DNA of 64,000 nucleotides from Thermococcus sp. SY098. Its GTDB lineage: Archaea > Methanobacteriota_B > Thermococci > Thermococcales > Thermococcaceae. The stretch lies in contig NZ_CP141821.1 of NCBI RefSeq assembly GCF_035621495.1, positions 400,760 through 464,759 on the forward strand, in the 5' to 3' direction. Under the pieces are notes generated by a model. That model was given only the letters and a program-made list of their open reading frames with translations, made no database searches and was not told the origin of the DNA. The translations under genes and the position numbers were made by a program. Positions within the stretch are counted from its first letter, which is position 1. Each line of letters opens with the position of its first letter. Below, piece by piece: positions 1-64,000 of the stretch.

Positions 1-2
1 GA

Positions 3-521
3 GTTAGACTGAACCAAGGCGTCAAGACTCACAATGTTTTAGGCGAAATTTTAAGTAAGCAATTTGGCTTTGAACTTGAAAAGCACATAGTTCTTCGCTC
101 TTCTCGTCTCGGCTTTGAAATCCATGGAAGAATTGACGCCTATCGGGATTTCCCCATTGAGATAAAAGGCAAAACTTCACTTCCAAGGCTGCCCTATGAG
201 TATCACCTCGCCCAGCTAAACATCTATCTAAGATGGGCAGAAAGCGAATATGGCTATCTTTATTATGTAAAACTTCATGAGAACCCCCACAGGGTCTTAA
301 AATGGATAGACTTCTCAAGCTTTCCAATAGTCAAAGGGAAAAACTTCAAGGCTTTTGAGATTCCCTATGATGAAAAGCTGTTCAAGGAAACGATAAAGCA
401 GTTTTACATTGTGAAAAAACATTATGAAAAAGACAAACCCCCTGAGGGATGGAGAAATTATATGTGTAAGTTCTGTCCCTACTATTACATCTGCTATGGG
501 AACAACGGCTACGAACTCTGA
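3..521 (+). CDS. Cas4/RecB-like PD-(D/E)XK nuclease, 5' end outside window
   Basis: An open frame runs from the window edge to a TGA at 519-521. The visible protein has the PD-(D/E)XK core (HGRIDAY, then PIEIKGK), followed by the QxxxY motif (AQLNIYL) of the RecB/Cas4 group. It ends in a cysteine cluster, MCKFCPYYYIC (C-x2-C-x5-C), which in Cas4-type enzymes joins an upstream cysteine to hold a [4Fe-4S] cluster. The N-terminal part is not visible. No cas1, cas2 or CRISPR array is in the window, so a role in spacer acquisition cannot be claimed; a stand-alone DNA exonuclease is equally possible. It converges on trmO and overlaps it by 13 nt. Confidence 0.75.
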   Translation, partial: VRLNQGVKTHNVLGEILSKQFGFELEKHIVLRSSRLGFEIHGRIDAYRDFPIEIKGKTSLPRLPYEYHLAQLNIYLRWAESEYGYLYYVKLHENPHRVLKWIDFSSFPIVKGKNFKAFEIPYDEKLFKETIKQFYIVKKHYEKDKPPEGWRNYMCKFCPYYYICYGNNGYEL

Positions 522-1153
522 GATTTCAGCTTATCTTTTATCTCCACTGGCAGTCTCTCATAGGTCTCGTTTAGAAATTTTATTAAGTCTGCAAGATCCT
601 TGGCTGTTAAGTATGTTGTTTTTGAGCCCAATCCAACTATTAAAGCCGTGAACTCCTCTGGAGATACTTCCTCAAGTTCATCTAAGTGTTCGCTTATTCT
701 TGGAATTAAATTAAGCTTACCAATGTGCCGTGCATTCTCAATATCAAGCTCCCACTCTTCGAGTTCCCTTCTGGCTGGACAGTCCAACCTCTCAACGAAG
801 ATCTTTATATCAGCTATTGGTGTTCCATCATCGGCATCAATAGGATCAATGTATATTCTGCTCTCCTCGATCCTGTGAATCCGGACAGTATATATAGCTA
901 ATGGGTTAGGTCTCACGGGAGAGCGGGTAGCAAAGACTCCAGTTAGGGGATTCTGCGGATTGCCGTGAGGATGGACCTTCAACACTCTTCTTTTTTCTAA
1001 AGTGTCGCTTTTATGAAACCAGAGGATAAGCTTGATAAAATCCCCCTCGTGTAAGCCATCAGCTGCATCCCTAAACTTGGGGAAAATCTCCAATATATCT
1101 TCCCCATCCCCTTTTCTAACAACTCCCACAGGTATAATCTTGAACTTCTCCAT
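509..1153 (-). CDS. trmO: TrmO-type tRNA (adenine-N6)-methyltransferase
   Basis: A 214-residue protein of the TsaA/YaeB/TrmO family. Members methylate N6 of t6A37 in tRNA-Thr using S-adenosylmethionine through an unusual beta-barrel fold. The family signature is clear: an N-terminal IIPVGVV strand, HPHGNPQNPLTGVFATRSP-like central motif (residues about 70-90) with RPNPLA, and the DPIDADDGTPIADIK element. The start is fixed by GAGGTGAT just upstream. The gene follows the MBL-fold gene by 4 nt and is probably co-transcribed with it. Its 3' end overlaps the Cas4-like gene by 13 nt. Family assignment is firm; the exact tRNA target is inferred from homologues. Confidence 0.85.
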   Translation of the reverse strand: MEKFKIIPVGVVRKGDGEDILEIFPKFRDAADGLHEGDFIKLILWFHKSDTLEKRRVLKVHPHGNPQNPLTGVFATRSPVRPNPLAIYTVRIHRIEESRIYIDPIDADDGTPIADIKIFVERLDCPARRELEEWELDIENARHIGKLNLIPRISEHLDELEEVSPEEFTALIVGLGSKTTYLTAKDLADLIKFLNETYERLPVEIKDKLKSQSS

Positions 1154-1157
1154 TCTA

Positions 1158-2030
1158 TCACCTCACCTTCCACTTCAAATCTTTCTCAATCACTGCTTCA
1201 ATTACTCCCTTGTTGTAAAGCTCTGCTATGAATGCCCTTATTGGAACTTGATTCAACGCCAAAGATTGAGGGGTTATCTTCGCTCCAAATGTCTTGGCTA
1301 AGCGGTAGCTCAGTTCACTTATGCTCATAAGTCTCTTTAATAGCTCTAAAATTTTCTTTTCAGCATCTTCAACCCTTTGGAGGTTAAATTCCAGCAGCTT
1401 TTCAGCTTCTTCTCCCTTAACAGGTTTTCCATGGGAGGGTATCAGCAGAAATCCTTCAATTGCATAATTATGTAATTGCATAATTGAAGCTTTAAATAGC
1501 TCCACGTCGACCAAATAAGGCACACCGACAGCTTGAATTATTCTCTCTCCAAAGAAGCTGTCTCCGCTATAGACGACACAGTTTTCTTCATCTACAAAAC
1601 CCGTCATTCCCGGTGAATGTCCGCTGAGCTTTACTGTTTTTAGACCAAACAGTTCATCGTTCCACTCAAAAATAGCATGAACTTTAACCTCATGGGGGAA
1701 CTGAAACACAAGGAAGCCTTTGGGGGCTTTTGAGCCAAAAGTTAGGAGCTCTCTATTAAGGGGGCTTTCTGCTATAGAAAATTCAAAGCGGTGGATGAAA
1801 AGAGGTTTGTCAATTTTTGTAGCAACGCTTATGTGATCGGCATGACCATGGGTTGCTAAAAGAGCCTTAACTTCACTCCCGAGCTTCTTAACTTCCCTCA
1901 GCAGATCTTTATGTCTTCCGCTTCCATGTCCTACATCAACAAGAACAGCTTTTCCTTCATGAATTTTTATCATCGTTGAAGGGCTTCCCGGGTAGAGATA
2001 CAAATTTTCACCCAACTTTTTTGTTCCCAT
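1158..2030 (-). CDS. MBL-fold metallo-hydrolase
   Basis: A 290-residue metallo-beta-lactamase-fold protein. The HGHADH motif (residues about 58-63) gives the HxHxDH zinc ligands, SGHSPG a downstream ligand, and VYSGDSFF supplies the bridging Asp; IPSHGKP gives a further His. The C-terminal 80 residues are helical, as in LACTB2/GloB-related hydrolases, and may bind nucleic acid or substrate. The start at 2030 is chosen because GGTGA lies five bases upstream; an in-frame start 12 nt earlier lies within that site. It probably forms an operon with trmO. The substrate (thioester, RNA or other ester) cannot be told from the sequence. Confidence 0.8.
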   Translation of the reverse strand: MGTKKLGENLYLYPGSPSTMIKIHEGKAVLVDVGHGSGRHKDLLREVKKLGSEVKALLATHGHADHISVATKIDKPLFIHRFEFSIAESPLNRELLTFGSKAPKGFLVFQFPHEVKVHAIFEWNDELFGLKTVKLSGHSPGMTGFVDEENCVVYSGDSFFGERIIQAVGVPYLVDVELFKASIMQLHNYAIEGFLLIPSHGKPVKGEEAEKLLEFNLQRVEDAEKKILELLKRLMSISELSYRLAKTFGAKITPQSLALNQVPIRAFIAELYNKGVIEAVIEKDLKWKVR

Positions 2031-2065
2031 AAAAATCACCAAGGAAGTTAGGATGGCAGAAGTAA

Positions 2066-2614
2066 TTAATTTTTCCTAAGCTTCTCCACTTCCTCAATAA
2101 GCTCTTGGAAATACTTGTGAAATTCGCTTTTCTTTAGATACTCAAGTGCTGACCAAAATTCGTCTAAATTTCCAAAACCAGCAATCTCGTATTCATATGC
2201 CTGAAGAGTCATCTCAAGCTTGTCTGCAAACTTGACTAATCTACCTTCCAAACTGCTTTCTTCCTCATACTCCTCGAACAGCTTGAAATATTCCAAGCTT
2301 TTATCTCCAACCTCAAGTAAAAGCTCCATAACAGCCTTTTTTTCAGCCTTTCTCTTATCCACGTATCTTTGGGCATCTAAAGGGAGATCTGTGATTTTGG
2401 ATTCTCCAAGGTCGTGGAGAAGGGCAATCTTGAGGGCTTTTTCTACATTGACGTCAATACCTCTGCCCCTAAGATCTTCTGCCAAGAAAAGGGTTATAAA
2501 AGCAACTCTAAAGCTGTGATCTGCAACACTTTCAGGATTTGGAACCCCTCTAAGCAACCATCCCATCCTGGGTAGGCGCTTAAGTTTTCCCGCTTCAATA
2601 AACAGCCTCAGCAT
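2066..2614 (-). CDS. HD-domain hydrolase (HDDC2/YfbR-like)
   Basis: A 182-residue HD-superfamily protein. VADHSFR (about residue 32) and LLHDLGESKITDLP (about 66) supply the His and His-Asp metal ligands, and the spacing matches the YfbR/HDDC2 group, which includes 5'-deoxynucleotidases. The last third is charged helix. The start follows a good GGAGG and sits directly after the stop of the upstream OB-like gene, so the pair is co-transcribed. A nucleotide phosphohydrolase role is inferred from the family; the actual nucleotide is unknown. Confidence 0.8.
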   Translation of the reverse strand: MLRLFIEAGKLKRLPRMGWLLRGVPNPESVADHSFRVAFITLFLAEDLRGRGIDVNVEKALKIALLHDLGESKITDLPLDAQRYVDKRKAEKKAVMELLLEVGDKSLEYFKLFEEYEEESSLEGRLVKFADKLEMTLQAYEYEIAGFGNLDEFWSALEYLKKSEFHKYFQELIEEVEKLRKN

Positions 2615-2616
2615 AG

Positions 2617-2931
2617 CTACTCCTCCGAGACGTACAAAGCCTTTTCAGTTTCTATAGCCTTAGCTATGATTCCATCTCCCACGAATCTGCCGTAGACTTT
2701 CACCTGTTCCCCTATCCCTATATGAGGAGTGCCCGAAAATTCAATTTTCAAACCATTTATACGAAAAGTCGTTCTGTAGCTTGGCAGTTCCATCGGAAGG
2801 AATTCTATGAGTGGTTTGTCCTCTACGATTCCCTCAAGAACTACGTTTTTACCTCGAAATTTATTATCTCTCAGCTCATCGGGAAGAACGATGTAATAGT
2901 AGTGATGACCGAACTTAACCCTCTTGGGCAT
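2617..2931 (-). CDS. small beta-rich protein, possible OB fold
   Basis: A 104-residue protein not assigned to a named family. It is almost entirely beta-strand in character, with alternating hydrophobic stretches (YYYIVLP, NVVLEGIVE, GIGEQVKVYGRFVGDGIIAKAIE). The VKVYGRFVGDGIIAKAIE element resembles the closing strand of OB-fold nucleic-acid or cofactor-binding proteins. The start at 2931 is preferred because AAGGTGG is five bases upstream. It is the first gene of the operon with the HD hydrolase. Function unknown. Confidence 0.6.
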   Translation of the reverse strand: MPKRVKFGHHYYYIVLPDELRDNKFRGKNVVLEGIVEDKPLIEFLPMELPSYRTTFRINGLKIEFSGTPHIGIGEQVKVYGRFVGDGIIAKAIETEKALYVSEE

Positions 2932-2988
2932 CTCAACCACCTTTATGCTTATATTACCCTCTGAGTGATATACTTATCGGTGAGAAAC

Positions 2989-3555
2989 ATGATAAAGATT
3001 GCGATCATTGGTGCTGAAAACGTAGGTAAGTCTACGCTCATGAATGCACTCCTTGGAAGGAAAGTCTCTGAAACTGCCGAGATTCCAGGAACCACAAAAA
3101 GTATCATAAGGAAAACTTTTGGAAAAATTAAGATTCCAAAAACTATGAAAAATCCATTCGGGGGAGCAGATGAGTTTGTATTAATTGATACGGCGGGGCT
3201 TTTTGATCCCAAATATGAGTTCAGAGGGAAGGTTTTAAGTGAAGAAAAGTTTAAGGAAATTTTAGACGAAATAACATCAGCCGATATCATCATTCACATG
3301 ATCGACGCCCAGTACGGTCTGCATAGGGGAATGGAGAAGCTCCACCATCTATTGAAGTTCAGATACGAAAAACCGATAATTGTTGTGATTAACAAAATCG
3401 ACTTGGTTCCGAGAGAGAGGGTTGAGGAACTCAGACAAATCGTAAAAAAGCGCTTAGAGCAGGAACCCATACTCTTGTCTTTGGTCACATATGAGGGGTT
3501 CAATGATCTCCTGAAAGCACTTGTATATTATGCCCAATACGCGAAGAAAAGCTAA
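2989..3555 (+). CDS. Era/Der-like small GTPase
   Basis: A 188-residue TRAFAC-class GTPase with G1 GAENVGKST (residues 9-17), a G2 Thr in PGTTKS, G3 DTAGL (about 68) and G4 NKID (about 136). It is a bare G domain with no KH domain or second G domain, so it is neither Era nor Der. Ribosome or RNA assembly is the usual role of the group but is only inferred here. The start at 2989 is chosen because GGTGA lies five bases upstream; a longer reading from a GTG at 2965 adds eight poorly supported residues. It is transcribed divergently from the OB-like gene. Confidence 0.85.
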   Translation: MIKIAIIGAENVGKSTLMNALLGRKVSETAEIPGTTKSIIRKTFGKIKIPKTMKNPFGGADEFVLIDTAGLFDPKYEFRGKVLSEEKFKEILDEITSADIIIHMIDAQYGLHRGMEKLHHLLKFRYEKPIIVVINKIDLVPRERVEELRQIVKKRLEQEPILLSLVTYEGFNDLLKALVYYAQYAKKS

Positions 3556-3791
3556 GTTCTCCTTGTGTATTTTAAGTACTTTGAAATTTTAGCAAGAGCG
3601 TTTAATGAGATGACGTCATCAGGCAAAGCATATTCGTTTGCAAGTTCTTCAGCTAATTCCTTGGGGATGCCGCCTTTAATCAGTGCTTTTTTAAATTTCC
3701 GTTTGCTCTTTCTTATTGTTCTTTTGATCCCTGCTAAGTTCCACAGAAACTTGGGTATCAAAAATAAAAGTCTGAAAAAAGAAAGAACCAT
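3552..3791 (-). CDS. small basic protein of unknown function
   Basis: A 79-residue protein. It starts with a short hydrophobic helix (FFRLLFLIPKFLWNLAG) followed by a very basic stretch (IKRTIRKSKRKFKKAL) and a helical acidic tail. This suggests membrane-surface association. The ATG overlaps the stop of the upstream coiled-coil gene by one base (TAATG), implying translational coupling, with GAGGAGG as the ribosome site. It overlaps the convergent GTPase gene by 4 nt. No family recognised. Confidence 0.6.
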   Translation of the reverse strand: MVLSFFRLLFLIPKFLWNLAGIKRTIRKSKRKFKKALIKGGIPKELAEELANEYALPDDVISLNALAKISKYLKYTRRT

Positions 3792-4375
3792 TAAAGCTCC
3801 TCCTCAAAGTCTTTTGTCACCTTCTTTTTTCCAAATTTCTTTAGTTCCTCAAAATTCTTTATTTTGCCCATTTTCTCTTTCATGAATGCAGCTATCAGCG
3901 TTTTTATGAAGTTCATGCTCTCCATGTATTCCTTTGTAAGCTCAAACGCTTTATCTGGATCCATACCTGCCGCAACGAGCTCTTTGTAAAAATTGGCAAC
4001 GTTTTTACCGAATTTTTCAGCTTTATCTGGGTCGTATGCTTCGTTTATTAATTCTTTTATTGGGCCAAATATGGAGTCCATTATTTTTGGAAGGCTCTCT
4101 GAGAGAACACCCATAACTTCCTTGAGCTCTTGTATGTCCTCCTCATCGCCCTTGCTCTTTTCATATGTCTTCAGCATGTCTCTCATTATCTCAATTTTTT
4201 CTTCTATAATTTCTAAGTCCTCCTCGCTCTTAGCCTCCCTGAGCTGCTGGGTGAGATCCTTTATTGTTTCTTCAATCAGCTTCTTTATCTTGTCCTCGTT
4301 ATCCACAGATTTTTCTATTGCTTCAAGGACTTTTTTCTTTATTTCCTTTTCAAACTCTTTTTCATCAAACTCCAT
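3791..4375 (-). CDS. charged helical (coiled-coil) protein
   Basis: A 194-residue, almost wholly helical and highly charged protein. Residues about 5-90 are a strong coiled-coil candidate, rich in E/K/I/L heptads. The second half is less charged (about 100-170) and has a conserved-looking GMDPDKAFELTKEYM helix. There is no membrane segment or catalytic motif. The start at 4375 has GAGGTGG five bases upstream. It sits between a winged-helix regulator and the small basic protein in one co-directional block. Function unknown. Confidence 0.6.
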   Translation of the reverse strand: MEFDEKEFEKEIKKKVLEAIEKSVDNEDKIKKLIEETIKDLTQQLREAKSEEDLEIIEEKIEIMRDMLKTYEKSKGDEEDIQELKEVMGVLSESLPKIMDSIFGPIKELINEAYDPDKAEKFGKNVANFYKELVAAGMDPDKAFELTKEYMESMNFIKTLIAAFMKEKMGKIKNFEELKKFGKKKVTKDFEEEL

Positions 4376-4392
4376 CTTTACCACCTCAATAA

Positions 4393-4851
4393 TTATTTTC
4401 TCTGGTCAAACCTAATTGGGATTCCGATTAAATCAAACCACTTATTGATCACTTCTTTTCTTAGTGTGTAACATCTCCCCTTCTCACCTTCCACCATTTC
4501 AAAAACGTTGAGCTTCAAAAGGAGCTCCACTTTTTCCCTGACGGTATTTCTCGAACCTTTTCCACGTCTCGCTTTGAGTTCTCTCGCTATCTGACTTATG
4601 TTCGCTTTTTTGAGGTCAAACACTATCTTGACTATTTCTCTTGCAATAGGATCGTGCCTGATTTCGGGTATCACAATATCAATGCTGAGCTCTCCATACT
4701 GTGCATAGATGTTTATGAGTCTGAGATAGTTCTGAGCCAATTGGGAGACAAGTTCAAAGCTTTTCATAAGCTCATCCAGTGCTTTTCTTAAGGTCTTTAG
4801 TTCCTCTGCAAGCTTCTCGACATCGTCGTTCTCTGCCATTGCTGTCCCCAT
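4393..4851 (-). CDS. winged-helix transcriptional regulator
   Basis: A 152-residue protein. Residues about 10-50 form a helix that could dimerise (ELKTLRKALDELMKSFELV). Residues about 75-140 form a winged helix, with ISQIARELKARRGKGSRNTVREKVELL as the helix-turn-helix region and EGEKGRCYTLR as the wing. It heads the run of genes 4851-3552. The ribosome site is weak at both possible starts (4851 and 4839). The binding site and ligand are unknown. Confidence 0.65.
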   Translation of the reverse strand: MGTAMAENDDVEKLAEELKTLRKALDELMKSFELVSQLAQNYLRLINIYAQYGELSIDIVIPEIRHDPIAREIVKIVFDLKKANISQIARELKARRGKGSRNTVREKVELLLKLNVFEMVEGEKGRCYTLRKEVINKWFDLIGIPIRFDQRK

Positions 4852-4903
4852 TACTCTTTATGGTTGCTCAATTCATATAGGTGTTTTGATTAAAATTGAA
4901 CAA

Positions 4904-5653
4904 CTAAAGTATCTCTATATTCCCCTTGGCAACCCAATATCTAAAGCTCTTGAGCTCAAAATTCGGAAGAAGAGATTTGGTTATTCTAAGCTTCCCACCA
5001 ATTCTGTTTTCAACTTCATGGGAAGTTATGGATATCACCTGATCAGCTATACTGGACAGCCATGCTGAGAACCTTGGTGAAATCTCATCCCTGTTAAGAA
5101 AGTAAATTCTCGTTGGAAATGCAATGCCCTTTTCAAGTTTTAACTTTTCATTAAACGCCATAGACTCTTCAATTACCTTCATGTATCTTTCCTCACCGAT
5201 ACGCATTGCAAAAGAACCTGCCGTGAATATTGCAGCAATTGAGTTTTCAATTTGCTCTGGGGTTAAAATTCTTTCAAAGAGCTCAACCATCTTCGGGATA
5301 TACATCCTTGGATCAAAGCTTCCAAATTGATGAACCCCATCATACGAATATTTTATGCCATACAATGATCCAAATACATCAAGTATCTTCAGCCTGCCTT
5401 CTTTCAGCATTGCCTCAGCATTCAAACCAACTACAGAAAGGCGGTTGAAAAGATTCGAAAGCGGGTATCTGTGGTTGATCAAAATCCCTAAATCCCCCTC
5501 ATCAATTCTGTTCTTTAGAATCTTGAGTCCCAATATCCACCCGGCAGAGCCATTTAAATCACTTTCATACGAAATTACAATAAGGCCCCCTTTAATGAGC
5601 CCTCCTCCCAATGCCAAGTCCAGTTCGGGAATTCCTGTAGACACAACTCTCAT
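4904..5653 (-). CDS. degenerate KaiC/RecA-superfamily protein
   Basis: A 249-residue protein with the entry signature of KaiC-like ATPases, STGIPELDLALGGGLIKGGLIVIS. The place where GxxGxGKT should follow reads YESDLNGSAGWILG, with no Lys-Thr/Ser, so ATP hydrolysis by the usual P-loop is unlikely. The rest follows the RecA-like alternation of strands and helices to a C-terminal strand. Archaea have many KaiC-like regulatory proteins, and this looks like an inactivated one. The start at 5653 has AGGTGAA upstream. It follows the helical-repeat genes 7291-5705 on the same strand. Compare the DUF257 proteins in this window, which show a similar strand-helix plan. Confidence 0.6.
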   Translation of the reverse strand: MRVVSTGIPELDLALGGGLIKGGLIVISYESDLNGSAGWILGLKILKNRIDEGDLGILINHRYPLSNLFNRLSVVGLNAEAMLKEGRLKILDVFGSLYGIKYSYDGVHQFGSFDPRMYIPKMVELFERILTPEQIENSIAAIFTAGSFAMRIGEERYMKVIEESMAFNEKLKLEKGIAFPTRIYFLNRDEISPRFSAWLSSIADQVISITSHEVENRIGGKLRITKSLLPNFELKSFRYWVAKGNIEIL

Positions 5654-5704
5654 TCTATTCACCTGCTAAGTGTAGTTACATCTAATAGTTCATAAGGTTT
5701 TAGC

Positions 5705-6022
5705 TCAGAGGGTGCCGCTTCGCTCTTTGAGCGTATTTAAGAGAACGGGCTTAATATCGCTGAGAGTTTTCCTATCAAACACATTCTCCCTTTGAAGAGA
5801 ATACCTAAGAATTGCCATTTTTTCAAAAGCTGTTAAAAGATTTTCATCTTTTGAATTCAATGCCAGTTGCCGTAGTATGCGGTACATTTCTTCGATGGTA
5901 TCCATAAGCAGAACTCTGTCATTGAAGATATCATCCCCTGCCAAAATCCTATCCACAAGCTTTAAAACAAATTCAATTTTTTCGTATTTACCAGTTCTGG
6001 ACAATCTGGTAATAATTGACAT
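5705..6022 (-). CDS. helical protein, partner of the repeat protein upstream
   Basis: A 105-residue all-helical protein. Its helices (FVLKLVDRILAG, EEMYRILRQLALNS, LTAFEKMAILRYSLQ) resemble pieces of HEAT/TPR-like solenoids. It begins 4 nt after the stop of the 421-residue repeat protein, with GGGTG upstream, so the two are almost certainly co-expressed. There are no catalytic motifs and no named family. Confidence 0.55.
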   Translation of the reverse strand: MSIITRLSRTGKYEKIEFVLKLVDRILAGDDIFNDRVLLMDTIEEMYRILRQLALNSKDENLLTAFEKMAILRYSLQRENVFDRKTLSDIKPVLLNTLKERSGTL

Positions 6023-6025
6023 TTT

Positions 6026-7291
6026 TTACACCCTATGTTCTTTTTTCAGCTCGTCTTCAATTACTTTCACCAGTATTTCAGATATAAGCACCGAAGAGAG
6101 CTTTGGATCTTCAACGTGCATTACAAGATCAAGAGCATCCCCGATCTTGTTATTCTTCAGAAGATAATGGGCAATGTCCCCTAAAGCCAATGAACGAAGT
6201 TTCCTGCTTTTTAGTCTGCTTGTCATTCGAGCAGCTTCGACAACTTGTCCAATTTTAAGGTAATATTGAACCGCTTTAACAATGACTTCTTCTGACTCAA
6301 TTTTTTCCGAAATATATCTTGCGATGGACGAGTATTCGGGAGAGGGGTTGTCTATAAGATAGTTTAGAACAGCCTTGCTTGCTATTTCAGAGTCCTTGGG
6401 ATCGAGTATTTGAAGATAAGGTATAACAGTACCGGGTCTTCTTTCCATGAGAACTTTCATAATTTCAATGAGCTTCTGCTCTTTATCACTTACATGCGAC
6501 AGTGCTTCCACTGAATGAGCTATGTCTCCGTTTATAGCAAATATCACAGCTAAATCCTCGTTTATGTCAATTCCAAGGTTATCAGAAATTTCGATTGCCA
6601 CAGTTAGAAGGCGATCAGCATATTTTTTATCAAGATCCTTGTGCTTTAAATAAAATAGAACTTCTTTCACTGTCTGTTTGAGCCAGTACTTACTTTTAAG
6701 TTCTTTTATCATTAAAATCGCTCTGTCATATTCACCAATTTTTAAATAGGACTTTATGATCTCTGCAATTGCATAAGATCTGTAGGGCTCTTCACTGATG
6801 TGCTCGAGAATCAACTCAATTTTTCTAATTCTATAAATGATCCTAATTTTCTCCCCAACAAGGGTACTTAGGTATTCTTTTAGAATGTTTACGAGTATCT
6901 CATTCTTTAACTTTTCATTTGATATGTACTCAGAATAATAAAAAGCCTCATCGATCTCACCAAGCTGGAGCATGTAAGATATTAGATCCCTAAACAGCTT
7001 ATCACGGGTTTTCTTTGGCAAAATCATGATGTCCTCAGCAAGCTGTCTAAACATCTTTTTTGAGGACTTCATTTTTGCTTTCCCGAGATAGAATGCAATA
7101 GCCAGAAGAGCTTTTAAGATTTCGACTGGATTGTCTATCTCTTCTGCAGCATCGAAAGCCTTTTTAAATGCTTGTTCATAGAGAGGATTCTTAGCCAGTG
7201 CCAGTGTTGCCCCAATTCTTGCATAGGTAACGGCCCTAATATAGGGGCTTTGGATAGCATCTACTGAAGCGAGTGCTTCTTTAATGAGCAT
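6026..7291 (-). CDS. TPR/HEAT-like helical repeat protein
   Basis: A 421-residue protein made almost entirely of short helix pairs of about 33-36 residues, such as EPYRSYAIAEIIKSYLKIG-EYDRAILMIKEL and LRSLALGDIAHYLLKNNKIGDALDLV. The pattern A-x(2)-A-x(5)-Y/L-x-K-x-G-x(2)-x-A is TPR-like. The start at 7291 is preferred over one 42 nt upstream because AGGTGA lies five bases before it. A 160-residue relative is encoded at 26440-26922. Such solenoids normally act as protein-binding scaffolds; the partners are unknown, though the downstream helical protein and KaiC-like protein are candidates. Confidence 0.65.
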   Translation of the reverse strand: MLIKEALASVDAIQSPYIRAVTYARIGATLALAKNPLYEQAFKKAFDAAEEIDNPVEILKALLAIAFYLGKAKMKSSKKMFRQLAEDIMILPKKTRDKLFRDLISYMLQLGEIDEAFYYSEYISNEKLKNEILVNILKEYLSTLVGEKIRIIYRIRKIELILEHISEEPYRSYAIAEIIKSYLKIGEYDRAILMIKELKSKYWLKQTVKEVLFYLKHKDLDKKYADRLLTVAIEISDNLGIDINEDLAVIFAINGDIAHSVEALSHVSDKEQKLIEIMKVLMERRPGTVIPYLQILDPKDSEIASKAVLNYLIDNPSPEYSSIARYISEKIESEEVIVKAVQYYLKIGQVVEAARMTSRLKSRKLRSLALGDIAHYLLKNNKIGDALDLVMHVEDPKLSSVLISEILVKVIEDELKKEHRV

Positions 7292-7390
7292 ATATGCATC
7301 ACCTGATTTAATTTGTTTTTGTTTGGGTGTCAATCCTTATTAATTTTCGGTTGCCAAATCTTTTTAAAGCATGACTATTAGCTTCCCACT

Positions 7391-8485
7391 ATGTATGCAT
7401 TAATACTTGGAAAGAATCCTAAGCTGAGCGAAGCAGAGTTTTACTCATTTGTAAGAAGATTCGGACTCAAAATTAAGATTGTTGAAACTTCCCACAACTG
7501 GATAATCTTTGAGAGCTCCAAAAAAGTAGAGTACCTTTTTCACAAACTTGGCGGCGCACTGAAGCTTGTAAGAATCATAGGGAATGGGGAAGATGCAGTA
7601 AAAAAACTTACATATTCAAAGCTTTTTACAGTTAGCATCTACGGGAAAGAGGACTGGAAGCTCTGGAGAAAGCTTGGAAGCCAGATAAAGAAAACCTTCA
7701 AGAGTGAAGGTTCTGCTAAATTCTTTAAGCCAGCCAAGGTCTATGCTATGCCATCTGAACTAATTCTAAAAGGATTCCCAGAGACCAAGGATTTTGTGTT
7801 CATCTATGGAGAAAGACTCTGGGTGGGCGAGACGATAAAAACTACCGACCCATTTGAGCTGAAAAAGCTTGATGTTGAGAGACCAGTTCAAAGAGCAATT
7901 TTTTCAATCCCCCCCAGATTAGCGAGGATAATGGTTAATCTGACAGAGATTAGGCAAGGAAATTTCTTGGATCCCTTCTGTGGCATTGGAACAATAGTGC
8001 AGGAATTCCTCCTCCAAGGGCTGAATGCATATGGGAGTGACTCAGATCCTAAGGCAATTAAAGGAGCAAAAGAAAACCTGAAGTGGTTGAAGAAAGAATT
8101 TAAAGTCAAAAAAACCGCTCACTTAGAAGTGTGTGATGCCAGAAAGCTTAAGCGCTGCTTTAGAACTAAGTTTGATGCCATAGTTACAGAACCCTGGCTG
8201 GGAAAGCCTCTCAAGTATAATCCCACAAGGGGAGATGCCATACAAATGGCAAATCAACTTGACCGCTTTTATTATCAGGTCTTCGACAGTTTTAGAGACG
8301 TGCTTAAAAGAAATGGGAGAGTTGTATTTGTATTTCCAGCATACAAACTCAAGGATGGGAGGATATACAGGAAAGAAAGAAAATGGCTGGAAAAGCTTGG
8401 CTTTGAAGTCTTAGCGAAATACACTGACTTTGAGGAAAGGCATAGAGTGGTTAGAGACATCCATGTGCTGAGGTTTAAAGGCTAA
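7391..8485 (+). CDS. Trm11/TrmG10-like RNA methyltransferase
   Basis: A 364-residue protein. The N-terminal 170 residues are a THUMP-like RNA-binding region beginning MYALILGKNPKLSEAEF. The C-terminal half is a Rossmann methyltransferase with motif I DPFCGIGTI (about 194-202), YGSDSDP (acidic ribose-binding loop) and motif IV TEPWLG. In the tRNA m2G10 enzymes motif IV is DPPYG; TEPWLG keeps the xPW/Y geometry but changes the first residue, so this may be a paralogue with another RNA target. It is transcribed divergently from the helical-repeat operon. SAM-dependent RNA base methylation is a confident inference; the position is not. Confidence 0.75.
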   Translation: MYALILGKNPKLSEAEFYSFVRRFGLKIKIVETSHNWIIFESSKKVEYLFHKLGGALKLVRIIGNGEDAVKKLTYSKLFTVSIYGKEDWKLWRKLGSQIKKTFKSEGSAKFFKPAKVYAMPSELILKGFPETKDFVFIYGERLWVGETIKTTDPFELKKLDVERPVQRAIFSIPPRLARIMVNLTEIRQGNFLDPFCGIGTIVQEFLLQGLNAYGSDSDPKAIKGAKENLKWLKKEFKVKKTAHLEVCDARKLKRCFRTKFDAIVTEPWLGKPLKYNPTRGDAIQMANQLDRFYYQVFDSFRDVLKRNGRVVFVFPAYKLKDGRIYRKERKWLEKLGFEVLAKYTDFEERHRVVRDIHVLRFKG

Positions 8486-8487
8486 CA

Positions 8488-8922
8488 CTACAAATCTCCA
8501 AACAGCCTCTCGTGTTCTTGCTTTATACACCTATGGGCAACTGCAGTAAGTCCAGCCTCTTTTGCCTTTTTGAATGCTTCTCTGTTGTAGGTGTTAAACT
8601 GAAACCACACAACTTTTGCACCTTTCTCAATCGCCTGCTCAACATACTCCATTGTAAACTCTGGCCTTACAAACAGGTCAACAATCTCTACTTCACCGGG
8701 AATATCAAGCACGGAAGGATAACATTTTCTACCAAGCACTTCCTCGTATCTTGGATTTACCGGGATAACATCGTACCCATGATCCAGGAGATATTTCATG
8801 ACATCATAGCTGGCTCTTTCGGGTTTTGGAGAAGCTCCCACGAGAGCAATCCGCTTATATCTTGTGAGAATTTCTCGGATATCATCGTCTGTTAACCTAT
8901 CCAAAGGCATCTTCTTAACCAT
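8488..8922 (-). CDS. CoA-binding (YccU-type) Rossmann protein
   Basis: A 144-residue CoA-binding domain protein. RIALVGASPKPERASY (residues about 22-37) is the nucleotide-binding loop of the COG1832 family, followed by GYDVIPVNPRYEEVLG and VDLFVRPE. The C-terminal AHRCIKQEHERL is typical. The start at 8922 is chosen because AGGTGG lies four bases upstream; the longer in-frame reading passes through the promoter region. These proteins bind CoA, but their physiological role is not established. Confidence 0.8.
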   Translation of the reverse strand: MVKKMPLDRLTDDDIREILTRYKRIALVGASPKPERASYDVMKYLLDHGYDVIPVNPRYEEVLGRKCYPSVLDIPGEVEIVDLFVRPEFTMEYVEQAIEKGAKVVWFQFNTYNREAFKKAKEAGLTAVAHRCIKQEHERLFGDL

Positions 8923-9016
8923 AGAACCACCTGAAACTAAGTTGGCATGAATGAATAAAACTATTGCGGTAATAGCATTTAAATTCATGAAAACTTTTTC
9001 ATTAATGGGTGATAAA

Positions 9017-9460
9017 ATGCTCTATGAAGAAAAAATAACCAGCAGATGGATCCTCGTTCTTGTAATATTGCCTGTTGTACTTTCACTTTCTATCGGTTTT
9101 TGGGTAACTTATCAGGCAGGAGAAGGCATTGAAATTCCGCTTGCTGTTGGCGCAGTTGTTATTCCATTGACAATTGATATCTCTTATATGAGAATCCAAA
9201 TTGATGACAGAGAAATCAGGATAAGGGGAGCTTTAGGGTTAATAATACGTAAAACGATAAAGCTTGAAGATATTATAAGTTTTGAGGTGTACAGCGGATG
9301 GATGAGCTGCTCTGGATTCATCCACTTCAATATGCCCGCAAAGGGGTGCATTGTTTTGAATACAAAACGATGGAGCATCTCATTTTCAACCAATAATCCA
9401 GAGGAGATCGCTCAGGTATTGGCTACTCTTGGCATTCCACGAGAAGCTTCAGACCTTTAG
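9017..9460 (+). CDS. membrane protein with PH-like domain
   Basis: A 147-residue protein with two N-terminal membrane helices (WILVLVILPVVLSLSIGFWV and the segment around LAVGAVVIPLTIDI), then a beta-rich domain of about 80 residues (MRIQIDDREIRIRG ... SISFSTNNPEEIAQVLATLG). This layout matches bacterial/archaeal PH-domain (bPH, YdbT/YvbH-like) membrane proteins. The start at 9017 follows GGGTGAT; earlier in-frame ATGs lack a ribosome site. It overlaps the convergent NfeD-like gene by 38 nt. Function unknown. Confidence 0.6.
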   Translation: MLYEEKITSRWILVLVILPVVLSLSIGFWVTYQAGEGIEIPLAVGAVVIPLTIDISYMRIQIDDREIRIRGALGLIIRKTIKLEDIISFEVYSGWMSCSGFIHFNMPAKGCIVLNTKRWSISFSTNNPEEIAQVLATLGIPREASDL

Positions 9461-9818
9461 CCCTTACAACTTTTACCCTCTCTCCAGCTTTTGCATGTCC
9501 ATTTATACATTTTGCTCTCCAGTATTCATTTCCGATTTTCACAATCCCTTCAGGAGTTAAATCCTCAACAACAACTGCCTCTTTTCCCATTAATGCCTCG
9601 ATGCCTACTTCTGCCTTTTTCCTCAAAATTTGTCCGAAAGATGGCACTATTGCGATGTCTTTTATAACGAGAAGCGCTATAACAGTGACAGACAATGATA
9701 GAGGAACCCTAATCCCAGCAGATGGAAGGATTACAAACAAGAATATCCCAACTACAATTTCATCTATCATCAAAAATACGAACTTCAGCACATCCTTTAA
9801 CCTCTCCTTTAATTTCAT
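9423..9818 (-). CDS. NfeD-like membrane protein
   Basis: A 131-residue protein with two hydrophobic segments (VFLMIDEIVVGIFLFVILP and LSVTVIALLVIKDIAIV), followed by a C-terminal OB-fold-like beta domain (GKEAVVVEDLTPEGIVKIGNEYWRAK ... GERVKVVRAKGLKLLVE). That C-terminal pattern is typical of NfeD short forms, which usually partner with stomatin-like proteins or STOPP proteases. No stomatin gene is adjacent here. The start has GAGGTGAT upstream. It overlaps the convergent PH-like gene by 38 nt. Confidence 0.7.
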   Translation of the reverse strand: MKLKERLKDVLKFVFLMIDEIVVGIFLFVILPSAGIRVPLSLSVTVIALLVIKDIAIVPSFGQILRKKAEVGIEALMGKEAVVVEDLTPEGIVKIGNEYWRAKCINGHAKAGERVKVVRAKGLKLLVECQE

Positions 9819-9827
9819 TTAATCACC

Positions 9828-10592
9828 TCACAGGCTTAAATTCGGTAAAGAACCATAAATTAGCAGCAATAATCCCACAAGAATTGGCTGATGGATGATA
9901 TAAATCTTTAAGGTATGCCTGCCAGCCCAGCATACAAATCTAACGGGCAATATTCTTGGAAAGTTCAGGTTAAACCTTCTCATGCCCTCTGGATAGAGAA
10001 GAGAACCCATAGCCATGCCGAACAAATAAACACCAAACCAAGGGAATATCGGGAAATAATCAAGTGTGAAAAATTCGGATGGAGTTATACCAAGGGGAAG
10101 CAAAGCTATCGTGTTCGCATGTATTTTGGATATAATCAAACTTCCCAGCAAAAAGAATACTCCAAAAAAGATGTTCTTTTCCTTAAAACGATAAAATGGT
10201 ATTGCCAACAAACTTGCAACCCCAAGGAAGTGAAGAATTCCAAAATATATCGTTCCAGAGCTTAGGAGAACCTTTGTTGTAATTGTTATAAGGATGCCCA
10301 GTCCAAAGAGCTTTGCAAACCTCCTTAAGTACTTCTTATACGGTCTCGGGTTCTTCTTTATGCTTCGCGAATAGCTTATCCAAAATGATAGCCCAGATAT
10401 GAATACAAATATTGATGCTGTTGTATATGCAAAAACTTTCCAAAACATCTGATGCCCTGAATAATTGAGAAAATACTGCAAATCGGTGATAAAGTTCGAA
10501 ATAACCATCATTATGATTCCAATTCCTCTTGCAAGGTCTACCTCCCAAAAGCGTCCAGATGAATAAATTTCACTGCCAAACATCCTTATCAA
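9828..10592 (-). CDS. DUF1624 / HGSNAT-like acyltransferase membrane protein
   Basis: A 254-residue integral membrane protein with about seven hydrophobic helices. The N-terminal RFWEVDLARGIGIIMMVISNF is the hallmark of DUF1624 (heparan-alpha-glucosaminide N-acetyltransferase-like) and OpgC-type acyltransferases, where the Asp-x-x-Arg after the first helix is conserved. The C-terminal CWAGRHTLKIYIIHQP matches the family's terminal helix (SLxIYLIHQP). The expected activity is transfer of an acyl group to a sugar or lipid across the membrane. The start is uncertain: GGAGG lies 11 nt before the TTG at 10592, and an ATG at 10583 is also possible. Confidence 0.7.
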   Translation of the reverse strand: MIRMFGSEIYSSGRFWEVDLARGIGIIMMVISNFITDLQYFLNYSGHQMFWKVFAYTTASIFVFISGLSFWISYSRSIKKNPRPYKKYLRRFAKLFGLGILITITTKVLLSSGTIYFGILHFLGVASLLAIPFYRFKEKNIFFGVFFLLGSLIISKIHANTIALLPLGITPSEFFTLDYFPIFPWFGVYLFGMAMGSLLYPEGMRRFNLNFPRILPVRFVCWAGRHTLKIYIIHQPILVGLLLLIYGSLPNLSL

Positions 10593-10625
10593 AAATGTAT
10601 TAACCTCCTATGGATATTTAAGTTT

Positions 10626-11432
10626 GTGGTGCATGTGAGGATAATAGAAACAAAAGCCAAAAGCATCTACACAAAAAGCAGAATTCCCGGCGTTGATTAT
10701 GTGATCAACCAATACGTTGGGTGTCAATTTGCCTGTAAATACTGTTATGCGAAGTTCATCTGCAAGTGGAAGCCCTACGGGGAGTGGGGAAGCTGGATTG
10801 AAGTAAAAGTCAATGCTCCAGAACTTGCGAGGAAATATATAGAGGGAGAAGTTGTAATGTCAAGCATTTCTGACCCCTATCAACCAATCGAAGCAAAAGT
10901 GAAACTAACACGAAAGGTTTTACAAAATATGAGCAAGCGAATAAACCTAAGCATTCTTACAAAGTCCCCTCTTGTTACGAGAGACGTTGATATTTTTAGG
11001 CAGTTTAAAAACATCGAAGTTGGTCTGACAGTCAATAGCTTTGAAGGAAAAGAAAAGAAGCTTTTTGAGCCGTTGACTCCAATCCAGAGGGCGAGAATTA
11101 GTGCCCTAAAAATTCTCCATGAAGAGGGAATAAAGACATACGCCTTTATAAGCCCCATAATTCCAGAGGTTACAGATGTTGAAGCAATTGTCAAAGAAAC
11201 AAAATCCTTTGTTGACTACTTTTTCTTTGAGGTGTTAAACTTAGGAGCAAGCGGGAAAGAGTTTCAGCAGATTCTGAGAGATAACTATCCAGAAAGCTAT
11301 GAAACTATGGTTAACGATGACAAGTTTTGGGGATTCGTAAAGCAACTAAAAGAGGAAATCAAAAGGCTGAATGTAAAAACAGAAGGGATTGAGGTGCATA
11401 AAAGAGGATGGGAGTTTATTCAACTCCAATAA
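10626..11432 (+). CDS. SPL-like radical SAM protein
   Basis: A 268-residue radical SAM protein of the SplB-like COG1533 group. CQFACKYCYA (residues about 33-42) is the CxxxCxxC cluster motif. SSISDPYQPIE follows, a signature of this group. FFFEVLNLG and the C-terminal KRGWEF are also typical. DNA photoproduct repair is characteristic of true SPL; most archaeal members are uncharacterised. The start may be GTG 10626 or a nearby GTG, since no clear ribosome site is visible. It is divergent from the DUF1624 gene and overlaps the convergent glycerate kinase by 17 nt. Confidence 0.75.
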   Translation: MVHVRIIETKAKSIYTKSRIPGVDYVINQYVGCQFACKYCYAKFICKWKPYGEWGSWIEVKVNAPELARKYIEGEVVMSSISDPYQPIEAKVKLTRKVLQNMSKRINLSILTKSPLVTRDVDIFRQFKNIEVGLTVNSFEGKEKKLFEPLTPIQRARISALKILHEEGIKTYAFISPIIPEVTDVEAIVKETKSFVDYFFFEVLNLGASGKEFQQILRDNYPESYETMVNDDKFWGFVKQLKEEIKRLNVKTEGIEVHKRGWEFIQLQ

Positions 11433-12765
11433 CTGCTATAAAAATCGAATTAACATTCGTTCTTGTTGGTCCCGTAATGAGCAAAGCTTTCGCCTTTTTC
11501 AAGGCATCATAAGTGCTGTGAGTAGCTAAATACTCCTCGACATCAATTCCCCCTTTTTTCAAAACATCAAGAGTGTAGCTATCAACCAATCCTCCAGCAG
11601 CGTCTGTGGGGCCATCGGTTCCATCTGTATCCATTGCCAAGACTGCCGTCCCTCTCAACCCAGATATTTTCCGGCTTATGCTTAGAGCAATCTCCTGGTT
11701 AGGTCCACCTATGCCTGCTTCTCCCAAAATTGTAACTGTCGTTTCTCCTCCAGCTATTAAAACCACGGGCCTCTCAAAAGGTCTGTTTTTATTGTATACC
11801 TCTTCTATAATTGAGCCCAAAGCCAACGCAACATCCTTTGCTTCTCCCTCAAGTGTCGTCGTTAAGATGTATGCTTTCAGACCAAGCTCTTCAGCCTTCC
11901 CCTTTGCACTTTCACAAGCAGTTGAAACACTGCCGATTATGAAGTTGTGGACATTCGGCAAATCCTCCTTGAGCGTCTCCTCAACCTCCCCTTTGAGACC
12001 TTTTTCTATGTGTCTTTTTACGCTCTCTGGGGCCTTATTCCATATCCCATAGACTCTCAAAATTCTGTAAGCATCTTCAAAAGTCGTTGGGTCTTTAACA
12101 GTTGGCCCAGATGCTATTGCTTCTAAGGGATCTCCAACAACATCTGAGAGAATTAAACTTATCAGCGTTCCCTTCACAAGTTTGGCTAATTTTCCGCCCT
12201 TGACCTTTGAGATGTGCTTCCTCACGGTATTAATCTCATAGATTTTTGCGCCGCTTTTCAGCAGAAGTTCATTTGTCTTTATCTTGTCTTCCAAACTTAT
12301 TCCATCTTCTGGCAAACAGAATAATGCTGAACCTCCGCCAGAGATGAGCACCAAGAGGATGTCATCTTTATCAACTTTCTTGGCAAGTTCAACACCAGCT
12401 AAGGCTCCCTTCATTGAGTTTTCATCTGGTATCGGGTGTCCTGCTTCAATGACTTCTATTTTTTTCAGTGGGAGTGCATAGCCATACTTTGTAACAGCGA
12501 TTCCTTCTTTAAGTTTGTCCCTAAGAATCTCTTCAACAGCTTTTGCCATTGAACATGCAGCTTTTCCAAATGCCAGAACGTAGATTTTGCCTTTAATTGG
12601 AAATTCTTTTCCCATAACAATAAGCTTACCATCCCTCATTTTCAGAGCTCTTTTGACAGCCACATATGGATCCGAACTTTTTATGGCTTCTTCCATCAGG
12701 GTTAGGGCTATTTCTTTGGCTTTAACATCTCCATAGCTTAGAAGGTCATCACGATTGACTCTCAT
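11416..12765 (-). CDS. glycerate 2-kinase
   Basis: A 449-residue protein of the GckA/MOFRL family. GKIYVLAFGKAACSMAKAVEEIL, EAGHPIPDENS, LISGGGSALFCLPEDG and the C-terminal MDTDGTDGPTDAAGG are the family's conserved blocks. The enzyme phosphorylates D-glycerate to 2-phosphoglycerate with ATP and feeds glycolysis. In Thermococcales it links serine, glycerate or sugar-acid breakdown to the Embden-Meyerhof route. The start at 12765 is fixed by AGGTGA five bases upstream. Length is normal for the family. Confidence 0.9.
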   Translation of the reverse strand: MRVNRDDLLSYGDVKAKEIALTLMEEAIKSSDPYVAVKRALKMRDGKLIVMGKEFPIKGKIYVLAFGKAACSMAKAVEEILRDKLKEGIAVTKYGYALPLKKIEVIEAGHPIPDENSMKGALAGVELAKKVDKDDILLVLISGGGSALFCLPEDGISLEDKIKTNELLLKSGAKIYEINTVRKHISKVKGGKLAKLVKGTLISLILSDVVGDPLEAIASGPTVKDPTTFEDAYRILRVYGIWNKAPESVKRHIEKGLKGEVEETLKEDLPNVHNFIIGSVSTACESAKGKAEELGLKAYILTTTLEGEAKDVALALGSIIEEVYNKNRPFERPVVLIAGGETTVTILGEAGIGGPNQEIALSISRKISGLRGTAVLAMDTDGTDGPTDAAGGLVDSYTLDVLKKGGIDVEEYLATHSTYDALKKAKALLITGPTRTNVNSIFIAVIGVE

Positions 12766-12809
12766 TATCTTCACCTGAGGAAGAATAGGAAATAAAGTGT
12801 AAAAAGCTT

Positions 12810-13478
12810 TTAGTCGAGCATCCCCAAAATTTTGTCAACTTCATTTGCTATCTCAACATCAAACAGGTAAATTGTCGGCAAAAGCCACCAGAGACGATAG
12901 TTATGCATTTTGTCTTCTTCTCCATAGTATTGGAATACAAACCTGCCAAAACCCGTTAAATCTCTGTGAATGTCTCTAACTTCTCTCAAGACACGCCTGA
13001 CCTTTGGTGGATACTCTTCATAGGGTAAAGGAACACTCTTTGTAAACACATTGTCCTTGTAAAAATCCGTTGTTAAACCCACACTGTTGACATGTTTCAA
13101 AAGCTGCTTAAACTTCTTTGCTTCCCAGAAGCGCTTGAGGATGATTCGCGGATCTTCTTTTGCTAAGGGAAAAGTTTGCTCTTCTTCTTCGAGCCAGAAA
13201 ACCAGGTAAGGCTGACCTCTCTCAATGATTATCTTGGCTAAGAGCCTTGCATTCCGAGGAATCTCTTGCTGTGTCTCTGTGATGTAGTACTCCTTTCCTT
13301 TTATGATATAAGTTTCCCCCTCTTTTCTCTCCCCGGCTCCTGAAACGAAATAAGCTCTTTCACCTTCTATTGTCCCCAAATGCAAGTCGTAACCCCATGC
13401 CCTTAAGTCCTTGAACTTAAATTTCCTTTCTGCTGGCACTACCCCTGAATTTTCAATAATGTAATACCCCTCAAGCAT
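12810..13478 (-). CDS. conserved-looking protein of unknown function
   Basis: A 222-residue soluble protein without a recognised family. The first half is beta-rich (YYIIENSGVVPAERKFKFKDL ... GETYIIKGKEYYITETQQEIP). The second half is helical and contains FWEAKKFKQLLKHVNSVGLTTDFYKD and VRRVLREVRDIHRDLTGFGRFVFQYY, ending in a Trp-rich helix. I considered tRNA-splicing endonuclease and found no catalytic Tyr-His-Lys arrangement. The start at 13478 has GGTGAGG upstream. It shares a strand with the DUF371 gene but is separated from it by about 80 bp holding a candidate sRNA. Confidence 0.55.
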   Translation of the reverse strand: MLEGYYIIENSGVVPAERKFKFKDLRAWGYDLHLGTIEGERAYFVSGAGERKEGETYIIKGKEYYITETQQEIPRNARLLAKIIIERGQPYLVFWLEEEEQTFPLAKEDPRIILKRFWEAKKFKQLLKHVNSVGLTTDFYKDNVFTKSVPLPYEEYPPKVRRVLREVRDIHRDLTGFGRFVFQYYGEEDKMHNYRLWWLLPTIYLFDVEIANEVDKILGMLD

Positions 13479-13526
13479 TTTCCTCACCAAAAGTTAATAA
13501 AAAGGATGGATATTTAAATTCTTTGG

Positions 13527-13583
13527 TCAGCACTTAAAATCCTCATCATCCTTTCATCAGCGCTGCGCGGGATCATCATCTAT
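13527..13583 (-). ncRNA. candidate box C/D guide sRNA overlapping DUF371 3' end
   Basis: On the minus strand the order is: box C ATGATGA (13579-13573), 12-nt guide TCCCGCGCAGCG, box D' CTGA (13560-13557), 7-nt spacer, box C' ATGATGA (13549-13543), 12-nt guide GGATTTTAAGTG, and box D CTGA (13530-13527). All four boxes are exact and both guides are 12 nt, the canonical layout of archaeal C/D sRNAs of about 55 nt. Box C lies in the Asp-Asp-Asp codons at the end of DUF371 and box D' overlaps its stop codon; the second half is non-coding. Such RNAs direct 2'-O-methylation with fibrillarin, Nop5 and L7Ae. Targets were not identified. Confidence 0.6.
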
Positions 13584-13991
13584 GATTAGCTCAATGACCG
13601 CTTTTTGGTTTGGGTTTTTTAACTTTTCAATTATTCTCCTGTCAATGTCTTTAGCCGCTTTGTTGGCTCTAACAGCAAGGGTTCGCCCGTCAATGTAGGT
13701 GCTTTTTCGTATGACCATCGAAACATCGTTTTCAAAAGTTAACCGCCCATCTCCTGAGGCAATGATTTCATCGACGAGATCATCAACGATAATTCTGATC
13801 CTGATCCTTTTTCCTGATTTAAGAGCCTGTTTAAATTCGTCGCTTAGATCTCTGATAGCCTTATCTGCTTTAATGCAGATTATACAATCCCCTCTGGGGG
13901 TTAAGAAATCTTCTTTTGTAATCTCCAAAGTCGATTTATGGGTAGCTTTGATATTCTCATGACCATAGCACTGGATTACCTCTCTTGTCAT
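13557..13991 (-). CDS. DUF371 family protein
   Basis: A 144-residue protein that begins in the typical DUF371 manner (YGHENIKATHKSTLEITKE). It continues with RGDCIICIKADKAIRDL and ends DGRTLAVRANKAAKDIDR-like, with a final beta hairpin. DUF371 is a euryarchaeal family of unknown function. There is no ribosome site; a TATA element at about 14012-14022 lies about 26 nt before the ATG, so the mRNA is probably leaderless. The stop codon and last codons overlap a candidate box C/D sRNA on the same strand. Confidence 0.8.
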   Translation of the reverse strand: MTREVIQCYGHENIKATHKSTLEITKEDFLTPRGDCIICIKADKAIRDLSDEFKQALKSGKRIRIRIIVDDLVDEIIASGDGRLTFENDVSMVIRKSTYIDGRTLAVRANKAAKDIDRRIIEKLKNPNQKAVIELIIDDDPAQR

Positions 13992-14149
13992 AATCGGAGT
14001 AGTGAACTTTGGGATTTATAAATCTAACATCAAACTGCGGGATATCAGTGCCAGCTTTATCTAACAATTAGCGAATCCACGAAAAGTTTAAAACAGATTT
14101 ACTTGATTGAGCTATTGGATGTAATGTCAAGATTATCGGAGGGATGAAA

Positions 14150-14353
14150 ATGGGAAACATAAGGCAAGGTTTCATTAAGAGAGTCGCGAGGGAGCTTTTG
14201 GACAGATATCCGAATGAGTTTACAACAGACTTTGAACATAATAAAAAGAAGGTTCAAGAGCTTACAACAGTTCAGAGCAAAACTATAAGGAACAGAATTG
14301 CCGGCTATTTGACAAAACTCGTTAGGATGAAGCAGGAAGGGAAGATCCTCTAA
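14150..14353 (+). CDS. rps17e: 30S ribosomal protein S17e
   Basis: A 67-residue archaeal/eukaryal S17e. [17 protein letters not shown] and the C-terminal [19 protein letters not shown] are diagnostic. It is a small-subunit protein. The ATG at 14150 is chosen because GGAGGG lies six bases upstream, whereas the in-frame ATG at 14144 abuts that site. A TTTAAAA element near 14087 is the likely TATA box. It overlaps the convergent ArsR-type regulator gene by 4 nt. Confidence 0.95.
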
Positions 14354-14964
14354 ACCTCATACAGCTCTTTCTTTATTCTTTTCAGTTCAGCCATAAGCTC
14401 AGTTGGTAGGTATTCCTCGAGCTCTTTGAGGATTTCCTCAAATTCGCTTTCGCTCTCCTGGGCTATCCTGCGCATGAGATTTTCTATGTATGCCTCTGCG
14501 AGCAGTCTTACCTCTTCAAGTTCTTGCTTTGCCCGCATATGCTCAGCTATCTTTTCTTCAATGTCTTTTAGAAACTCTGCGAGCTCTTTAATTTTAGTCT
14601 CTACGGGTTCCTGAGATTTTATCAGTTCCTTTGCCTGTTCATATTCAGCCGTTCTCCTTGGAGCTTTCGGCTCATACATTTCTGTTCCGAAAATGTACGG
14701 CGTCAGCAGGACTTCAAGCCTAAAACCTCTTTTAATCGTATAGTACTTTCTTGGTCTGCCACGGGGAATCTTTTCAACCCTTCCTTCAATCAATCCCGCT
14801 CTTTCCAAGATCCTTAAGTGTTCTAAAACAGCTTTTTGTCCCACACCCAGCTCTTGGGAAAGCTCACTAACAAAGTAAGGTCTTTTGGTGAGAAGTAAGA
14901 GTATTCTACGCCTTGTCTCATTTCCCAGCACATCCAGCAGTTTTCCCATCTCATTATTTAACAT
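14350..14964 (-). CDS. ArsR-type regulator with long helical tail
   Basis: A 204-residue protein. Residues 5-75 are an ArsR winged helix ([28 protein letters not shown] as the DNA-reading part, wing at [11 protein letters not shown]). Residues about 110-200 are a coiled-coil-like tail ([19 protein letters not shown] ... [12 protein letters not shown]), probably for dimerisation. There is no metal-binding cysteine pair. This layout matches Thermococcales ArsR-like regulators such as heat-shock or membrane-stress repressors. The start at 14964 has GGGGTGA six bases upstream. A perfect palindrome just upstream suggests autoregulation. Confidence 0.75.
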
Positions 14965-14982
14965 TCTTCTCACCCCCACTTA

Positions 14983-14999
14983 TCTAACTTAATGTTAGA
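14983..14999. promoter_or_regulatory. palindromic candidate operator of the ArsR-type gene
   Basis: TCTAAC-TTAAT-GTTAGA is a perfect inverted repeat with 6-bp arms and a 5-bp spacer. It lies 19 bp upstream of the ArsR-type start codon and next to its ribosome site. Its size and position suit a dimeric winged-helix repressor acting on its own gene. Binding is inferred, not known. Confidence 0.5.
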
Positions 15000-15120
15000 A
15001 AAGTTCAAACTTAAGCTTTTCGGTTTAAACTATCCTAAATGACCCTTAACTCTGGATGAAATTTAAGCAGAGAAATTACAACCGCCTAAAATGATAAAAG
15101 GGCATGACCAAACCCAAAAG

Positions 15121-15699
15121 TCATGGGATCACATGATGCTTCCTGCATCTTGCTTCATAACTTTCCAGCCCGCCAACCAAGATTACAGGCGAATCCCTTG
15201 GGGCAGGTTTACCGTTGATTAAGCGCTGGCTTCTCGTTGCTGGAGCTCCACAGACAGTGCAGATTGCAGTTAGATAAACTATGTTATCAGCTCTAACCAA
15301 AAGCTCCTTGGTGACTGGAAAAGGGTCCCCTTTGAAATCAAGATTAAGCCCGGCAGCAATGACATAAACACCTTCATCCGCCAATTTGTTCAAAGTCTCA
15401 ACAATTGAGAACGGAAAAAACTGGACTTCATCAACACCTATAACTTCAAGCTGCTCCCTTTCTGTTATCTCATAAATCATCTTGACCCCTTCCTCCGTAG
15501 TTGGAATGACATACGCCTCATATCTCAGCCCGTTATGAGCAACAACCTCGCTTTCACTGTATCTATTGTCTATTGACGGCTTAAAGAGCGCTGCCTTTCT
15601 TTTTGCGAAAATCTGCCTTTCAATCCGTTTTATCAGCTCTGTTGTTTTCCCAGCAAACATTGGGCCAGTGATAACTTCCAAAAATCCCTCTGGATGCAT
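15121..15699 (-). CDS. tdk: thymidine kinase (type II)
   Basis: A 192-residue thymidine kinase. GPMFAGKTTELIKR (residues about 11-24) is the P-loop, VIGVDEVQFF the Walker B/catalytic region, and CTVCGAP with CRKHH near the end the zinc ribbon. It phosphorylates thymidine to dTMP with ATP in the salvage pathway. The ATG at 15699 is favoured by GGTGA five bases upstream; the earlier GTG lies inside that site. It is a single gene between the ArsR-type gene and RuBisCO. Confidence 0.93.
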   Translation of the reverse strand: MHPEGFLEVITGPMFAGKTTELIKRIERQIFAKRKAALFKPSIDNRYSESEVVAHNGLRYEAYVIPTTEEGVKMIYEITEREQLEVIGVDEVQFFPFSIVETLNKLADEGVYVIAAGLNLDFKGDPFPVTKELLVRADNIVYLTAICTVCGAPATRSQRLINGKPAPRDSPVILVGGLESYEARCRKHHVIP

Positions 15700-15845
15700 T
15701 AGACTCACCGATGCTAAATGAAAAGTAAGGTGTTAAAACTTCTTTTCCTCAAGAGTTTGACGAATAGGCAACAAACAACGAAGAATGTTGGAGTTTATGT
15801 GCAACTATTTATAATCCCCTAAACATTTAAGAAAAAGAAGAAACA

Positions 15846-17177
15846 TCAAACTGGAGTCACATGGCCCCACTTTTCCAGAGCTCTTGCAAGCTCCTTGTGG
15901 GTCTTTGCATACTCATCAAGCGGAATTCCTTGTATTATGGCATCCAGAGCTTGTCTTACTGCCATTGCCCCTGCCTTTGGTCCATCTGGATGTCCGAGAG
16001 TTCCACCACCAATCTGGAGGACAATCTTAGTTCCCAGTGCTTCTATCACAAGTGGAAGGTTTCCTGGGTGAAGTCCTCCTGAGCTGACAGGCATGCCAGG
16101 CTTTATGTGGTAGAACTTCTGCTCAAGATGGAACACATCATTTTCATCTGGTACATAGTGCTTCTCTCTGAATATCCTTGCGAACTGGATAACTTCCCAT
16201 TTTCCGCCCTCAAGCTTTCCTGCACCAGCTGTTCCAACGTGGAGCTGGTCAAGGCCTATTACTCTGTAAAGCTTGGCTAAGACGAACATTGAAATTCCAT
16301 GATAGGGATTCCTTGTAAAAGCGGCATGCATTGCCCTATGGGCATGCAGAGCAATGCCGTAATCCTCTGCCAGATCCCTGATGTACTCCAATGCTCCCCA
16401 TCCAGTCACAACAACATCAACCATCGCATGAGGGTTGCCATAATCAGCCAGAAGTTCTAACCTTCTTTCCATCTCCCTTATATCAGCTGTTATGTTGGCA
16501 AACCAGCTCTTCTTTTCACCAGTCTCGTTTTCAACTTTTTCGATAACTTTCATGATTACCTCTGCTCTGTCGTCAAAGCGGTTGTACCATGGGCTTGTGA
16601 GGTTTTCATCGTCTTTAACATAGTCCATTCCGCCACTAAGTAAGTCATAAGCGAGTTTCTCAAGCTCTTCTGGAGAATAACCAACTTTTGGCTTTGGCAC
16701 AGTTCCAACTATGGGTCTGTCTTTAACTCCAAAGATTTTCTTGACACCTTCTATTCCTTTTGACGGTCCGCTGAATTCTCTTAAAAATCGTTCTGGGAGG
16801 TATATGTCCTCAAGCCTTAGTCCTTTTACACGTTTCATGCCAAAAACATTACCTGCAACACTTGCAAGCATCCCAGGCATGTTACCTTCTTCAAACAGAT
16901 GAACCGGATATGCTATCCTGACAATCCAGCTTCCATCACCCATGTCTGTAAAGTGATATGCCTTAGCTGACATATCTTCCCATCTTTCCTTTTCATACCA
17001 AGGATACAGGCTTGTCCAAGTTCCAGTAGAGCTCTCTGCAGCTACTGCCCCTGCAGCAGCTTCAATGCTAAAGCCTTCAGCTGGGGTTATTCTAAACACT
17101 GCTATTAAATCCCTTTTGGGATTTGGTTCATATTCCTTATCTACATATATATCATATATTTCAAACTTCTCGGGCAT
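15846..17177 (-). CDS. rbcL: type III ribulose-bisphosphate carboxylase
   Basis: A 443-residue archaeal form III RuBisCO large chain. GTVPKPKVGYSPEELEK and GGMDYVKDDENL (with the carbamylated Lys) give the active site. HAHRAMHAAFTRNPYHGIS, the loop-6 Lys region and SSGGLHPGNLP are also present. It carboxylates ribulose-1,5-bisphosphate in the archaeal AMP-recycling route together with AMP phosphorylase and ribose-1,5-bisphosphate isomerase; neither is in this window. The start at 17177 follows a strong GGGGGGAG. A TATA box at 17225-17232 serves it. Confidence 0.95.
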   Translation of the reverse strand: MPEKFEIYDIYVDKEYEPNPKRDLIAVFRITPAEGFSIEAAAGAVAAESSTGTWTSLYPWYEKERWEDMSAKAYHFTDMGDGSWIVRIAYPVHLFEEGNMPGMLASVAGNVFGMKRVKGLRLEDIYLPERFLREFSGPSKGIEGVKKIFGVKDRPIVGTVPKPKVGYSPEELEKLAYDLLSGGMDYVKDDENLTSPWYNRFDDRAEVIMKVIEKVENETGEKKSWFANITADIREMERRLELLADYGNPHAMVDVVVTGWGALEYIRDLAEDYGIALHAHRAMHAAFTRNPYHGISMFVLAKLYRVIGLDQLHVGTAGAGKLEGGKWEVIQFARIFREKHYVPDENDVFHLEQKFYHIKPGMPVSSGGLHPGNLPLVIEALGTKIVLQIGGGTLGHPDGPKAGAMAVRQALDAIIQGIPLDEYAKTHKELARALEKWGHVTPV

Positions 17178-17224
17178 CTTAACTCCCCCCATTTTTGAGG
17201 TAATAATAGGATTGGCTCGAGAGG

Positions 17225-17232
17225 TATATAAA
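17225..17232 (-). promoter_or_regulatory. TATA box of rbcL
   Basis: On the minus strand the octamer reads TTTATATA and sits about 48 bp before the RuBisCO start codon. Transcription would begin near 17200, leaving a short leader that carries the GGGGGGAG ribosome site. Confidence 0.65.
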
Positions 17233-17239
17233 CGTTATT

Positions 17240-17600
17240 GATCAAAAATGTGATAAAATTAAACGGTATAATTAACATGATACGGAAGATCTCCTAACTG
17301 CAGGTTCTACTGAACTCCAATGATACTAAAAGACTTAACACTACGAGGTGGCAGATTTTAATTTAAAATCGGTAGATCTCTTCTGTATGCTCAAAACTGC
17401 CACATTTAAGAATAAAAGTTTTAAAAACAACGATGGTATCGTTACAAAAACATGCCCAATTAGGGGAGTATCCAGCACAAGACAAAGCATTTTGACTAAT
17501 ATCAATATAATACACAAAGCCTAAAAATTCGCAACTTTGTTCTATCCGCAGCAGTTTGCCTTAACTCTCAATAATTATAAGGATGATAAGCGTATAATCA
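17240..17600. other. AT-rich intergenic stretch with inverted repeats
   Basis: No gene or canonical RNA could be supported here. Three inverted repeats are visible: GATTTTAA-T-TTAAAATC near 17352-17368, an outer GTGGCAG ... CTGCCAC pair (about 17346 and 17398) enclosing it, and AACGAT-GGT-ATCGTT at 17429-17443. AGATCTC occurs twice about 87 bp apart. The stretch separates two highly expressed genes read away from each other (rbcL and histone). A regulatory role is possible but unproven. Confidence 0.5.
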
Positions 17601-17619
17601 GAGGAAAACGGCGTTTTTC

Positions 17620-17634
17620 CGAAAGGTTTATATA
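17620..17634 (+). promoter_or_regulatory. BRE/TATA promoter of the histone gene
   Basis: CGAAAGG followed directly by TTTATATA matches a strong Thermococcales core promoter. Initiation is expected about 25 bp downstream, giving a leader of roughly 38 nt with AAGGAGG before the histone ATG. Immediately upstream, GGAAAACG and CGTTTTTCC (17603-17620) form an imperfect inverted repeat abutting the BRE, a possible regulator site. Confidence 0.75.
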
Positions 17635-17695
17635 GGACTTCTTTCAAAGAATAAAATGCATATATTAGTAAAACAACTTTAAGGAGGTAGGGAAA

Positions 17696-17899
17696 ATGGC
17701 TGAGTTGCCAATTGCCCCGGTTGATAGATTGATTAGAAAGGCAGGTGCACAGAGAGTCAGCGAGGAGGCAGCCAAGCTCTTAGCCGAGCACCTCGAGGAG
17801 AAGGCTGTTGAGATCGCAAAGAAGGCTGTTGACCTCGCAAAGCACGCCGGCAGAAAGACAGTCAAGGCCGAAGACATCAAGCTCGCCATTAAGAGCTGA
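17696..17899 (+). CDS. archaeal histone
   Basis: A 67-residue archaeal histone-fold protein. [23 protein letters not shown] opens alpha-1, followed by the long central helix and the C-terminal [16 protein letters not shown]. The length and the RKTVKAEDI element match the HpyA/HMf group, which wraps DNA as dimers and larger stacks. A perfect AAGGAGGT precedes the ATG and codon choice is strongly biased (GCC, AAG, GAG), as expected for an abundant protein. Confidence 0.97.
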
Positions 17900-17905
17900 A
17901 GCTCT

Positions 17906-17938
17906 TTCGTTTTTGGCTTTTCTAATTTTTGCTTTTCT
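17906..17938 (+). terminator. T-rich terminator after histone
   Basis: Several oligo-T runs (TTTCG, GTTTTTGGC, CTTTTCTAATTTTTGCTTTTC) follow the histone stop. Archaeal RNA polymerase terminates at such T-tracts without a hairpin. The stretch runs into the 3' end of the convergent phosphodiesterase gene. Confidence 0.55.
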
Positions 17939-18455
17939 ATGGATATTGCCATTGAGTTTTCCAAGGCTTGAAGATATTGAAATGGAGATTTCTATCTTTG
18001 ATCTCCGCAATTACAAAAGTCGGATCACTCCTCCTTGGCACCGTTGGAGAGCCGGGGTTTAAGAGAGCTATCTTTTTTCCCATGAATTCATAGACCTCGT
18101 AGAAGAACCTGTGAGTGTGTCCAAAGATCAAAATGTCAACCTCCATGTCAAGGGCTTTATACTTAAGCGTCTGGGTATCCAAGGAAAGAAACTGATGTCC
18201 ATGAATAATTCCAATTTTGAGTTCTTCCACTTCTAAGATTCTTTCTTCAGGAAAAATTAGCTCATCTAAGTTTCCTCTAACAGCAACAACAGGAGCAACA
18301 TTCTCCAAGACCTCTTTAACGCTTGGAGATGTTAAATCTCCAGCATGAATAATGAGCTCCACATTATCTTCTTGAAATTTTTCAAAAATTAGATTTGGGA
18401 GATAGGAGGTCTTATCTGGATAATGGGTATCACTTAAAATACCAATCCGAACCAT
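17937..18455 (-). CDS. YfcE/MJ0936-type metallophosphodiesterase
   Basis: A 172-residue calcineurin-like phosphoesterase. ILSDTHYP (residues 6-13), IHAGDL, VRGNLD, IIHGHQ and FGHTHR are the five metal-binding motifs in the right order, and LNPGSPTVPRR is the family's C-terminal signature. Homologues hydrolyse artificial phosphodiesters; the natural substrate is uncertain. The start codon lies in a 58-bp gap to tfb that contains box C/D-like motifs. Confidence 0.88.
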   Translation of the reverse strand: MVRIGILSDTHYPDKTSYLPNLIFEKFQEDNVELIIHAGDLTSPSVKEVLENVAPVVAVRGNLDELIFPEERILEVEELKIGIIHGHQFLSLDTQTLKYKALDMEVDILIFGHTHRFFYEVYEFMGKKIALLNPGSPTVPRRSDPTFVIAEIKDRNLHFNIFKPWKTQWQYP

Positions 18456-18513
18456 CGGCGAGGTCCCCTCTCATCATCAATCAGCGACGGGTTTGAATCC
18501 TCATCTGGTTCTG

Positions 18514-19434
18514 TTATAGGCTTAATCTTATGTTAAGTCTTTCTACAAGTTCCTTGTATCTGTTTCTCACAGTAACTTCAGTTACGTGAGCTACTTCAGC
18601 AACCTCTCTCTGAGTCTTTTTCTCTCCTTCAAGAACGCTCGCAATATATAATGCAGCGGCAGCAACCCCCATAGGACCTCTCCCGCTGGTAAGGCCAAGT
18701 TTAATGGCTTTTTGAAGTATCTTAACCGCCCTATTTTTTGTTCTTTCGCTCAAACCCAGCTGATCAGCAAATCTACTTACATAATCGATTGGACTCGTTG
18801 GAGTAAGCCTTAAATGAAGCTCCCTTGCTATAAATCTGTAGCTCCTGCCTATTTCCTTCTTGTCAACCCTCGCAACTTCTTCAATTTCATCTAAGGTTCT
18901 TGGGACTTTTGCCATTCTACATGCTGCATACAAACAGGCAGCTGTCACTCCTTCAATTGACCTCCCCCTTATGAGCCTTTCCATAACAGCTTTTCGATAA
19001 AGAGCAGCCGCCATCTCTTTGATATTTCTTGGAAGGCCCAGTTGGGATGCCATTCTATCCAATTCACTTAAAGCAAATGCCAGATTTCTCTCTGCAGCAT
19101 CACTGACCCTAATTCTCCTCTGCCATTTCCTAAGACGATACATTTTTGCCCTCATTGTACCGGAGATATCGTGACCATGAATGTCTTTGTTCTTCCAATC
19201 AATTGTGCTGGAAAGACCCTTATCATGAATCATCATTGTCATTGGAGCCCCAACTCTGCCCCTCTTCACCCTTTGATCGGCATCAAATGCTCTCCACTCT
19301 GGACCCGAATCAATTATGTTCTGAGCAACCACATAACCGCATGCTGTGCACACGATTTCTCCTCTTTCGGGGTCGTAGATAAGCCTAACTGACCCACAGA
19401 CAGGACATTTCTTAAAGTCTTCGGCAGAAATCAA
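18514..19434 (-). CDS. tfb: transcription initiation factor TFB
   Basis: A 306-residue TFIIB homologue. It has an N-terminal zinc ribbon ([24 protein letters not shown]), the B-finger region [12 protein letters not shown], and two cyclin repeats ([15 protein letters not shown] ... and [14 protein letters not shown] ...). A recognition helix near the end reads [12 protein letters not shown]. It bridges TBP/BRE DNA and RNA polymerase. I place the start at a TTG (19434), 4 nt after the gar1 stop, with GGAGGGGGTGA upstream. The longer ATG reading adds 38 Arg-rich residues that are just gar1 read out of frame. It is co-transcribed with gar1. Confidence 0.93.
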
Positions 19435-19438
19435 ACAA

Positions 19439-19741
19439 TCACCCCCTCCTTCTGGGGGCAGGGCGCTTTCTCTTGAATTTTTTTCCTTTCTTTTTCTGAG
19501 TCTCTTTCTTTCTCTTTCTCTCGTCAATGTAAAGAACCTGTCCAACATACTTCTCAGGAGCCTTTACCCTTGGCTTTACCGCTATATATGGCATCTTCAC
19601 TGGGCCAAATACATCCTTAACGATGCCCACAAGCTGAAGATCCTTATCCACAACTGGATCGTTTAATGATGGGATCCAATTAGAACGGAGTATCAGAAAA
19701 CCCTGCTTTGCATAATGAGAAACCCTACCTAAACGCTTCAT
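19439..19741 (-). CDS. gar1: H/ACA RNP protein Gar1
   Basis: A 100-residue Gar1. [20 protein letters not shown], the beta-barrel with [20 protein letters not shown], and a Lys/Arg-rich tail ([19 protein letters not shown]) are typical. It binds Cbf5 in H/ACA guide RNPs that make pseudouridine in rRNA. The start at 19741 is four bases after GGTGG. The gar1-tfb pairing is a known Thermococcales arrangement. Two identical core promoters precede it. Confidence 0.92.
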
Positions 19742-19763
19742 AGCCCCACCCCGAACCAAAATC

Positions 19764-19801
19764 TTTTTAAATCTTTCGCTTTTTTATTTTTAAATCTTTC
19801 G
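19764..19801 (-). promoter_or_regulatory. tandem identical core promoters of gar1-tfb
   Basis: The 15-mer TTTTTAAATCTTTCG (plus strand) occurs at 19764-19778 and 19787-19801. On the minus strand each reads CGAAAGATTTAAAAA, that is a CGAAA BRE fused to a TTTAAAAA TATA box. The distal copy would give a leader of about 20 nt with the ribosome site; the proximal copy would start transcription almost at the ATG, giving leaderless mRNA. Confidence 0.65.
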
Positions 19802-19977
19802 TATTACCATTGTGAATTGGAAATTCGGACGAAAAAGTTTTAAGAAAGAAGGTTCATATCCAGTGGAATCTTATGTCGTATGGATGAAACTCTTTCTCGA
19901 ACAAAAACCTTCGCCCGTTAATCTTTTAAAGCAACCTCTATTTTAATAACAAAATGGTATTTTAAGGGGGTGATGGG

Positions 19978-21303
19978 ATGGCAGTTATAGAGGAAATTGC
20001 AAAGGTAAGCTTCGAGAGAGTAGGAAGTCATTCCCATATCAAAGGTCTCGGACTGGATGAAAATGGAAAGGCAAAGTTCATTGCAGATGGCATGGTCGGG
20101 CAGATTAAGGCAAGAGAAGCCGCTGGAATTGCAGTTAAGCTAATAAAGAAGGGCAAACTTGCTGGAAAGGGCATACTCCTTGTTGGGCCAACCGGAAGCG
20201 GAAAAACCGCAATCGCCATAGGTATTGCCAAAGAGCTTGGCGAAGATGTACCATTCGTTCAAATCTCTGGAAGTGAGATATACTCGGCTGAAATAAAGAA
20301 GACGGAATTCCTGAAACAGGCACTGAGGAGAGCTATAGGAGTTAGAATAAGTGAGGAGAGGAAGGTGTACGAAGGGAAGGTCGAAAGAATTGAAATCAGA
20401 AGAACACGACATCCCTTCAATCCATATGTTGAGATTCCGGAATCTGTGATACTGACGCTTAGAACAAAAGACGATGAAAAAACGATTAGGGCAGGAAGGG
20501 AGATTGCATACCAACTCCTCGATCTTGGAATTGAAGAGGGTGATGTAATCCAGATCGATGCAGAAAGTGGAAGAATTTCGAAAATCGGAACAACAAAGGA
20601 AGAAGAAGGAATCTTCCTAAAGAAAAAGGTTGAAATGCCAAGTGGTCCGGTGCTGAAAATTAAGGAGTTTACATATACGGTTACACTTCACGACCTGGAT
20701 GTTGTAAACGCAAGAGCCGGAGGAATATTTACCCTGATCTTTGGAGGGGGATTGGAGATAACAGACGAGGTCAGGGAAAGGGTTGATGAGACCGTTAAGG
20801 GATGGGTGGAAGAAGGGAAAGCCGTGCTCGTTCCGGGCGTATTGTTCATTGATGAGTGCCATATGCTTGATATAGAGGCATTTTCATTCCTTGCAAGAGC
20901 TATGGAAAGTGAGCTGGCACCGATTTTGATCCTTGCAACCAACAGGGGAAAGACAAAGATTAGAGGAACTGACATTGAAGCCCCCCATGGTATTCCAATT
21001 GACATGCTGGATAGACTGCTTATCATCAACACAGAACCTTACAAAAAAGATGAAATCAGAGAAATCGTGAAAATTAGAGCCAGAGAGGAAGGCATCGATA
21101 TAAGCGATGAAGCAATTGAGTACCTCGCAGAGCTCGGAGAAAAAACAAGTCTGAGGTATGCTGTTCAGTTGCTTGCCCCTTCAAGCATAATTGCCCAAGG
21201 ACAGAAAGTCAAAAAAGAGCACATAATGAAAGCACAGGAATACTTTGCTGACATAAAAAGAAGCATTAGTTATGTGGAGAAACTTGAGGGCATGCTCCGC
21301 TGA
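19978..21303 (+). CDS. TIP49/RuvBL-type AAA+ ATPase
   Basis: A 441-residue homologue of eukaryotic Pontin/Reptin. Walker A GPTGSGKT lies at about residue 70, Walker B LFIDECHML at about 289, and sensor-1 ILATNRG and the arginine-finger region MLDRLLII follow. An insertion domain (about 125-235) between Walker A and B is characteristic of TIP49. Eukaryotic members act in chromatin remodelling and box C/D snoRNP assembly; archaeal functions are little known. GGGGGTGAT precedes the ATG. It stands alone between gar1-tfb and the PIN gene. Confidence 0.9.
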   Translation: MAVIEEIAKVSFERVGSHSHIKGLGLDENGKAKFIADGMVGQIKAREAAGIAVKLIKKGKLAGKGILLVGPTGSGKTAIAIGIAKELGEDVPFVQISGSEIYSAEIKKTEFLKQALRRAIGVRISEERKVYEGKVERIEIRRTRHPFNPYVEIPESVILTLRTKDDEKTIRAGREIAYQLLDLGIEEGDVIQIDAESGRISKIGTTKEEEGIFLKKKVEMPSGPVLKIKEFTYTVTLHDLDVVNARAGGIFTLIFGGGLEITDEVRERVDETVKGWVEEGKAVLVPGVLFIDECHMLDIEAFSFLARAMESELAPILILATNRGKTKIRGTDIEAPHGIPIDMLDRLLIINTEPYKKDEIREIVKIRAREEGIDISDEAIEYLAELGEKTSLRYAVQLLAPSSIIAQGQKVKKEHIMKAQEYFADIKRSISYVEKLEGMLR

Positions 21304-22302
21304 CTACCTTTCTATTTTTAGTTCTTTCAGCTTCCTGCTGAGCTTTAGGTGGAATGTGAACTCATGGTAGATTGAGTTTTTTAAGAATTTCAGCTTAAGA
21401 TCGTTTAGCTTTACCTTTCCGCCAAATTCTCCAAAAATCAGGACATCTTCAACCCGTATTACACCAAACACCGCTGCAAGGTTAAAGAGCAGAGTTCTCA
21501 TCTGGTACGGAGTTGCATGATGAGTTGAAATCTTTTCATGAGGATACTCAAATAGGAAATATTCAACCCCTTCAAGCTCCGCTATGTCTGTCATCGCAAT
21601 ATCCGCTGTTAAAAGAACTACAAGGGAAGGCGTTTCTTTGTCGAACTGCTTAAGTGATTTAACAATAAGCTCATCATTAGTTCCCGACTCTTCGTGAACC
21701 CTTCTAACTTCTATTATCCTATCCTTTAATGCTTTAAATTCCTTAAGAGCAATATATGCGGCTTTTCTTGATTTTTTCATCCTCCTGTTGTGGAATTCAT
21801 CCAGAAGGTATGAGTTAGGGAGAATGCGTTTCAAAGCATTTATGTGCCCCAAATGGTACTTATAGTTCATTGACTGTTCAATTTCCCAGATAACAACATC
21901 AACCACTGCAAGCTCATACCTCTGGAGAGGGGTGTAAGAGGACACGAACCTGTGATAGAAAATATTCGTATCCAAAGCAAAGATAACTCTTTTGCTTAAG
22001 AGTGCATAGCTTTCCAGATGTTTTTCAAAATCGTCCAGATTGCTGTATTTTAGAATACCAGAAGCTAAAACGCACTCATGAAAATCTCTGTAGGTTGGGA
22101 GGTCGTGGAAACTGTCCTTTTTCTCTGACAGAATTCGAGAAAAATCCTCTGGCTGTGTCAAAGCCTCTATCTTGTATCCATACCCTTCTCTTCTGAACTT
22201 CAAAAGAGGAAAGTTCCCATAAAGTGGATATGAAACAACGGCATCGTCGGGAAGAAGGTTGAGCAGAATTTGAACTTCAGGCTTATCGACAATAATTTCC
22301 AC
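21304..22302 (-). CDS. PIN-domain ribonuclease of the CARF operon
   Basis: A 332-residue protein. The PIN core lies in the middle (about 105-260): FALDTNIF gives the first Asp, VVIWEIEQS the Glu, GTNDELIV the third acidic position and LLTADIAMTD the fourth. The N-terminal 100 residues and the beta-rich C-terminal 70 residues are of unknown type and could sense a partner or ligand. PIN domains are metal-dependent RNases. The GTG at 22302 is six bases after GGAGGG and two after the stop of the CARF-like gene, so the two are coupled. This pairing suggests a ligand-controlled RNase (see findings). Confidence 0.7.
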   Translation of the reverse strand: MEIIVDKPEVQILLNLLPDDAVVSYPLYGNFPLLKFRREGYGYKIEALTQPEDFSRILSEKKDSFHDLPTYRDFHECVLASGILKYSNLDDFEKHLESYALLSKRVIFALDTNIFYHRFVSSYTPLQRYELAVVDVVIWEIEQSMNYKYHLGHINALKRILPNSYLLDEFHNRRMKKSRKAAYIALKEFKALKDRIIEVRRVHEESGTNDELIVKSLKQFDKETPSLVVLLTADIAMTDIAELEGVEYFLFEYPHEKISTHHATPYQMRTLLFNLAAVFGVIRVEDVLIFGEFGGKVKLNDLKLKFLKNSIYHEFTFHLKLSRKLKELKIER

Positions 22303-22304
22303 CA

Positions 22305-22775
22305 CTATCCCTCCATAAAGTCCTCCAACTTTTGAGAATGGATGGGGATCATCATGTAAGGCCTGTTCGCAAACTGAAGATCTTTTTCTGCAAGGGCGAG
22401 GTAGAAAACATGATCAACCTTCAGCGGCACCCCATGAACAAGTGCTCCAGCCACTAATGCCTTCCTTCCAGAGGTTATGTCTATGGCTATTTCAAATCCT
22501 TTATCTTTAAGCTTTCTCAAAAGGCTCTCAACTTTTCTCCTTGCTTCTTTGAAGTTTGCCTCTTCTATGGTTATCACCTCAACCTTTGGTGAGAACCCAA
22601 AGGCAGCAGATATTATTTTAAGTGCCTCAACTGCAACTGGAATCTTGTCTTGATATATATCTTCAAGGAAAATGTAGATCTCATTGGGCTTGTACTTCTT
22701 CTCCATAACTACAGCGTAATATGCATTTATCATAGCCCATGTGGAACGACCGAGCATTGTTATATATGCCTTCAT
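22305..22775 (-). CDS. CARF-like sensor protein
   Basis: A 156-residue Rossmann-like protein matching the CARF pattern. The N-terminal strand-turn-helix reads AYITMLGRSTWAMINAYYAV, then EIYIFLED. The core DITSGRKALVAGALV corresponds to the D-x-T-G/S-G-x-K ligand-binding motif of CARF domains. CARF domains bind cyclic oligoadenylates and switch on attached nucleases. Here the domain stands alone and is immediately followed by a PIN gene. The start is at ATG 22775, or GTG 22781, with only a weak ribosome site. It follows the DUF2284 gene by 3-9 nt. Confidence 0.65.
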   Translation of the reverse strand: MKAYITMLGRSTWAMINAYYAVVMEKKYKPNEIYIFLEDIYQDKIPVAVEALKIISAAFGFSPKVEVITIEEANFKEARRKVESLLRKLKDKGFEIAIDITSGRKALVAGALVHGVPLKVDHVFYLALAEKDLQFANRPYMMIPIHSQKLEDFMEG

Positions 22776-22783
22776 TTTCACTC

Positions 22784-23245
22784 TTACTCTACTAATATCA
22801 ACCCATACAAAACACTTTCGCCAAAGTTCAGATCAACAATTTTGGAAAGCTCTATTCCTATAGCATCAATGGAGGGTCTTACCTTTGTTGGCATCCTGCA
22901 GTGTCCGCTCTTTTCAAACTCACACACCTCACAGAGATTGCAGTTTCCTGGAAAGAGAGCTAACACATAGGGATTCCCTTTTCTAAAAAGTTCCTCTTCT
23001 TTCTGAAGCAGATACAACAAGACTTTCCTCTTTTCTTCCTCAAAGTCCTCATAGTCAAGCTGGAACTTGAGCAGAAGGGCTTTCTTAAAATGCTTTATCC
23101 ATTCTTTACTTTCTTTCCAAGAAGGAGCATGTGGGGGGCACGAAGGGCTTTTACCATAAACTGGACAGGTTCTACATTTCCAGACGGGTCTGGGAGAGAC
23201 AACAATACTCCCAGTGTCTATTTCCTTTTCGTATATGATCTTCAT
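22784..23245 (-). CDS. DUF2284 metal-binding protein
   Basis: A 153-residue protein of the DUF2284 family of predicted metal-binding proteins. WKCRTCPVYGKSPSCPPHAPSW carries an N-terminal Cys group, and GNCNLCEVCEFEKSGHCRMP a second one with spacing suited to an Fe-S cluster. The ATG at 23245 has no clear ribosome site; an AT-rich element about 30 bp upstream may give a leaderless mRNA. It is first in the DUF2284-CARF-PIN operon. Its role is unknown. Confidence 0.75.
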   Translation of the reverse strand: MKIIYEKEIDTGSIVVSPRPVWKCRTCPVYGKSPSCPPHAPSWKESKEWIKHFKKALLLKFQLDYEDFEEEKRKVLLYLLQKEEELFRKGNPYVLALFPGNCNLCEVCEFEKSGHCRMPTKVRPSIDAIGIELSKIVDLNFGESVLYGLILVE

Positions 23246-23288
23246 GGTTATCAAAGAGAAAAAGAAATTTGAGGATAAAAACTTTGTC

Positions 23289-24011
23289 TCAATCCATCAG
23301 CCTGCCGCCGTTCACATCTATGAGCTCCCCAGTTATGTGGTCGTTCTCTAAGAGAAAAATCACAGCATGAGCGACATCTTCCGGCTTTGCTATCTCCCCA
23401 GTTAAGGAAAGCTTTCTGAGCTTCTCCTTTATTTCTGGAGGTATAAGCTCTGTATCAACCGGACCCGGTGCAACTGCATTCACCAAAATGTTTGGTGCTA
23501 AGTGTCTTGCTAAGTTAAAAGTTAGGGCTATAAGACCGCCTTTTGAAGCAGCATAGTGTGCCCCAACGGTTCCCCCGTTTTTTCCTGCGATTGATGCTAT
23601 GTTCACGATCTTCCCTTTTTTCATATATCTCAGAACCTCTTGGATAACCAGAAAAGCACCTTTTAGGTTTATGCTTATTACCTTATCCCACTCCTCTTCT
23701 GTTATCTCCATGGGGTTTATAGAATTTCCAAGAATGCCAGCATTGTTAACCAGGATGTCTATTCTGCCGAATTTTTTAATAACGCGTTCCACCATTTTTC
23801 TTACTTCTTCCTTGTTGCTTACATCAGCTTTTACAACCAGTGTTTCGACACCATATTCCTTACACAACTCTTCAGTTCTCTCTGCTTCCTCTTCATTGCG
23901 AACATAATTTATCACTACATTTGCCCCTTTTTGTGCCAATGCAACTGCTATTGCCCGCCCAATTCCCCTTGATGCTCCGGTAACAAGGGCAACCTTACCG
24001 GCAAGCTCCAT
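23289..24011 (-). CDS. short-chain dehydrogenase/reductase (FabG-like)
   Basis: A 240-residue classical SDR. TGASRGIGRAIA (about residue 12) binds the nucleotide, NNAGILG is the structural motif, S-x12-Y-x3-K is present (IASIAGKNGG then YAASKGG), and PGPVDT follows. N-terminal VINYVRNEEEAE suggests NADP preference because of the Arg. The start at 24011 has AAGGTGG upstream. The substrate is not determinable; fatty-acid synthesis is absent in archaea, so FabG activity itself is unlikely. Confidence 0.85.
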   Translation of the reverse strand: MELAGKVALVTGASRGIGRAIAVALAQKGANVVINYVRNEEEAERTEELCKEYGVETLVVKADVSNKEEVRKMVERVIKKFGRIDILVNNAGILGNSINPMEITEEEWDKVISINLKGAFLVIQEVLRYMKKGKIVNIASIAGKNGGTVGAHYAASKGGLIALTFNLARHLAPNILVNAVAPGPVDTELIPPEIKEKLRKLSLTGEIAKPEDVAHAVIFLLENDHITGELIDVNGGRLMD

Positions 24012-24102
24012 TTTTACCACCTTATAAATTTACGACATGGGGGTTAAAAATACTTGCTCAATTTCCGAAATATTTTTACGTTTAAAAAGTGAAAGAGGTA
24101 TC

Positions 24103-24645
24103 ATGAGGGAGCTACTTGTCCTGTTTATTTCAGCTTTTGTTTTGACATCGGGGTGTATAGGACATGGAGATGATAGGATGAGTCTTAAGGTGACTTCAGT
24201 TTTTAAGAACGGTGAGACAATTCCAAGCAGATACACTTGTGAAGGATTGGACATTAATCCGCCCCTAAAAATTGAAGACATCAGTGACAAAGCCGTCAGT
24301 ATTGCAATAATCGTTGACGATCCTGACGCCCCAATAGGGACTTTTGTCCACTGGGTTGCATGGAACATCCCTCCCGTCAAGGAAATACCCGAGGGTATAC
24401 CCAAAAAAGGCGTTGTCGAATCCCCAATATATGTTGTCCAAGGAAGGAATGATTTCGGGAGAATTGGATACAACGGTCCCTGTCCTCCTCGCGGACACGG
24501 GATTCACCATTACCACTTTAAGATCTACGTTCTTGACACCCAGCTGAATTTGAAGCCTGGGGCTACTAAGAGAGATCTGGAAAATGCCATAAAAGGACAT
24601 ATTATCCAATATGGCGAACTTATTGGTATTTACGAACGGAAATAA
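24103..24645 (+). CDS. PEBP (Raf kinase inhibitor-like) lipoprotein
   Basis: A 180-residue YbhB/YbcL-family protein with its own export signal: MRELLVLFISAFVLTSGC, ending in a lipobox (LTSGC), so it is probably lipid-anchored outside the cell. The mature part has the PEBP motifs DPDAPIGTFVHWVAWNIP and GYNGPCPPRGHGIHHYHFKIY. The start at 24103 follows AGAGGT; earlier in-frame residues lie in the promoter. PEBP proteins bind small phosphorylated ligands; the archaeal role is unknown. Confidence 0.85.
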   Translation: MRELLVLFISAFVLTSGCIGHGDDRMSLKVTSVFKNGETIPSRYTCEGLDINPPLKIEDISDKAVSIAIIVDDPDAPIGTFVHWVAWNIPPVKEIPEGIPKKGVVESPIYVVQGRNDFGRIGYNGPCPPRGHGIHHYHFKIYVLDTQLNLKPGATKRDLENAIKGHIIQYGELIGIYERK

Positions 24646-24652
24646 AAACGCT

Positions 24653-24677
24653 CTTTTTCTATTTTCGTTTTTCAGCT
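24653..24677 (+). terminator. T-rich terminator after the PEBP gene
   Basis: CTCTTTTTCTATTTTCGTTTTTC follows the stop codon within 10 nt. Three T-runs in succession match archaeal intrinsic termination. Confidence 0.5.
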
Positions 24678-24732
24678 TTGTTCCATAACATTTTTAACAA
24701 TCGAAGTTAGAATTAATTAGGGGGTGTTCTGC

Positions 24733-25440
24733 GTGGTAGAAAAGATTTCATACTTGATGGAACATTTTTCAAAGATCAAACCAGGAGAGATCGTTCTTAT
24801 AGAGTACACACCCGATTCATTTTACCCTATAGCGTTCTATGTCCTTGCTACATACTCATTGAAGCTTGGACTCCCTCTCCTAATCGATGATGTCTTAGAC
24901 ACACTACATCTTTATAAGACGTATCTCGATTTTGCAGGTCTGGATACGAATTTTTTATATAGTAAAGATGTCTTTGTGCTAAAAATTGGAGGACATAAAG
25001 AAGTTGGCAACGTGGTCTCTGAAATCAGACTTACCGGTGAGTTCTACATTCAGTATGAAAACTATAAGGCAGCTTTTGATTCAATACTGAGCCAGAGAGA
25101 TTTCTTTATAAACATAGTCCTTGGATTCGACAGGTTGACAGAGCTTTATCCTTCTTACCAGCGCTATCTGTTCCTTCTTACCCGAACACATTACCTCGGG
25201 AATAAACGAAGGACAGCCTTTTATTTTGTTAACAGAGAACTGTTAAAGAAAACACCTCTTGTGCTACCAATTTTTGAAGAGATATCAACAAGTGTCGTAA
25301 GACTTGAGAAAGAAAACAACACTACCCTGGTGACGTTTCTAAAGTCGCCCTATCCTTCACTTATTGGTTCCCAATTCGAATTCAGCACAGAGGAAATGCT
25401 GAACTACCTGAAGGAGGGACTTCAAGATGGAAGTTTTTGA
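24733..25440 (+). CDS. DUF257 protein (first of pair)
   Basis: A 235-residue member of DUF257, a family described from Pyrococcus and relatives. The common plan is visible in all three copies here: an N-terminal helix then PGEIVLIEYTPDS, LLIDDVLDTLHLYKTYL, VFVLKIGGHKEVGNVVSEI, VLGFDRL, GNKRRTAFYFVN and a C-terminal strand. This resembles a RecA/KaiC-like core without a P-loop. The GTG at 24733 is chosen because GGGGTG lies six bases upstream. Its stop overlaps the next DUF257 gene by 14 nt. Function unknown. Confidence 0.75.
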   Translation: MVEKISYLMEHFSKIKPGEIVLIEYTPDSFYPIAFYVLATYSLKLGLPLLIDDVLDTLHLYKTYLDFAGLDTNFLYSKDVFVLKIGGHKEVGNVVSEIRLTGEFYIQYENYKAAFDSILSQRDFFINIVLGFDRLTELYPSYQRYLFLLTRTHYLGNKRRTAFYFVNRELLKKTPLVLPIFEEISTSVVRLEKENNTTLVTFLKSPYPSLIGSQFEFSTEEMLNYLKEGLQDGSF

Positions 25441-26068
25441 ACTACTTGAGAGCTTTAAACGGGGAGAAACGGTTCTATTTCTATACCCCCCTATTTCCCC
25501 GTCGTACACTCTTCTGAAAAAGGTGGTGGAATACTGCAAGAAAAAGGGTCTGGATCTTTATGTGGCGGACATATTTGACATGCTGTACACATACAAAACG
25601 CAGTTGGAGTACATAGGAGTAGAACTCGATCTCAATGACGATAGAATATCTGTTATCAAAGAAGGGGGCAAGATACATGTGGGGAACGTTCTTAGCAGAA
25701 TCAGCGTAGATGAAGACGCAGCAATTCACCTGCGAAAATACGCGGAAGTATTTGAGAGCTCACTGCAAGACAGGGAATTCGTCTTTGATGTAACGCTTGG
25801 ATTTGATAAGCTCTTAGCATTCTACTCAGAAAGTCCAAAAGATTTGAATATGATCCTGATGGCAGTTAAGGATTTCGTTGGAAACAAAAAACGTACTGCG
25901 ATATATTTCGTTAATCAGGAAGTTGTCGCAAATATAGGGAATGCCCTGGAATTCCTGATAGATTCAGCAACTTCTGTGATAAAACTCGAAAAAGATGCGG
26001 ATGGATGGTATATCCGGGTCGTAAAGTCTCCAAAAATAGAGATAGTGGGAGCAAAAGTCAAAATTTAA
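25427..26068 (+). CDS. DUF257 protein (second of pair)
   Basis: A 213-residue DUF257 paralogue of the upstream gene with the same blocks (KRGETVLFLYPPISPS, DLYVADIFDMLYTYKTQL, ISVIKEGGKIHVGNVLSRI, VTLGFDKL, GNKKRTAIYFVN). It starts inside the end of the first gene after GGAGGG, so the two are translated together and may form a heterodimer. Its stop abuts the convergent SemiSWEET gene. Function unknown. Confidence 0.75.
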   Translation: MEVFELLESFKRGETVLFLYPPISPSYTLLKKVVEYCKKKGLDLYVADIFDMLYTYKTQLEYIGVELDLNDDRISVIKEGGKIHVGNVLSRISVDEDAAIHLRKYAEVFESSLQDREFVFDVTLGFDKLLAFYSESPKDLNMILMAVKDFVGNKKRTAIYFVNQEVVANIGNALEFLIDSATSVIKLEKDADGWYIRVVKSPKIEIVGAKVKI

Positions 26069-26320
26069 TCAGCCGTATCTCACTTTAACATATAAGTTCA
26101 CAGCACTTTGAAAAGCTGCAAGGGCGTTCAGCATTAAAAATATCCAGTCTCCGATTATGTAGGAGTATATCGTGAGCAGAGTTGATGCCGTCACATAGAT
26201 GAGTATAAACCTAAAGTTCAGAGGGCATTGCTTCGTCTTTATTGTCTCGATTGTCTGAGGAACCCAGGAGCTTACCAGAAGCAACATTCCCATTAAACCT
26301 ATTATCTCTCCCCCTACCAT
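26069..26320 (-). CDS. SemiSWEET-type transporter
   Basis: An 83-residue protein with three membrane helices and the PQ motif at the end of helix 1 (SSWVPQTIETIKTK). Size and topology match SemiSWEET half-transporters, which dimerise to move sugars or other small solutes. GGTGA lies six bases before the ATG. The substrate is unknown. Confidence 0.8.
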   Translation of the reverse strand: MVGGEIIGLMGMLLLVSSWVPQTIETIKTKQCPLNFRFILIYVTASTLLTIYSYIIGDWIFLMLNALAAFQSAVNLYVKVRYG

Positions 26321-26439
26321 TTCATTTCACCCCCTTATTCTTAGAGCTTCATGAACCTCTGAGAAAAGGTTAAAAAAGCATTGTGAATTTAATAGACTCA
26401 AAAATAGTAAACGAAAAGTGAAAGTTTAACAAGATAATG

Positions 26440-26922
26440 TCAATCTTCCCGCTTTTGGTTAATCTCTGCAGCCAATCTTGAAGTCGCCCATGTTTTGACA
26501 TCATCATCCAAGATATCGTTAATAAGTTTAAGTGCTTCCGGAATCTTTCCCTTCTTTGCGAGAGATATGGCAACCTCTGCCTGAATTTTGGAGCGATTGG
26601 AAACATCTTTAATCATCGATGCAATCCTAAGACTCTCATCGATCATATCAAGATTCAGAAATTCAAAGGCAAGACCCATGAGTGCCTTTGTTATGCTGTC
26701 CTCATTTTCCATTTCAAAAATGGCATCAAGCGTCTTTTTCAAGACCTCCCGATAGTCTTCTCCCATCTTAGCCATTTCAATTGCTATTTTTGAAAATGCT
26801 TTTGCTTTTATGCCCTTGTCAGGTATTGTCTCAGCAATTTGAACTGCGGTTTTAAAATCTCGATTACCTATGAGTTTTGAAATGGCTTCATACAGTGCCC
26901 TTGACTGATACCATTCTTGCAT
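26440..26922 (-). CDS. short TPR-like helical repeat protein
   Basis: A 160-residue all-helical protein of about four repeats (RDFKTAVQIAETIPDKGIKAKAFSKIAIEMAKMG and similar). The pattern ALxLAxxIxDxxxRSKxxAEVAISLAKKGKIPEAL closely resembles the 421-residue protein at 6026-7291, so the two belong to one family. The start is ATG 26922, with GGTG six bases upstream. It is probably a protein-interaction module; partners unknown. Confidence 0.6.
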   Translation of the reverse strand: MQEWYQSRALYEAISKLIGNRDFKTAVQIAETIPDKGIKAKAFSKIAIEMAKMGEDYREVLKKTLDAIFEMENEDSITKALMGLAFEFLNLDMIDESLRIASMIKDVSNRSKIQAEVAISLAKKGKIPEALKLINDILDDDVKTWATSRLAAEINQKRED

Positions 26923-26982
26923 CAATAACACCAAGTTTGATTTGTGCTTTTAATAAATTTAAGCTTTCTCAAGATTTGAGGT

Positions 26983-27720
26983 TTAATAGAGGAATAGAAC
27001 ATAAACACCAAGGAGCATTAAGACAAAACCAGCTATCATTGAAAGCTCCCTTGATCTTCTAACGATTTTCTGGGATAGACTTTTACTTTCAGCTATACTG
27101 CCCACTGTAAAAAGGATTATGAGGAGCGGCAGGACAAATATGAGGTTGTAGAGCCCCAAGAGAATCCAGGTCAATGTTCTTCCAATCTTTGAAATCAAAA
27201 TCGCATATATAAGATAGCTTCCAGCAGAACACGGCAGGAGAGTAAATGAAACCATCACGCCTAAGGCAAATGCCCCAAATAACGTTGCTTCCTGTCTGAA
27301 GATAGATTTTCTGACATTTTTCTTTCCTGCAACTCTTGACTTCTCAAAGTATCCGGTAAAGAATGTATAAAAACCGAAAATTAGAGAGACAACTCCCGCT
27401 ATCCATGTGGGGATGCTCTTTGTAAACACAACAAGTCCAATCCCAAGAATGTAGTAGGATATGTAAATTGCAACTACAAACGCCATGCCTATTTCATAAA
27501 TTTTCCTTTTTGAAATTCCCTCTTTGAGTGACAGGGCAATGAGGAACATGGTATAGATGACGAACGTACATGGATTTATAGAATCCGACACTGCCAGAGA
27601 AATAAGAGGGAATATCATCGATTGAAGGTTTACGAGAGAAAGCACCAGAATAGTTAGCCCAAAAGATAAAGAAATTATTAACAGAAGGGTTTTGACTTCA
27701 TCCTTCACTTGGCTCACCAT
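26983..27720 (-). CDS. CcdA/DsbD-like redox membrane protein
   Basis: A 245-residue protein with about seven membrane helices. SDSINPCTFVIYTMF and SFTLLPCSAGSYLIY each carry a Pro-Cys in a membrane helix, the pair that forms the reversible disulfide in CcdA/DsbD-type electron carriers. It would carry electrons from cytoplasmic thioredoxin to the outside. The gene overlaps the upstream exported thioredoxin-like gene by 23 nt, its evident redox partner. Confidence 0.85.
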   Translation of the reverse strand: MVSQVKDEVKTLLLIISLSFGLTILVLSLVNLQSMIFPLISLAVSDSINPCTFVIYTMFLIALSLKEGISKRKIYEIGMAFVVAIYISYYILGIGLVVFTKSIPTWIAGVVSLIFGFYTFFTGYFEKSRVAGKKNVRKSIFRQEATLFGAFALGVMVSFTLLPCSAGSYLIYAILISKIGRTLTWILLGLYNLIFVLPLLIILFTVGSIAESKSLSQKIVRRSRELSMIAGFVLMLLGVYVLFLY

Positions 27721-28249
27721 TCATGAAAATATTTTCAAGCTTCTTAATAGTTTCTGTTTGATTTAACGGTATCAAATATGTTTTGTCAGCTATAAAAAGA
27801 ACTCCTTTCTCCTTTATTGCAGTCTCCACGATTATCGGGACATTTTTGGAAGGTTCTGGAATTTCTCCTTCAACAATAGCCACCAAGCGGTTATCATAGA
27901 ATATTCCTATAACAGGAACTCCAGTAACACCGAGCATAGAATATAGCTCAGAAAAAAGATTGCTGTTGTGATCATTCCCCTGGAGTTCATAGTAGGTGAG
28001 TGAGTTTTTTCCAAAAGCCTCTGGCAATAACTGTTTCATTTTCTTACAGTGGGGACATGTTGCAAGTCCAAACATGTAAAAGTGGAGCTTTGAAACATCA
28101 ATTTGATTTTGTGACTGAGTTTGTGTATTCACAGATGAGCTCTGCATGTCCGATGGGGAACCCGTAGTATTGTTATTTGAAATACATAGAGTGGCAAACA
28201 CACCAAGGATAACCACAGCGAAAACTACTCCAGCAACGATCCTTTTCAT
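27698..28249 (-). CDS. exported thioredoxin-like protein (CPHC)
   Basis: A 183-residue protein with an N-terminal signal or anchor helix (RIVAGVVFAVVILGVFATLCIS), a low-complexity Ser/Gln/Thr linker, and a thioredoxin-fold domain. The active site is ATCPHCKKM and the cis-Pro region is GVTGVPVIGIF. It is likely an extracytoplasmic thiol-disulfide protein kept reduced by the CcdA-like protein encoded next. The start at 28249 follows AGGTGAT. The Cys at residue about 22 could be lipidated, but a good lipobox is not obvious. Confidence 0.82.
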   Translation of the reverse strand: MKRIVAGVVFAVVILGVFATLCISNNNTTGSPSDMQSSSVNTQTQSQNQIDVSKLHFYMFGLATCPHCKKMKQLLPEAFGKNSLTYYELQGNDHNSNLFSELYSMLGVTGVPVIGIFYDNRLVAIVEGEIPEPSKNVPIIVETAIKEKGVLFIADKTYLIPLNQTETIKKLENIFMNGEPSEG

Positions 28250-28383
28250 TAAAATCACCTATGGATGAGTATCGGGATATGCTAATTTAAGTATTTGGGT
28301 ATTGCATATAAACGCCCACGAATGCATGTCTTTTTACAAAAACCATTAAATAGCTGGAAAACTTAAGGCTGGTTGGTGATAGG

Positions 28384-28908
28384 ATGAGTGAGGTTGAAAA
28401 GGCACTTCAGACATTCCACTCATTAAAAGTCAAACAAGTGATGCCTCCATTAGCTTCAATGCCAATTGTGACAAAAGACTCCCCAGTAGTTGACGTCTTA
28501 AAATTGCTCAGAACCCGACATCATGTATGGGTGGTCAATAACAGAGATGAGATGAAGCTTGAGGGAGTTATCAGATACATCAACATTGTGGATGTTCTCT
28601 TACCTCCCGAGCTTCAGAAAGCAAGACTTGGAAACATCAGTCATCTCTTCAAATCCATCCTTGGAGGGGCAGATCGGGCAGAACATGTAATGGAGCGCAA
28701 CGTTCTTACAATAAACGAGGATGCAAGTGTCCTTGAAGCATTAACAAAGATGAAACGATACAAAGTACCTTTACTGGCAATCATTGACGAAAATGGGAAA
28801 CTTGTAGGAGAAATAAGCCTCAGGATACTGGTCAACGAGTTTATGAGACTGATGCGCATAGGTGGTGCCCAATGGAGCCAGAGTGGATCCTCTTCACAAT
28901 CGGAGTAG
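28384..28908 (+). CDS. CBS-domain pair protein
   Basis: A 174-residue protein with two CBS motifs: VKQVMPPLASMPIVTKDSPVVDVLKLLRTR-like (about residue 18) and HVMERNVLTINEDASVLEALTKM (about 100). The typical C-terminal LVGEISLRILV follows. Tandem CBS domains bind adenosyl nucleotides. It overlaps the downstream antiporter gene by 37 nt, suggesting it senses nucleotides and gates the antiporter. Confidence 0.8.
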   Translation: MSEVEKALQTFHSLKVKQVMPPLASMPIVTKDSPVVDVLKLLRTRHHVWVVNNRDEMKLEGVIRYINIVDVLLPPELQKARLGNISHLFKSILGGADRAEHVMERNVLTINEDASVLEALTKMKRYKVPLLAIIDENGKLVGEISLRILVNEFMRLMRIGGAQWSQSGSSSQSE

Positions 28909-30128
28909 CACTAATTGTGGGAAAGATCGGCGACAACATAATGGAGCGTTTTGAGCTTCCAGGTGTTTTGGGAGAAATTCTGATGGGTATGATTTTGGGA
29001 AATCTGATATATTTTGGAGTTATCAGTCCAGAGTACTTAACTTTACATTCAAATGAAACTTTCGAGTTTTTGGCAAAGCTTGGGATAATCTTCCTGCTCT
29101 TCTTAGGAGGTCTTGACACTGACATGGAAATGATCAAGAGAACCGGAAAAGTTGCCACAGTTTCCACGCTTATGGGTGTATTCGCCCCCTTGATAATGGG
29201 GTATTTTGGGCTTAAGTTAATGGGATATCCCTCCAGAGAGGCATTTGCTGGCGGTGTTCTGCTTACAGCAACGAGCATTGGGATAACAGTTAGGGTCATG
29301 ATGGATTTAGGGGTCTTGAGGAGTGAAGTGGGTGCAGCGTCGCTGAGTGCAAGTGTTATGGACGACTTTCTGGGTATAGCACTGATAATATTTGCCGTTG
29401 GAACAGGGAGCATTTTGGGACTAATCGGAAAGATGACTGCTTTCTTTATAATCACAGGTGTCGTCGCATGGTATTCCATCGATAAATACATCCGATTCTC
29501 TGAATGGCTTCATGTAGAAAAAGGTGTCTTGGCTATGGTTCTGGCGTTAATGTTCCTCTTCTCCGCACTTGCCGAAAAATGGTTTGCAGCTGCAATTGAA
29601 GGTGCATTTATGGCGGGCCTTGTTTTATCAAAGCTCCCAGAAGGGAGAAAAATAGCAGAGGACGTTAAAGCCATCGGATATGGTTTTCTAATCCCAATAT
29701 TTTTCGTGTACACAGGGGCAATGCTCGATTTAAAGGTTTTTATGAGTAGAGATGCACTGGCATTGGCAGCAGTTCTAACAAGTATAGCTGTAATAGGAAA
29801 GGTAGTCGGAAGGGGAATCGGAGCAATGATGATGGGCTGGAACTTTAAGAAGTCTCTTCAGATGGGAATAGGCTCCATCCCAAGAACTGAAGTTGCTCTC
29901 GTTGATCTCATGGTTGCAATTCACGGAGGTGCAATACCCCAAAGCGACGCACAAAAGTTTATAGCTGCAACACTTATTTTCATCACCGTTTCTGTGCTGA
30001 TAACTCCCCCACTGCTGAAATGGGCATTTAAAGAGGATGTTGAGAAAATGAAAAAGAAGAAAGCAGAAATTAGGAAAGAGAAGGTTAAAGAGACTAAGAG
30101 AAAAATTGCAGAGATCAGGCAGAGCTGA
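28872..30128 (+). CDS. CPA2-type Na+/H+ or K+/H+ antiporter
   Basis: A 418-residue protein with about 12 membrane helices. LPGVLGEILMGMILGN, FLLFLGGLDTDMEMI, SVMDDFLGIALIIFAVG (the ion-binding Asp pair region) and GIGSIPRTEVALV are the conserved CPA2 blocks (KefC/NapA group). The C-terminal 35 residues are a charged cytoplasmic helix with no KTN domain. It is co-translated with the CBS protein. The ion is not deducible with certainty. Confidence 0.85.
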   Translation: MEPEWILFTIGVALIVGKIGDNIMERFELPGVLGEILMGMILGNLIYFGVISPEYLTLHSNETFEFLAKLGIIFLLFLGGLDTDMEMIKRTGKVATVSTLMGVFAPLIMGYFGLKLMGYPSREAFAGGVLLTATSIGITVRVMMDLGVLRSEVGAASLSASVMDDFLGIALIIFAVGTGSILGLIGKMTAFFIITGVVAWYSIDKYIRFSEWLHVEKGVLAMVLALMFLFSALAEKWFAAAIEGAFMAGLVLSKLPEGRKIAEDVKAIGYGFLIPIFFVYTGAMLDLKVFMSRDALALAAVLTSIAVIGKVVGRGIGAMMMGWNFKKSLQMGIGSIPRTEVALVDLMVAIHGGAIPQSDAQKFIAATLIFITVSVLITPPLLKWAFKEDVEKMKKKKAEIRKEKVKETKRKIAEIRQS

Positions 30129-30465
30129 GCTTTTCTTTCACTTTTCTTTCAAATTCCACAAATGGAGGAACTCCAATAAACTCCACCTTGTTATTTATTA
30201 GAATTGTTGGTGTTCCCAAGATGTTATGCTCCATTGCCCTTTTTCTTCCTTCTGGAGTTGCAACGCTCAGCTCTTTTACTACCACTCCCGGGTATTTCTT
30301 AGCAATTTCTTGAGCCATTTGAAGTGCTATTGGACAGTAAGGACATGTTGGTGATGTGATAACTTCAATAACAACTCTTGGCCCTTTTGGTTTAATCTCA
30401 ACCATCCCCATTCTCTTCATGAGCTCAAGCATCTTTTTTCTTCTAATCATCTCAAGCTCGTCCAT
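30115..30465 (-). CDS. small thioredoxin/glutaredoxin-like protein
   Basis: A 116-residue thioredoxin-fold protein. SPTCPYCPIALQMAQEIAKKYPGV gives CPYC as active site and GTPTILIN the cis-Pro strand. The N-terminal 30 residues are a helical extension. It resembles half of protein-disulfide oxidoreductases of hyperthermophiles. The start at 30465 has GGTGGGA upstream. It lies beside the sulfur-transfer operon and may be part of its thiol chemistry, though about 57 bp separate them. Confidence 0.75.
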   Translation of the reverse strand: MDELEMIRRKKMLELMKRMGMVEIKPKGPRVVIEVITSPTCPYCPIALQMAQEIAKKYPGVVVKELSVATPEGRKRAMEHNILGTPTILINNKVEFIGVPPFVEFERKVKEKLSSA

Positions 30466-30522
30466 GCTCCCACCGAGAAGAGCTTAGAAAAAGGGTTTAA
30501 AAAGAAATTGTTGAAGAAAATT

Positions 30523-31173
30523 TCATGATTCCGTAAATTCAATCTCTAAATCAACATCAAGTCCTTCAAAAGCTTCTCTTATCTGTTCTTCGAAAACTTC
30601 AGCCTCTGGACTGTTTTTTGGAATATTAAGCATTATCTTAACTTTTTTGCCTTCAATCCTGCATCCCTTATACTTATCCCCCTTAAGAACACTTTCCCCA
30701 GTAAGCGGGTCAATAACCGCTGCAAGAATAAGTTTGACAAATTTCTCATCGATCTGTCTTCTTCCCGTAATAACATCCCATTTAGCCAATGCCTGCTTAA
30801 GTCCTTCAGCTGCTAAAACTGCACAGTGATATTTGATCTGAGGCAGACCTCCGAGCTCCTCCACGATATCTTTAAATTTAATTTTCTTAGCTTCTTCAAC
30901 AGTCTTTCCTATGATCATTTCCGTAAGCACTGAAGCAGTTGCAATATTTGCAGCACAACCATAGCTCCTAAATTTGGCATCAACTATTTTATCATTTTCA
31001 ATCTTTAAATAGAGCTTTATCATGTCTCCACATGCTGGACTGCCAGCTTTTGCCGTGACGCTTGGATTCTCTATTTCCCCAACATTTTTTGGATGAAGAA
31101 AATAGTAAAGAACCTTTCTTGAGTAGCCTATCCTCTTTTTCTCGTCCCATTTCCTGCCATTAAATCTTTCCAT
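30523..31173 (-). CDS. IscU-type Fe-S scaffold with C-terminal extension
   Basis: A 216-residue protein. Residues about 15-140 are IscU/NifU-N: PACGDMIKL, YGCAANIATA and YHCAVLAAEG carry the three cluster-binding cysteines and the adjacent Asp is kept. Residues about 150-216 (ILAAVIDPLTGESVLKG ... EGKKVKIMLNIPKNSPEAEVF) resemble the MIP18/DUF59 fold used in Fe-S targeting, though its Cys is missing. It lies directly downstream of tusA-like and the cysteine-desulfurase-like genes, so this is a sulfur/Fe-S operon. GGTGAG precedes the ATG. Confidence 0.8.
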   Translation of the reverse strand: MERFNGRKWDEKKRIGYSRKVLYYFLHPKNVGEIENPSVTAKAGSPACGDMIKLYLKIENDKIVDAKFRSYGCAANIATASVLTEMIIGKTVEEAKKIKFKDIVEELGGLPQIKYHCAVLAAEGLKQALAKWDVITGRRQIDEKFVKLILAAVIDPLTGESVLKGDKYKGCRIEGKKVKIMLNIPKNSPEAEVFEEQIREAFEGLDVDLEIEFTES

Positions 31174-31395
31174 TTATCTCACCTTTTTTACAACAATTCT
31201 CCAAACACCGTCCTTCTCATCAATTTCAAGGATTTCCTGCCCAGTTTCGTCTGCTGCCAGTGCTATCTCCCCCTTGCTTAGCTCATGAGTTCCGACAATT
31301 TCAATTATTTCTCCAACCTTGGCTTTTCTCAACGCCTTTCTGAATTCATTAAGCGGAATTGGGCATTCCTTTCCGATGACATTGATCTTTATCAT
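31174..31395 (-). CDS. TusA/SirA-like sulfur carrier
   Basis: A 73-residue TusA-family protein. KECPIPLNEFRKALRKAKVGEIIEI has the invariant Cys-Pro-x-Pro whose cysteine carries persulfide sulfur. The ATG overlaps the stop of the desulfurase-like gene by 4 nt and the next gene begins at once after it. It probably relays sulfur between the two neighbours. Confidence 0.88.
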   Translation of the reverse strand: MIKINVIGKECPIPLNEFRKALRKAKVGEIIEIVGTHELSKGEIALAADETGQEILEIDEKDGVWRIVVKKVR

Positions 31396-32540
31396 CTCTT
31401 CCCACCATAAATGCTGATTTCCCTCAGTTTTTCAACGACATCCTTTATAATCTCATATGCTTTTACTATCTCCTCTTCAGTTGTCCACTTGCTTAAGCTC
31501 AGCCTCACCGAACCATGAGCATCTTCAAATGAACCTCCGATGGCTCTAATTACGTGACTCGGCAAAAGTTCTTGCGAATAGCATGCGGAACCAGTTGAGA
31601 ACACTAACCCTCTTAGATCACAGTGAAGCAAAATGCTCTCTCCTTCAACGTAAGCGAATGAAACGTTTACATTATTGGGAAGCCTTTTCTCTCCCCTTGG
31701 GCCGTTGAGCTTTGTATCGGGAATACCTAATAGCAAGTCAATTAGCTTATCCCTAAGCTTTGCCATTCTCTTAGCGTCATCATAGTTTATCAACTCTACA
31801 GCCTTTCCAAAGCCAGCTATTGCTGGAACATTGATCATTCCCGGTCTTATCCCCCTTTCTCTCACATCTCCATCGAGAAGAGGTTTGAGTTTAACTCCAT
31901 CCCTTATATAAAGTGCGGCAATTCCTTTAGGGCCGTGGATTAAGTGGGCGGTAATGCTCATTAAGTCAACATCCAGCTTTTTGACATCAATTTTGACTTT
32001 ACCAAAAGCATGGTTTGCATCCAAATAGAATAGGGCACCTTTATCGTGGACTATTTCAGATATTGCTTTGATATCTTGAATAGTTCCAATTTCAAAGTTT
32101 CCTAAGTGAGTGGCGAGGAGAATTGCATCTTTTAAGTTGCCCTGGAGATCATCAAGGTTGATAAAACCCTCTCTATCAACACTAACTTCATAAGTTTCGA
32201 AGCCCCATTCTCCTAATCTTTTGATTGTGTTAAGAATCGCTTTTCTCTCAATTTTGCTTGCCAGAACTTTTCCTTTACTCTTAGCCCATGCTATACCTTT
32301 TATCGCCAAATTATCCGCTTCAGTTTCATCGGAGACAAAGATAATTTCCTCTGGAGAGGCATTTATTTCCCTCGCTATTATCTCTCTTGCTTTTTCAACG
32401 GCTTCTCTGGATTCTTCGTCAAATACATGTCCAAATTCCCCTCCAGGAGTTCCATATTTTTTTTCAAAATATTCAAGCATTACTTTAATTACCTCTGGAT
32501 CTGGCTTAGTCGTGTTTGCATTGTCTAAATAAATAACCAT
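31392..32540 (-). CDS. cysteine-desulfurase homologue lacking the PLP lysine
   Basis: A 382-residue IscS/NifS-fold protein recognised along its whole length (EIGTIQDIKAISEIVHDKGALFYLDA; GSACYSQELLPSHVIRAIGG with the sulfur-carrying Cys; GSVRLSLSKWTTEEEI). Several cofactor residues are changed. The Schiff-base Lys in the usual SAHKIxGPKG is Leu (TAHLIHGPKG). The PLP-stacking His is Arg (KIERKAIL). The SGATE phosphate loop is SDETE, and the DAxQ Gln is His. It may therefore not bind PLP and could act as a sulfur carrier or scaffold. The start at 32540 follows GGTGA. Confidence 0.8.
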   Translation of the reverse strand: MVIYLDNANTTKPDPEVIKVMLEYFEKKYGTPGGEFGHVFDEESREAVEKAREIIAREINASPEEIIFVSDETEADNLAIKGIAWAKSKGKVLASKIERKAILNTIKRLGEWGFETYEVSVDREGFINLDDLQGNLKDAILLATHLGNFEIGTIQDIKAISEIVHDKGALFYLDANHAFGKVKIDVKKLDVDLMSITAHLIHGPKGIAALYIRDGVKLKPLLDGDVRERGIRPGMINVPAIAGFGKAVELINYDDAKRMAKLRDKLIDLLLGIPDTKLNGPRGEKRLPNNVNVSFAYVEGESILLHCDLRGLVFSTGSACYSQELLPSHVIRAIGGSFEDAHGSVRLSLSKWTTEEEIVKAYEIIKDVVEKLREISIYGGKR

Positions 32541-32604
32541 CTTTTTCACCCGCTTATCACTAAACAAAGACCACTTTTAAGTATTGCTGGACAGAGCTGT
32601 ATAG

Positions 32605-32994
32605 CTATCCGAATAAATCTATGCATATCCTGCATTTTGATGGATCTAATTCAGGATCAATCTTCTCATGAATAGGGCAGAGATAACCTTTCCCAAGCAT
32701 TTTAAGGGCAATTTCAACGAGTTCTGCATGTATCTGGTATTCTGTAAGCTTTTCTTTTATTATTTTATCTGCAAGTTCTTTCAGGTAATGATCTATATCC
32801 TGAAAGTTAGAGATGTCAATAAAACTTCCCCTGTTCATTCTTAAATACCTTGAAACAGCCGATTGGGTAATATGTAGAAGTTCAGCGACCTGAGTTTGAG
32901 TCAATTTATGATCTCTGTACAGAATCTCAACTAATCTCCTCCTAAGTGAAGGATATACATACTTTGAGGCAACTTCGAAAGCATTTATCTTCAT
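32605..32994 (-). CDS. HTH regulator with C-terminal Cys cluster
   Basis: A 129-residue protein. Residues about 8-55 form a helix-turn-helix (LTQTQVAELLHITQSAVSRYLRMNRG). The C-terminus carries CPIHEKIDPELDPSKCRIC, three cysteines and a His that could hold an Fe-S cluster or metal. The mRNA looks leaderless: TATA TTATATAT lies about 27 bp upstream. A copy of the TATGACA palindrome sits between TATA and start, implying autorepression. It faces hcp and is the natural candidate regulator of the flavodiiron/hcp genes. Confidence 0.78.
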   Translation of the reverse strand: MKINAFEVASKYVYPSLRRRLVEILYRDHKLTQTQVAELLHITQSAVSRYLRMNRGSFIDISNFQDIDHYLKELADKIIKEKLTEYQIHAELVEIALKMLGKGYLCPIHEKIDPELDPSKCRICIDLFG

Positions 32995-33004
32995 AGTTGT
33001 TTAT

Positions 33005-33020
33005 TATGACACATGACATA
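33005..33020. promoter_or_regulatory. operator 1 (regulator promoter)
   Basis: TATGACACATGACATA: a perfect left arm of TATGACA-N2-TGTCATA, with one mismatch in the right arm. It lies directly downstream of the regulator's TATA box (about 33017-33025) and upstream of its start, where a bound repressor would block RNA polymerase. Confidence 0.7.
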
Positions 33021-33125
33021 TATAAGGGTTTCGAAAAGAGGGTAAATTTGTCCTTTATGAAAATCAAGACAAAATTTGAGACTTCCGCTAAAACAAGGTA
33101 TTATTTATTAATTTACCAAGGGTAT

Positions 33126-33141
33126 TATGACACTTGTCATA
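33126..33141. promoter_or_regulatory. operator 2 (mid-intergenic)
   Basis: TATGACACTTGTCATA has two perfect 7-bp arms. It lies in the 350-bp gap between the regulator and hcp, about 140 bp from the nearest promoter on either side. It may help looping or serve an unseen transcript. Confidence 0.65.
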
Positions 33142-33315
33142 TCAGACAGCACGTTAGTTAATGTTTTGTTATAATATATTTCACAAAAATTCACTTTTTG
33201 CTAAATAACTGTCGGATTTTTGTTCTCTAAGTTCCATTTACACACGGAAATTTTCTCTTTATGTTAAACAACCAAAAAGTTTTTATGAAGAGAAATTCAT
33301 AGATAGTCTTGAAAT

Positions 33316-33331
33316 TATGACACGTGTCATA
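33316..33331. promoter_or_regulatory. operator 3 (hcp promoter)
   Basis: TATGACACGTGTCATA is a fully perfect 16-bp palindrome. It lies just downstream of the expected hcp transcription start (TATA-like TTTTTATG at about 33280) and ends 14 bp before the hcp ATG. Confidence 0.75.
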
Positions 33332-33344
33332 AAAATGGAGGTTA

Positions 33345-34721
33345 ATGGATATGGCGATACGCGTTCCGGAAACGTTTGATATGCTCTGCAACCAGTGCTC
33401 GATGAGTTTGGCGGGAGGGTGTACTATAAGGGGAGTCTGCGGCAAAGACCCCGACCTCAACTCGCTCCAGGAGGCCCTGCTCTACGGCATAAAGGGAACC
33501 TCCGCTTACTACTACCACGCCCTTGAGGTCGGCTACGACGACCCGAGGATAGGCCACTTTTTGGCTGAGGCCCTCTACTCGACGCTCACCAACGTCAACT
33601 TTGACAAGAACCGCTTCCTTGAGCTCGTCCTTGAGAACGGAAGGGTCCACCTTGAGGCCATGAAGCTCCTCGATAAAGCCTACGTTGAGACCTTCGGAAG
33701 GCCTGAGCCCGTTGAAGTCCCGACCGGAACTGCGGAAGGACACGGTATACTCGTCACCGGCCACAGCTACAAAGCCCTTTATGAGCTCCTGAGACAGATC
33801 GAGGAGATGGGCCTTGAGGAGGAGCTCAAAGTCTACACCCACGCGGAGATGTTTCCAGCACATGCATACCCCGAGCTGAGGAAGTTCAAAGCCCTCTACG
33901 GTAACTGGGGAGGTTCATGGCTCTACCAGAAGAAGGAATTTGCGGAGTTCCCGGGCGTCATTCTGGGAACAAGCAACTGTGTCCAGCAGCCCACGAAGGC
34001 TTACGCCGATAGAATCTTCACCGTTGGAATAGCGGGCCTTGAGGGGGTCCCCCACATAGAGGACTACAACTTCGAGCCGCTCATAAAGCGTGCCCTTGAG
34101 ACGCCGAAGATGCAGGCTTACGACGGCGGAAAGCTCCTCACCGGCTTCCACCACACCAACGTTTTGGCAATGAGGGACAAGCTGATAGAGCTAATCCAGG
34201 AGGGCAAGATAAGGCACATCTTCGTCGTGGGCGGCTGTGATACACCGCACAAGGGCATGGGCTACTACGAGAGGCTCACCGAGCTGATTCCAAAGGATGC
34301 GCTGATACTCTCCGCTGCATGCGGCAAGTTCCGCTACAACGCGAGGGACTACGGCACCATTGAGGGCATTCCAAGGTTCCTCGACTTCGGTCAGTGTAAC
34401 AACGTGTACTCAATAATCGAGATTGCAATAGCACTCGCGAACGAGCTCGGAACCGACGTGAACTCCCTGCCGGTGAGCATAGTCCTGAGCTGGATGGAGC
34501 AGAAAGCCATAGCGATACTCTACTCGCTCCTCTACCTGGGAATCAAGGGCATCTACATCGGACCAAAGCCGCCGGAGTTCATGACTCCCAACGTGTTTGA
34601 AATCCTCAGGAGGCAGTTTGACCTCAGATTAATAAGCGATCCAGAAAGAGATTTAAGAGAGATGCTCAACAAAGGCGTAAAAATAGAAGAAGGCTCCGCC
34701 CTTGCAGAGGAGCTCGACTGA
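33345..34721 (+). CDS. hcp: hybrid cluster protein (hydroxylamine reductase)
   Basis: A 458-residue Hcp (prismane protein). CNQCSMSLAGGCTIRGVCGK binds the first Fe-S cluster. Downstream NCVQQP, GGCDTPHKG, SAACGKFRYN and DFGQCNN provide the hybrid-cluster ligands. Hcp reduces hydroxylamine in vitro and NO in vivo in bacteria. GGAGG precedes the ATG (33345; ATG 33351 is also possible). Base composition is unusual: the line at 33421 is 62% GC, against about 38% for typical neighbouring lines, and it falls back to about 38% after position 34620. This suggests import from a GC-richer relative with the native 3' end kept. Confidence 0.93.
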   Translation: MDMAIRVPETFDMLCNQCSMSLAGGCTIRGVCGKDPDLNSLQEALLYGIKGTSAYYYHALEVGYDDPRIGHFLAEALYSTLTNVNFDKNRFLELVLENGRVHLEAMKLLDKAYVETFGRPEPVEVPTGTAEGHGILVTGHSYKALYELLRQIEEMGLEEELKVYTHAEMFPAHAYPELRKFKALYGNWGGSWLYQKKEFAEFPGVILGTSNCVQQPTKAYADRIFTVGIAGLEGVPHIEDYNFEPLIKRALETPKMQAYDGGKLLTGFHHTNVLAMRDKLIELIQEGKIRHIFVVGGCDTPHKGMGYYERLTELIPKDALILSAACGKFRYNARDYGTIEGIPRFLDFGQCNNVYSIIEIAIALANELGTDVNSLPVSIVLSWMEQKAIAILYSLLYLGIKGIYIGPKPPEFMTPNVFEILRRQFDLRLISDPERDLREMLNKGVKIEEGSALAEELD

Positions 34722-34723
34722 GC

Positions 34724-35209
34724 TCATTCTTTCAATTTTTTAAGCTTTTCTAATAGTTCCCTGAACTTCTCATCCGAAAGATTGCCCAGTTCTTTGGCTT
34801 CTTTTAGTGTTATTGTCCTTGCAAGGGTCCTTCTCAGGGTCTCATCTTTGAGTGGGGTGAAGCCGTACTCGATGAGTACTTCAAGAGCTTCAGGATACCT
34901 CTCTATGAGCATCCCGACGTTTGTGTTCTCGTTTATCTCGATTTCTTTTGCGCACTCCACATCATCAAGTCCTGAAATTTCCTTGGCACTCCCATCGTTC
35001 CATATCCTCAAGATGTAGGCATCTCCAGCTTTTTTCAGCTCGTGTCTATAGCCCGCTTCCTCAAGCTTTGAAATGATACCTTTAAAGGGCTTGTCGCCTA
35101 TTGCCTCGATCCCCTCTCCTTCTTTCAGATCCTTCAATGCCTCAACTATCCTCACAGCGGGTTCCGGAGGGTTTAGCCCCCTCAGGTCCAGCACAGCTTT
35201 AATCTCCAT
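34724..35209 (-). CDS. DUF2249-DUF1858 protein
   Basis: A 161-residue two-domain protein. Residues 1-70 are TusA-like DUF2249 (LDLRGLNPPEPAVRIVEALKDL), without the TusA cysteine. Residues about 90-140 are DUF1858 (NVGMLIERYPEALEVLIEYGF), the domain found at the N-terminus of ScdA/RIC di-iron repair proteins. It probably belongs to nitrosative-stress or Fe-S repair systems, fitting its neighbours hcp and flavodiiron protein. The start at 35209 follows GGTGA. A palindromic operator overlaps its TATA box. Confidence 0.75.
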   Translation of the reverse strand: MEIKAVLDLRGLNPPEPAVRIVEALKDLKEGEGIEAIGDKPFKGIISKLEEAGYRHELKKAGDAYILRIWNDGSAKEISGLDDVECAKEIEINENTNVGMLIERYPEALEVLIEYGFTPLKDETLRRTLARTITLKEAKELGNLSDEKFRELLEKLKKLKE

Positions 35210-35229
35210 TCGCTTCACCATAAACTTAT

Positions 35230-35245
35230 AATGACAAGTGTCATA
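35230..35245. promoter_or_regulatory. operator 4 (DUF2249-DUF1858 promoter)
   Basis: AATGACAAGTGTCATA differs from the palindrome only at the first base. It overlaps the minus-strand TATA element (TTTATAT, about 35242-35248) of the DUF2249-DUF1858 gene. Confidence 0.7.
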
Positions 35246-35292
35246 TAAACTTTGCTGGACATGAATGGGTAGAAAGGTTTAAAAGTATTGAA

Positions 35293-35308
35293 TATGACAT
35301 ACGTCATG
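35293..35308. promoter_or_regulatory. operator 5 (flavodiiron promoter)
   Basis: TATGACATACGTCATG keeps a perfect left arm and five of seven bases in the right. It lies between the TATA box (GTTTAAAAG, about 35277-35285) and the predicted start of the flavodiiron operon. Confidence 0.65.
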
Positions 35309-35321
35309 AAGGTGTGTAATT

Positions 35322-36503
35322 ATGAAAGCTGTAAAAATTGTTGAAGATGTTTACTGGGTTGGAGTTAAAGACTGGAACAGGAGGATTTTTGATTCTCTAA
35401 TTCCCCTTCCAGAAGGAACTTCCTATAATGCCTATCTGGTTGTCGGGAGAGAAAAAACCGCCCTCATAGATACCGTAAATCCTGGTTTTGAGAGGGAGCT
35501 TGAAGAAAAAATAAACGAAATCGTAGATGTGGCCGATATTGATTACATAGTGATGAATCACGCCGAGCCCGACCATTCGGGTGCAATTCCATACCTGCTG
35601 GAGAGGAACGAAAAGGTCATCCTCATTGCAACCGAAAAAGGCGCGGACATGGCTAAAGCATACTATGATGTCCCCGATGAGAGGATTATGGTGGTAAAGG
35701 ATGACGACACCGTTCCCCTTGGTGGAAAGACCCTCAGGTTCATAGAGGCACCTTGGCTCCACTGGCCGGAGACAATGTTTACATATCTGGTGGAAGATAA
35801 GATACTCTTTTCATGCGACTTCTTTGGAGCCCACCTTGCTGGGGGCTTTTACGACGATGACGTGCCCGACCTTCTAACGCACGCCCAGAGGTACTTCGGG
35901 GAGATAATGATGCCCTTCTCGGCCATGGCGAAGAAAGCACTCAAAAAGATCGAGGGGCTTGAGATTGATATAATCGCTCCGAGCCACGGCCCGATATACA
36001 GGAATCCTGCGAGAATAATCGAGGTGTATAAAAAGTGGAGCAGTGGAGAGACTAAGGAAAAGGTTATCATAGCTTATGTCAGCATGTGGGGGGCAAACGA
36101 GATAATGGTAAGGGAGCTCGCGGCTCTTCTGACCGCTGAGGGAATAGATGTTAAGGTCCACAACCTCGTGAACGCGGACATAGGGGAAATCGCCAAAGAC
36201 CTTGTGGACTCAAGGATCATAGTTTTAGCAGCTCCTACAGTCCTTGGGGGTGCACACCCCCTTGCTATCTATGCCGCATACCTCGTAAAGGCACTCAGAC
36301 CGCCCGCAAAATATGTGGTGATAATAGGCTCCTATGGGTGGCACGGGCGAAGTAAAGATTCCCTCCTTGAAGTGCTGAAAGGCTCGAATATAGAGCTCCT
36401 CGGGAGCCTCGAGGTTCATGCGAGGCCGAAGAAGGAAGATTATGAAAAGCTCCGCAGGCTTGCGCTTCTTATTCAAGAAAAGGTTAGAGGTGATGCTGAA
36501 TGA
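35322..36503 (+). CDS. flavodiiron protein (NO/O2 reductase)
   Basis: A 393-residue class A flavodiiron protein. The beta-lactamase-like domain holds HAEPDH (about residue 81, di-iron ligands), with further ligands at LHWPETMF, CDFFGAH and SHGPIYR. The C-terminal flavodoxin domain (VIIAYVSMWGANEIM ... GSYGWHGRSKD) binds FMN. These enzymes reduce O2 to water or NO to N2O. Its stop overlaps the next start (ATGA). It is first in the operon flavodiiron, DUF438, cupin, M24-like. Confidence 0.93.
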   Translation: MKAVKIVEDVYWVGVKDWNRRIFDSLIPLPEGTSYNAYLVVGREKTALIDTVNPGFERELEEKINEIVDVADIDYIVMNHAEPDHSGAIPYLLERNEKVILIATEKGADMAKAYYDVPDERIMVVKDDDTVPLGGKTLRFIEAPWLHWPETMFTYLVEDKILFSCDFFGAHLAGGFYDDDVPDLLTHAQRYFGEIMMPFSAMAKKALKKIEGLEIDIIAPSHGPIYRNPARIIEVYKKWSSGETKEKVIIAYVSMWGANEIMVRELAALLTAEGIDVKVHNLVNADIGEIAKDLVDSRIIVLAAPTVLGGAHPLAIYAAYLVKALRPPAKYVVIIGSYGWHGRSKDSLLEVLKGSNIELLGSLEVHARPKKEDYEKLRRLALLIQEKVRGDAE

Positions 36504-37837
36504 CCGAACTCCTAAAAAACCGCGAATATAAGAAAGAAAAAATGAAAGAACTTTTGAAGAAAATCCACAGCGGTGAAGATGTTGAAAAGCTCAAGGAGGA
36601 GTTTAAGGAACTCTTAAGGAGCATCTCCCCGCTGGAAATACCCCTTATTGAGCAGGAGCTCGTTAAAGAGGGTATCTCTGCGAGGGACATAGCTAAGATG
36701 TGCGACATCCATGTTGAGCTCTTCAGAGAAGCAGTCGCTGGTGCTGAAAAGGAAGAAATAAAGGATATTCCCCCTGGACATCCTCTCCATACGCTCTATG
36801 AGGAGAACAGGGAGATAATGAAAGATGCGGAAATGCTGAACCTCTATGCATCCACTCTCGCAAACACGAAGGATGAGAAGATGAGACAGGAAATTCTCGG
36901 TGTTCTCAAAGGAATAGCCAACCAGCTCAGAGCTGTTGGTTTTACCCACTACAACAGGGAAGAGATGCTCATCTTTCCATACCTTGAGAGGAGAGGAATT
37001 ACAGCAGTTCCAACGGTTCTATGGACAAAACATGATGAGATAAGAGCGATGATAAAGCAGCTAATTGAAATATTAAACAGAGAAAACAAAATGGAGTGGG
37101 AGCAATTTGTAAGTAAAGTGAAAGAAAAAGCCTCAGAACTTTCAAGAGCGTTAGTTGACATAGTGTTCAGGGAAAACAACATACTATATCCAACATTGAA
37201 AGCCCTGCTCTCCGAGGGGGAGTGGGTTGCCATTAAGCAGCAGGAAGAGACAATGGGGTATTACAAAGTTAAGCCCGGAGATGAGTGGAAGCCAAGAGCA
37301 AAGCCTCTTCATCCTTATGAGATTGACCCAACCTTAACAGCTGAACAGATTTTGAGCTTACCAAAGGAAGTCCAGATGGCACTGAGGGGACAGAAGCTTG
37401 AAGGAGACAGAACTAAAGTAAAGAGGGAAGGTGACTTAGAGTTAGACACTGGATATCTCTCACCAAAAGAAATAAACGCGATTTTCAAGCATCTTCCAGT
37501 TGATATAACTTTCATAGACAAAGATGATAGGGTGAGGTTTTTCTCAGGCGGGGACAGAATATTCACAAGAACGCCCTCAGTTATCGGAAGACCTGTACAG
37601 CTCTGCCATCCACCGAAAAGTGTCCATATAGTTAACAAGATTCTCAAGGCTTTTAAGGAGGGCAAAAAAGACGTCGCAGAGTTCTGGATTCAGATGGGGG
37701 GAAGATTTATACATATCCGCTATTTTGCGGTCAGAAATGAAAATGGAGAATACTTGGGAACACTTGAAGTTGTTCAGGATGTGACTGAAATCAGAAAACT
37801 TGAAGGAGAGAAAAGGCTTTTAGACTGGAGGGACTAA
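36500..37837 (+). CDS. DUF438-hemerythrin-PAS protein
   Basis: A 445-residue three-part protein. DUF438 is at about 1-85 (KEKMKELLKKIHSGEDVEKLKEEF). A hemerythrin-like helical bundle lies at about 90-250, with candidate di-iron ligands in HPLHTLYEEN, HYNREEMLIFPYLE and TKHDEIRAM. A PAS domain lies at about 325-440 (HLPVDITFIDKDDRVRFFSGGDRIFTR). It likely senses or handles O2/NO at the di-iron or PAS site; no output domain follows, so it is not a typical sensor kinase. It overlaps the flavodiiron gene by 4 nt. Confidence 0.85.
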   Translation: MTELLKNREYKKEKMKELLKKIHSGEDVEKLKEEFKELLRSISPLEIPLIEQELVKEGISARDIAKMCDIHVELFREAVAGAEKEEIKDIPPGHPLHTLYEENREIMKDAEMLNLYASTLANTKDEKMRQEILGVLKGIANQLRAVGFTHYNREEMLIFPYLERRGITAVPTVLWTKHDEIRAMIKQLIEILNRENKMEWEQFVSKVKEKASELSRALVDIVFRENNILYPTLKALLSEGEWVAIKQQEETMGYYKVKPGDEWKPRAKPLHPYEIDPTLTAEQILSLPKEVQMALRGQKLEGDRTKVKREGDLELDTGYLSPKEINAIFKHLPVDITFIDKDDRVRFFSGGDRIFTRTPSVIGRPVQLCHPPKSVHIVNKILKAFKEGKKDVAEFWIQMGGRFIHIRYFAVRNENGEYLGTLEVVQDVTEIRKLEGEKRLLDWRD

Positions 37838-37839
37838 AT

Positions 37840-38151
37840 GTGATTGTTGTAAAAGCGGAAGAGGCTGAGCGAATTGACAACCCTCATGGGGTTGATGTTA
37901 AAAAGCTGATTGGTATGGAAAATGTCCAGATACTTCACATAACGCTGAAGCCAGGGGAAGGACTTAAAAAGCACGCTATCCCTGTGGATGCCTTCCTGTA
38001 CGTCATAAAGGGCAAAGGGGTGGTTGAAGTAGGGGAGGAGAAAGAGGAGATTAGAAAGGCAACCCTCGTTTACCTTCCAAAGGAGATCTCCCACAGCGTT
38101 GAGAACACGGGAAGTCTGGAGATGAAGTTTCTTGTTATTAAGGTGGGATAA
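37840..38151 (+). CDS. small cupin protein
   Basis: A 103-residue single-domain cupin. The two motifs are GEGLKKHAIPVDAFLYVIKGKG and YLPKEISHSVENTG, with a His in each as metal ligands. It begins at GTG 37840 after GGAGGG, 2 nt past the DUF438 stop. It could bind a metal or small ligand in the same redox-stress operon; the function is unknown. Confidence 0.8.
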   Translation: MIVVKAEEAERIDNPHGVDVKKLIGMENVQILHITLKPGEGLKKHAIPVDAFLYVIKGKGVVEVGEEKEEIRKATLVYLPKEISHSVENTGSLEMKFLVIKVG

Positions 38152-39249
38152 ATGAGAGAAAAAGCAGAGATATTTAAAAGAAGGGTTGAGAAGTTTCAAA
38201 GGCTCTTAAAGGAAAATGAGATAGATGGAGCTGTTATAAGGACACTCTCCACCTTTATTTACTTCACAGGCACCAAATGGCTCCGTCCGAGCCTCCTCAT
38301 TCCGGCCGAAGGAGAGCCGGTGGTTATTGTTGCCAAAGGTGAGAAGGAGCTCTTCATGCAGAAGAGCTGGATTGCAAACGTTGAGGAGTTCCAAAAGACG
38401 GAAGATCTGATGGCAATGGTGACGATGTGGATTGCAAAGAACGGCTACAGCACCATCGGCATGGAGTTCTCCATTGAGAGGGATGCCTACATTCTGTTCT
38501 ATGAGCTTTTCAAAAAGCTTAACCCGGGAGTGCAGATCGAAGACATCAGGGATCTTTCAATGCAGCTGAGGATGATAAAGGACGATTGGGAGCTTGATAA
38601 CATAAGGAAAGCGGGAAAGATTGCGGTTAAAGGAATGAAAGTGGCGATAGAGGAGATAAAGCCCGGGAAGAGCGAGCTTGAGATAGCTGCTGAGATTTAC
38701 CGTGAGCTGATGCTCAACGGGAGCGAAGACCCGAAGGTCTATGTCTCCGCAACGCCGAGAGCACATGCCGAGCCTTTCAGAGACGTTAAAGTTGAGAGAG
38801 GCAGGTTTGTAACCGTGGTAATCGGTGCCGACTACAACCATTATTATGCAAACATGACGAGGAGCTTTTTCATCGGAGAGCCAGATGAGAGAGCGAAGAA
38901 TGTTATTGAAGCGATGGAGGAAGTTCATAAAATCGCTTTGGAAAAGACCCTGCCGGGAGTCACTTTTGCCCACGTGGAAAGAGACATAGCCGCGGTTTAC
39001 AAGGAAAAGGGACTCCAGGATTACTACATAACCGGATACACTCACGGGGTGGGGCTGTTGATTGAGGAAGATCCGATAACCACGATAGTGGTTCCGCACA
39101 GGGCAATGAAAGCCCGGGAAGGAATGGCACTGGCGATGGTGCACGCACCGCTCATGGTTCCGGAAGGTGCAGTAAAGAAGGAGGACACAGTGATACTCGG
39201 CAAAAAGGTTGAAAACGTTACTCCTTTTGATGCTCCCGTGTTTCTTTAG
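38152..39249 (+). CDS. M24-fold (creatinase-like) protein without metal ligands
   Basis: A 365-residue protein with an N-terminal creatinase domain and a C-terminal pita-bread fold like Xaa-Pro dipeptidase. Comparison with M24 peptidases shows loss of metal sites. The first Asp is Val (VVIGADYNHYYAN), and the second Asp in SDxTR is Asn (ANMTRS). The Glu of the TIEPG motif is missing (MVHAPL). The catalytic-region His (YTHGVG) and the last Glu (KEDTV) remain. It is therefore likely a non-peptidase like creatinase, or inactive. The ATG follows the cupin stop with no gap; it is last in the operon. Confidence 0.8.
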   Translation: MREKAEIFKRRVEKFQRLLKENEIDGAVIRTLSTFIYFTGTKWLRPSLLIPAEGEPVVIVAKGEKELFMQKSWIANVEEFQKTEDLMAMVTMWIAKNGYSTIGMEFSIERDAYILFYELFKKLNPGVQIEDIRDLSMQLRMIKDDWELDNIRKAGKIAVKGMKVAIEEIKPGKSELEIAAEIYRELMLNGSEDPKVYVSATPRAHAEPFRDVKVERGRFVTVVIGADYNHYYANMTRSFFIGEPDERAKNVIEAMEEVHKIALEKTLPGVTFAHVERDIAAVYKEKGLQDYYITGYTHGVGLLIEEDPITTIVVPHRAMKAREGMALAMVHAPLMVPEGAVKKEDTVILGKKVENVTPFDAPVFL

Positions 39250-39313
39250 TTTTTATTGTTTAAAAAGCAATTTTCAGGAAGAATGAAATAGATAGATGGG
39301 ATACTTTGAAAGA

Positions 39314-39881
39314 TCAATCCACAAAGATAACATGGAGCACAAGAATAATGTACATGACCAGAGTCCAAGCGATGTGGAACTCCCTCCACCTTCTGAATTT
39401 TTTTAACGCTTCTTTCAGGTAAGGACTGCTGATCTCTCTCCTCAGCTTTTCGACCTTTGCATGAAGATAACGCCCATAGAAACCACTTATGTTTTCAATG
39501 AGCAGTATGAAACCGAGTAAAAGGCCGGTTAAGCCGGCAGGTGTGCTGTAGTCCTGGCACGATATGAAATGGGGTATGGTCATGAGCGAGCCCAAGACCA
39601 CTAAGAGGTGATGTATGTCGAGCAGGGAAAGCGGGGCACGGAGCCTTAAAAAGGGCATTTCCGGACTCATAGCAATGAAAAAACGCCCCTTTTTGTATTC
39701 TATGAAAGGTGTTCTCTTGACCACAGAATAGAGGACTATTCCAGCGGTTATCAAAGCAAATCCCGCTTCCGCCAGTCCCCCAAATTGAGCTTCCTCGTTC
39801 TCATAATCATCGTCTGCAGCGACCAGCGGCAGAATTATGAGCGTAATAAAGAGTACCACTATCATCTTGTTTTTTTTGCAT
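39314..39881 (-). CDS. putative b-type cytochrome membrane protein, frame break at start
   Basis: A protein of about 183 residues with an export signal and four membrane helices. Histidines in helices (DIHHLLVVLGSLMTIPHF and EFHIAWTLVMYIILVLHVIF) suit bis-His haem b binding, as in ferric-reductase/cytochrome b561-like proteins. The readable frame begins at ATG 39865, which has no ribosome site. An ATG at 39881 has a good GGTGA, but a run of eight A (39877-39870, minus strand) puts it out of frame; seven A would give a normal Lys-containing signal peptide. This may be a sequencing error or slippage switch. Confidence 0.6.
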
Positions 39882-39932
39882 GATCCTCACCAGGTTGTTA
39901 CCTTGAGGCACATCAATAAATTTGAAAAGAAA

Positions 39933-40748
39933 CTAAAAAGACCCGCTTCCGATTCCACAGATTTTTGCAAATGGGCAGTTCTCACAGTTCTCAGTGTACG
40001 GCTTAAGGTAGGGCTCTCCCTTTATCTGCTTCGTGATTTCCCTGGCTTTCTTCATGTCCTCATCGTCACCTTCCAAAACCAAAGTTACGCTCCCTTCTGC
40101 TCCTCCCGCTCCTCCAGCAGCTATCGGAATTGCATCAACGTTAGCTAAGATGTCATATGCCTCAACCTCAGTTATTGGAACTGCATGGGGAATTGGCACC
40201 AGTGCAGAGTAAAGCCCAGTTCCCCAGTCAAATGATTTTATTCCGGTTATCTTCGCACTGTATTCAACGGGAGTTGGAACAAATTTCTCAAGGCTTATTG
40301 GGGTAATCGTTAAGACGCCTTTTGTTATTGTCCATCCAAATGTCCTACCTATTGTTCCTCCATCTGGAGCTGCTGCGAAAACTGCAACGTTCCAGTTCGG
40401 ATCAATTGCGTTTGCCCCTTTAATGAAAACATCCTCTGGACCCATCTCTTTCAACGCCTCCACTGGATCACCTTCAAACGGTTTCCCTTTGTAGAGGACA
40501 AGGTGCTTGGGCCATGTCTCCTTTGGAGTCACACATGTTCTCCCTTTGCTTATAACCCCAACAGTCCACTTCTCCTTCTCGATTTTCTTTCCCAAAATCT
40601 CTTCCGCAATGTAAGCAGCAGTTGTTCCTGTTGCAATGTAAACAAAGCCGTGTTTCAAGGCATGCTGAACTTCATCCAGGGCTACGACCGCTTTGGCAAT
40701 TAAGCGCTTGCTCTCAGGTGAGGTTAGCGTAACCAGAGCTCTTTGCAT
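39933..40748 (-). CDS. conserved-looking protein with C-terminal Cys cluster, unknown
   Basis: A 271-residue soluble protein of no family I recognise. It looks like a Rossmann or amidohydrolase-type enzyme from patterns such as HGFVYIATGTTAAYIAEEILG, GPEDVFIKGANAIDPNWNVAVFAA, and the Gly/Ala-rich IPIAAGGAGGAEGSVTLVLEG. The C-terminus ENCENCPFAKICGIG gives C-x2-C-x2-C...-C spacing suited to an Fe-S cluster. The start at 40748 has GGTGA five bases upstream. No neighbour suggests a pathway. Confidence 0.6.
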   Translation of the reverse strand: MQRALVTLTSPESKRLIAKAVVALDEVQHALKHGFVYIATGTTAAYIAEEILGKKIEKEKWTVGVISKGRTCVTPKETWPKHLVLYKGKPFEGDPVEALKEMGPEDVFIKGANAIDPNWNVAVFAAAPDGGTIGRTFGWTITKGVLTITPISLEKFVPTPVEYSAKITGIKSFDWGTGLYSALVPIPHAVPITEVEAYDILANVDAIPIAAGGAGGAEGSVTLVLEGDDEDMKKAREITKQIKGEPYLKPYTENCENCPFAKICGIGSGSF

Positions 40749-40848
40749 GTACATCACCATGTTAAAATTAGTGGCGGATTTTATTAATATTGTGAAAATG
40801 GAAAAGGAACAGCCAAAAGTCTGGCTTGCCTCGCAGGAATAAATGCGT

Positions 40849-41490
40849 CTACATTTTTATTTCCACACCATCAATTTCGTTGTTTATGGACTTTGCAACT
40901 GTAAATTTGTAACTCCTTCCGTCTTTCGTTATTCTAACAACGGTCGTTGCAATCTCCTCTAACAACGGCAAAACCCTTGGAGTTACGCCCTCCAGCACGT
41001 CAATGTTTATAAAGTAAAAAGCTATCCTCCGTTCATCTCCAACAAAAGAGAGAATATTATTCAAAATTGTCAGAACTTCCCTCCTAGAGCTAACTAAAAG
41101 AAGCAACTTCTCAACGCCCACAACAGGATTAATTACTCTCGCCCCCCCCCCCAACAGAGGATCAAAGACCCTCCTGTATTCCCGCTCCTGAATTACCGGC
41201 TCCTTTATTGGGAGCCTTTCGATGACTTTTCCAACCTCCAACCTGCCGCCCTCTTTAATGACTTTAACGTCATCTAAAAGCTCATCCCCGCATCCAGATA
41301 GCTTCATCTGCATCTTGTACAGATAAAGAGTGTCCAGAATATCATCTACCAATACGTCATACCCCTTTCCTTTAGCCCACTTTATCAGATGGCACAACCC
41401 CAGAGCAGTGGGGGTTGTTGCAGAATGCTCCAGCAAAACAGTTTCCCCAAACTTGAGACTATCCCAAATCCTTCCAAGCATCCACCTCAT
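40849..41490 (-). CDS. DUF257 protein with G11 tract
   Basis: A 213-residue DUF257 paralogue (FGETVLLEHSATTPT, DVLVDDILDTLYLYKMQM, VKVIKEGGRLEVGKVIERL, GDERRIAFYFIN). It contains 11 consecutive G on the coding strand (41152-41142), translated as Gly-Gly-Gly. The frame stays open and the length matches the paralogues across that point. Such a tract is prone to slippage, so expression could vary. The start at 41490 follows GAGGTG. It stands alone. Confidence 0.75.
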   Translation of the reverse strand: MRWMLGRIWDSLKFGETVLLEHSATTPTALGLCHLIKWAKGKGYDVLVDDILDTLYLYKMQMKLSGCGDELLDDVKVIKEGGRLEVGKVIERLPIKEPVIQEREYRRVFDPLLGGGARVINPVVGVEKLLLLVSSRREVLTILNNILSFVGDERRIAFYFINIDVLEGVTPRVLPLLEEIATTVVRITKDGRSYKFTVAKSINNEIDGVEIKM

Positions 41491-41650
41491 ATACCACACC
41501 TCAACATGATTCAACTCACAATGAATTATAATGGACAGAATATTTATTTTTTGCGCTTTATATCAAAAATTTTAATAGCATTTTATAGAATTTTTAACAA
41601 CAAAATGTTACTTTCAAAAGAGCCCGAAATTAAAGCCATTACAAAAAGCA

Positions 41651-41874
41651 TTACTCCTTGGCTATTTTGGCCTCCTCCAAAGCCTTTATGAATTCATTCA
41701 AGCCTTTGACAGATACCTCTTTTTCTCCTATCCTAACATTAATCCTCCCGCAGCCGTACTTGGCACAGAGACCAATGCACGAAATAACTTCAACTTAATA
41801 GCCCCTACCTTCCAAAAGGGCTTTTATTTCGTTAAGATGCTTCCCGCACAGTACTCACAGACCTGAGCCTCCAT
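41651..41874 (-). pseudogene. decayed Cys-rich small protein gene (DUF1450/NifU-like pattern)
   Basis: From ATG 41874 the reading MEAQVCEYC breaks; a one-base shift near 41845-41852 restores GKHLNEIKALLEGRGY, then a TAA (41797-41795). The same frame continues VEVISCIGLCAKYGCGRINV ... EFIKALEEAKIAKE to the stop at 41651. The joined product would be about 73 residues with CxxC and CxxxC-type groups, like small thioredoxin-fold [2Fe-2S]/DUF1450 proteins. Two independent lesions argue for a dead gene rather than an error. Further upstream (41515-41640) is AT-rich with no gene. Confidence 0.6.
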
Positions 41875-42008
41875 GACCAAACTGAGAGAACTCATCTGTG
41901 TTTATAGGGTTCATTCTTGACAAAATGGACAATTGGCATCTCAGAGTTTTTCAGAATAAAAAGGATTTTTCTCATGTAAGAAAAGCCTAAGAAAAGAGAA
42001 AAAGGTAA

Positions 42009-42647
42009 TCAACCCTGCTTTTTCTTTGCTTCTTCAGTTTTTGAAGCAGGTTTTGGCTTAACAGTCGCTGGTGGTTTAACTCCATAGCCAAGAATCTTAA
42101 ATCTGAATACCTCGCCATCTCTGAGGTAGTATGTTACCTCTTTGGTCTCCTTGTTAAATTCAATTTTTGAAACTGGAAATCTATAGTCAGGATACTTTTC
42201 GTTGATTTCTTTGATTTTGTCTGGATGAATAGGAACCCAGTCATAAAGCAACAGTTCCTCTTCTCTCCATTCCGTTGTAAGCATGTAATTTGAGACGAAA
42301 CCAAGTGCTCCTGTTGGACACACATCCACACAGAACTGGCAGAATGTACATCTACCGTAGTCAATCTTCGGATGTGGTCTCTTTTCAGCCTTTCCATCAA
42401 CTTCAATCCATGTCATCTCAATTGCTCTCGCCGGACATATCTGCCCGCAGAAGTTACAGCCAATGCACTTTTTCCAGTCAAGTGAATGGAATCCTCTGTA
42501 TTTTTCAGCGATTTGAGTTTTCTCATAGGGTATTTTGATTGTCACGGGCTTTTTGAAGAGATACTTTAACCCAAGCCAAGGTTTAATATATGAGGGTTTT
42601 TTCTTGATTTTGCTCTCGGGTGCAACCTTAAAATCGATCTCCTCCAT
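42009..42647 (-). CDS. mbxN: MBS subunit MbxN (two [4Fe-4S] ferredoxin-like)
   Basis: A 212-residue NuoI-like subunit. CIGCNFCGQICPARA and CTFCQFCVDVCPTGA are two complete 8Fe ferredoxin motifs. It brings electrons from reduced ferredoxin into the peripheral arm of the membrane-bound complex. The C-terminal tail is Lys/Pro-rich. It is the last gene of the 13-gene cluster, in the position of MbxN. Confidence 0.9.
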   Translation of the reverse strand: MEEIDFKVAPESKIKKKPSYIKPWLGLKYLFKKPVTIKIPYEKTQIAEKYRGFHSLDWKKCIGCNFCGQICPARAIEMTWIEVDGKAEKRPHPKIDYGRCTFCQFCVDVCPTGALGFVSNYMLTTEWREEELLLYDWVPIHPDKIKEINEKYPDYRFPVSKIEFNKETKEVTYYLRDGEVFRFKILGYGVKPPATVKPKPASKTEEAKKKQG

Positions 42648-42653
42648 TTTTCA

Positions 42654-43829
42654 TCACCTGTCGATGTCGGGTGGACAGTTATCAAGGCTAACCAATATGA
42701 CTGGGACATCTGCTATCCTCGCTCCAATCAATAGCTGCTCCAGAACCCTGATACCATGGGCAATGCTCGGCCCCCTTATCTGCACTCTGTATGGTTTGTT
42801 ACCCCCATTACTAACCACATATGCGCCAAAGTCTCCTTTTGTAGACTCAACATGGGCAAAAGCATCTCCTGCTGGAACTTTGAACCTCGGTAGATTCTTC
42901 AGCCTTGGATCCTGGATCTTATATGGTCCGCTCGGTGGTCCCATTTCAAGGAGCTGCTCAAGAATGTAGAGATCCTGTTCAAGCTCGTATCTCCTGATCA
43001 AAGCCCTTGCTAAAGCATCTCCTTCTTTCAAGACAGGGACTTCAAAGTCAAGTTCTGGATAAAGGAGGTATGGATCGGCTCTTCTTACATCATACGGCAC
43101 TCCAGTGGCTCTCAGGTTTGGCCCGGTTACACCTTCTTCTAATGCAAATTTTTTATCCATAACGCCGATTCCTTCCATTCTTCTAAATGTTATGTAGTTC
43201 TCGAATATTAAATGGTCAAAATCAGGCAACTTGCTCTTTACGTATTCAACAGTATCCTTCAGCTGGCGGAGCCACTTATCTCCCGGGATATCTCTCCTAA
43301 CTCCTCCAGGAATTGTGTAAATGTGATAGACTCTCGCTCCAGTTAACTCTTCGAAGAGTGCCATAAACCTCTCTCTGTATGCTGCAGCCCATTGACCCGC
43401 AGTGTAGACACCAAGTTTAAACGCCATTCCCATTGTCCAGAAGAGATAAGCAGAGACCCTTGCCATTTCCAGTACAACTGTTCTTATCCACTGTGCCCTT
43501 TCGGGAACTTCCCATCCCATTATTTCCTCAACTGCCATGGAATATATCATCTCTGGGACATCTGGTTCAGGAACACAGATTCTCAAGAGTAAGGCAATGT
43601 TTGTGTACCATGGTCTGAGCTCGGCAAGCTTTTCAAAGCCTCTATGCAAAAAGCCAGGATTTGCTATTGCCTTAACAACTCTGTGACCATCCATTTTTAG
43701 GATTATGCTGAAGTTTTCGGTTGCCATGTGCTGGGGACCAAAGAATAACTCATAAGTATCTTTATCCAGAGGCAACAGATCCATACCGTTTTCTCTCGCT
43801 TCTTTAATCAATTCACTTTGTGAAACCAT
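42654..43829 (-). CDS. mbxL: MBS subunit MbxL (NuoD-like)
   Basis: A 391-residue NuoD/large-hydrogenase-subunit homologue (HRVVKAIANPGFLHRGFEKLAE; DKKFALEEGVTGPNLRATG; GDAFAHVESTKGDFGAYVVSNGG). The paired CxxC motifs that bind NiFe in hydrogenases are absent, which separates it from Mbh and fits the sulfane-sulfur reductase. The start at 43829 follows GAGGTGG. It lies between mbxK and mbxN. Confidence 0.9.
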   Translation of the reverse strand: MVSQSELIKEARENGMDLLPLDKDTYELFFGPQHMATENFSIILKMDGHRVVKAIANPGFLHRGFEKLAELRPWYTNIALLLRICVPEPDVPEMIYSMAVEEIMGWEVPERAQWIRTVVLEMARVSAYLFWTMGMAFKLGVYTAGQWAAAYRERFMALFEELTGARVYHIYTIPGGVRRDIPGDKWLRQLKDTVEYVKSKLPDFDHLIFENYITFRRMEGIGVMDKKFALEEGVTGPNLRATGVPYDVRRADPYLLYPELDFEVPVLKEGDALARALIRRYELEQDLYILEQLLEMGPPSGPYKIQDPRLKNLPRFKVPAGDAFAHVESTKGDFGAYVVSNGGNKPYRVQIRGPSIAHGIRVLEQLLIGARIADVPVILVSLDNCPPDIDR

Positions 43830-43839
43830 TCCTCCCACC

Positions 43840-44361
43840 TCAAATCACATAATTGTCTTTGTTTTCATCAAACCTGTCAAGGATTTTGTACTTCTTTTTG
43901 ACATAGCTCAGCATGTCAAAGTCTTTTCTAAGTGGATAGGTTCCGCGTTCAGTATCGTCAAGTATCCAAGGCATTTCCATCTTTTCATTTCCCTCAAAGT
44001 AGACCCCAAAGAATTCATGTGCATCTCTCTCATACGTTTCAGCGGCTGGATAAATGTCCTTGACGGTTGGCATTCTTGCCTTCTCAAGATCCCTTGGAAT
44101 CCTTGTTCTGACCATTGCATGAATTCTGTGGGTAACACTCCATATCTGGTATATAATCTCAATCTCTCCCTCTTTGATCCAATCGACCGGTGTTATCTGG
44201 AGCATGAGTTCAAACCCACTCTCTTTCATTAGGGTCAAAAAATTTCTTATCCTATCTGCTGGAACTTTAAATTCAATCCTCCTCTCCCTTCTGACTTTTC
44301 CTTCGGCATATGGAGCTTTTTTAAGTATCCTCTCAACAATTTCCTGCTCCTTCATGGTCAT
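43840..44361 (-). CDS. mbxK: MBS subunit MbxK (NuoC-like)
   Basis: A 173-residue NuoC-like subunit. RIHAMVRTRIPRDLEKARMPTVKDIYPAAETYERDAHEFFGV contains the NuoC signature, and GTYPLRKDF is near the end. The ATG at 44361 overlaps the mbxJ stop (ATGA) after GGAGG; two more upstream and one downstream ATG are possible. It supports the L/J catalytic core. Confidence 0.88.
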   Translation of the reverse strand: MTMKEQEIVERILKKAPYAEGKVRRERRIEFKVPADRIRNFLTLMKESGFELMLQITPVDWIKEGEIEIIYQIWSVTHRIHAMVRTRIPRDLEKARMPTVKDIYPAAETYERDAHEFFGVYFEGNEKMEMPWILDDTERGTYPLRKDFDMLSYVKKKYKILDRFDENKDNYVI

Positions 44362-44930
44362 TCCTCCCTCCTCTTGTCCATCAGCCATGGTATCCATTTT
44401 CTCGCCTCTTTCTCACGCCACCCTTCCCCAAACAGCTCATCCTGGTTCTTTTTGTAGTATTCATAGTTCTCCTTGTATCTTTTCCATCCATCTGCAGTTC
44501 CGTTCTCTATCATCTCCATGATCTTTTTGATCCCATCCATTACTGCCTCTGGCCTTGGCATGCAACCGGCTATGTAAACATCCACTGGAATGTACTTATC
44601 AAGATGCTTGATTGCATTGTATGCATCCCAGTAGATACCTCCATTCAACGGACATGAACCGTGAGCCATCACGTATTTCGGATCAGGCTGCATTTCATAG
44701 GTAATTATTATTCTCTTCAGCGTCTTTGGAGTCACATATCCAGTAATAAGGAACAGATCTGCCATTCTTGGGGCTGGATTTGGCATCATACCGAATCTTT
44801 CGAGGTCATATCTTGATGTCATTAAAGGCGGCATCTCTATTCCACCGCATCCTGTACAGAATGCCACAATCCACAAACTTCTCTTTCTCGCGAATTCAAA
44901 GAGAGGTTCAAATAAACGCCAGTCTACCAT
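44358..44930 (-). CDS. mbxJ: MBS subunit MbxJ (NuoB-like)
   Basis: A 190-residue NuoB-like small subunit. CTGCGGIEMPP, HGSCPLNGG and IAGCMPRPE supply the four cysteines of the proximal [4Fe-4S] cluster (N2 equivalent). It passes electrons to the active site at the J-L interface. The start at 44930 follows GAGGTGA. Confidence 0.92.
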   Translation of the reverse strand: MVDWRLFEPLFEFARKRSLWIVAFCTGCGGIEMPPLMTSRYDLERFGMMPNPAPRMADLFLITGYVTPKTLKRIIITYEMQPDPKYVMAHGSCPLNGGIYWDAYNAIKHLDKYIPVDVYIAGCMPRPEAVMDGIKKIMEMIENGTADGWKRYKENYEYYKKNQDELFGEGWREKEARKWIPWLMDKRREE

Positions 44931-44940
44931 CTTCATCACC

Positions 44941-45870
44941 TCACAGAGCTGCTAATACGGCACCAGCTGCCGCTATTATGGTTGGCCACTTCCAGTAGAA
45001 TCTTGCAGCTTGGTCGATTGTAAATCTTGGGAATATTGCCCCAATGAATATGGCAATCATCAGCACTGCAATTTGCTTAATCAAAAGCACTGCTAAGCTC
45101 GCTATGGTGTTGAGGATTGGGCTTGCAAATGCCGTGATGACTGCACCTCCAAGGAATATATTTGAGAAGAACAATGTTTCAGCGAAGAGTGCTATAGCAT
45201 GCTGTATCTGAAGGATCCCCATGTGCTTGCCACCAAATTCAACCATTGGACCCAATGAGATTTCACCCGGAGCAATCATGATGTCAAATGGCTCCTTACC
45301 AAACATTGCCTGCAGAACGATGTCATAGGCTATCGCTGCCAAGAGCAGGGGCAGATGGGTTATGCTCCATCCCATGCTCTGCTGAGCCATCACTATCTGG
45401 TAAGTGCTGAATGTTCCGTAGAATTCTGCCAAGGCTACTATTGCAAAACCCAATGGTACTTGAATAGCCAGCAGTGTGAGTAAAGCTCTCTGGGCACCCA
45501 GGCCAGCCCAAGGGTTACCGGAGCTCATGGCGGCAAACATTATGCCAAGCATTGGGATTTCAAGGAGGAATGTGATGAGGATTAAGTCCCCATATGCCCT
45601 GAGGATGCTTATGCTTCCAAGGGGTATGAACATCAGGGCGAGTATTGTTGCCCCTAATGCATAGATGATTCCAAAGTCGTAGATGAGTCCGTGTGTTATG
45701 TTGCTCTTCTTCGAAAGGAGCTTTATTGTATCGAGTATTGGCTGATAAATTGGCGGTCCAACTCTTCTGTGAATTCTTGCAGTGACAATCCTAATTATTC
45801 CCATGAACATGAAACCCACAAAAGTTGCATAAAGCAGGATCAAAAATGCCTTCAAGACTGTTTCGAGCAT
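44941..45870 (-). CDS. mbxM: MBS subunit MbxM (NuoH-like)
   Basis: A 309-residue NuoH-like membrane subunit with about eight helices. RRVGPPIYQPILDTIKLLSKK and the acidic loop KEPFDIMIAPGEISLGPMVEFGG are conserved. It anchors the catalytic arm to the ion-pumping arm. GGGGGGTG precedes the ATG. Confidence 0.92.
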   Translation of the reverse strand: MLETVLKAFLILLYATFVGFMFMGIIRIVTARIHRRVGPPIYQPILDTIKLLSKKSNITHGLIYDFGIIYALGATILALMFIPLGSISILRAYGDLILITFLLEIPMLGIMFAAMSSGNPWAGLGAQRALLTLLAIQVPLGFAIVALAEFYGTFSTYQIVMAQQSMGWSITHLPLLLAAIAYDIVLQAMFGKEPFDIMIAPGEISLGPMVEFGGKHMGILQIQHAIALFAETLFFSNIFLGGAVITAFASPILNTIASLAVLLIKQIAVLMIAIFIGAIFPRFTIDQAARFYWKWPTIIAAAGAVLAAL

Positions 45871-45873
45871 CTT

Positions 45874-47736
45874 TCACACCCCCCATAATGCAAGGATTAA
45901 CAGAATTATCGCCAGATACCAAGCGTAGGCTTGAACATTCCCATTGTACACATAGTGCCTTAGTGTTTCTGCCAAGTCTTCAACCCAGTTTCCAATGTCC
46001 TGATAAAGCCTGTCAAAACTCATTCTAAGCCAGAATGCCAGGGTTTCCTTCAATGGAAGGAAGAAGTTCCTTCTAATTGTTAAATTGTACTCCATTGTTA
46101 CGGGGTTACCTGCCTGGTAGGTGTCTGTAACCGGGACTTTCCTCACCTTTGCTCCGAGGAAGTAGATTATTGCAGCAATCACTATGCCAACTACAAGCCA
46201 TATTGTAATGAACAGACCATTGTATCTACCAAAGCCGAGGTTAAGTTCGTATATAGTTCCCCCAATGACCTCCTTGCCAAATATTTTGTTGAGCTCTTTA
46301 GCGACTAAGCCCGGTGCAATTCCAAAGACAACATTGAGCAATGCAAGAATTCCCATAGCTATTGCAAGCGGAAGCGGAGCATCCTTCGTGTCATCCAACT
46401 CTGTGGGTCTCTGACCGAACCACACCGCATAGGTGAACCTGATTAGGTAAACGAAACCTATTGCACTACCGAAGAAGATCATACCACCAAGGATTGGCAT
46501 GTTCTCGTGAATTACTGCTTCAAAGAGCAGCCACTTGCTTGCAAATCCAACGAGTGGGGGAATTCCAGCTAAGCTGAGGATTGCAACGAATGCCATTGCA
46601 AAGGTTATCGGCATCTTTTCAGCTAAACCGCCCATGTCTTTGAACTGTGTCTTGCCGGTTCTCAGCACTATCGTTGCCACTATGAGGAAGAAGAGCCCCT
46701 TGAAGAGTGCGTGACTTATTGCGTGATAGATTGCAGCTTCAATGCTCAGTGCTGTTCCAACTCCTATACCTACAAGGATGTAGCCTATCTGACTTATGCT
46801 TGAATAAGCGAAGAGCTTTCTAATGTCTTCCTGCAGAGCAGCTAAAAGACCGCCGACTATTATGGTGAGACCCCCGAGAAAGGCTATTATGTAGCCGAAC
46901 TTTGGAGCTGCACCAATTCTTCCAAATTGATAAACAAGCCTTGTTCCAAGGAGAATGTATATTACAAGCATTCCATAAACTCCAGCTTTGCTTAAAACAC
47001 CGCTGAACATTGCCGTATAGCTCTGGTTGGTTTCGCTGTATGCATCCGGTGCCCATACATGAAGCGGGAACATTCCAGCCTTGACACCAAATGCTACAAG
47101 GAACAGCCCAAAGACCAGCAGCATATCATTTCTGCTGAAGAGGGTATCAGCTCCAAAAGCTCCCTTCATGGCGTCTTGATAAAACGCCTGTTGAATTGTC
47201 GCGAAGTCTAAAGCGCCAACCTTTGCATAGATAATGCCTATTGCTATGAGCATGGCGTAGGCTCCAAAGACGCTAAGCAGGAAGTATTTAAGAGATGCCT
47301 TTCTGTTGTACTTGAGCACCATCATAAATGATCCAAATGTCATTATTTCCCAGAAGATGAAAAAGCTCGCCAGATCATCAGCAAGGAATACTCCATAGAC
47401 ACCTGTTAGGCTCATCAAAGCAAACAGCCACTCGTAGCTGTCCCTTGCTGTGGATACCATCCCCAGCACTGCGGCAAAGCCTACAACTCCAGCAATCATT
47501 GCAAATATCCAGTTGATTTGGTAAAGGAGAAACTCAAACTTGAATCCCGCGAGGAGTACTGAATACTGGATGCTCGATTGGGTTCCTAAGGTCTGATATG
47601 CCTGGATGAGATATGCCAAGGGGAGTGTAGCACCAATGACTCCCAAGCCTTCTCTGACTCCCTTGATGTCAAGCAACCACGCCAGAACGCCAGCCAACAA
47701 TGGTGCGAAAATTATTATCATGAGCTCGTTGATCAT
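45874..47736 (-). CDS. mbxH': MBS subunit MbxH' (second antiporter-like)
   Basis: A 620-residue Mrp/NuoL-like subunit with about 16 membrane helices. WEIMTFGSFMMVLKYNRKASLKYF and HVWAPDAYSETNQSYTAMFSGVLSKAG (charged Glu and Lys of the ion path) are visible, and an amphipathic C-terminal extension follows. A second antiporter-like subunit next to MbxH is specific to the MBS cluster and absent from Mbh. It overlaps mbxH by 4 nt. Confidence 0.9.
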   Translation of the reverse strand: MINELMIIIFAPLLAGVLAWLLDIKGVREGLGVIGATLPLAYLIQAYQTLGTQSSIQYSVLLAGFKFEFLLYQINWIFAMIAGVVGFAAVLGMVSTARDSYEWLFALMSLTGVYGVFLADDLASFFIFWEIMTFGSFMMVLKYNRKASLKYFLLSVFGAYAMLIAIGIIYAKVGALDFATIQQAFYQDAMKGAFGADTLFSRNDMLLVFGLFLVAFGVKAGMFPLHVWAPDAYSETNQSYTAMFSGVLSKAGVYGMLVIYILLGTRLVYQFGRIGAAPKFGYIIAFLGGLTIIVGGLLAALQEDIRKLFAYSSISQIGYILVGIGVGTALSIEAAIYHAISHALFKGLFFLIVATIVLRTGKTQFKDMGGLAEKMPITFAMAFVAILSLAGIPPLVGFASKWLLFEAVIHENMPILGGMIFFGSAIGFVYLIRFTYAVWFGQRPTELDDTKDAPLPLAIAMGILALLNVVFGIAPGLVAKELNKIFGKEVIGGTIYELNLGFGRYNGLFITIWLVVGIVIAAIIYFLGAKVRKVPVTDTYQAGNPVTMEYNLTIRRNFFLPLKETLAFWLRMSFDRLYQDIGNWVEDLAETLRHYVYNGNVQAYAWYLAIILLILALWGV

Positions 47737-49223
47737 GGGCTCACCCCCTGCAGAAGGGGAACATTTTTGACATATTGAGCCACGTTATAAAGATCAGCCG
47801 ATGCCTTCTGAACAATTCCCCATACGAAATCTGGATAAACTCCTATGACAACTATTAGAGCAACTAACAGGAGCATTATGATGCCCAACGTCAAGTCCTC
47901 CTCAACTTTTTCTCCCTTCCCTTCTTCAAACCACATTAAGTGGAGCAATCTAAAGTAATAAACCGCCTCAACCAGACTTGCACCAAGAATTAATGCCACT
48001 ATGCCAGTCTTCCCCACTTGAAGTGCTGCGAGTAAGAGCTTGAACTTGCTCCAGAATATGTTGAACAATGGAATTCCCACAATGCTTATTGCTCCAACTG
48101 TGATGGTAAAAGCAGTTAGCGGCATTCTCTTCCCCAAACCTCGGAAGTTTTCTATTTGTGGGCTTCCAAATTTTACTGCAACATAGCCAACAGCCAAGAA
48201 CATCAATGTTTTGACTATTGCATGGTTGAGCATATGGAACACAGCGGCATCAACGGCTTGAGGTGTTGCAACTCCAAAGCCCACTGCTATGAGACCAATC
48301 TGAGCTATACTCGAGTAGGCAAGCATTCTCTTAACGTTTGTTTGCCTCAGTGCAGAAAGCTCACCGATAATGACTGTAAGGGTACCGAGTATTAGGAGCA
48401 GATTGAGTATTCCCATAAATGCCTGAGTATCCTTAAAGAGATAGACAATCCTGATCATTGCATATATGCCGGCTTTAACGACAAAGGCTGAAAACATTAC
48501 TGTTACTGGATGAGGGGATGCCTGATAAGCATCTGGTGCCCAAGCGTTAAGCGGAAATAGTTCGGCTTCAACTGCCAATCCAAAGACAAGCAAAGTCAAT
48601 GCTGCCTGAGCCACTGTGGGATTGATCTTTGAAGCGAGCATGGCAATTTGCGCTAAGTTTAATGTACCTAAGCTTCCGTAGAGCAATGCTATACCAACCA
48701 AGAAGAAGCTTGAACCAATACCACCCAGAACTATATACTTCATTGCAGCTTCGCTGGCTTCTCCAGTCTTGTTGTAGCCCGTCAGGGCGTAAGCGCTGAT
48801 GGCTGTGATCTCCATGAATACGAAGAGGTTGAATATATCCCCTGTTGCGATCATTCCAGTAGCACCAAGCATCAAGAGAAGGAACAGCATCGCATATTTG
48901 TCAATTGGTTCAACATCAATCGCTTTAATGCTGAATACTGTCATGAAAAAGCTTACTATTGCGATAATTAGGATAAACAGTGCTGCAAAGTGTCCAATAT
49001 AGAGGTTTATTCCAACGGGTGGCTTAAATCCACCAGCAATGACTATTATTGGATTTCCACTTGTGTAAACCTCCTTGAAGACCCAAGCCGCTATCCCTGT
49101 CTGGATTAGAGTTACTAAACTCAGGTAATACAAGATGACTTTTTTGCCTGCCCTCTTAATAAGTGGAACGAGGAATGCACTGAAGAGAGGTAAAGCTATG
49201 AGGAGTGAAGCGTACTGCATCAT
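47733..49223 (-). CDS. mbxH: MBS subunit MbxH (antiporter-like)
   Basis: A 496-residue MrpD/NuoN-like subunit with about 14 helices. FVFMEITAISAYALTGYNK and NAWAPDAYQASPHPVTVMFSAFVVKAG carry the conserved Glu and Lys of the channel. It pumps Na+ or H+. Its ATG overlaps the mbxG stop (ATGA). Confidence 0.92.
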   Translation of the reverse strand: MMQYASLLIALPLFSAFLVPLIKRAGKKVILYYLSLVTLIQTGIAAWVFKEVYTSGNPIIVIAGGFKPPVGINLYIGHFAALFILIIAIVSFFMTVFSIKAIDVEPIDKYAMLFLLLMLGATGMIATGDIFNLFVFMEITAISAYALTGYNKTGEASEAAMKYIVLGGIGSSFFLVGIALLYGSLGTLNLAQIAMLASKINPTVAQAALTLLVFGLAVEAELFPLNAWAPDAYQASPHPVTVMFSAFVVKAGIYAMIRIVYLFKDTQAFMGILNLLLILGTLTVIIGELSALRQTNVKRMLAYSSIAQIGLIAVGFGVATPQAVDAAVFHMLNHAIVKTLMFLAVGYVAVKFGSPQIENFRGLGKRMPLTAFTITVGAISIVGIPLFNIFWSKFKLLLAALQVGKTGIVALILGASLVEAVYYFRLLHLMWFEEGKGEKVEEDLTLGIIMLLLVALIVVIGVYPDFVWGIVQKASADLYNVAQYVKNVPLLQGVSP

Positions 49224-49564
49224 CCTCTCAACCCCCTAATCTTTTCGATATCCAAAGTCTTGTACTTCTCGTAGAGGTTTATAGCAACGGTTAAAGCTAA
49301 AGCCGTGGTTGCGACTCCAATAACAATTGCCGTGAGAACAAGTGCTTGTGGTATTGGATCGACTGTCGTTTGAGGTGTTGCCCCTTCCGTTAGAATAGGT
49401 GCAGTTCTACCGCTTACATATCCAACGCTTATTAGGAGCAAGTTCACACCAGTCTCCATTATGCTGAGTCCTACGAGGATTTTAAGCAGATTCCTCTTTG
49501 TCAAGACAGCGTAAAGCCCAATCAAAATGAGTGAGATTGCTCCAAAGTAATAGGCACTGATCAT
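49220..49564 (-). CDS. mbxG: MBS subunit MbxG (MrpC-like)
   Basis: A 114-residue MrpC/NuoK-like subunit with three helices (IGLYAVLTKRNLLKILVGLSIMETGVNLLLISVGY). The loop between helices 2 and 3 is longer than in NuoK, as in MrpC. It overlaps mbxF and mbxH by 4 nt each. Confidence 0.9.
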   Translation of the reverse strand: MISAYYFGAISLILIGLYAVLTKRNLLKILVGLSIMETGVNLLLISVGYVSGRTAPILTEGATPQTTVDPIPQALVLTAIVIGVATTALALTVAINLYEKYKTLDIEKIRGLRG

Positions 49565-50274
49565 TGCCCTCCCTCCTTGGGCTCTTTAACCATGTTGTCA
49601 ACGATTCCAGTAAGCTCAGTTCCAACCTTGAGACCAATCAGCGTGTAGATTATCGGTATGAAGCCAGCACTGAAGAGCCTCCCTATGTTGGCATGACCGA
49701 GTTGCCATGTTTGCCATATCCAGTCAAAGAGGAAGTATCCACCAATTATCAAGCCAATAAGACCAACTGCAACGTATCCCATTCCAGCCAAACCTTCGAG
49801 AGGCTCAAAGACGTTGTGCGGAATTTCATACTCCCTAAACGCTAAGTAGAGCATTAAAAATGCAGTTGCAATTGTTGCTCCACCTGGAAATCCCCCTCCT
49901 GGTGTTAAGTGACCATGTATGAAGATGTAAGCACCGAAGAGCATTATGAATGGCAACAACAATTTTGAACCAGTCTGGAGAACAACACTACCTTCGCTCT
50001 TGGCTGTTCTCTCTCTTTTCTTCCTCCAGAGCAGAGCAGCAACACCCGTGGCTGCTATGAACAGAACAGTGACCTCACCAAGTGTATCGAGACCTCTGTA
50101 GTTAACAACGACAGCTGTAACGGCATTTACAGCACCAGTCTGTTCCTTTACATTCTCAAGGTAATACTTTCCAACGAGCATCTTATCAGCACCAAAGGGA
50201 ACCTGAGCAAGTGCATTTGCAAGCCAGTATCCAGTAATTAGTATAAGGATGATTGCCAGTACCCTCTTCACCAT
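49561..50274 (-). CDS. mbxF: MBS subunit MbxF (MrpA-C-term/MrpB fusion)
   Basis: A 237-residue membrane protein. The N-terminal part (NYRGLDTLGEVTVLFIAATGVAALL) is like MbhE, and the C-terminal part (IFIHGHLTPGGGFPGGATIATAF) is MrpB. Mbh has these as separate MbhE and MbhF subunits, so the fusion again marks the cluster as mbx. It overlaps both neighbours. Confidence 0.9.
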   Translation of the reverse strand: MVKRVLAIILILITGYWLANALAQVPFGADKMLVGKYYLENVKEQTGAVNAVTAVVVNYRGLDTLGEVTVLFIAATGVAALLWRKKRERTAKSEGSVVLQTGSKLLLPFIMLFGAYIFIHGHLTPGGGFPGGATIATAFLMLYLAFREYEIPHNVFEPLEGLAGMGYVAVGLIGLIIGGYFLFDWIWQTWQLGHANIGRLFSAGFIPIIYTLIGLKVGTELTGIVDNMVKEPKEGGQ

Positions 50275-50552
50275 CTAACCCACCACCCTGTTCCTTCTTC
50301 CTCGCTCTCATACCTCTCGGTCCTCTTTATTGCGAAGATAAACACAGCAGCGCTCATTGCCGCACCTATGGCGGCTTCAACCATTGCAACATCTGGAGCT
50401 TGGAGCAGGAAGAAAGCGATTGAAGCAAATAAGCTCACTGCAGCCATTCCAACCACTGCTGCCAATAAATCCCTCCACTCTACTGCGAAAATTGCTGAAA
50501 CTATCATGAGGATGACAATTAGATACTCAATACATTGAACACAATTAATCAT
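50268..50552 (-). CDS. mbxD: MBS subunit MbxD (DUF4040-like)
   Basis: A 94-residue protein with three membrane helices corresponding to the MrpA C-terminal DUF4040 part (AAVVGMAAVSLFASIAFFLLQAPDVAMVEAAIGAAMSA). The Asp-x-x-x-x-Glu in the last helix is conserved. It overlaps mbxC by 4 nt. Confidence 0.88.
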   Translation of the reverse strand: MINCVQCIEYLIVILMIVSAIFAVEWRDLLAAVVGMAAVSLFASIAFFLLQAPDVAMVEAAIGAAMSAAVFIFAIKRTERYESEEEGTGWWVRW

Positions 50553-50932
50553 TGCTCCCCCTCCTTTGTCTCATCAGAAACCTCCTTTCCCTTTTTCAGA
50601 TATTCCCCGTACTTATCAACAACGCTGCCTTCCCACAGGGGAATTCCGCTCTTATATGCCGCTCTGATCAATGCATGGGCACTTATCGGGTTAGTTAACA
50701 GCAGAAACACTGCAATCACGAGGGTTTTTGGGAGCCACGCATAGGAACCAACATATCCAATTGCCCAAATGCCAACTCCAATGATGACGCCAAGTGAACC
50801 AAGTGTAGCACTCTTAGTTGCAGTCTGCATTCTGTTGTAAACATCAGGCATTCTGATAAGACCAAGGGATGACAGGAAGTAGAATACCGTTCCAAAGAGA
50901 ACTAAAAATTCCCCAACAATTTCCGCGATCAT
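50549..50932 (-). CDS. mbxC: MBS subunit MbxC (MrpG-like)
   Basis: A 127-residue MrpG-like protein with three helices (GLIRMPDVYNRMQTATKSATLG is the family signature) and a charged cytoplasmic tail. It overlaps mbxB and mbxD by 4 nt each. Confidence 0.9.
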   Translation of the reverse strand: MIAEIVGEFLVLFGTVFYFLSSLGLIRMPDVYNRMQTATKSATLGSLGVIIGVGIWAIGYVGSYAWLPKTLVIAVFLLLTNPISAHALIRAAYKSGIPLWEGSVVDKYGEYLKKGKEVSDETKEGEQ

Positions 50933-51183
50933 ACCCCTCCCTCCAAGTATCTTGCGAATGCTATGACACCTAAAAACGCTAAAACTGCATAGACCAGTGC
51001 GACATCAAGGAATATTGCTCTCCTGTAGTAAAGTGCAAACAGAACCATTAGTCCGGTCGTTATTGTGGTCATGATATCAACAGCAACCAGTCTGTCAACT
51101 GTCGTCGGTCCTCTAAAAAATCTGTACATACTGAGTAGCGTCGCTACTACTATAACCGCAAGATAAACGTTAATTCCTATCAT
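50929..51183 (-). CDS. mbxB: MBS subunit MbxB (MrpF-like)
   Basis: An 84-residue MrpF-like protein with three helices; RFFRGPTTVDRLVAVDIMTT is the conserved loop. It overlaps both neighbours by 4 nt. Confidence 0.9.
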   Translation of the reverse strand: MIGINVYLAVIVVATLLSMYRFFRGPTTVDRLVAVDIMTTITTGLMVLFALYYRRAIFLDVALVYAVLAFLGVIAFARYLEGGV

Positions 51184-51686
51184 TCGAAGATCACCTTTAA
51201 GAATTTTTCAAATGGTTTTGTGATATTCTCAGATGCCCCTTCAACAGTGGCATCTTTAACATCGATCCAGTGAATGAAGTAGCGATCCCCTTTTACGTCC
51301 AAGGTTATCGTACCTGGGGTTAAGGTTATCGAGTTAGCCAGGGTGAGCTTGCCAACGTTGTTCTTTAGAACTGTTTTGCATTCGACAATTCCCGGATTTA
51401 TTGGTCTCTTTGGATGCAGCACTCTGTAGGCAACATCCAGATTTGCCATTATCATTGCCCAAAGAAAATAGGGCACATATGCTGCAGCATATACAATCCT
51501 CTTAGGGTGAAGATTTGCAAGACCCTTCTCCGTGAATACTTCGTAAGTTAATGCTGCCACAATTAGGGAAAACAGTGCACCTATTATCAATTCTTGCGGA
51601 TCAAGGCTGCTTGTCAGGAAAAGCCAAATCACAAAAAGCACAATCACGGTGTATAGGTAACGGCTTATTCTGCTTGCCTCTTCCAT
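51180..51686 (-). CDS. mbxA: MBS subunit MbxA (MrpE-like)
   Basis: A 168-residue MrpE-like protein: two N-terminal helices, then a cytoplasmic domain with LANSITLTPGTITLDVKGDRYFIHWID. It is the first gene of the mbx operon. The ATG at 51686 follows GGAGGG; the earlier TTG lies too close to that site. An AT-rich TATA region and a SurR motif lie upstream. Confidence 0.9.
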   Translation of the reverse strand: MEEASRISRYLYTVIVLFVIWLFLTSSLDPQELIIGALFSLIVAALTYEVFTEKGLANLHPKRIVYAAAYVPYFLWAMIMANLDVAYRVLHPKRPINPGIVECKTVLKNNVGKLTLANSITLTPGTITLDVKGDRYFIHWIDVKDATVEGASENITKPFEKFLKVIFE

Positions 51687-51750
51687 TACCAACCCTCCAG
51701 GAGTTTAAACTTGAAAGTTTTTACATCCTTAACTTTTGGTTCAAAATTGA

Positions 51751-51760
51751 TATTTATAAA
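51751..51760. promoter_or_regulatory. shared TATA region of mbx and the micro-ORF
   Basis: TATTTATAAA can be read as a TATA box on either strand because TTTATAAA is self-complementary. On the minus strand initiation would be near 51727, before mbxA; on the plus strand near 51780, before the 36-codon ORF. Confidence 0.5.
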
Positions 51761-51780
51761 CTTTATCAAACAAACTTTTA

Positions 51781-51797
51781 GTTTCAAACAGAAAGTT
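51781..51797. promoter_or_regulatory. SurR-type site, GTTn3AACn5GTT
   Basis: GTTTCAAACAGAAAGTT matches the extended motif described for the Pyrococcus redox regulator SurR, with GTT-TCA-AAC, five bases, then GTT. The mbx operon is a known SurR-linked operon in Pyrococcus furiosus. Here the site is about 30 bp upstream of the minus-strand TATA region and at the expected start of the plus-strand transcript. Confidence 0.7.
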
Positions 51798-51816
51798 AAA
51801 AATGGAGGTAGCAAAA

Positions 51817-51927
51817 ATGTCCTTTGGTGTAATAGAGGAGCCTTCAAAGTGCACAGCATGCCATCAATGCTTAGAGACATTTTTAAGTTGCAGGGACAAC
51901 ATGGCAAAGTTACACCGCCCAGCATAA
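51817..51927 (+). CDS. 36-residue Cys-rich micro-protein
   Basis: An ATG with GGAGGT upstream opens a 36-codon frame ending at TAA 51925-51927. It reads MSFGVIEEPSKCTACHQC, then a helix and a fourth cysteine (TFLSC). C-x2-C-x2-C is the start of a ferredoxin-type cluster motif. It may be a small metal- or sulfur-binding peptide, or the 5' remnant of a lost ferredoxin gene. It is divergent from mbx and shares its SurR-type site. It is too short for statistical support. Confidence 0.4.
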   Translation: MSFGVIEEPSKCTACHQCLETFLSCRDNMAKLHRPA

Positions 51928-51957
51928 CATAAAAAGTTAAGCAGAAAAAGCTTGAAA

Positions 51958-52458
51958 TTAGTATATTGAAATCCTCTTGACACCTTCAAGTTTTGAAAGC
52001 TCGTTAATAAGGTCTCCTGGAATTGGCTTCTCTGTGATTATAGTTAAGGTAGCTTCTGGATAAAGTTCTGGATCTTCGGCCACAACTTGAATAATGTTTA
52101 TTCCCCTCTCTGCGATTTTGCCTGCTATTTTTGCCAGAATTCCTATAGCCCTGGGTTCTGGCTCAATTTCAATAACTCCGTAACCCACATGCCTGCCGAC
52201 GAATTTCATGTGAACTGTTGGCTCCAAGTTTGTGTAAATTTCTCTAAGCTCTGGTATCTTGAGGATCATTGCTACAGTTTCCTTAACTACCCTTCTGTCA
52301 ACGTCAAGAGCTTTTGCTATCTTTGTATATGGTACTTCAATATTGCCGCATTTGATTTTCATGTCGTCTGAGACCTTAAGTCCGTATTTCAAAAGTGTCT
52401 TTGCTATTTGCTTTCTAACAGGATATTCATCAAAGTAATGCTCAATCTTTCCCCACAT
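51958..52458 (-). CDS. HTH-ACT regulatory protein
   Basis: A 166-residue protein. The N-terminal 80 residues hold a helix-turn-helix-like element (VPYTKIAKALDVDRRVVKETVAMIL). The C-terminal half is an ACT domain (YGVIEIEPEPRAIGILAKIAGKIAERGINIIQ). It resembles the archaeal COG2061 group of predicted amino-acid-responsive regulators. The start at 52458 follows AAGGTGG. Ligand and target are unknown. Confidence 0.75.
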   Translation of the reverse strand: MWGKIEHYFDEYPVRKQIAKTLLKYGLKVSDDMKIKCGNIEVPYTKIAKALDVDRRVVKETVAMILKIPELREIYTNLEPTVHMKFVGRHVGYGVIEIEPEPRAIGILAKIAGKIAERGINIIQVVAEDPELYPEATLTIITEKPIPGDLINELSKLEGVKRISIY

Positions 52459-52601
52459 AGGTACCACCTTGGGCAATCCAGTTCAGCATTATACTTTAAG
52501 CGACAATAATATTAAAATGTTTCCATGTCCACATTTATCGCTGAGAATGTACGAATTAGACATTTAAAGTTTACTCAAGATTTTTAAATCATCATTTATG
52601 A

Positions 52602-53876
52602 ATGGCAAACATGATCAAAATTAAGCCTCCCCACTCATATTTTGAAGATTTGGGAGAAAGCGTGAGATTAGTCTGGAGAAACACTCTTTATGCAGATTTT
52701 GAGAAAAAGATACTTGCAAAGGCTATAAAAAAGAAATACAGGGTTAGACCAGAAATTACAGCCGAGAAGGGCTATCTCATTATTGATAACATTGATGACC
52801 CAGACGCTGAAAAATTTGTTGAATTTTTTATCTCAAACAATCTTGGGGCATTTCTCAAAAGCCGATATACACGAAGAGAGGTAATTTATATTCATGAAGG
52901 AATGAATGTCCCATTGTTAGGGTATAATGCATTTGGGCTGATAGACAGGGGGACAAACCTTATCCAAGTAAGGGGCTCGAGTGGATGCAATCTGTCGTGC
53001 ATTTTCTGCTCGGTTGATGAGGGTCCCTACTCCAGAACCAGAAGAATCGATTATGTTGTTGATATTGACTACCTCATGAAGTGGTTTGATGAAGTTGCAA
53101 GGTTTAAGGGCAAAGGCCTTGAAGCACACTTAGATGGACAAGGTGAACCTTTGCTCTATCCATTCATAGTTGAGCTTGTGCAGGCATTGAAGGAGCACCC
53201 AAATGTTGATGTCGTATCAATGCAGAGCAATGGTGTTCTTTTGAATGACAGGTTAGTTGAGGAGTTAGCTGAGGCTGGATTGGACAGGATAAATCTTTCG
53301 GTGCACTCCCTTGATCCTGAAAAGGCAAAGATGCTCATGGGGATGAAAAATTACGATCTGGATCATGTTTTGGAGATGGCAGAGGCACTGGTAAATGCAG
53401 GGATCGATGTCCTCCTTGCTCCAGTGATTATCTTTGGAGTGAATGACAACGAAGCCGAGGCATTCATAGAGTTTGCGAGAAAGATTGGGGCTGGAAAGAG
53501 ATGGCCTGCGTTGGGTTTTCAAAATTACATGCCCTATAAGTTTGGCAGAAATCCAGCAATAGCCAGGCTTGTGCCGTTTAAGAAGTTTTATGAATGGTTA
53601 AGGGAGCTTGAAAAAAAGACTGGAATGAAGCCCCTTGTCCTGAGACCAGAGCACTTTGGAATGCATAGGAGGAAATTTATTCCTTTGGCATTCAGGACGG
53701 GAGAAGTGGTAAAAGCTGAGGTGATCTTACCAGGGAGAATTGAAGGCGAAATGCTTGCAGTTGCAAGGAACAGGCTGATTGAGGTAATAAACACCAATGC
53801 CAGAGTTGGAGACAAGATAAGGGTTAAGATCGTGAGGACAAGACACGGGATTTATGTAGGGACGCCAGTTAAATAA
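52602..53876 (+). CDS. radical SAM-TRAM protein
   Basis: A 424-residue protein. CNLSCIFCS (residues about 128-136) is the radical SAM cluster, and HLDGQGEPLLYP and MQSNGVLL follow. The last 65 residues form a TRAM domain (LPGRIEGEMLAVARNRLIEVI ... GDKIRVKIVRTRHGIYVG) that usually binds RNA. It resembles archaeal COG2100 proteins; the reaction is unknown, but RNA modification is plausible. No ribosome site is seen and the mRNA may be leaderless or short-leadered. It overlaps wecB by 8 nt. Confidence 0.8.
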   Translation: MANMIKIKPPHSYFEDLGESVRLVWRNTLYADFEKKILAKAIKKKYRVRPEITAEKGYLIIDNIDDPDAEKFVEFFISNNLGAFLKSRYTRREVIYIHEGMNVPLLGYNAFGLIDRGTNLIQVRGSSGCNLSCIFCSVDEGPYSRTRRIDYVVDIDYLMKWFDEVARFKGKGLEAHLDGQGEPLLYPFIVELVQALKEHPNVDVVSMQSNGVLLNDRLVEELAEAGLDRINLSVHSLDPEKAKMLMGMKNYDLDHVLEMAEALVNAGIDVLLAPVIIFGVNDNEAEAFIEFARKIGAGKRWPALGFQNYMPYKFGRNPAIARLVPFKKFYEWLRELEKKTGMKPLVLRPEHFGMHRRKFIPLAFRTGEVVKAEVILPGRIEGEMLAVARNRLIEVINTNARVGDKIRVKIVRTRHGIYVGTPVK

Positions 53877-55002
53877 ACCTCGAGCTTCTAACTTTCAGCT
53901 CTCCTCTTTCATAAAGCTCAAGCAAAATCTTCACAATTCTTTCTCCTGCTTTTCCATCTCCAAAGGGATTCTCTGCAGATGCCATTTTTTCGTAGAAGCC
54001 CTTATCATTCAAAAGCTTGTTAACATAATACAGTGCCCTATCCTTCTCAAGACCAACCAAAATATTGCCACCAGCTTTAACTGTCTCGGGTCTCTCTGTA
54101 TTATAGCGCAAAGTTAAGCAGGGCACATTTAGGATTATGCTTTCCTCCTGTACTCCGCCAGAATCTGTCATTACAATCTTGGCATTCTTCTGCAACTTTA
54201 GAAAGTCAAGATACCCTAAAGGTTGGGTAATTATGAGATTTTCAATTTTCTTAACTCTCTTCCACAGCCCAAACTCTCTAAGCCTGTTTCTTGTTCTCGG
54301 ATGCATTGGGTAAACTGCTTTTATTGGAAGAGCTTCAAGGATTTCAACCAATTTTTTGAGATTTTCTTTGTTATCAGTGTTCTCCGCCCTGTGAGCCGTA
54401 ATGAGGATATACTCTTTTGGTGTAAGATTAAATCTATCAATAACATCACTCTTTCGCTCAGCTATCTCTGAATTCTGGAGAACTGCGTCAACTATTGTGT
54501 TTCCAACAACATAAACGCCTTCTCTAATACCCTCATTCTCCAAATTTTTCTTAGCCTCTTCCGTTGGAGCGAAGAGAACTTCACTTGCATGATCAGCTAG
54601 AATTCTGTTTATTTCTTCAGGCATTGTTCTGTCAAAGCTCCTCAGTCCAGCTTCAACATGAGCTACAGGGATTTTCAATTTAACGCTGGCTAAAGCTCCA
54701 GCCAAAACCGTGTTCGTATCTCCCTGAACGAGTGTAACATCTGGCTTCTCTTTCATCAAAACCTTCTCGATTTTAATCATGGCAATTCCTGTTTGCTCCG
54801 CCTGGGTTCCAGAGCCGACTTCAAGATGATAATCAATGCTGTTAAGCTCAAGCTCCTCTAAGAAAATGCGGCTCATCTCGTAGTCGTAATGCTGTCCCGT
54901 ATGAATCAGGAGGGGCTTAACCCCTCTTTTCTCGAATTCTCTAATAACTGGAGCAAGCTTTATGATCTCGGGACGCGTTCCGAAGACAAATGCTGGCTTC
55001 AA
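53869..55002 (-). CDS. wecB: UDP-GlcNAc 2-epimerase
   Basis: A 377-residue enzyme of the WecB family. FGTRPEIIKLAPVI, HTGQHYD, VQGDTNTVLAGALA, HVEAGLRS, TAHRAEN and TDSGGVQEE are all present. It makes UDP-ManNAc from UDP-GlcNAc for surface polysaccharide or protein glycans. The start is TTG 55002, overlapping the wecC stop (TTGA) after GGAGGGG. It acts before WecC, encoded just upstream. Confidence 0.93.
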   Translation of the reverse strand: MKPAFVFGTRPEIIKLAPVIREFEKRGVKPLLIHTGQHYDYEMSRIFLEELELNSIDYHLEVGSGTQAEQTGIAMIKIEKVLMKEKPDVTLVQGDTNTVLAGALASVKLKIPVAHVEAGLRSFDRTMPEEINRILADHASEVLFAPTEEAKKNLENEGIREGVYVVGNTIVDAVLQNSEIAERKSDVIDRFNLTPKEYILITAHRAENTDNKENLKKLVEILEALPIKAVYPMHPRTRNRLREFGLWKRVKKIENLIITQPLGYLDFLKLQKNAKIVMTDSGGVQEESIILNVPCLTLRYNTERPETVKAGGNILVGLEKDRALYYVNKLLNDKGFYEKMASAENPFGDGKAGERIVKILLELYERGELKVRSSRFI

Positions 55003-56285
55003 TACTCGCCCCTCCCAATGCCCTTAAATATGAAGCCCTTGGGAGGCTCGTCAATTACGTGTCTGCCGTCCACTATAATTTTATTTCTCATCAGCTTTCC
55101 CAGCTCCTCCCAATTGAGTTTTTTAAACTGTGAATGATCAGTTGCAATTACAATTGCATCAGAATCTTTTACTGCCTCCTCCAAGGTTTTGTGCGTCCCG
55201 TTAACATATGGATCATAAGAGCGAACCTCTTTGACATCATCTTGGATAGCTTCAATAAACACATATGCGGGTGAATTCCTCGTGTCATCAGAGTTTCCTT
55301 TGTATGCCAAACCAAGGACTGTTACAACAGCTTCCTCTGGAGGCAAGTTTATCGTTTTGAATGCTTCAAACAGCAAATCTTTTGCCATCAAAGGCATGTC
55401 TTCATTGATTTCTCTCGCTTTCTTAATCAGTCCAAAGTCCTCTTTTGCTGAACTAAGCAGTAAATATGGATCTTTCGGCAAACAGTGTCCGCCAACGCCT
55501 ATCCCAGGAATGTGTATTTTAACCCTTGGATGGGTGTTCGCCAGCTCAATAGCTTCAAATATGTTAATCCCATACTGGTGAGCCAAAAATGCGAATTCAT
55601 TTGCAAGTGCAATGTTCACATCCCTAAATGTATTCTCCATGAGCTTTACCATTTCACTTGTGGTTGGATCTGTTTTAAAAATCTGTCCTTTAACAAAGGT
55701 TCGATATAAAATTTCAGCCAAATCAGCGCTTTCTCTGGTTATTCCCCCGAGAATTCTTGAGTTGTATACAAGTTCCTTGAAGATCCTTCCCGGCATTACC
55801 CTTTCCGGGGCATGAACCATGTAAAAGTCCTCTCCAGCTTTAAGTCCGGTAAGGGTCTCAATTAATCTTGCCATTCTCACAGTTGTCAGGGGAGGGACGG
55901 TGCTCTCAATTATCACCATGGAGCCTTTTTTCATAGCTCTTGCTACTGTTTTTACAGCACTTTCAAGATACTCTAAATTAGGCGTTTTGTCTTCTCTGAG
56001 TGGGGTTTGAACACAGATTATATAGACGTCTTTATTTTTTATATCCTCAGGGTTTGAAGTTGCCCTGAGTTTCCCACTCTTAATTGCCTCCTGAAGAAGC
56101 CTATTTATTTCAGGCTCCACTATATGTGCAGTTCCGGAATTAAGCTTCTTTACTACCTCTTCTCTTATTTCATACCCCGTTACATTAAATCCAGAATTTG
56201 CGAACATTATGGCAGTAGGGAGACCTATGTATCCCAAACCAATAACAGCGATTTCCACGTTCCTGTTCTGTATCCTCTCCCTCAT
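54999..56285 (-). CDS. wecC: UDP-ManNAc dehydrogenase
   Basis: A 428-residue UDP-glucose/ManNAc dehydrogenase. IAVIGLGYIGLPTAIMFA binds NAD, ESTVPPLTT and GGHCLPKDPYLL (catalytic Cys) follow, and GLAYKGNSDDTRNSPA lies in the C-terminal domain. With WecB it makes UDP-ManNAcA. The start at 56285 follows GAGGGGGAAG; the longer reading adds 38 unlikely residues. Confidence 0.93.
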   Translation of the reverse strand: MRERIQNRNVEIAVIGLGYIGLPTAIMFANSGFNVTGYEIREEVVKKLNSGTAHIVEPEINRLLQEAIKSGKLRATSNPEDIKNKDVYIICVQTPLREDKTPNLEYLESAVKTVARAMKKGSMVIIESTVPPLTTVRMARLIETLTGLKAGEDFYMVHAPERVMPGRIFKELVYNSRILGGITRESADLAEILYRTFVKGQIFKTDPTTSEMVKLMENTFRDVNIALANEFAFLAHQYGINIFEAIELANTHPRVKIHIPGIGVGGHCLPKDPYLLLSSAKEDFGLIKKAREINEDMPLMAKDLLFEAFKTINLPPEEAVVTVLGLAYKGNSDDTRNSPAYVFIEAIQDDVKEVRSYDPYVNGTHKTLEEAVKDSDAIVIATDHSQFKKLNWEELGKLMRNKIIVDGRHVIDEPPKGFIFKGIGRGEY

Positions 56286-56584
56286 CTTCTTCCCCCTCAG
56301 AATAAGGAGCAAAGAAGTAAATTTAAGGCTTTTCCAAGTAACGATTTCAGATATCAATATGATGCGGTTGATACAAAATTTTAATTTCAACAGCAACATC
56401 AGATTTCTCCTGCTGCATTTTCCGAATATATCCCTCTATACCTGCGAAATCATCCCTTGAAAACGTAATAAACATTAAAACATTGAAATCAACGATAAGA
56501 AATCTTAAAAAAGAAGCCTTCACAACCGTTTTACGGAAACCCTTTTAATGGACAAAGCTGCCCATTATAATTAGGTGGGAATAT
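56286..56584. other. intergenic region between wecC and DUF354
   Basis: No gene seen. It holds the divergent promoters: AAATTTAAGG near 56317 (TATA for wecCB on the minus strand) and CCCTTTTAATGG near 56541 (TATA for DUF354). Confidence 0.5.
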
Positions 56585-57664
56585 ATGAAGATATGGATTG
56601 ACATTGTAAATTCACCTCATGCTCACTTCTTCAAGGGTATAATTAAAGAGCTTGAAAAAAGGGGTCATGAAATTCTGGTTACGACGAGAGAGTTTGATGG
56701 GCTAACTGATATTCTCGACATGCTTGGGATCGACTATTATGTTGTTGGTAAGCATGGTGGATCAACCTTAGAGGGGAAGCTTCTTGCAAGCGCTGAGAGA
56801 CAGTACAAGCTGGCAAAGCTTATAATCGAAGAAAAACCAGATCTCTGTGCCCATAAGAATTCTCCAGAGGCTCCAAGAGTTGCCTATGGTTTAGGGATAC
56901 CTACTATTGGATTTGTGGACAATGATACCTCAGTTCCTGTTAACAAGCTCATGCTGCCTTTTACAAATAGGGTGATTTATCCCAAAGCTATTGATGCTTA
57001 TGACTTAATTAGATGTGGGGCTGATGCAAACTCCCTGAGACCAATTAATGGATTTCCAGAAATAGCTCACTTATATGGATTCAAACCCAACACAGCGCCC
57101 TTAAAAGAGCTTGGGATTGAGAAATACAGTTATATCGTTATGAGAACTGAGCCCATAAAAGCCAATTACTTTAATGGAGATGCCGAAAAAAGCATTCTTG
57201 AGGACATCATCCCTCTTCTCCCGGATCTCCCGATAGTCTTATTCCCCAGAACAGAAGAACAGGCTAAGAGATTTAAACGGTTTGATAATGTCATAATTCC
57301 TGATCATGTAACCGACAGTTTAAGCCTTCTCTATTATGCAAAGCTCATGATAGGAGCAGGGGGAACCATGAACAGAGAAGCATTGGCACTTGGCACACCA
57401 ACAATTTCAACATATCCTGGAAAGCTCTTAGCAATTACAAAATGGCTCATAAGCTTGGGAATTAAATACCATTCAACTAACCCAATTGAAGTTGCAAGCA
57501 AGGCTTGGGAAATGGTCAGGAAAAACGGCACATACAGAAATTACATTCGCAGTGTTGTTTCAACTCTTGAAAATCCTGTTGAAGTGATGATTGAAGAAAT
57601 AGAGACATATGAGGAGCTTGGAACATTCCCCCCACTGCAAAATTCAAAAGCTGTAACCAGCTAA
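56585..57664 (+). CDS. DUF354 glycosyltransferase-like protein
   Basis: A 359-residue GT-B-fold protein of DUF354. IWIDIVNSPHAHFFKGII opens it; GKHGGSTLEGKLL, GIPTIGFVDNDTS and AGGTMNREALALGTPTIS (nucleotide-sugar site) follow. The family is linked to surface polysaccharide genes, consistent with adjacent wecB/wecC. AGGTGGG precedes the ATG. It overlaps the spoIIM-like gene by 21 nt. Confidence 0.8.
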   Translation: MKIWIDIVNSPHAHFFKGIIKELEKRGHEILVTTREFDGLTDILDMLGIDYYVVGKHGGSTLEGKLLASAERQYKLAKLIIEEKPDLCAHKNSPEAPRVAYGLGIPTIGFVDNDTSVPVNKLMLPFTNRVIYPKAIDAYDLIRCGADANSLRPINGFPEIAHLYGFKPNTAPLKELGIEKYSYIVMRTEPIKANYFNGDAEKSILEDIIPLLPDLPIVLFPRTEEQAKRFKRFDNVIIPDHVTDSLSLLYYAKLMIGAGGTMNREALALGTPTISTYPGKLLAITKWLISLGIKYHSTNPIEVASKAWEMVRKNGTYRNYIRSVVSTLENPVEVMIEEIETYEELGTFPPLQNSKAVTS

Positions 57665-58204
57665 AGAAGGAGTAACATATGCCTCAATGAGCGCCGCAAT
57701 TAAAAGCATGAAAATAGCTATGCCAAGCATTCTCATGGCTGTTCTAAATCCTCTTCTGAATCTATCGCCAAGAGTTCCTTCCCCTTTAATAATCTCCAGA
57801 TACCATTCAATTCCTCCCAGACCTGCAATTGCAAATGCAGGGATTTCAACAATCCCATGGGGCAGGATTGAGAGCAGGATTTTTGTTAAGCTTTCACCCT
57901 GGAGATAAGAATATTCCATGACGATTCCCACTAAGAAGCCATTAAAGAAGAGAATTCCCAAGGGCACAACCCCAAACAGCACACCACCAAAAGCCGCCAA
58001 AATAGCCACTCGTGTATTGTTTAGAAATATCAATTTAAAAAGGGTAAAACTGTCTGGAACGCCATTAAGTTTGCTACCAAAAATCTGTTTTAAATTCAAG
58101 AACAGATTTTCCGCAAACTGGGGATTTAAAACTGTAAAGACTACTCCCAATGAAGCTCCAATCAAAAATGTTCCGAGAAGAGCCAAGAAGATTTTCTTAT
58201 TCAT
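57644..58204 (-). CDS. SpoIIM-like (DUF95) membrane protein
   Basis: A 186-residue protein with about five membrane helices. NNTRVAILAAFGGVLFGVVP and ILPHGIVEIPAFAIAGLGG (the HGxxExPA motif) are diagnostic of the SpoIIM/DUF95 family. The archaeal function is unknown. It starts within the end of the upstream LplA-C-like gene (8-nt overlap) after GAGGGG. Confidence 0.85.
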   Translation of the reverse strand: MNKKIFLALLGTFLIGASLGVVFTVLNPQFAENLFLNLKQIFGSKLNGVPDSFTLFKLIFLNNTRVAILAAFGGVLFGVVPLGILFFNGFLVGIVMEYSYLQGESLTKILLSILPHGIVEIPAFAIAGLGGIEWYLEIIKGEGTLGDRFRRGFRTAMRMLGIAIFMLLIAALIEAYVTPSLAGYSF

Positions 58205-58481
58205 GCTCTCCCCTCAATGCGTTCTTTAATGCTATTTTGAAATCTTCAACATTTATGTAAGGCATTTCCACATCAAGCCTCATTGCAAAAAATTCATCAA
58301 TTATATGCTCAAGCTCTTCAAGTTTATGCCCTTTGAGTTTTTTCTCAAGCTCCTCGATAGTATTTTCGGGATATATAAAGAAATCCCCTGTAATTTTAAC
58401 ATTCTCAGCAATACCGTCTTTTTCTTCAATTTCAAATCTTATCAGCCCCTTCTTTGCTTTATGTTCTCCTATCTTCCTCAT
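58197..58481 (-). CDS. lipoate-ligase C-terminal-domain-like protein
   Basis: A 94-residue protein matching the stand-alone accessory domain of archaeal lipoate-protein ligase. GLIRFEIEEKDGIAENVKITGDFFIYPE and IEELEKKLKGHKLEELE resemble LplA C-terminal/LplB. It may pair with a catalytic LplA encoded elsewhere. The start at 58481 follows GTGAGGG; the longer reading runs into the promoter region. Confidence 0.7.
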   Translation of the reverse strand: MRKIGEHKAKKGLIRFEIEEKDGIAENVKITGDFFIYPENTIEELEKKLKGHKLEELEHIIDEFFAMRLDVEMPYINVEDFKIALKNALRGEHE

Positions 58482-58549
58482 TGCCCTCACGTAAAAATTT
58501 AAAGCGGAGAAGTTTTTAAAGGTTAAGCTCAACTCACGTTAGGTGGTGA

Positions 58550-60496
<1,947 letters not shown>

Positions 60497-60931
60497 TCAT
60501 AAAATTGGTTTTCCTGTATTTACTTCAATCTTTTGCTCTTTTTCACTTGCTAATATCAAAGACCCAATCCCTATTAAAACTAAAGAAATTGCGTATTTTA
60601 TAATTGAAGGGTGCTGTCTTAGTTCAACATAAACTATGCACTCTTGGTTGCTTTCAACTTCTATTAAATGCTCGCCCTTAAATCTTGCAGAATACATTTT
60701 GAATTCTCCTACTTTCTCTCCATCAATTTTCACTGTAAATGGTGTATTAGAAGTCAACTTTACTGAAATATCCCCATTTAAATAGAGAGCATCTGTAAAT
60801 TGATTGGAGTGTGTAAGAATCATCTGCTCTCCTCCACCGTACCCACCTACGAGGTGTGGATATATTGTGAGGAGGAAAACAAGGTAAAGTGTTCCCCCTA
60901 TTATCAAGCCACTCCCAAAGAGTTTTCTCAT
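60497..60931 (-). CDS. membrane-anchored beta-domain protein, unknown
   Basis: A 144-residue protein with an N-terminal helix (GSGLIIGGTLYLVFLLTIYP), an extracytoplasmic beta-rich domain of about 80 residues, and a C-terminal helix (IIKYAISLVLIGIGSLILA). The start at 60931 follows AGGTGAG. No family recognised. Its 3' end abuts argS. Confidence 0.6.
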   Translation of the reverse strand: MRKLFGSGLIIGGTLYLVFLLTIYPHLVGGYGGGEQMILTHSNQFTDALYLNGDISVKLTSNTPFTVKIDGEKVGEFKMYSARFKGEHLIEVESNQECIVYVELRQHPSIIKYAISLVLIGIGSLILASEKEQKIEVNTGKPIL

Positions 60932-61050
60932 GCTCTCACCTATTTCCATTATCATTATTTGTCTATATAACTTTTACTCAAAAATCAAGTATTAACAAAC
61001 TTTGGAAAACCCTAAAAACCTCTAAAAACTAAGGGGGCATGGTGAGCTTC

Positions 61051-61935
61051 ATGAGGGGTGTAATTGTTCCATTAGTAACTCCGTTTAATGAAGACTACTC
61101 ACTGGACTTTCAGGCTTTAGAGGAGCATATAAACTATCTCCAAAGAGCGGGGGTTCATGGGATTTTTGTAAATGCAACTACAGGAGAGTTCACAAGCCTC
61201 ACCAAGGAAGAAAGAAAGCTCTTAGCTGAAAGAGGGCGGGAACTTGTAAATGCATCGTTTTATCTTGTGGGAACTGCCTCGCCAAACACACTTGAAGTGG
61301 TAGAGCTAACCAAACATGCTGAAGATATCGGTGCAGATTATGCGGTAATAGCCCCACCATATTACTGTCCGCTGAAGGACAAAGCCCTTTTCACCCATTA
61401 TTCAACGATAGCAGAGAGAACGGATATTCCAATAATTCTCTACAATATCCCAAGCTGTGCAAATCCGTTAAGCATTCAGGTGATAAAGGAGCTGGCTCTT
61501 GAGTACAGTAGCATAGCTGGAGTTAAAGAAACAATAGACAGCATAAGTCATGTGAGAGACGTTATCTTTGAAGTTAAAGGAGAAAGAAAAGACTTCAAAG
61601 TATTTACAGGGTTGGATCATCACTTCCTGAATACATTAATCCTCGGAGGCGATGGAGGTATAATGGCATGTGCAAATTTTGCTCCTGAAATCCATCTCAA
61701 GCTCTTTGAGGCATTTGAAGAAAACAGGCCGGAAATGTTTGAATACGCCAGAAAACTGGCAAAACTCTCACAAGTTTATAATTTGGCATCTTCTTTCGGC
61801 TCTGCGATAAAAATCGCAATGCAGCTTAGAGGTTTTCCAATAAAACCAGTGCTAAGACCTCCATACGTGATAGATGGAAAAGAAACAAGAGAAAAGATAA
61901 AAGAACTGTTGTCCTCACTGGAGCTTATACCTTAA
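61051..61935 (+). CDS. DapA/NAL-superfamily aldolase or lyase
   Basis: A 294-residue (beta/alpha)8 protein of the dihydrodipicolinate synthase/N-acetylneuraminate lyase family. [11 protein letters not shown] holds the carboxylate-binding loop, ILYNIPS the catalytic Tyr and GVKETIDS the Schiff-base Lys. Thermococcales do not make lysine through diaminopimelate, so a 2-keto-3-deoxy-sugar-acid aldolase or related lyase is more likely. The start at 61051 is favoured by GGTGA five bases upstream. It overlaps prf1 by 21 nt. Confidence 0.8.
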
Positions 61936-63162
61936 GAATGCCCCTAATCCGCCAAAGGCTTTGTAGAACTGTTGCCCCTCCTCAGTGTCAAGCGAAATAA
62001 TCTCAACTCTTGCCCCTATCTCCTCCGCCATCTTTATTAACTCTTCTGCAACATCCCATTTTTCAAAGCTGATGTTCTGGCTGCCACATTTTGGACATGT
62101 CTTAAGTTTCCTCCTATAAACCTCAAACTCCTGCTCGTTCATTGTTTTGAGCTCTTCCCAACCGCAGTTGTTGCACTTGGCTTTAACCCTAACTTTATCA
62201 TACCCCTCGCTGATCAGCAGAACATCAACGGCTCCGAGTTCCAAAGCCTTCCTTACTTCTTTCTCTCCGTATGTTATCATCCCCGTGTCCTTAACAAGAT
62301 GTCTGAAGAAATCCTGGATCAGCTTCTTCTCTTTGATCGCTTCATGCTCTGATAGAATATCACTTGCTTTTTCAACAAGCTCCCTCAGACCATACTCACC
62401 GTGATAGCTTATGTCAACGACTCCAATTACTTTCTTTCTGAGCTCGTGATGGAGGTAGTCTCCTTCAATAAATTCCTCTTTTGTTGGTCCAGGTCCTCCG
62501 ACTATGATCCCCTTAAGCTCACCTTTTTCAAGAAGGGGTAAAAACGCCTTATTGGCATGTTCCCCGATTCTCTTCATAAATTCATGCGTTTCCTGCTCTC
62601 TAATTCGCTCATATCTTCGGGCAGACTGTCCTCCGGCTCTTGTTTTCCCAGGAACGTTTGATGTAAGCTCATCAACGACTTCGATTCTCTTCCCTCGGAG
62701 AATACCTATTGTGGCTTCATTTTTTTCAACAGTTATGAGACCATAAGCATCTTTAACTCGGAGCATCTCTTCTAAGGGTTCCGTGACAAAAGTCTGATCA
62801 CATCGATAAAGCCTTACTTTCAAAGGTTCTGGCGGGATGACCGCAAACACCCTGATATCACTTACACCTTCCTGCTCGCTTACATTGCCAACGAATAACG
62901 CCAATCCCGTGGGAGGAGTCTGCTTGTAAAGCTTGAGATGCTGCATTGCTCTTTCCAAGGCTCCAAGAACGTTTTTTCTGGTTGATTTTGATTTTATGTT
63001 CTGGGCAGTTCCGTACTCCTCTCTAAGTTGCTGCATGACCTTATTGAGGTCATAACCGGCAGGAATGTACAGAGAGACAAGTTCAGTTGCTCTCCCCCTG
63101 AACTTTTTCAGCTCTTCCACTTTTTTCTTTAACTCATACATTTCAGCTGAAGTGTGAGACAT
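61915..63162 (-). CDS. prf1: peptide chain release factor aRF1
   Basis: A 415-residue aRF1. The NIKS motif (about residue 55) reads stop codons. [12 protein letters not shown] holds the GGQ that triggers peptide release. A C-terminal zinc ribbon ([10 protein letters not shown] ... CPKCGSQN) follows. The start at 63162 follows GAGGTGA. Confidence 0.96.
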
Positions 63163-63245
63163 GAGCATCACCTCAAAATCGCTCTCGCTAACGACTTAAA
63201 AGAATTCGAATTTATAAAGATTTGGTCATGAAAAAGCCAGAGGGA

Positions 63246-63482
63246 TTATATGAAAGACAACACCAGCAAAATAAAAACTCCAACAACTCCACCCACAGCT
63301 ATTATTAGGAGATTAACGAGGTTCAGTTCAATACGTGCAATGCCAAGGAAATTAATTATGCCTACCAAGATCAATCCTATTATTGTATTCATAGCCATCC
63401 ACTTCAGTATTGCGAGTGTCAGTTTCAAAACCAGATAACCTGCCAGGATTAACAAGATCAAAAATATCAGCCATTGGAACAT
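63246..63482 (-). CDS. BofA-like small membrane protein
   Basis: A 78-residue protein with two to three hydrophobic helices. WMAMNTIIGLILVGIINFLGI and the Gly-rich VGGVVGVFILLVL resemble the pro-sigma-K processing inhibitor BofA family found in archaea. The function in archaea is unknown. GGGGTGA precedes the ATG, and the gene follows the HEAT-like gene. Confidence 0.65.
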   Translation of the reverse strand: MFQWLIFLILLILAGYLVLKLTLAILKWMAMNTIIGLILVGIINFLGIARIELNLVNLLIIAVGGVVGVFILLVLSFI

Positions 63483-63487
63483 CCAAA

Positions 63488-64000
63488 TCACCCCTCAAGC
63501 CTTTTTAACACATCTTTTGCTATCTCACCAAGAGGTACCCATTTCATACCCTCAAAGGGTAGTATGACTTTTTCTTGAACAGATGTCAGCTCCTCTACAT
63601 ATGATCTCAGCTCTGCTATTCTGAACTCCTTGATCATTAAAAGGGCAAAAGCTTTGTCATTTTTGTCTCCAGAGAGAAGAACATCCTTGGTTTTGGCAAT
63701 AATATCATTTTTAAATTCCGTAAATAAGCCTGGGTTTTCTTTAATTAAAAAGCTGAGGAACACCATTGCATTTTCTTTTACATAGGGATTTCTTGACTTG
63801 ACAAGATCAAAACTTTTGAGGAAATGCTCTATTTTGAGGTTCCTGATAATTAAGTTTTTATCCCGTTCAAGAACGTTCGTAAGAGTCAACAAAGAATCCC
63901 CAACAATACCAGGATTTTTTTCATTAAGAAGCTCAAAGAGGGCATTAATAACTTTTTTATCCTTTAATGCTTGCTCCACCACCGCCTCAATTTGGTTAGT
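63488..64000 (-). CDS. HEAT-like repeat protein, 5' end outside window
   Basis: At least 170 residues, open to the window end. The visible part is helix pairs such as GIVGDSLLTLTNVLERDKNLIIRN and NPYVKENAMVFLSFLIKENPGLF, typical of HEAT/ARM solenoids. The possible GTG start at 63982 is in an open frame that continues beyond 64000, so the true start may lie outside. It precedes the BofA-like gene with an overlap-scale gap. Partner unknown. Confidence 0.65.
   Translation of the reverse strand, partial: TNQIEAVVEQALKDKKVINALFELLNEKNPGIVGDSLLTLTNVLERDKNLIIRNLKIEHFLKSFDLVKSRNPYVKENAMVFLSFLIKENPGLFTEFKNDIIAKTKDVLLSGDKNDKAFALLMIKEFRIAELRSYVEELTSVQEKVILPFEGMKWVPLGEIAKDVLKRLEG

Follow-up and report, generated by a model that had tools for sequence, protein, structure and literature searches.

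Gene organisation of the locus

The window, by which is meant the whole 64,000-nt stretch of DNA analysed, contains three open reading frames on its minus strand at the positions given by an earlier note on this DNA: a DUF2284 protein (22784..23245, with ATG at 23245; PF10050, E 6.6e-33), a stand-alone CARF protein of 156 aa (22305..22775) and a PIN-domain protein of 333 aa with a GTG start (21304..22305), the last recognised by PF13638, a PADLOC profile and its structural model. The CARF gene is taken to start at the ATG at 22775, where its homologues begin, and its frame is open from a GTG at 22781. Its TAG stop codon (22305..22307, minus strand) overlaps the GTG of the PIN gene by one base (22305), and a Shine-Dalgarno-like GGAGGGA that would serve the PIN gene lies within the final CARF codons (22308..22314, minus strand). 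Together, and as read from the sequence, the overlap and the GGAGGGA constitute translational coupling of two separate proteins, as the earlier note had described. No CRISPR-like direct repeats were found in the 64,000-nt window, in keeping with its statement that no CRISPR locus is present there.

The CARF protein

That a stand-alone CARF protein is encoded here is borne out both by the profile search proposed as a check, which gave an E-value of 3.8e-72 to PADLOC CARF_m1--CARF, and by an AlphaFold2 model (pLDDT 92.0) that matches CARF structures; the match to Pfam Csa3_N (5.9e-5) fell slightly under the cut-off. The best 50 solved matches listed for the model are all CARF-type proteins (Z 12.2-16.0), headed by residues 1-137 of SiRe_0806 in complex with cyclic tetra-adenylate, cA4 (9jxx; Z 16.0, 2.3 Å over 134 residues). 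The putative ligand-loop motif T-S-G-R-K occupies residues 103-107 of the 158-aa frame, at approximately 22467..22475 on the minus strand; G11, T103, G105, R106 and K107 are invariant in a 34-row alignment, and T103, G105 and K107 also in a 24-row alignment. By predicted fold, profile and conserved ligand-loop residues, the protein is a member of the CARF superfamily (CARF_m1). It belongs to the stand-alone CARF_m1--CARF family already catalogued as PADLOC PDLC01971, an entry that describes the CARF alone, without an obligate PIN partner, Cas10 independence, or linkage to HAD or beta-CASP proteins. Matches of the CARF alignment profile to TAL effectors in the PDB were disregarded as sums of many weak repeat matches.

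The PIN protein

Sequence profiles place the downstream protein in the PIN group, with PF13638 (PIN_4) above its cut-off at E 1.1e-7 and the C-terminal part of PADLOC CARF_m1--CARF_PIN matching residues 70-298 at 3e-16; a sequence-profile search for solved relatives returned none. The AlphaFold2 model (pLDDT 92.8) comprises an N-terminal beta/alpha domain (~1-100), the PIN domain (~106-255) and a C-terminal domain (~256-329), and its top match, residues 152-418 of SiRe_0806 (Z 16.4, 3.6 Å over 241 residues), spans the whole protein, followed by isolated PIN domains, VapC-like ones among them, at Z 8-12. The four acidic positions that the earlier note had recognised are intact: neither a set of 41 Thermococcales proteins nor an alignment of 36 rows drawn from several archaeal phyla shows any variation at D112, E141, D211 or D235. 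On the strength of fold and an intact acidic quartet, this is a predicted PIN-domain ribonuclease.

Relationship to fused CARF-PIN proteins

SiRe_0806 of Sulfolobus islandicus (PDB 9jxw, apo; 9jxx, with cA4) is a single-chain CARF-PIN protein, and since the two window proteins match successive parts of it, the pair has this architecture in split form. The order of the parts and their folds agree over nearly all of both proteins, whereas the identity is 25% for the CARF and 17% for the PIN part and two proteins take the place of one chain. Binding of cA4 has been shown for SiRe_0806 and is no more than possible for the window pair; the models, in which CARF and PIN correspond to the two parts of a single-chain protein already known, speak to how the pair is built and not to its ligand. 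Among the papers searched, none dealt with SiRe_0806. Two CARF families with a fused PIN had already been described in a previous survey (PMC4012209).

A closer comparison is provided by the fused CARF_m1--CARF_PIN proteins of Thermococcales type III loci (PADLOC PDLC01973), for which a sequence search matched no solved structure. These are homologous throughout to the split pair and have the positions of D112, D211 and D235 in common with the split PIN, but they are single chains of 480-530 aa where the split form consists of two, and they are always found in genomes with Cas10 and beside it. The first ligand-loop motif of the CARF reads LGR[S/T] in the split form as against VGTS in the fused form, a sequence difference that may mean that the two bind different ligands. 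Trees built for the PIN part and for the CARF part both divide the proteins into a fused and a split clade, each with support of 100/100, and the split clade takes in Euryarchaeota, Thermoplasmatota, Thermoproteota and Helarchaeota. The branch between the clades is long, and the change may have been a fusion or a fission. CARF and PIN occupy separate ORFs in all Thermococcales loci examined, so the pair is not a fused effector. A 496-aa frame spanning CARF and PIN in a Methanosuratincola MAG (L101, 1587-3077) was first taken as a natural fusion and then rejected: its junction is out of frame relative to the near-identical split relatives L087 and L088, and the single frame is probably due to a frameshift there, whether genuine or introduced by assembly.

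Conservation of the pair

Amongst 94 Thermococcales genomes, the split CARF and the split PIN are each found in 80 and both in 79; in all 79 they are adjacent, on the same strand and in the same order, and the two cases with only one of them are matches at contig ends. Near-complete genomes carry the adjacent pair in 66 of 75 cases. The same order recurs outside Thermococcales in Archaeoglobus, Geoglobus, Methanosuratincola and other Methanomethylicia, Methanomicrobiaceae, Thermoplasmata, a Euryarchaeota MAG and a Helarchaeota MAG, and a strong PIN orthologue is present in 45 of the 392 genomes of a second sample, taken from the phylum of an Archaeoglobus MAG. Conservation of the pair, which the earlier note had made a check of its proposal, is therefore extensive, and such constancy of strand, order and adjacency across 79 genomes and other archaea is not chance.

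The pair is missing from g3 and from G035. In G035, neither CARF nor PIN is present at a locus that is otherwise undisturbed and where DUF2284 adjoins TIP49, which shows the pair to be absent as a unit. Evolutionary distances of CARF and PIN are correlated (Spearman 0.83, the highest among the CARF comparisons; those with an SDR neighbour, drawn from 9 loci, are uninformative). Thermococcales genomes keep the pair in single copy at one fixed chromosomal site among RNA-polymerase-factor, TIP49 and metabolic genes, and it evolves together with these neighbours; this stable placement in one copy, together with the vertical pattern, leans towards a housekeeping or stress role.

Individual loci show departures from the usual layout. 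In G077 the PIN gene is broken by an insertion-sequence-like insert resembling a transposase gene (L075, ~7594-8626; G077:C4:71578-72511), with the CARF gene intact. A small VapC-like PIN gene lies between CARF and PIN in a Geoglobus MAG (L083, 4714-5133), and the CARF-PIN spacing of that locus recurs in L122, L125 and L128.

DUF2284 and other neighbouring genes

DUF2284, which the earlier note had included in the putative operon, is present in every one of 74 near-complete Thermococcales genomes, even where the pair is missing, and does not adjoin the pair outside Thermococcales. Because it is kept where the pair is lost and is not found beside it elsewhere, it is a lineage-specific neighbour in Thermococcales and not part of the functional unit. 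A small predicted membrane protein of ~149 aa (L066, 6718-7167) separates DUF2284 from CARF in many genomes belonging to one genus.

Outside Thermococcales the pair has other companions. A HAD-type phosphatase lies directly downstream in 30 of 34 loci; within the same set a divergent RNase J-like beta-CASP nuclease occurs upstream in 10 loci, directly so in about half of them, and McrB/McrC lie directly upstream in 5 Archaeoglobus-type loci. The McrBC adjacency points to defence rather than housekeeping; with two partners of RNA-metabolism type and one of defence type, the role could be either.

Cas10 and other sources of cyclic oligoadenylates

Genomes were scored for Cas10 with Cmr2 and Csm1 profiles, counting matches above the cut-offs, and a general palm profile served as a check; statistics for Thermococcales refer to 75 genomes at least 90% complete. 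Cas10 is present in 24 of the 66 pair-bearing genomes in this set and absent from 42, the window genome (G000) among them; there, a survey for Cas10 found none by Cmr2, Csm1 or general palm profile. The Fisher p of 0.14 for pair and Cas10 has the wrong sign for an association. In the second sample a Cas10 palm occurs in 11 of 45 genomes with a strong PIN orthologue as against 56 of 347 others (p=0.20), and 34 of the 45 are without one, absence being weaker evidence here because completeness is not given. The co-occurrence with Cas10 that the earlier note had proposed to look for is thus seen in neither sample.

The fused paralogue serves as an internal positive control. Cas10 is present in 17 of 17 near-complete Thermococcales genomes that carry it (Fisher 4e-9), and, with incomplete genomes included, 17 of 18 fused paralogues lie 2.6-15.3 kb from Cas10 on the same contig, the eighteenth being on another, short contig. 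By comparison, in 26 of 27 Cas10-bearing genomes the split pair lies >160 kb away from Cas10 or on a different contig, the sole nearer case being G037 at 14.9 kb. The pair is independent of Cas10.

Another conceivable source of cyclic oligoadenylates, the minimal CRISPR polymerase mCpol (PF18182), exceeds its cut-off in 2 of the 94 Thermococcales genomes (L061 and L062, in G063 and G025) and not in the window genome. At 2/94 it was rejected as a general alternative source, and the pair does not belong to an mCpol or Panoptes-like minimal polymerase system.

Separate relatives of the PIN protein were seen ~5-6 kb from a Cas10 palm match in G250, G293, G347, G394, G399 and G456. They are mostly distant (E 1e-17 to 1e-33; 1.8e-86 in G347) and, judged by their sequences, possibly form a branch of this PIN family that is linked to type III systems. 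A Methanosuratincola locus (L087, 2776-3543) also encodes a weakly Csa3-like (CARF) protein just upstream of the pair, with TIGR01884 at 1.2e-5, below the cut-off.

Proposed mechanism and alternative explanations

The reading that we favour, and think fairly probable, is that the pair forms a Cas10-independent, ligand-gated two-subunit RNase that acts in RNA decay, stress or CRISPR-independent defence. It is built upon the folds, the intact PIN quartet and conserved CARF loop, strict pairing, coupling, joint loss and independence of Cas10; from these we infer a physical complex with RNase activity, its gating, its ligand and its role. A CARF dimer would have as its ligand a small nucleotide or the end of an RNA; once the CARF was occupied, the PIN subunit, its metal-binding acidic quartet intact, would cut RNA. 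As most pair-bearing hosts are without Cas10, the signal in those hosts cannot come from it, and the ligand would be made or released by something else. Candidates are oligoadenylates, linear or cyclic, that arise as RNA is broken down, or RNA with a 2',3'-cyclic phosphate end, and the physiological role would lie in RNA decay under stress or in CRISPR-independent defence. Against this reading, the pair is dispensable, being missing in g3 and G035, and its PIN gene is interrupted in G077; moreover, a CARF pocket that resembles those binding cA4 could still bind it in the minority of hosts with Cas10. There is a precedent in RtcR, a CRISPR-independent CARF protein that binds tRNA fragments ending in 2',3'-cyclic phosphate (PMC7790460). 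RtcR resembles the proposed system in that its CARF works without CRISPR and answers to RNA damage; unlike the pair, it is a transcription activator with AAA+ and HTH parts and a divergent CARF, and without a PIN.

The earlier note offered two possibilities, an auxiliary type III effector and an independent abortive-defence or RNA-decay system, and the evidence favours the latter, most pair-bearing genomes having no Cas10. Were the pair a type III effector acting in trans, its CARF would sense cyclic oligoadenylates made by Cas10 and activate the PIN protein. The CARF fold does match many CARFs bound to such ligands, cA4 is bound in the structure of the nearest full-length match, SiRe_0806, the fused paralogue goes with Cas10, and close or distant PIN relatives lie near Cas10-palm matches in G347, G250, G293, G399 and G456. 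As a main role this is nonetheless improbable given that 42 of 66 near-complete pair-bearing genomes, that of the window included, do without Cas10, that 26 of 27 pairs are remote from it where it exists and that the second sample shows no association; with no repeats in the window either, the pair is not classed as an auxiliary type III effector. An antiviral or abortive defence module independent of CRISPR, with a signal of its own and linked, for example, to McrBC-like restriction, is a more serious contender, though still rather unlikely. McrB/McrC adjoin 5 Archaeoglobus-type loci, CARF and PIN are common parts of defence systems, and the losses are patchy; yet McrBC is absent at most loci, the Thermococcales pair keeps a single copy at a fixed site and co-evolves with the RNA-polymerase-factor, TIP49 and metabolic genes around it, and a search for CARF relatives on viral contigs, reaching close relatives only, found none.

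Two further explanations divide the labour between the proteins differently. VapBC systems likewise have a small gene upstream of, and coupled to, that of a PIN nuclease, and the PIN domain resembles VapC among others, so that the CARF might be a protein inhibitor of a toxic nuclease rather than a ligand sensor. We regard such a toxin-antitoxin-like pair as very unlikely: the upstream gene encodes a CARF whose ligand-loop motif is conserved, and not a DNA-binding antitoxin of the VapB type; inheritance is vertical, in single copy at a fixed site; and the 333-aa PIN protein carries additional conserved domains at its N and C termini that it has in common with SiRe_0806. The pair was accordingly not assigned to VapBC. 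Alternatively, the CARF may chiefly be a ring nuclease that erases a signal, with the PIN protein acting independently. Its profile matches the ring nuclease SSO2081 (E 4.7e-6) and its K107 aligns by sequence with K169 of the ring nuclease Sis0811, but strict pairing, joint loss and the existence of fused forms argue for one machine, and a source of cyclic oligoadenylates is absent in most hosts, making this the least probable account, and a very doubtful one.

Returning to the ligand-gated RNase, a broader and only tentative version can be framed, possible but on balance not expected: an archaeal RNA-surveillance machine of at least four phyla, in which the CARF would sense a breakdown product of the cell's own RNA and switch on the PIN protein, together with the HAD phosphatase and sometimes the RNase J-like nuclease. 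With the fused, Cas10-linked CARF-PIN proteins as a sister lineage, the split pair could be a CRISPR-independent branch of fused-effector signalling, or its source.

Significance

A CARF domain is almost automatically taken to sense cyclic oligoadenylates made by Cas10. Here, a CARF-PIN pair is kept across archaeal phyla mostly without Cas10, whereas the fused paralogue in Thermococcales tracks Cas10 perfectly, and this contrast makes it testable what CARF proteins sense where there is no CRISPR polymerase and whether type III effectors arose from such systems. Hyperthermophiles that have no Cas10 offer a clean host in which to test CARF sensing, and genome surveys in which a stand-alone CARF is scored as a type III component would have to be corrected. 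Whilst the individual parts are already known, the stand-alone CARF (CARF_m1) from the defence catalogue PADLOC, what appears to be new is the obligate split pair, its Cas10 independence with the fused paralogue as control, and the linkage to HAD and beta-CASP proteins.

Other genes in the window

Elsewhere in the window, at 24724-26068, two neighbouring plus-strand genes (238 and 213 aa) are apparent tandem paralogues of one another, and a homologue of both is found at L072, 2507-3202.

Follow-up and report, generated by a model that had tools for sequence, protein, structure and literature searches.

The 64,000-nucleotide stretch of the Thermococcus sp. SY098 genome analysed here and called the window below (contig NZ_CP141821.1, assembly GCF_035621495.1, positions 400,760 to 464,759 of the forward strand) encodes a homolog of the cysteine desulfurases IscS and NifS in which leucine occupies the place of the PLP Schiff-base lysine and the mobile cysteine is kept. 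The purifying selection on its gene, the retention of the cysteine in 92/92 lysine-less relatives, the loss of the PLP-contact glutamine in 88 of these 92, the intact ligands of the adjacent IscU and the existence of archaeal genomes where no lysine-bearing desulfurase was detected all support a conserved protein that works with TusA and IscU and does not act as a PLP-lysine desulfurase. The reading put forward here, to which we give an even chance, is that of a protein descended from a class I desulfurase and independent of PLP, in which sulfur borne by TusA would pass via Cys320 to an IscU-DUF59 scaffold without PLP. The protein and its altered positions are as follows.

31392..32540, minus strand: lysine-less IscS/NifS-like protein, 382 aa (translation; PF00266, 2.4e-59; AlphaFold pLDDT 92.6)
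32319..32333, minus strand: SDETE where SGATE is expected (alignment)
32244..32246, minus strand: Arg99 at the position of the PLP-stacking histidine (alignment)
32010..32012, minus strand: His177 at the position of the DAxQ glutamine (alignment)
31941..31943, minus strand: Leu200, codon TTA, at the position of the PLP Schiff-base lysine (alignment; codon check)
31581..31583, minus strand: Cys320, the persulfide or cluster-ligand cysteine (codon check; Cys in 92/92 lysine-less proteins)

The reading frame starts with ATG at 32540 and stops at 31392 of the minus strand, while the opposite strand contains many stops. The fold is that of a class V aminotransferase, as revealed by the PF00266 match and by TM values of 0.92-0.95 against IscS/Nfs1 structures. 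Structure prediction, which the sequence-only reading had suggested as a check, gave a confident model that superposes on Archaeoglobus fulgidus IscS with an rmsd of 1.3-1.4 Å; the solved structures nearest to it are A. fulgidus IscS 2 and, after it, those of E. coli IscS and human Nfs1. The protein scores below all NCBIfam cut-offs, including those of the NifS equivalog (392.6 against 530.75 bits) and the IscS equivalog (343.2 against 643.2).

The alignment with E. coli IscS and the codon check confirmed the residue changes first read from the translation: SGATE has become SDETE, TEH has become IER, DATQ has become DANH and GHKIYGPKG has become AHLIHGPKG. The Schiff-base lysine, the stacking histidine and the DAxQ glutamine of canonical IscS/NifS are therefore all missing, whereas the fold, the active-site Asp and Asn, the partnership with IscU and the cysteine loop are common to both. 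The loop, which had been described as kept, is indeed present as STGSAC320YS, corresponding to SSGSACTS of E. coli. The usual chemistry of PLP bound through a Schiff-base lysine is, judging by these residues, unavailable to the window protein.

The simultaneous absence of several catalytic residues might be taken for a sign of gene decay or of an error in sequencing or assembly. These explanations are ruled out by the same Leu in ten genomes, by the variation of its codon and by dN/dS, and we regard their probability as negligible. The alignment places Leu at the lysine position in 10/10 Thermococcales orthologues found, the Leu codon varies among them by synonymous changes only (TTA, TTG, CTA), and dN/dS of about 0.04-0.08 points to purifying selection, so the earlier argument against random decay is borne out. 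Of 94 Thermococcales genomes, 84 lack the protein, among them every genome of genera g3, g4 and g5. Orthologues with a normal lysine, which would speak against the sequence-only reading, do not occur in Thermococcales (none among ten); they do occur farther off in the wider clade, at loci L218, L190 and L207 (53, 50 and 45% identity), so the ancestral enzyme probably had the lysine and lost it later. The L190 protein (1471-2646) retains the lysine and already carries SDEVE and IER, changed like those of the window protein, and is a possible intermediate.

The neighbouring genes form a compact operon with the gene described above.

32605..32994, minus strand: HTH regulator with C-terminal CxxH...CxxC, the upstream gene (weak HTH matches; conserved in L137)
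31174..31395, minus strand: TusA sulfur carrier with CPIP motif (PF01206, 6.3e-18; overlaps the stop of the IscS-like gene)
30523..31173, minus strand: IscU scaffold fused to a C-terminal DUF59, 216 aa (PF01592, 1.1e-40; AlphaFold pLDDT 90.3)
30526..30762 (approximate limits), minus strand: DUF59 / FeS_assembly_P extension of IscU (PF01883)
30115..30465, minus strand: thioredoxin-like protein with CPYC, the next gene in genera g1 and g2 (PF13192, 1.7e-9)

The IscS-like gene and tusA overlap, the start of the latter lying within the stop of the former, and iscU starts directly after the stop of tusA. The assignment of TusA is based on the family match and on the cysteine of the CPxP motif, which reads CPIP in the translation. 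In IscU, the cluster ligands C48, D50, C73, H116 and C117 are invariant in 16/16 sequences, and the N-terminal part superposes on A. fulgidus IscU (4eb5_C) at 0.9 Å, as expected of a normal scaffold. The last 75-80 of its 216 residues make up the DUF59 extension: PF01883 matches this part in 11/11 family members (best 5.6e-14), the window sequence itself reaching 1.7e-4 and 22.2 bits, 1.3 bits under the cut-off of 23.5, and a profile of the extension matches PDB 1uwd (1.9e-7). The IscU-DUF59 form was found in every member of the window protein's clade with a visible IscU gene. The IscS-TusA-IscU order is preserved in genera g1, g2 and g6, and the flanking genes of g6 differ from those of the other genera, which indicates that the triad is the conserved core.

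Several observations concern the wider neighbourhood. The thioredoxin-like CPYC gene is conserved in L137 and does not stand beside the L138 copy. The HTH protein is possibly a metal or Fe-S sensor; Candidatus Terraquivivens encodes a similar protein in the vicinity of iscS and tusA (L052, 4168-4521). Nearby genes of stress type (window 33345-37837) encode a hybrid cluster protein, a TusA-DUF1858 protein (34724-35221), an ODP beta-lactamase-domain protein resembling a flavodiiron protein, and a DUF438-hemerythrin-PAS protein. Of these, the hybrid cluster, TusA-DUF1858 and DUF438 proteins also accompany the gene in L137, and not in L138.

The family at large was sampled as 239 distinct homologs from fetched loci plus three references, comprising 150 lysine-bearing and 92 lysine-less proteins, the latter from both archaea and bacteria. 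Eight residues replace the lysine in the 92 sequences: Val (26), Thr (18), Asp (16), Leu (14), Arg (8), Gln (7), His (2) and Ser (1). In a tree of 97 rows, calculated with the motif columns left out, the window protein belongs to a clade of 11 (support 100/99) that mixes Leu, Thr and the three Lys proteins mentioned above, and A. fulgidus IscS is placed in a separate Asp clade (97/84). The lysine state has changed at least 6 times on the best tree, and 3 of these changes are forced by well-supported branches. The AU test rejected a tree in which the lysine-less proteins arise once and make up one clade (p 1e-41).

The PLP-contact glutamine is kept in 135 of 150 lysine-bearing proteins against 4 of 92 lysine-less ones. 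The active-site Asp, the usual partner of the PLP ring nitrogen, and the Asn are invariant in all 92, a retention for which an empty pocket offers no explanation. These two residues, together with T197 (the Ser/Thr position) and H199 remaining in the window protein, would suit an enzyme with continued use of PLP, the cofactor being held via another lysine or with no Schiff base at all, for slow or different chemistry. Such a use is improbable in our estimation, considering that the lysine, the stacking histidine and the glutamine are all gone, that loss of the glutamine accompanies that of the lysine in almost all lineages, and that A. fulgidus IscS is reported as inactive although it has lost fewer of these residues (PMC7585200).

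Lysine-less IscS proteins as such are already known, from A. fulgidus and, as PMC7585200 reports, in the form of M. acetivorans IscS1. A. fulgidus IscS 2 (PDB 4eb5, 4eb7, 4hvk; D199K mutant 4r5f) shares with the window protein about 42% identity, the fold, the replacement of the PLP lysine, the retained cysteine loop and the pairing with IscU. It differs in having Asp at the lysine site and in keeping the stacking histidine and SGATE, where the window protein has Leu, Arg99 and SDETE; the latter thus resembles the A. fulgidus type in the absent lysine, the kept cysteine and the neighbouring IscU, and departs from it in the missing Asp and in its clade. IscU of the solved A. fulgidus complex is also shorter (138 residues) and has no DUF59 extension. 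According to PMC7585200, citing Marinoni 2012 and Pagnier 2014, the Lys-to-Asp protein has no desulfurase activity and ligates the [2Fe-2S] cluster on IscU, its cysteine being a cluster ligand and not a sulfur donor.

By analogy, the window protein might have a structural and cluster-ligand role, with Cys320 completing the cluster site of IscU and free sulfide supplying the sulfur without a persulfide relay. This possibility is a substantial one and the main competitor of the relay, and we still hold it to be rather unlikely. The nearest solved relative is precisely the A. fulgidus IscS-IscU complex, and that IscS is described as an inactive desulfurase that acts as a ligand (PMC7585200); the Cys, Asp and His ligands of the window IscU are intact as well. 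A ligand-only role does not account for the TusA and DsrE genes linked to such copies in several lineages, and the A. fulgidus type belongs to the separate Asp clade. Sulfide-rich habitats, which count in favour of such a role, are common for anaerobes of this kind. The relay and the cluster-ligand role are mutually compatible, and the present data do not separate them.

It is the gene neighbourhood that draws attention to TusA. Within 1.5 kb, TusA is encoded near 49/53 archaeal lysine-less copies against 12/57 archaeal lysine-bearing copies, counts that leave out the A. fulgidus and Methanosarcina loci, and 8 of those 12 lysine-bearing copies share the locus with a lysine-less paralog. On the tree, well-supported branches give no more than 2 contrasts for this link, and all branches together 5, which is insufficient for a test; the link is not phylogenetically independent and should be treated as an association only. 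DsrE proteins adjoin the lysine-less loci L133, L035, L130 and L274; the gene row of L035 comprises DsrE, IscU-DUF59, TusA and two lysine-less IscS genes. A split-function heterodimer, with the lysine in one copy and the cysteine in the other, was considered for the two tandem copies of L035 and rejected there, since both are lysine-less and both have the cysteine. At L041, L064 and L065, IscU is followed by a second, degenerate IscU-like protein, and at L041 and L065 an Arg-type IscS, TusA and a Lys-type IscS stand upstream of this pair. TusA was found near none of the 26 copies of the Elusimicrobia Val group. Val-type IscS-IscU pairs of this group (L099, 8075-10463; L095, 4454-9021) adjoin oxygen-defence genes encoding a flavodiiron-like protein, desulfoferrodoxin, rubrerythrin, ferritin and a Fur-family regulator, which hints at a role in repair or stress.

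The association with TusA and DsrE is best read, from gene content, as a sign that the window protein may carry sulfur of non-cysteine origin, as the sequence-only reading had proposed. The retained cysteine, the intact ligands of IscU and the adjacent tusA gene all fit a relay from TusA via Cys320 to IscU. In this relay, TusA would be loaded with sulfane sulfur coming from S0, polysulfide or thiosulfate via DsrE-like carriers where these are present, or possibly from SufS, and would hand it on to Cys320 of the lysine-less IscS. The mobile cysteine loop would then deliver the sulfur to IscU, or hold the nascent cluster on it, and the fused DUF59 domain may aid the onward transfer of the cluster. 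The sequences themselves show the lost lysine and other PLP contacts, the retained Cys320 and IscU ligands, the purifying selection, the operon and the gene associations; we infer the complete absence of PLP chemistry, the part of TusA as donor and not acceptor, the origin of the sulfur and the function of DUF59.

As to other desulfurases, the genome of the window organism encodes a normal SufS with both Lys and Cys as well as SufB/D, so TusA could be loaded by SufS and carry cysteine-derived sulfur. The presence of SufS in the same genome, and of lysine-less copies beside lysine-bearing paralogs at some loci, would also agree with an inactive regulatory partner of SufS or another desulfurase, for example in a mixed dimer. 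SufS, however, is a class II protein encoded elsewhere in the genome, and several genomes have the lysine-less form and no partner desulfurase, which makes a regulatory partner very improbable, slightly more so than continued use of PLP. Lysine-bearing IscS/SufS gave no match at the thresholds used in the archaeal genomes G099, G100, G104 and G105 (94, 87, 97 and 96% complete). The same was true of G115, G142 and G143, of unknown completeness, where SufB/D were not found either; in all these cases, genes may be missing from draft genomes.

A cysteine-free supply is known in Thermococcales. T. kodakarensis, for which TK1990 is the sole desulfurase homolog described, has a route of sulfur into Fe-S clusters that requires S0 or polysulfide and needs no desulfurase (PMC12442378). 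Most Thermococcales genomes lack the lysine-less IscS, so it is not required for that route. The archaeal MIS system (MisS-MisU) is, like the window pair, a minimal combination of IscS and IscU, but MisS is described as a cysteine desulfurase (PMC12442378), while the window pair has no lysine, an IscU with DUF59 and TusA in the operon. In Metallosphaera, DsrE3A hands thiosulfate to TusA (PMC4175335); the dsrE3A-dsrE2B-tusA cluster resembles the loci studied here in its TusA family protein and in the DsrE proteins found beside related loci. That cluster is tied to sulfur oxidation and an hdr-like complex (PMC4175335), whereas the window TusA is tied to IscU. PMC7585200 also describes M. acetivorans IscS1-IscU1 (MA0808-MA0807), with an IscS1 that has STGSACFS and no lysine and an IscU1 of 24.2 kDa with C45/D47/C72/C116. 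This mass fits the size of IscU-DUF59 proteins, and by its published size and motifs the pair may belong with the clade of the window protein; the passages describing it name neither the residue replacing the lysine nor a DUF59 fusion. A literature search of partial coverage found no description of the IscU-DUF59 fusion or of the TusA association; the fused scaffold in the window protein's clade and the association of archaeal lysine-less copies with TusA appear to be new.

Taken more broadly, the data permit the tentative proposal, to which we give somewhat less than an even chance, of a recurrently evolved ISC pathway of anaerobes independent of cysteine and PLP. In such a pathway, inorganic sulfane sulfur would flow from TusA, acting with DsrE, to the lysine-less IscS and on to IscU, reversing the usual flow from IscS to TusA, and in some archaea it would be the sole IscS/SufS-type route of sulfur into Fe-S clusters. 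The inactive IscS of A. fulgidus had seemed an oddity; such proteins recur in several lineages, always with the cysteine retained, so not every IscS-like gene should be annotated as a cysteine desulfurase. The position of archaeal lysine-less IscS genes, mostly beside TusA, turns the transfer of sulfur from TusA through Cys320 to IscU into a concrete testable question, and M. acetivorans, with IscS1-IscU1, seems to offer a case open to genetics. In the window organism itself, Fe-S clusters may form without the breakdown of cysteine.

Follow-up and report, generated by a model that had tools for sequence, protein, structure and literature searches.

A 129-residue helix-turn-helix (HTH) protein of Thermococcus sp. 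SY098 is predicted to be an autoregulated repressor of an NO/O2 detoxification regulon, with a cysteine- and histidine-containing tail that would carry an NO- or O2-labile metal centre; we estimate the probability of this whole mechanism at about 0.6. Its gene is an open reading frame with an ATG start (32605..32994, minus strand) and lies in a stretch of 64,000 nucleotides that was analysed as a whole (C1:400760-464759 of the 2.03-Mb host genome, here called the window). In the proposed mechanism, the regulator acts, presumably as a dimer, on the palindrome TATGACA-NN-TGTCATA, which closely follows the TATA box, and the bound protein would block transcription of its own gene, of hcp, of an operon encoding a flavodiiron protein and a hemerythrin-PAS protein, and of a gene for a TusA-DUF1858 protein. 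The C-x2-H-x11-C-x2-C tail would hold the metal centre, which could be either a zinc-thiolate centre or an Fe-S cluster. Disturbance of this centre by NO, O2 or related oxidants would then lead to release of the DNA, and the detoxification genes would be turned on. The computations establish the protein, its invariant tail, the pairing of operator and regulator, the position of the operators and the content of the regulon; dimerisation, repression, metal binding and the role of NO or O2 as the signal are inferred from them.

How NO and O2 are sensed and how Hcp, flavodiiron and hemerythrin proteins are induced in strictly anaerobic archaea is poorly known. The analysis provides a regulator, an exact operator, a list of predicted targets and a motif that is a candidate sensor. 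The group is open to genetics, in Thermococcus kodakarensis and Pyrococcus furiosus.

A palindrome at the promoters of the regulator locus

Matches to the operator consensus, a 16-mer with an NN spacer, were counted in the window on both strands. At up to three mismatches there were 14 matches versus 2.05 expected, and 0 of 100 shuffles reached 14, indicating that the enrichment is not due to chance. All five 16-mers with at most two mismatches in the 64 kb are confined to the two intergenic regions of the locus. When the whole genome was considered at up to one mismatch, we found only four sites of the regulator locus and one elsewhere (C1:634650); the latter lies between two genes whose pairing is conserved but which have no stress link, and was set aside as probably a chance match.

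The regulator's own operator, TATGACACATGACATA (33005..33020, one mismatch), overlaps the TATA-like box TATATAAG, which reads CTTATATA on the minus strand (33019..33026, minus strand), and its end is some 10 bp short of the ATG; the original prediction had placed an operator of the gene's own between TATA and start. The TATA-like box occupies the same position across orthologues. In many of them the regulator's own site recurs as well, at -25/-26 relative to the start, and the half lying over the TATA box is degenerate. Further into the regulator-hcp intergenic region, a second, upstream operator, TATGACACTTGTCATA (33126..33141, perfect), is followed by the hcp promoter (33258..33287, plus strand), whose upstream element TTTATGTTAAACAACC and TATA-like box TTTTTATG are conserved in orthologous intergenic regions, and by the hcp operator TATGACACGTGTCATA (33316..33331, perfect), which begins 29 bp before the hcp start codon. 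The remaining two sites are the operator of the TusA-DUF1858 gene, AATGACAAGTGTCATA (35230..35245, one mismatch), and that of the flavodiiron-hemerythrin operon, TATGACATACGTCATG (35293..35308, two mismatches).

Four genes here are predicted targets. They encode a hybrid cluster protein of the hydroxylamine reductase family (hcp; 33345..34721, plus strand; NCBIfam TIGR01703, 646.5 bits), the TusA-DUF1858 protein (34724..35221, minus strand; Pfam), a flavodiiron protein with ODP beta-lactamase and flavodoxin domains (35322..36503, plus strand; Pfam and NCBIfam) and a DUF438-hemerythrin-PAS protein (36500..37837, plus strand; Pfam), the start of the last gene overlapping the flavodiiron stop. 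Behind them lie a cupin gene (37840-38151, plus strand; Pfam) and an M24-peptidase/prolidase-like gene (38152-39249, plus strand; an open reading frame), both conserved among orthologous neighbourhoods and, judging from the spacing, probably on the same transcript as the hemerythrin-PAS gene. The iscS-tusA-nifU genes downstream of the regulator (30523..32567, minus strand; Pfam/NCBIfam) were also considered as direct targets and were rejected for now, because they have their own promoter without a palindrome.

Three other elements were observed in these promoters. A second conserved inverted repeat, GGTTAANNAACC (33258-33273), is present just upstream of the hcp BRE/TATA and in the orthologous promoters L042-L081, and is probably the site of another transcription factor. 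In many Thermococcus genomes, the element TGGGCANNTNTGCCCA stands before the TATA box in the divergent hemerythrin/TusA promoters (35245-35292 in the window). A related element, TGTCCAGCAATACTTAAAA, precedes iscS (32574-32594) and is the sole perfect match in the genome to the derived pattern.

In most target promoters across genomes, an operator begins about 16 to 37 bp ahead of the start codon, a short way past the TATA box. Since an archaeal site after the TATA box hinders polymerase recruitment, we infer repression together with autorepression as the natural reading. It is very improbable that the regulator works instead as an activator, or bifunctionally, at hcp through the additional site that lies upstream of its promoter. 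Two sites are indeed frequent in hcp regions, one of them well upstream of TATA, but at most target promoters a site is downstream of TATA, where a bound protein would hinder rather than recruit the polymerase, and the upstream hcp-side site may act on the divergent regulator gene or take part in looping of the DNA. The two hcp-side operators are 190 to 194 bp apart in several genomes and 78 to 81 bp in others, for which looping or a second promoter are conceivable reasons.

Regulator, operator and targets across genomes

To define the regulon, 40 neighbourhoods and 128 promoter sites were surveyed, a site being a 16-mer with at most two mismatches within the searched upstream stretch. Seven positions of the 16-mer are invariant (A2, T3, C6, G11, C13, A14 and T15). 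The operator was found upstream of the hemerythrin gene in 34 of 40 loci, and most of the six operator-less hemerythrin genes are second genes behind a flavodiiron gene that has its own site. It also precedes hcp in 28 of 31 loci, the flavodiiron gene in 5 of 5 and the TusA-DUF1858 gene in 29 of 29, where it is shared with the divergent promoter; since one intergenic region is common to both divergent promoters, a single site can enter the counts of two genes. The original prediction had named hcp and the flavodiiron genes as the repressed genes. Both stand as predicted targets, but the most constant predicted target is the adjoining DUF438-hemerythrin-PAS gene.

Additional sites were noticed outside these promoters. 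In two genomes (G022 and G044; L165, L168), palindromes occur before a gene for an 85-residue small membrane protein, near an ODP-type beta-lactamase gene, and these are possible lineage-specific additions to the regulon. In G009, a palindrome variant (L163:3197) is situated between a small gene resembling ferritin-like proteins or rubrerythrin and a hydrogenase-maturation-protease-like gene, both annotated by eye.

Nearly full-length orthologues of the regulator, with 58 to 100% identity, are present in 69 of 94 Thermococcaceae genomes, the named ones being from Thermococcus. Among the 75 genomes that are at least 90% complete, 62 have the regulator and 13 do not. The relaxed palindrome occurs in 61 of the 62 versus 2 of the 13, so that both the co-occurrence of regulator and palindrome and the retention of the operator alongside the regulator turned out as the original prediction had it. 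The two genomes with a site but no regulator are G066, in which a regulator fragment lies at a contig end beside hcp, and G019, in which the palindrome site falls inside a coding gene. Exact palindromes were found in 39 genomes, all of which have the regulator. Fisher p-values for the pairing are about 1e-10 to 1e-12 but are indicative only, since the genomes are related and the values overstate their independence.

The pairing also holds where targets are not linked to the regulator. In G005, about 0.5 Mb separate the regulator from hcp, which has two operator sites (L150), and in G028 an hcp gene with a perfect site (L079) stands next to a regulator remnant, at a long distance from the intact regulator. 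Unlinked hemerythrin genes are directly preceded by a site in G005, G007, G008 and G009. Conversely, G017 has lost both regulator and operator and has kept the hemerythrin gene with its TATA box and ribosome site; the best palindrome match in this promoter has six mismatches. This genome, from which the regulator is gone, shows decay of the operator at a target promoter. The co-occurrence, the unlinked targets, the operator decay and the position of the site downstream of TATA together give good support to an autoregulated repressor of NO/O2 detoxification, and it is very likely that the protein acts on this regulon in such a manner through the palindrome.

Operators were also seen on two contigs labelled as other archaea. 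On L092 (labelled Thermoproteota) a regulator has its own operator and a further one precedes the hemerythrin gene, while on L094 (labelled Desulfurococcales) an operator precedes hcp; both are short metagenome contigs of 5 to 6 kb, and may be either true non-Thermococcales sequences or mis-binned ones.

The hemerythrin gene itself is present in 61 of the 62 regulator-bearing genomes and in 1 of the 13 without the regulator (at least 90% complete). PAS and hemerythrin domains are able to bind ligands or O2. This near one-to-one co-occurrence would suit a scheme in which the signal is sensed elsewhere, with the hemerythrin-PAS protein or a small molecule acting on the regulator and a purely structural tail. 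We regard this scheme as unlikely: being a target already accounts for the co-occurrence of the hemerythrin-PAS gene, and G074 has regulator, operator and hcp without the hemerythrin-PAS protein. Decayed regulator remnants were seen in G027, G011 and G083 (L115, L116 and L117, respectively), where the hemerythrin gene is also absent or broken. hcp is lost more often than the hemerythrin gene, being kept in 46 of the 62 regulator-bearing genomes, and no hcp without the regulator was found in genomes at least 90% complete, save for the truncated G066.

The Cys/His tail and its possible metal

The regulator consists of an N-terminal HTH (residues ~18 to 52), a helical middle and a C-terminal C106-x2-H109-x11-C121-x2-C124 motif, and its sequence ends in ...CPIHEKIDPELDPSKCRICIDLFG. 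Pfam matched the HTH above the cut-offs (HTH_24, 25.7 bits; HTH_3, 24.6 bits) and nothing beyond it, with no recognisable sensor or ligand-binding domain, and no NCBIfam family scored above its cut-off. The AlphaFold model is all-helical with a mean pLDDT of 85.6; in the tail, where pLDDT is 68 to 75, CxxH opens one short helix and CxxC is at the start of another. Sequence relatives in the PDB were limited to weak HTH matches (PagR, E 0.0037), and a fold search likewise returned HTH-only matches (best Z 5.0, DeoR) and nothing convincing for the tail.

From the DNA alone, the Cys-tailed HTH protein had been proposed as a possible Fe-S sensor of NO or O2, a proposal to be given up if the cysteines varied among orthologues. 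C-x2-H-x11-C-x2-C is kept in 50 of 50 distinct orthologous proteins, 49 of which have exactly three cysteines, and the same motif is found in single-domain relatives and in one ThiN-fused relative of other archaea. In two distant relatives (L183 and L184), the histidine is replaced by Tyr or Arg. The invariant three-Cys/one-His motif is the best candidate for the sensor of the regulator: because the protein has no recognisable ligand-binding domain and its modelled chain is all-helical, the tail is the most likely place for sensing. The tail would quite likely bind a metal, and it probably serves as the sensor, although we hold the latter with less confidence.

C-x2-H plus C-x2-C is a typical and common zinc pairing, and a zinc site would fit the spacing of the tail as well as the putative Fe-S cluster does. 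The tail would then be a Zn(Cys)3(His) site without any Fe-S cluster, either structural or a zinc-thiolate redox switch in which thiolate oxidation or nitrosation ejects the zinc and relieves repression. A structural role is suggested by the retention of the tail in the ThiN-fused relative and in relatives whose neighbours are of quite another kind, and nadA-linked relatives without the tail retain another Cys set (PCE plus CxxC). Zinc has a reasonable chance on these grounds, somewhat short of even. Against it, the regulon is made up of Fe enzymes of the NO/O2 type, which would fit an Fe-S sensor, and the ligand that varies, in two relatives, is the histidine, as happens at Fe-S sites whose fourth ligand is not a Cys. 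An Fe-S cluster at the tail is a serious possibility, if a slightly doubtful one. A plain thiol switch is known in the archaeal single-wHTH protein OxsR (PMC9426492), which is in favour of the zinc version. For the Fe-S version, a close functional precedent may be seen in ArnR of Corynebacterium, a wHTH repressor with a small C-terminal part, three conserved cysteines and a conserved histidine, which has an NO-reactive [4Fe-4S] cluster and whose repression is relieved by NO (PMC12343034); by analogy, an NO-labile cluster could be held by three Cys and one His here as well.

Profile searches revealed single-domain relatives both in the phylum of G115 and in further families of the regulator's own class. 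Among these relatives, two Cys sets vary separately. In set A, an N-terminal PCE is combined with a CxxC in the preceding helix; set B is the C-terminal C-x2-H...C-x2-C. In 52 distant single-domain relatives, set B is present in 28 (16 with both sets, 11 with set B only and 1 with set B plus CxxC), and the other 24 lack set B and have the helix CxxC, 21 of them with PCE. The Thermococcales regulators have set B only. When the family is delimited as single-domain HTH proteins of about 110 to 160 residues with the C-x2-H...C-x2-C tail, the regulator falls within it. Relatives are encoded directly beside nadA (L108, L110-L114 and L158), iscS-iscU (L155 and L177) or a SufS-like desulfurase gene (L202 and L204); set A is present in nearly all of these, and set B is missing from four of the nadA neighbours. 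The family thus seems to be connected with Fe-S metabolism, but the connection speaks more for set A than for the tail, since the Fe-S-adjacent relatives nearly all have set A, and with such an extra Cys set in these relatives the family context alone does not make the tail an Fe-S site. A new kind of archaeal Fe-S regulator, in which a minimal HTH protein with an NO/O2-labile tail cluster represses the Thermococcales detoxification regulon while its relatives control iscS-iscU and NadA, is offered as a tentative and rather doubtful extension. This large archaeal HTH family, with variable Cys sets and, in distant groups, members beside nadA and iscS-iscU, is a testable candidate for the control of Fe-S homeostasis.

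Some family members are fused to ThiN. The orthologue profile detected a homologous HTH half in L002 (E 1.1e-9) and in L108:4891-5814 (E 2e-10), the latter retaining CQTC...CSLH...CTVC ahead of ThiN. The former is the host's own ThiN-fused HTH paralogue (L002:925-1836; G000:C1:945192), with ThiN at E 5e-53 and the Cys tail lost. By sequence, the regulator is assigned to an archaeal HTH family that is uncharacterised and to which the HTH half of ThiN-fused regulators is related.

Comparison with known regulators

As the original prediction stated, the regulator is unlike NsrR, NorR, HcpR and FNR, from which it differs in domain content according to Pfam and NCBIfam. NsrR and IscR hold an Fe-S cluster with three Cys plus one other ligand, and in the regulator three Cys and one His are present as putative ligands. 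Neither Pfam nor NCBIfam detected an Rrf2 domain in the regulator at E 0.1. NsrR represses hcp and NO-defence genes (PMC1274295), a role resembling that predicted here, but its operator is gATGyAT-N5-ATrCATc and its Cys spacing is different. HcpR controls hcp in strict anaerobes, with the delta-proteobacterial motif TTGAC-N4-GTCAA (PMC1274295), and this motif shares a TGAC-N4-GTCA core with the regulator's operator. HcpR belongs to the CRP/FNR family and has a cNMP-binding domain, whereas Pfam found no such domain in the 129-residue regulator, the sole trace being a sub-threshold HTH_Crp_2 match (E 0.088); the proteins are unrelated, and the common core is most simply explained by convergence. 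The GAF and sigma54 AAA+ domains of NorR-type proteins are also absent from the regulator (Pfam).

In the open-access literature, we found no description of a Thermococcales hcp/flavodiiron regulator or of the palindrome, an absence that carries little weight with this scope. EnfR (TON_1525; PMC10570040) resembles the regulator in being an HTH repressor of Thermococcus whose palindromic operator, 36 bp long and situated at codh, lies at a promoter. The two are probably not the same protein: EnfR is described as a member of the Tfx family whose C-terminal domain is alpha+beta, and the AlphaFold model of the regulator is all-helical. The archaeal HTH-ThiN regulators, which we take to be of the ThiR type, share a homologous HTH half, and some members keep the Cys motif before ThiN; the regulator differs in having no ThiN domain (Pfam) and in its regulon.

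ArnR, compared by description, is like the regulator in the features given above and in standing outside the Rrf2, Wbl and CRP/FNR families. It differs in being actinobacterial, in having its cysteines far apart (179, 193 and 223) and in its targets, nitrate reductase and hmp. Taken together, these comparisons lead us to classify the regulator as a protein that would do the job of NsrR, ArnR or HcpR with an uncharacterised archaeal HTH family. If the rather doubtful Fe-S reading of the tail and of its relatives is true, this would amount to an archaeal counterpart of the IscR/NsrR family on an unrelated scaffold.
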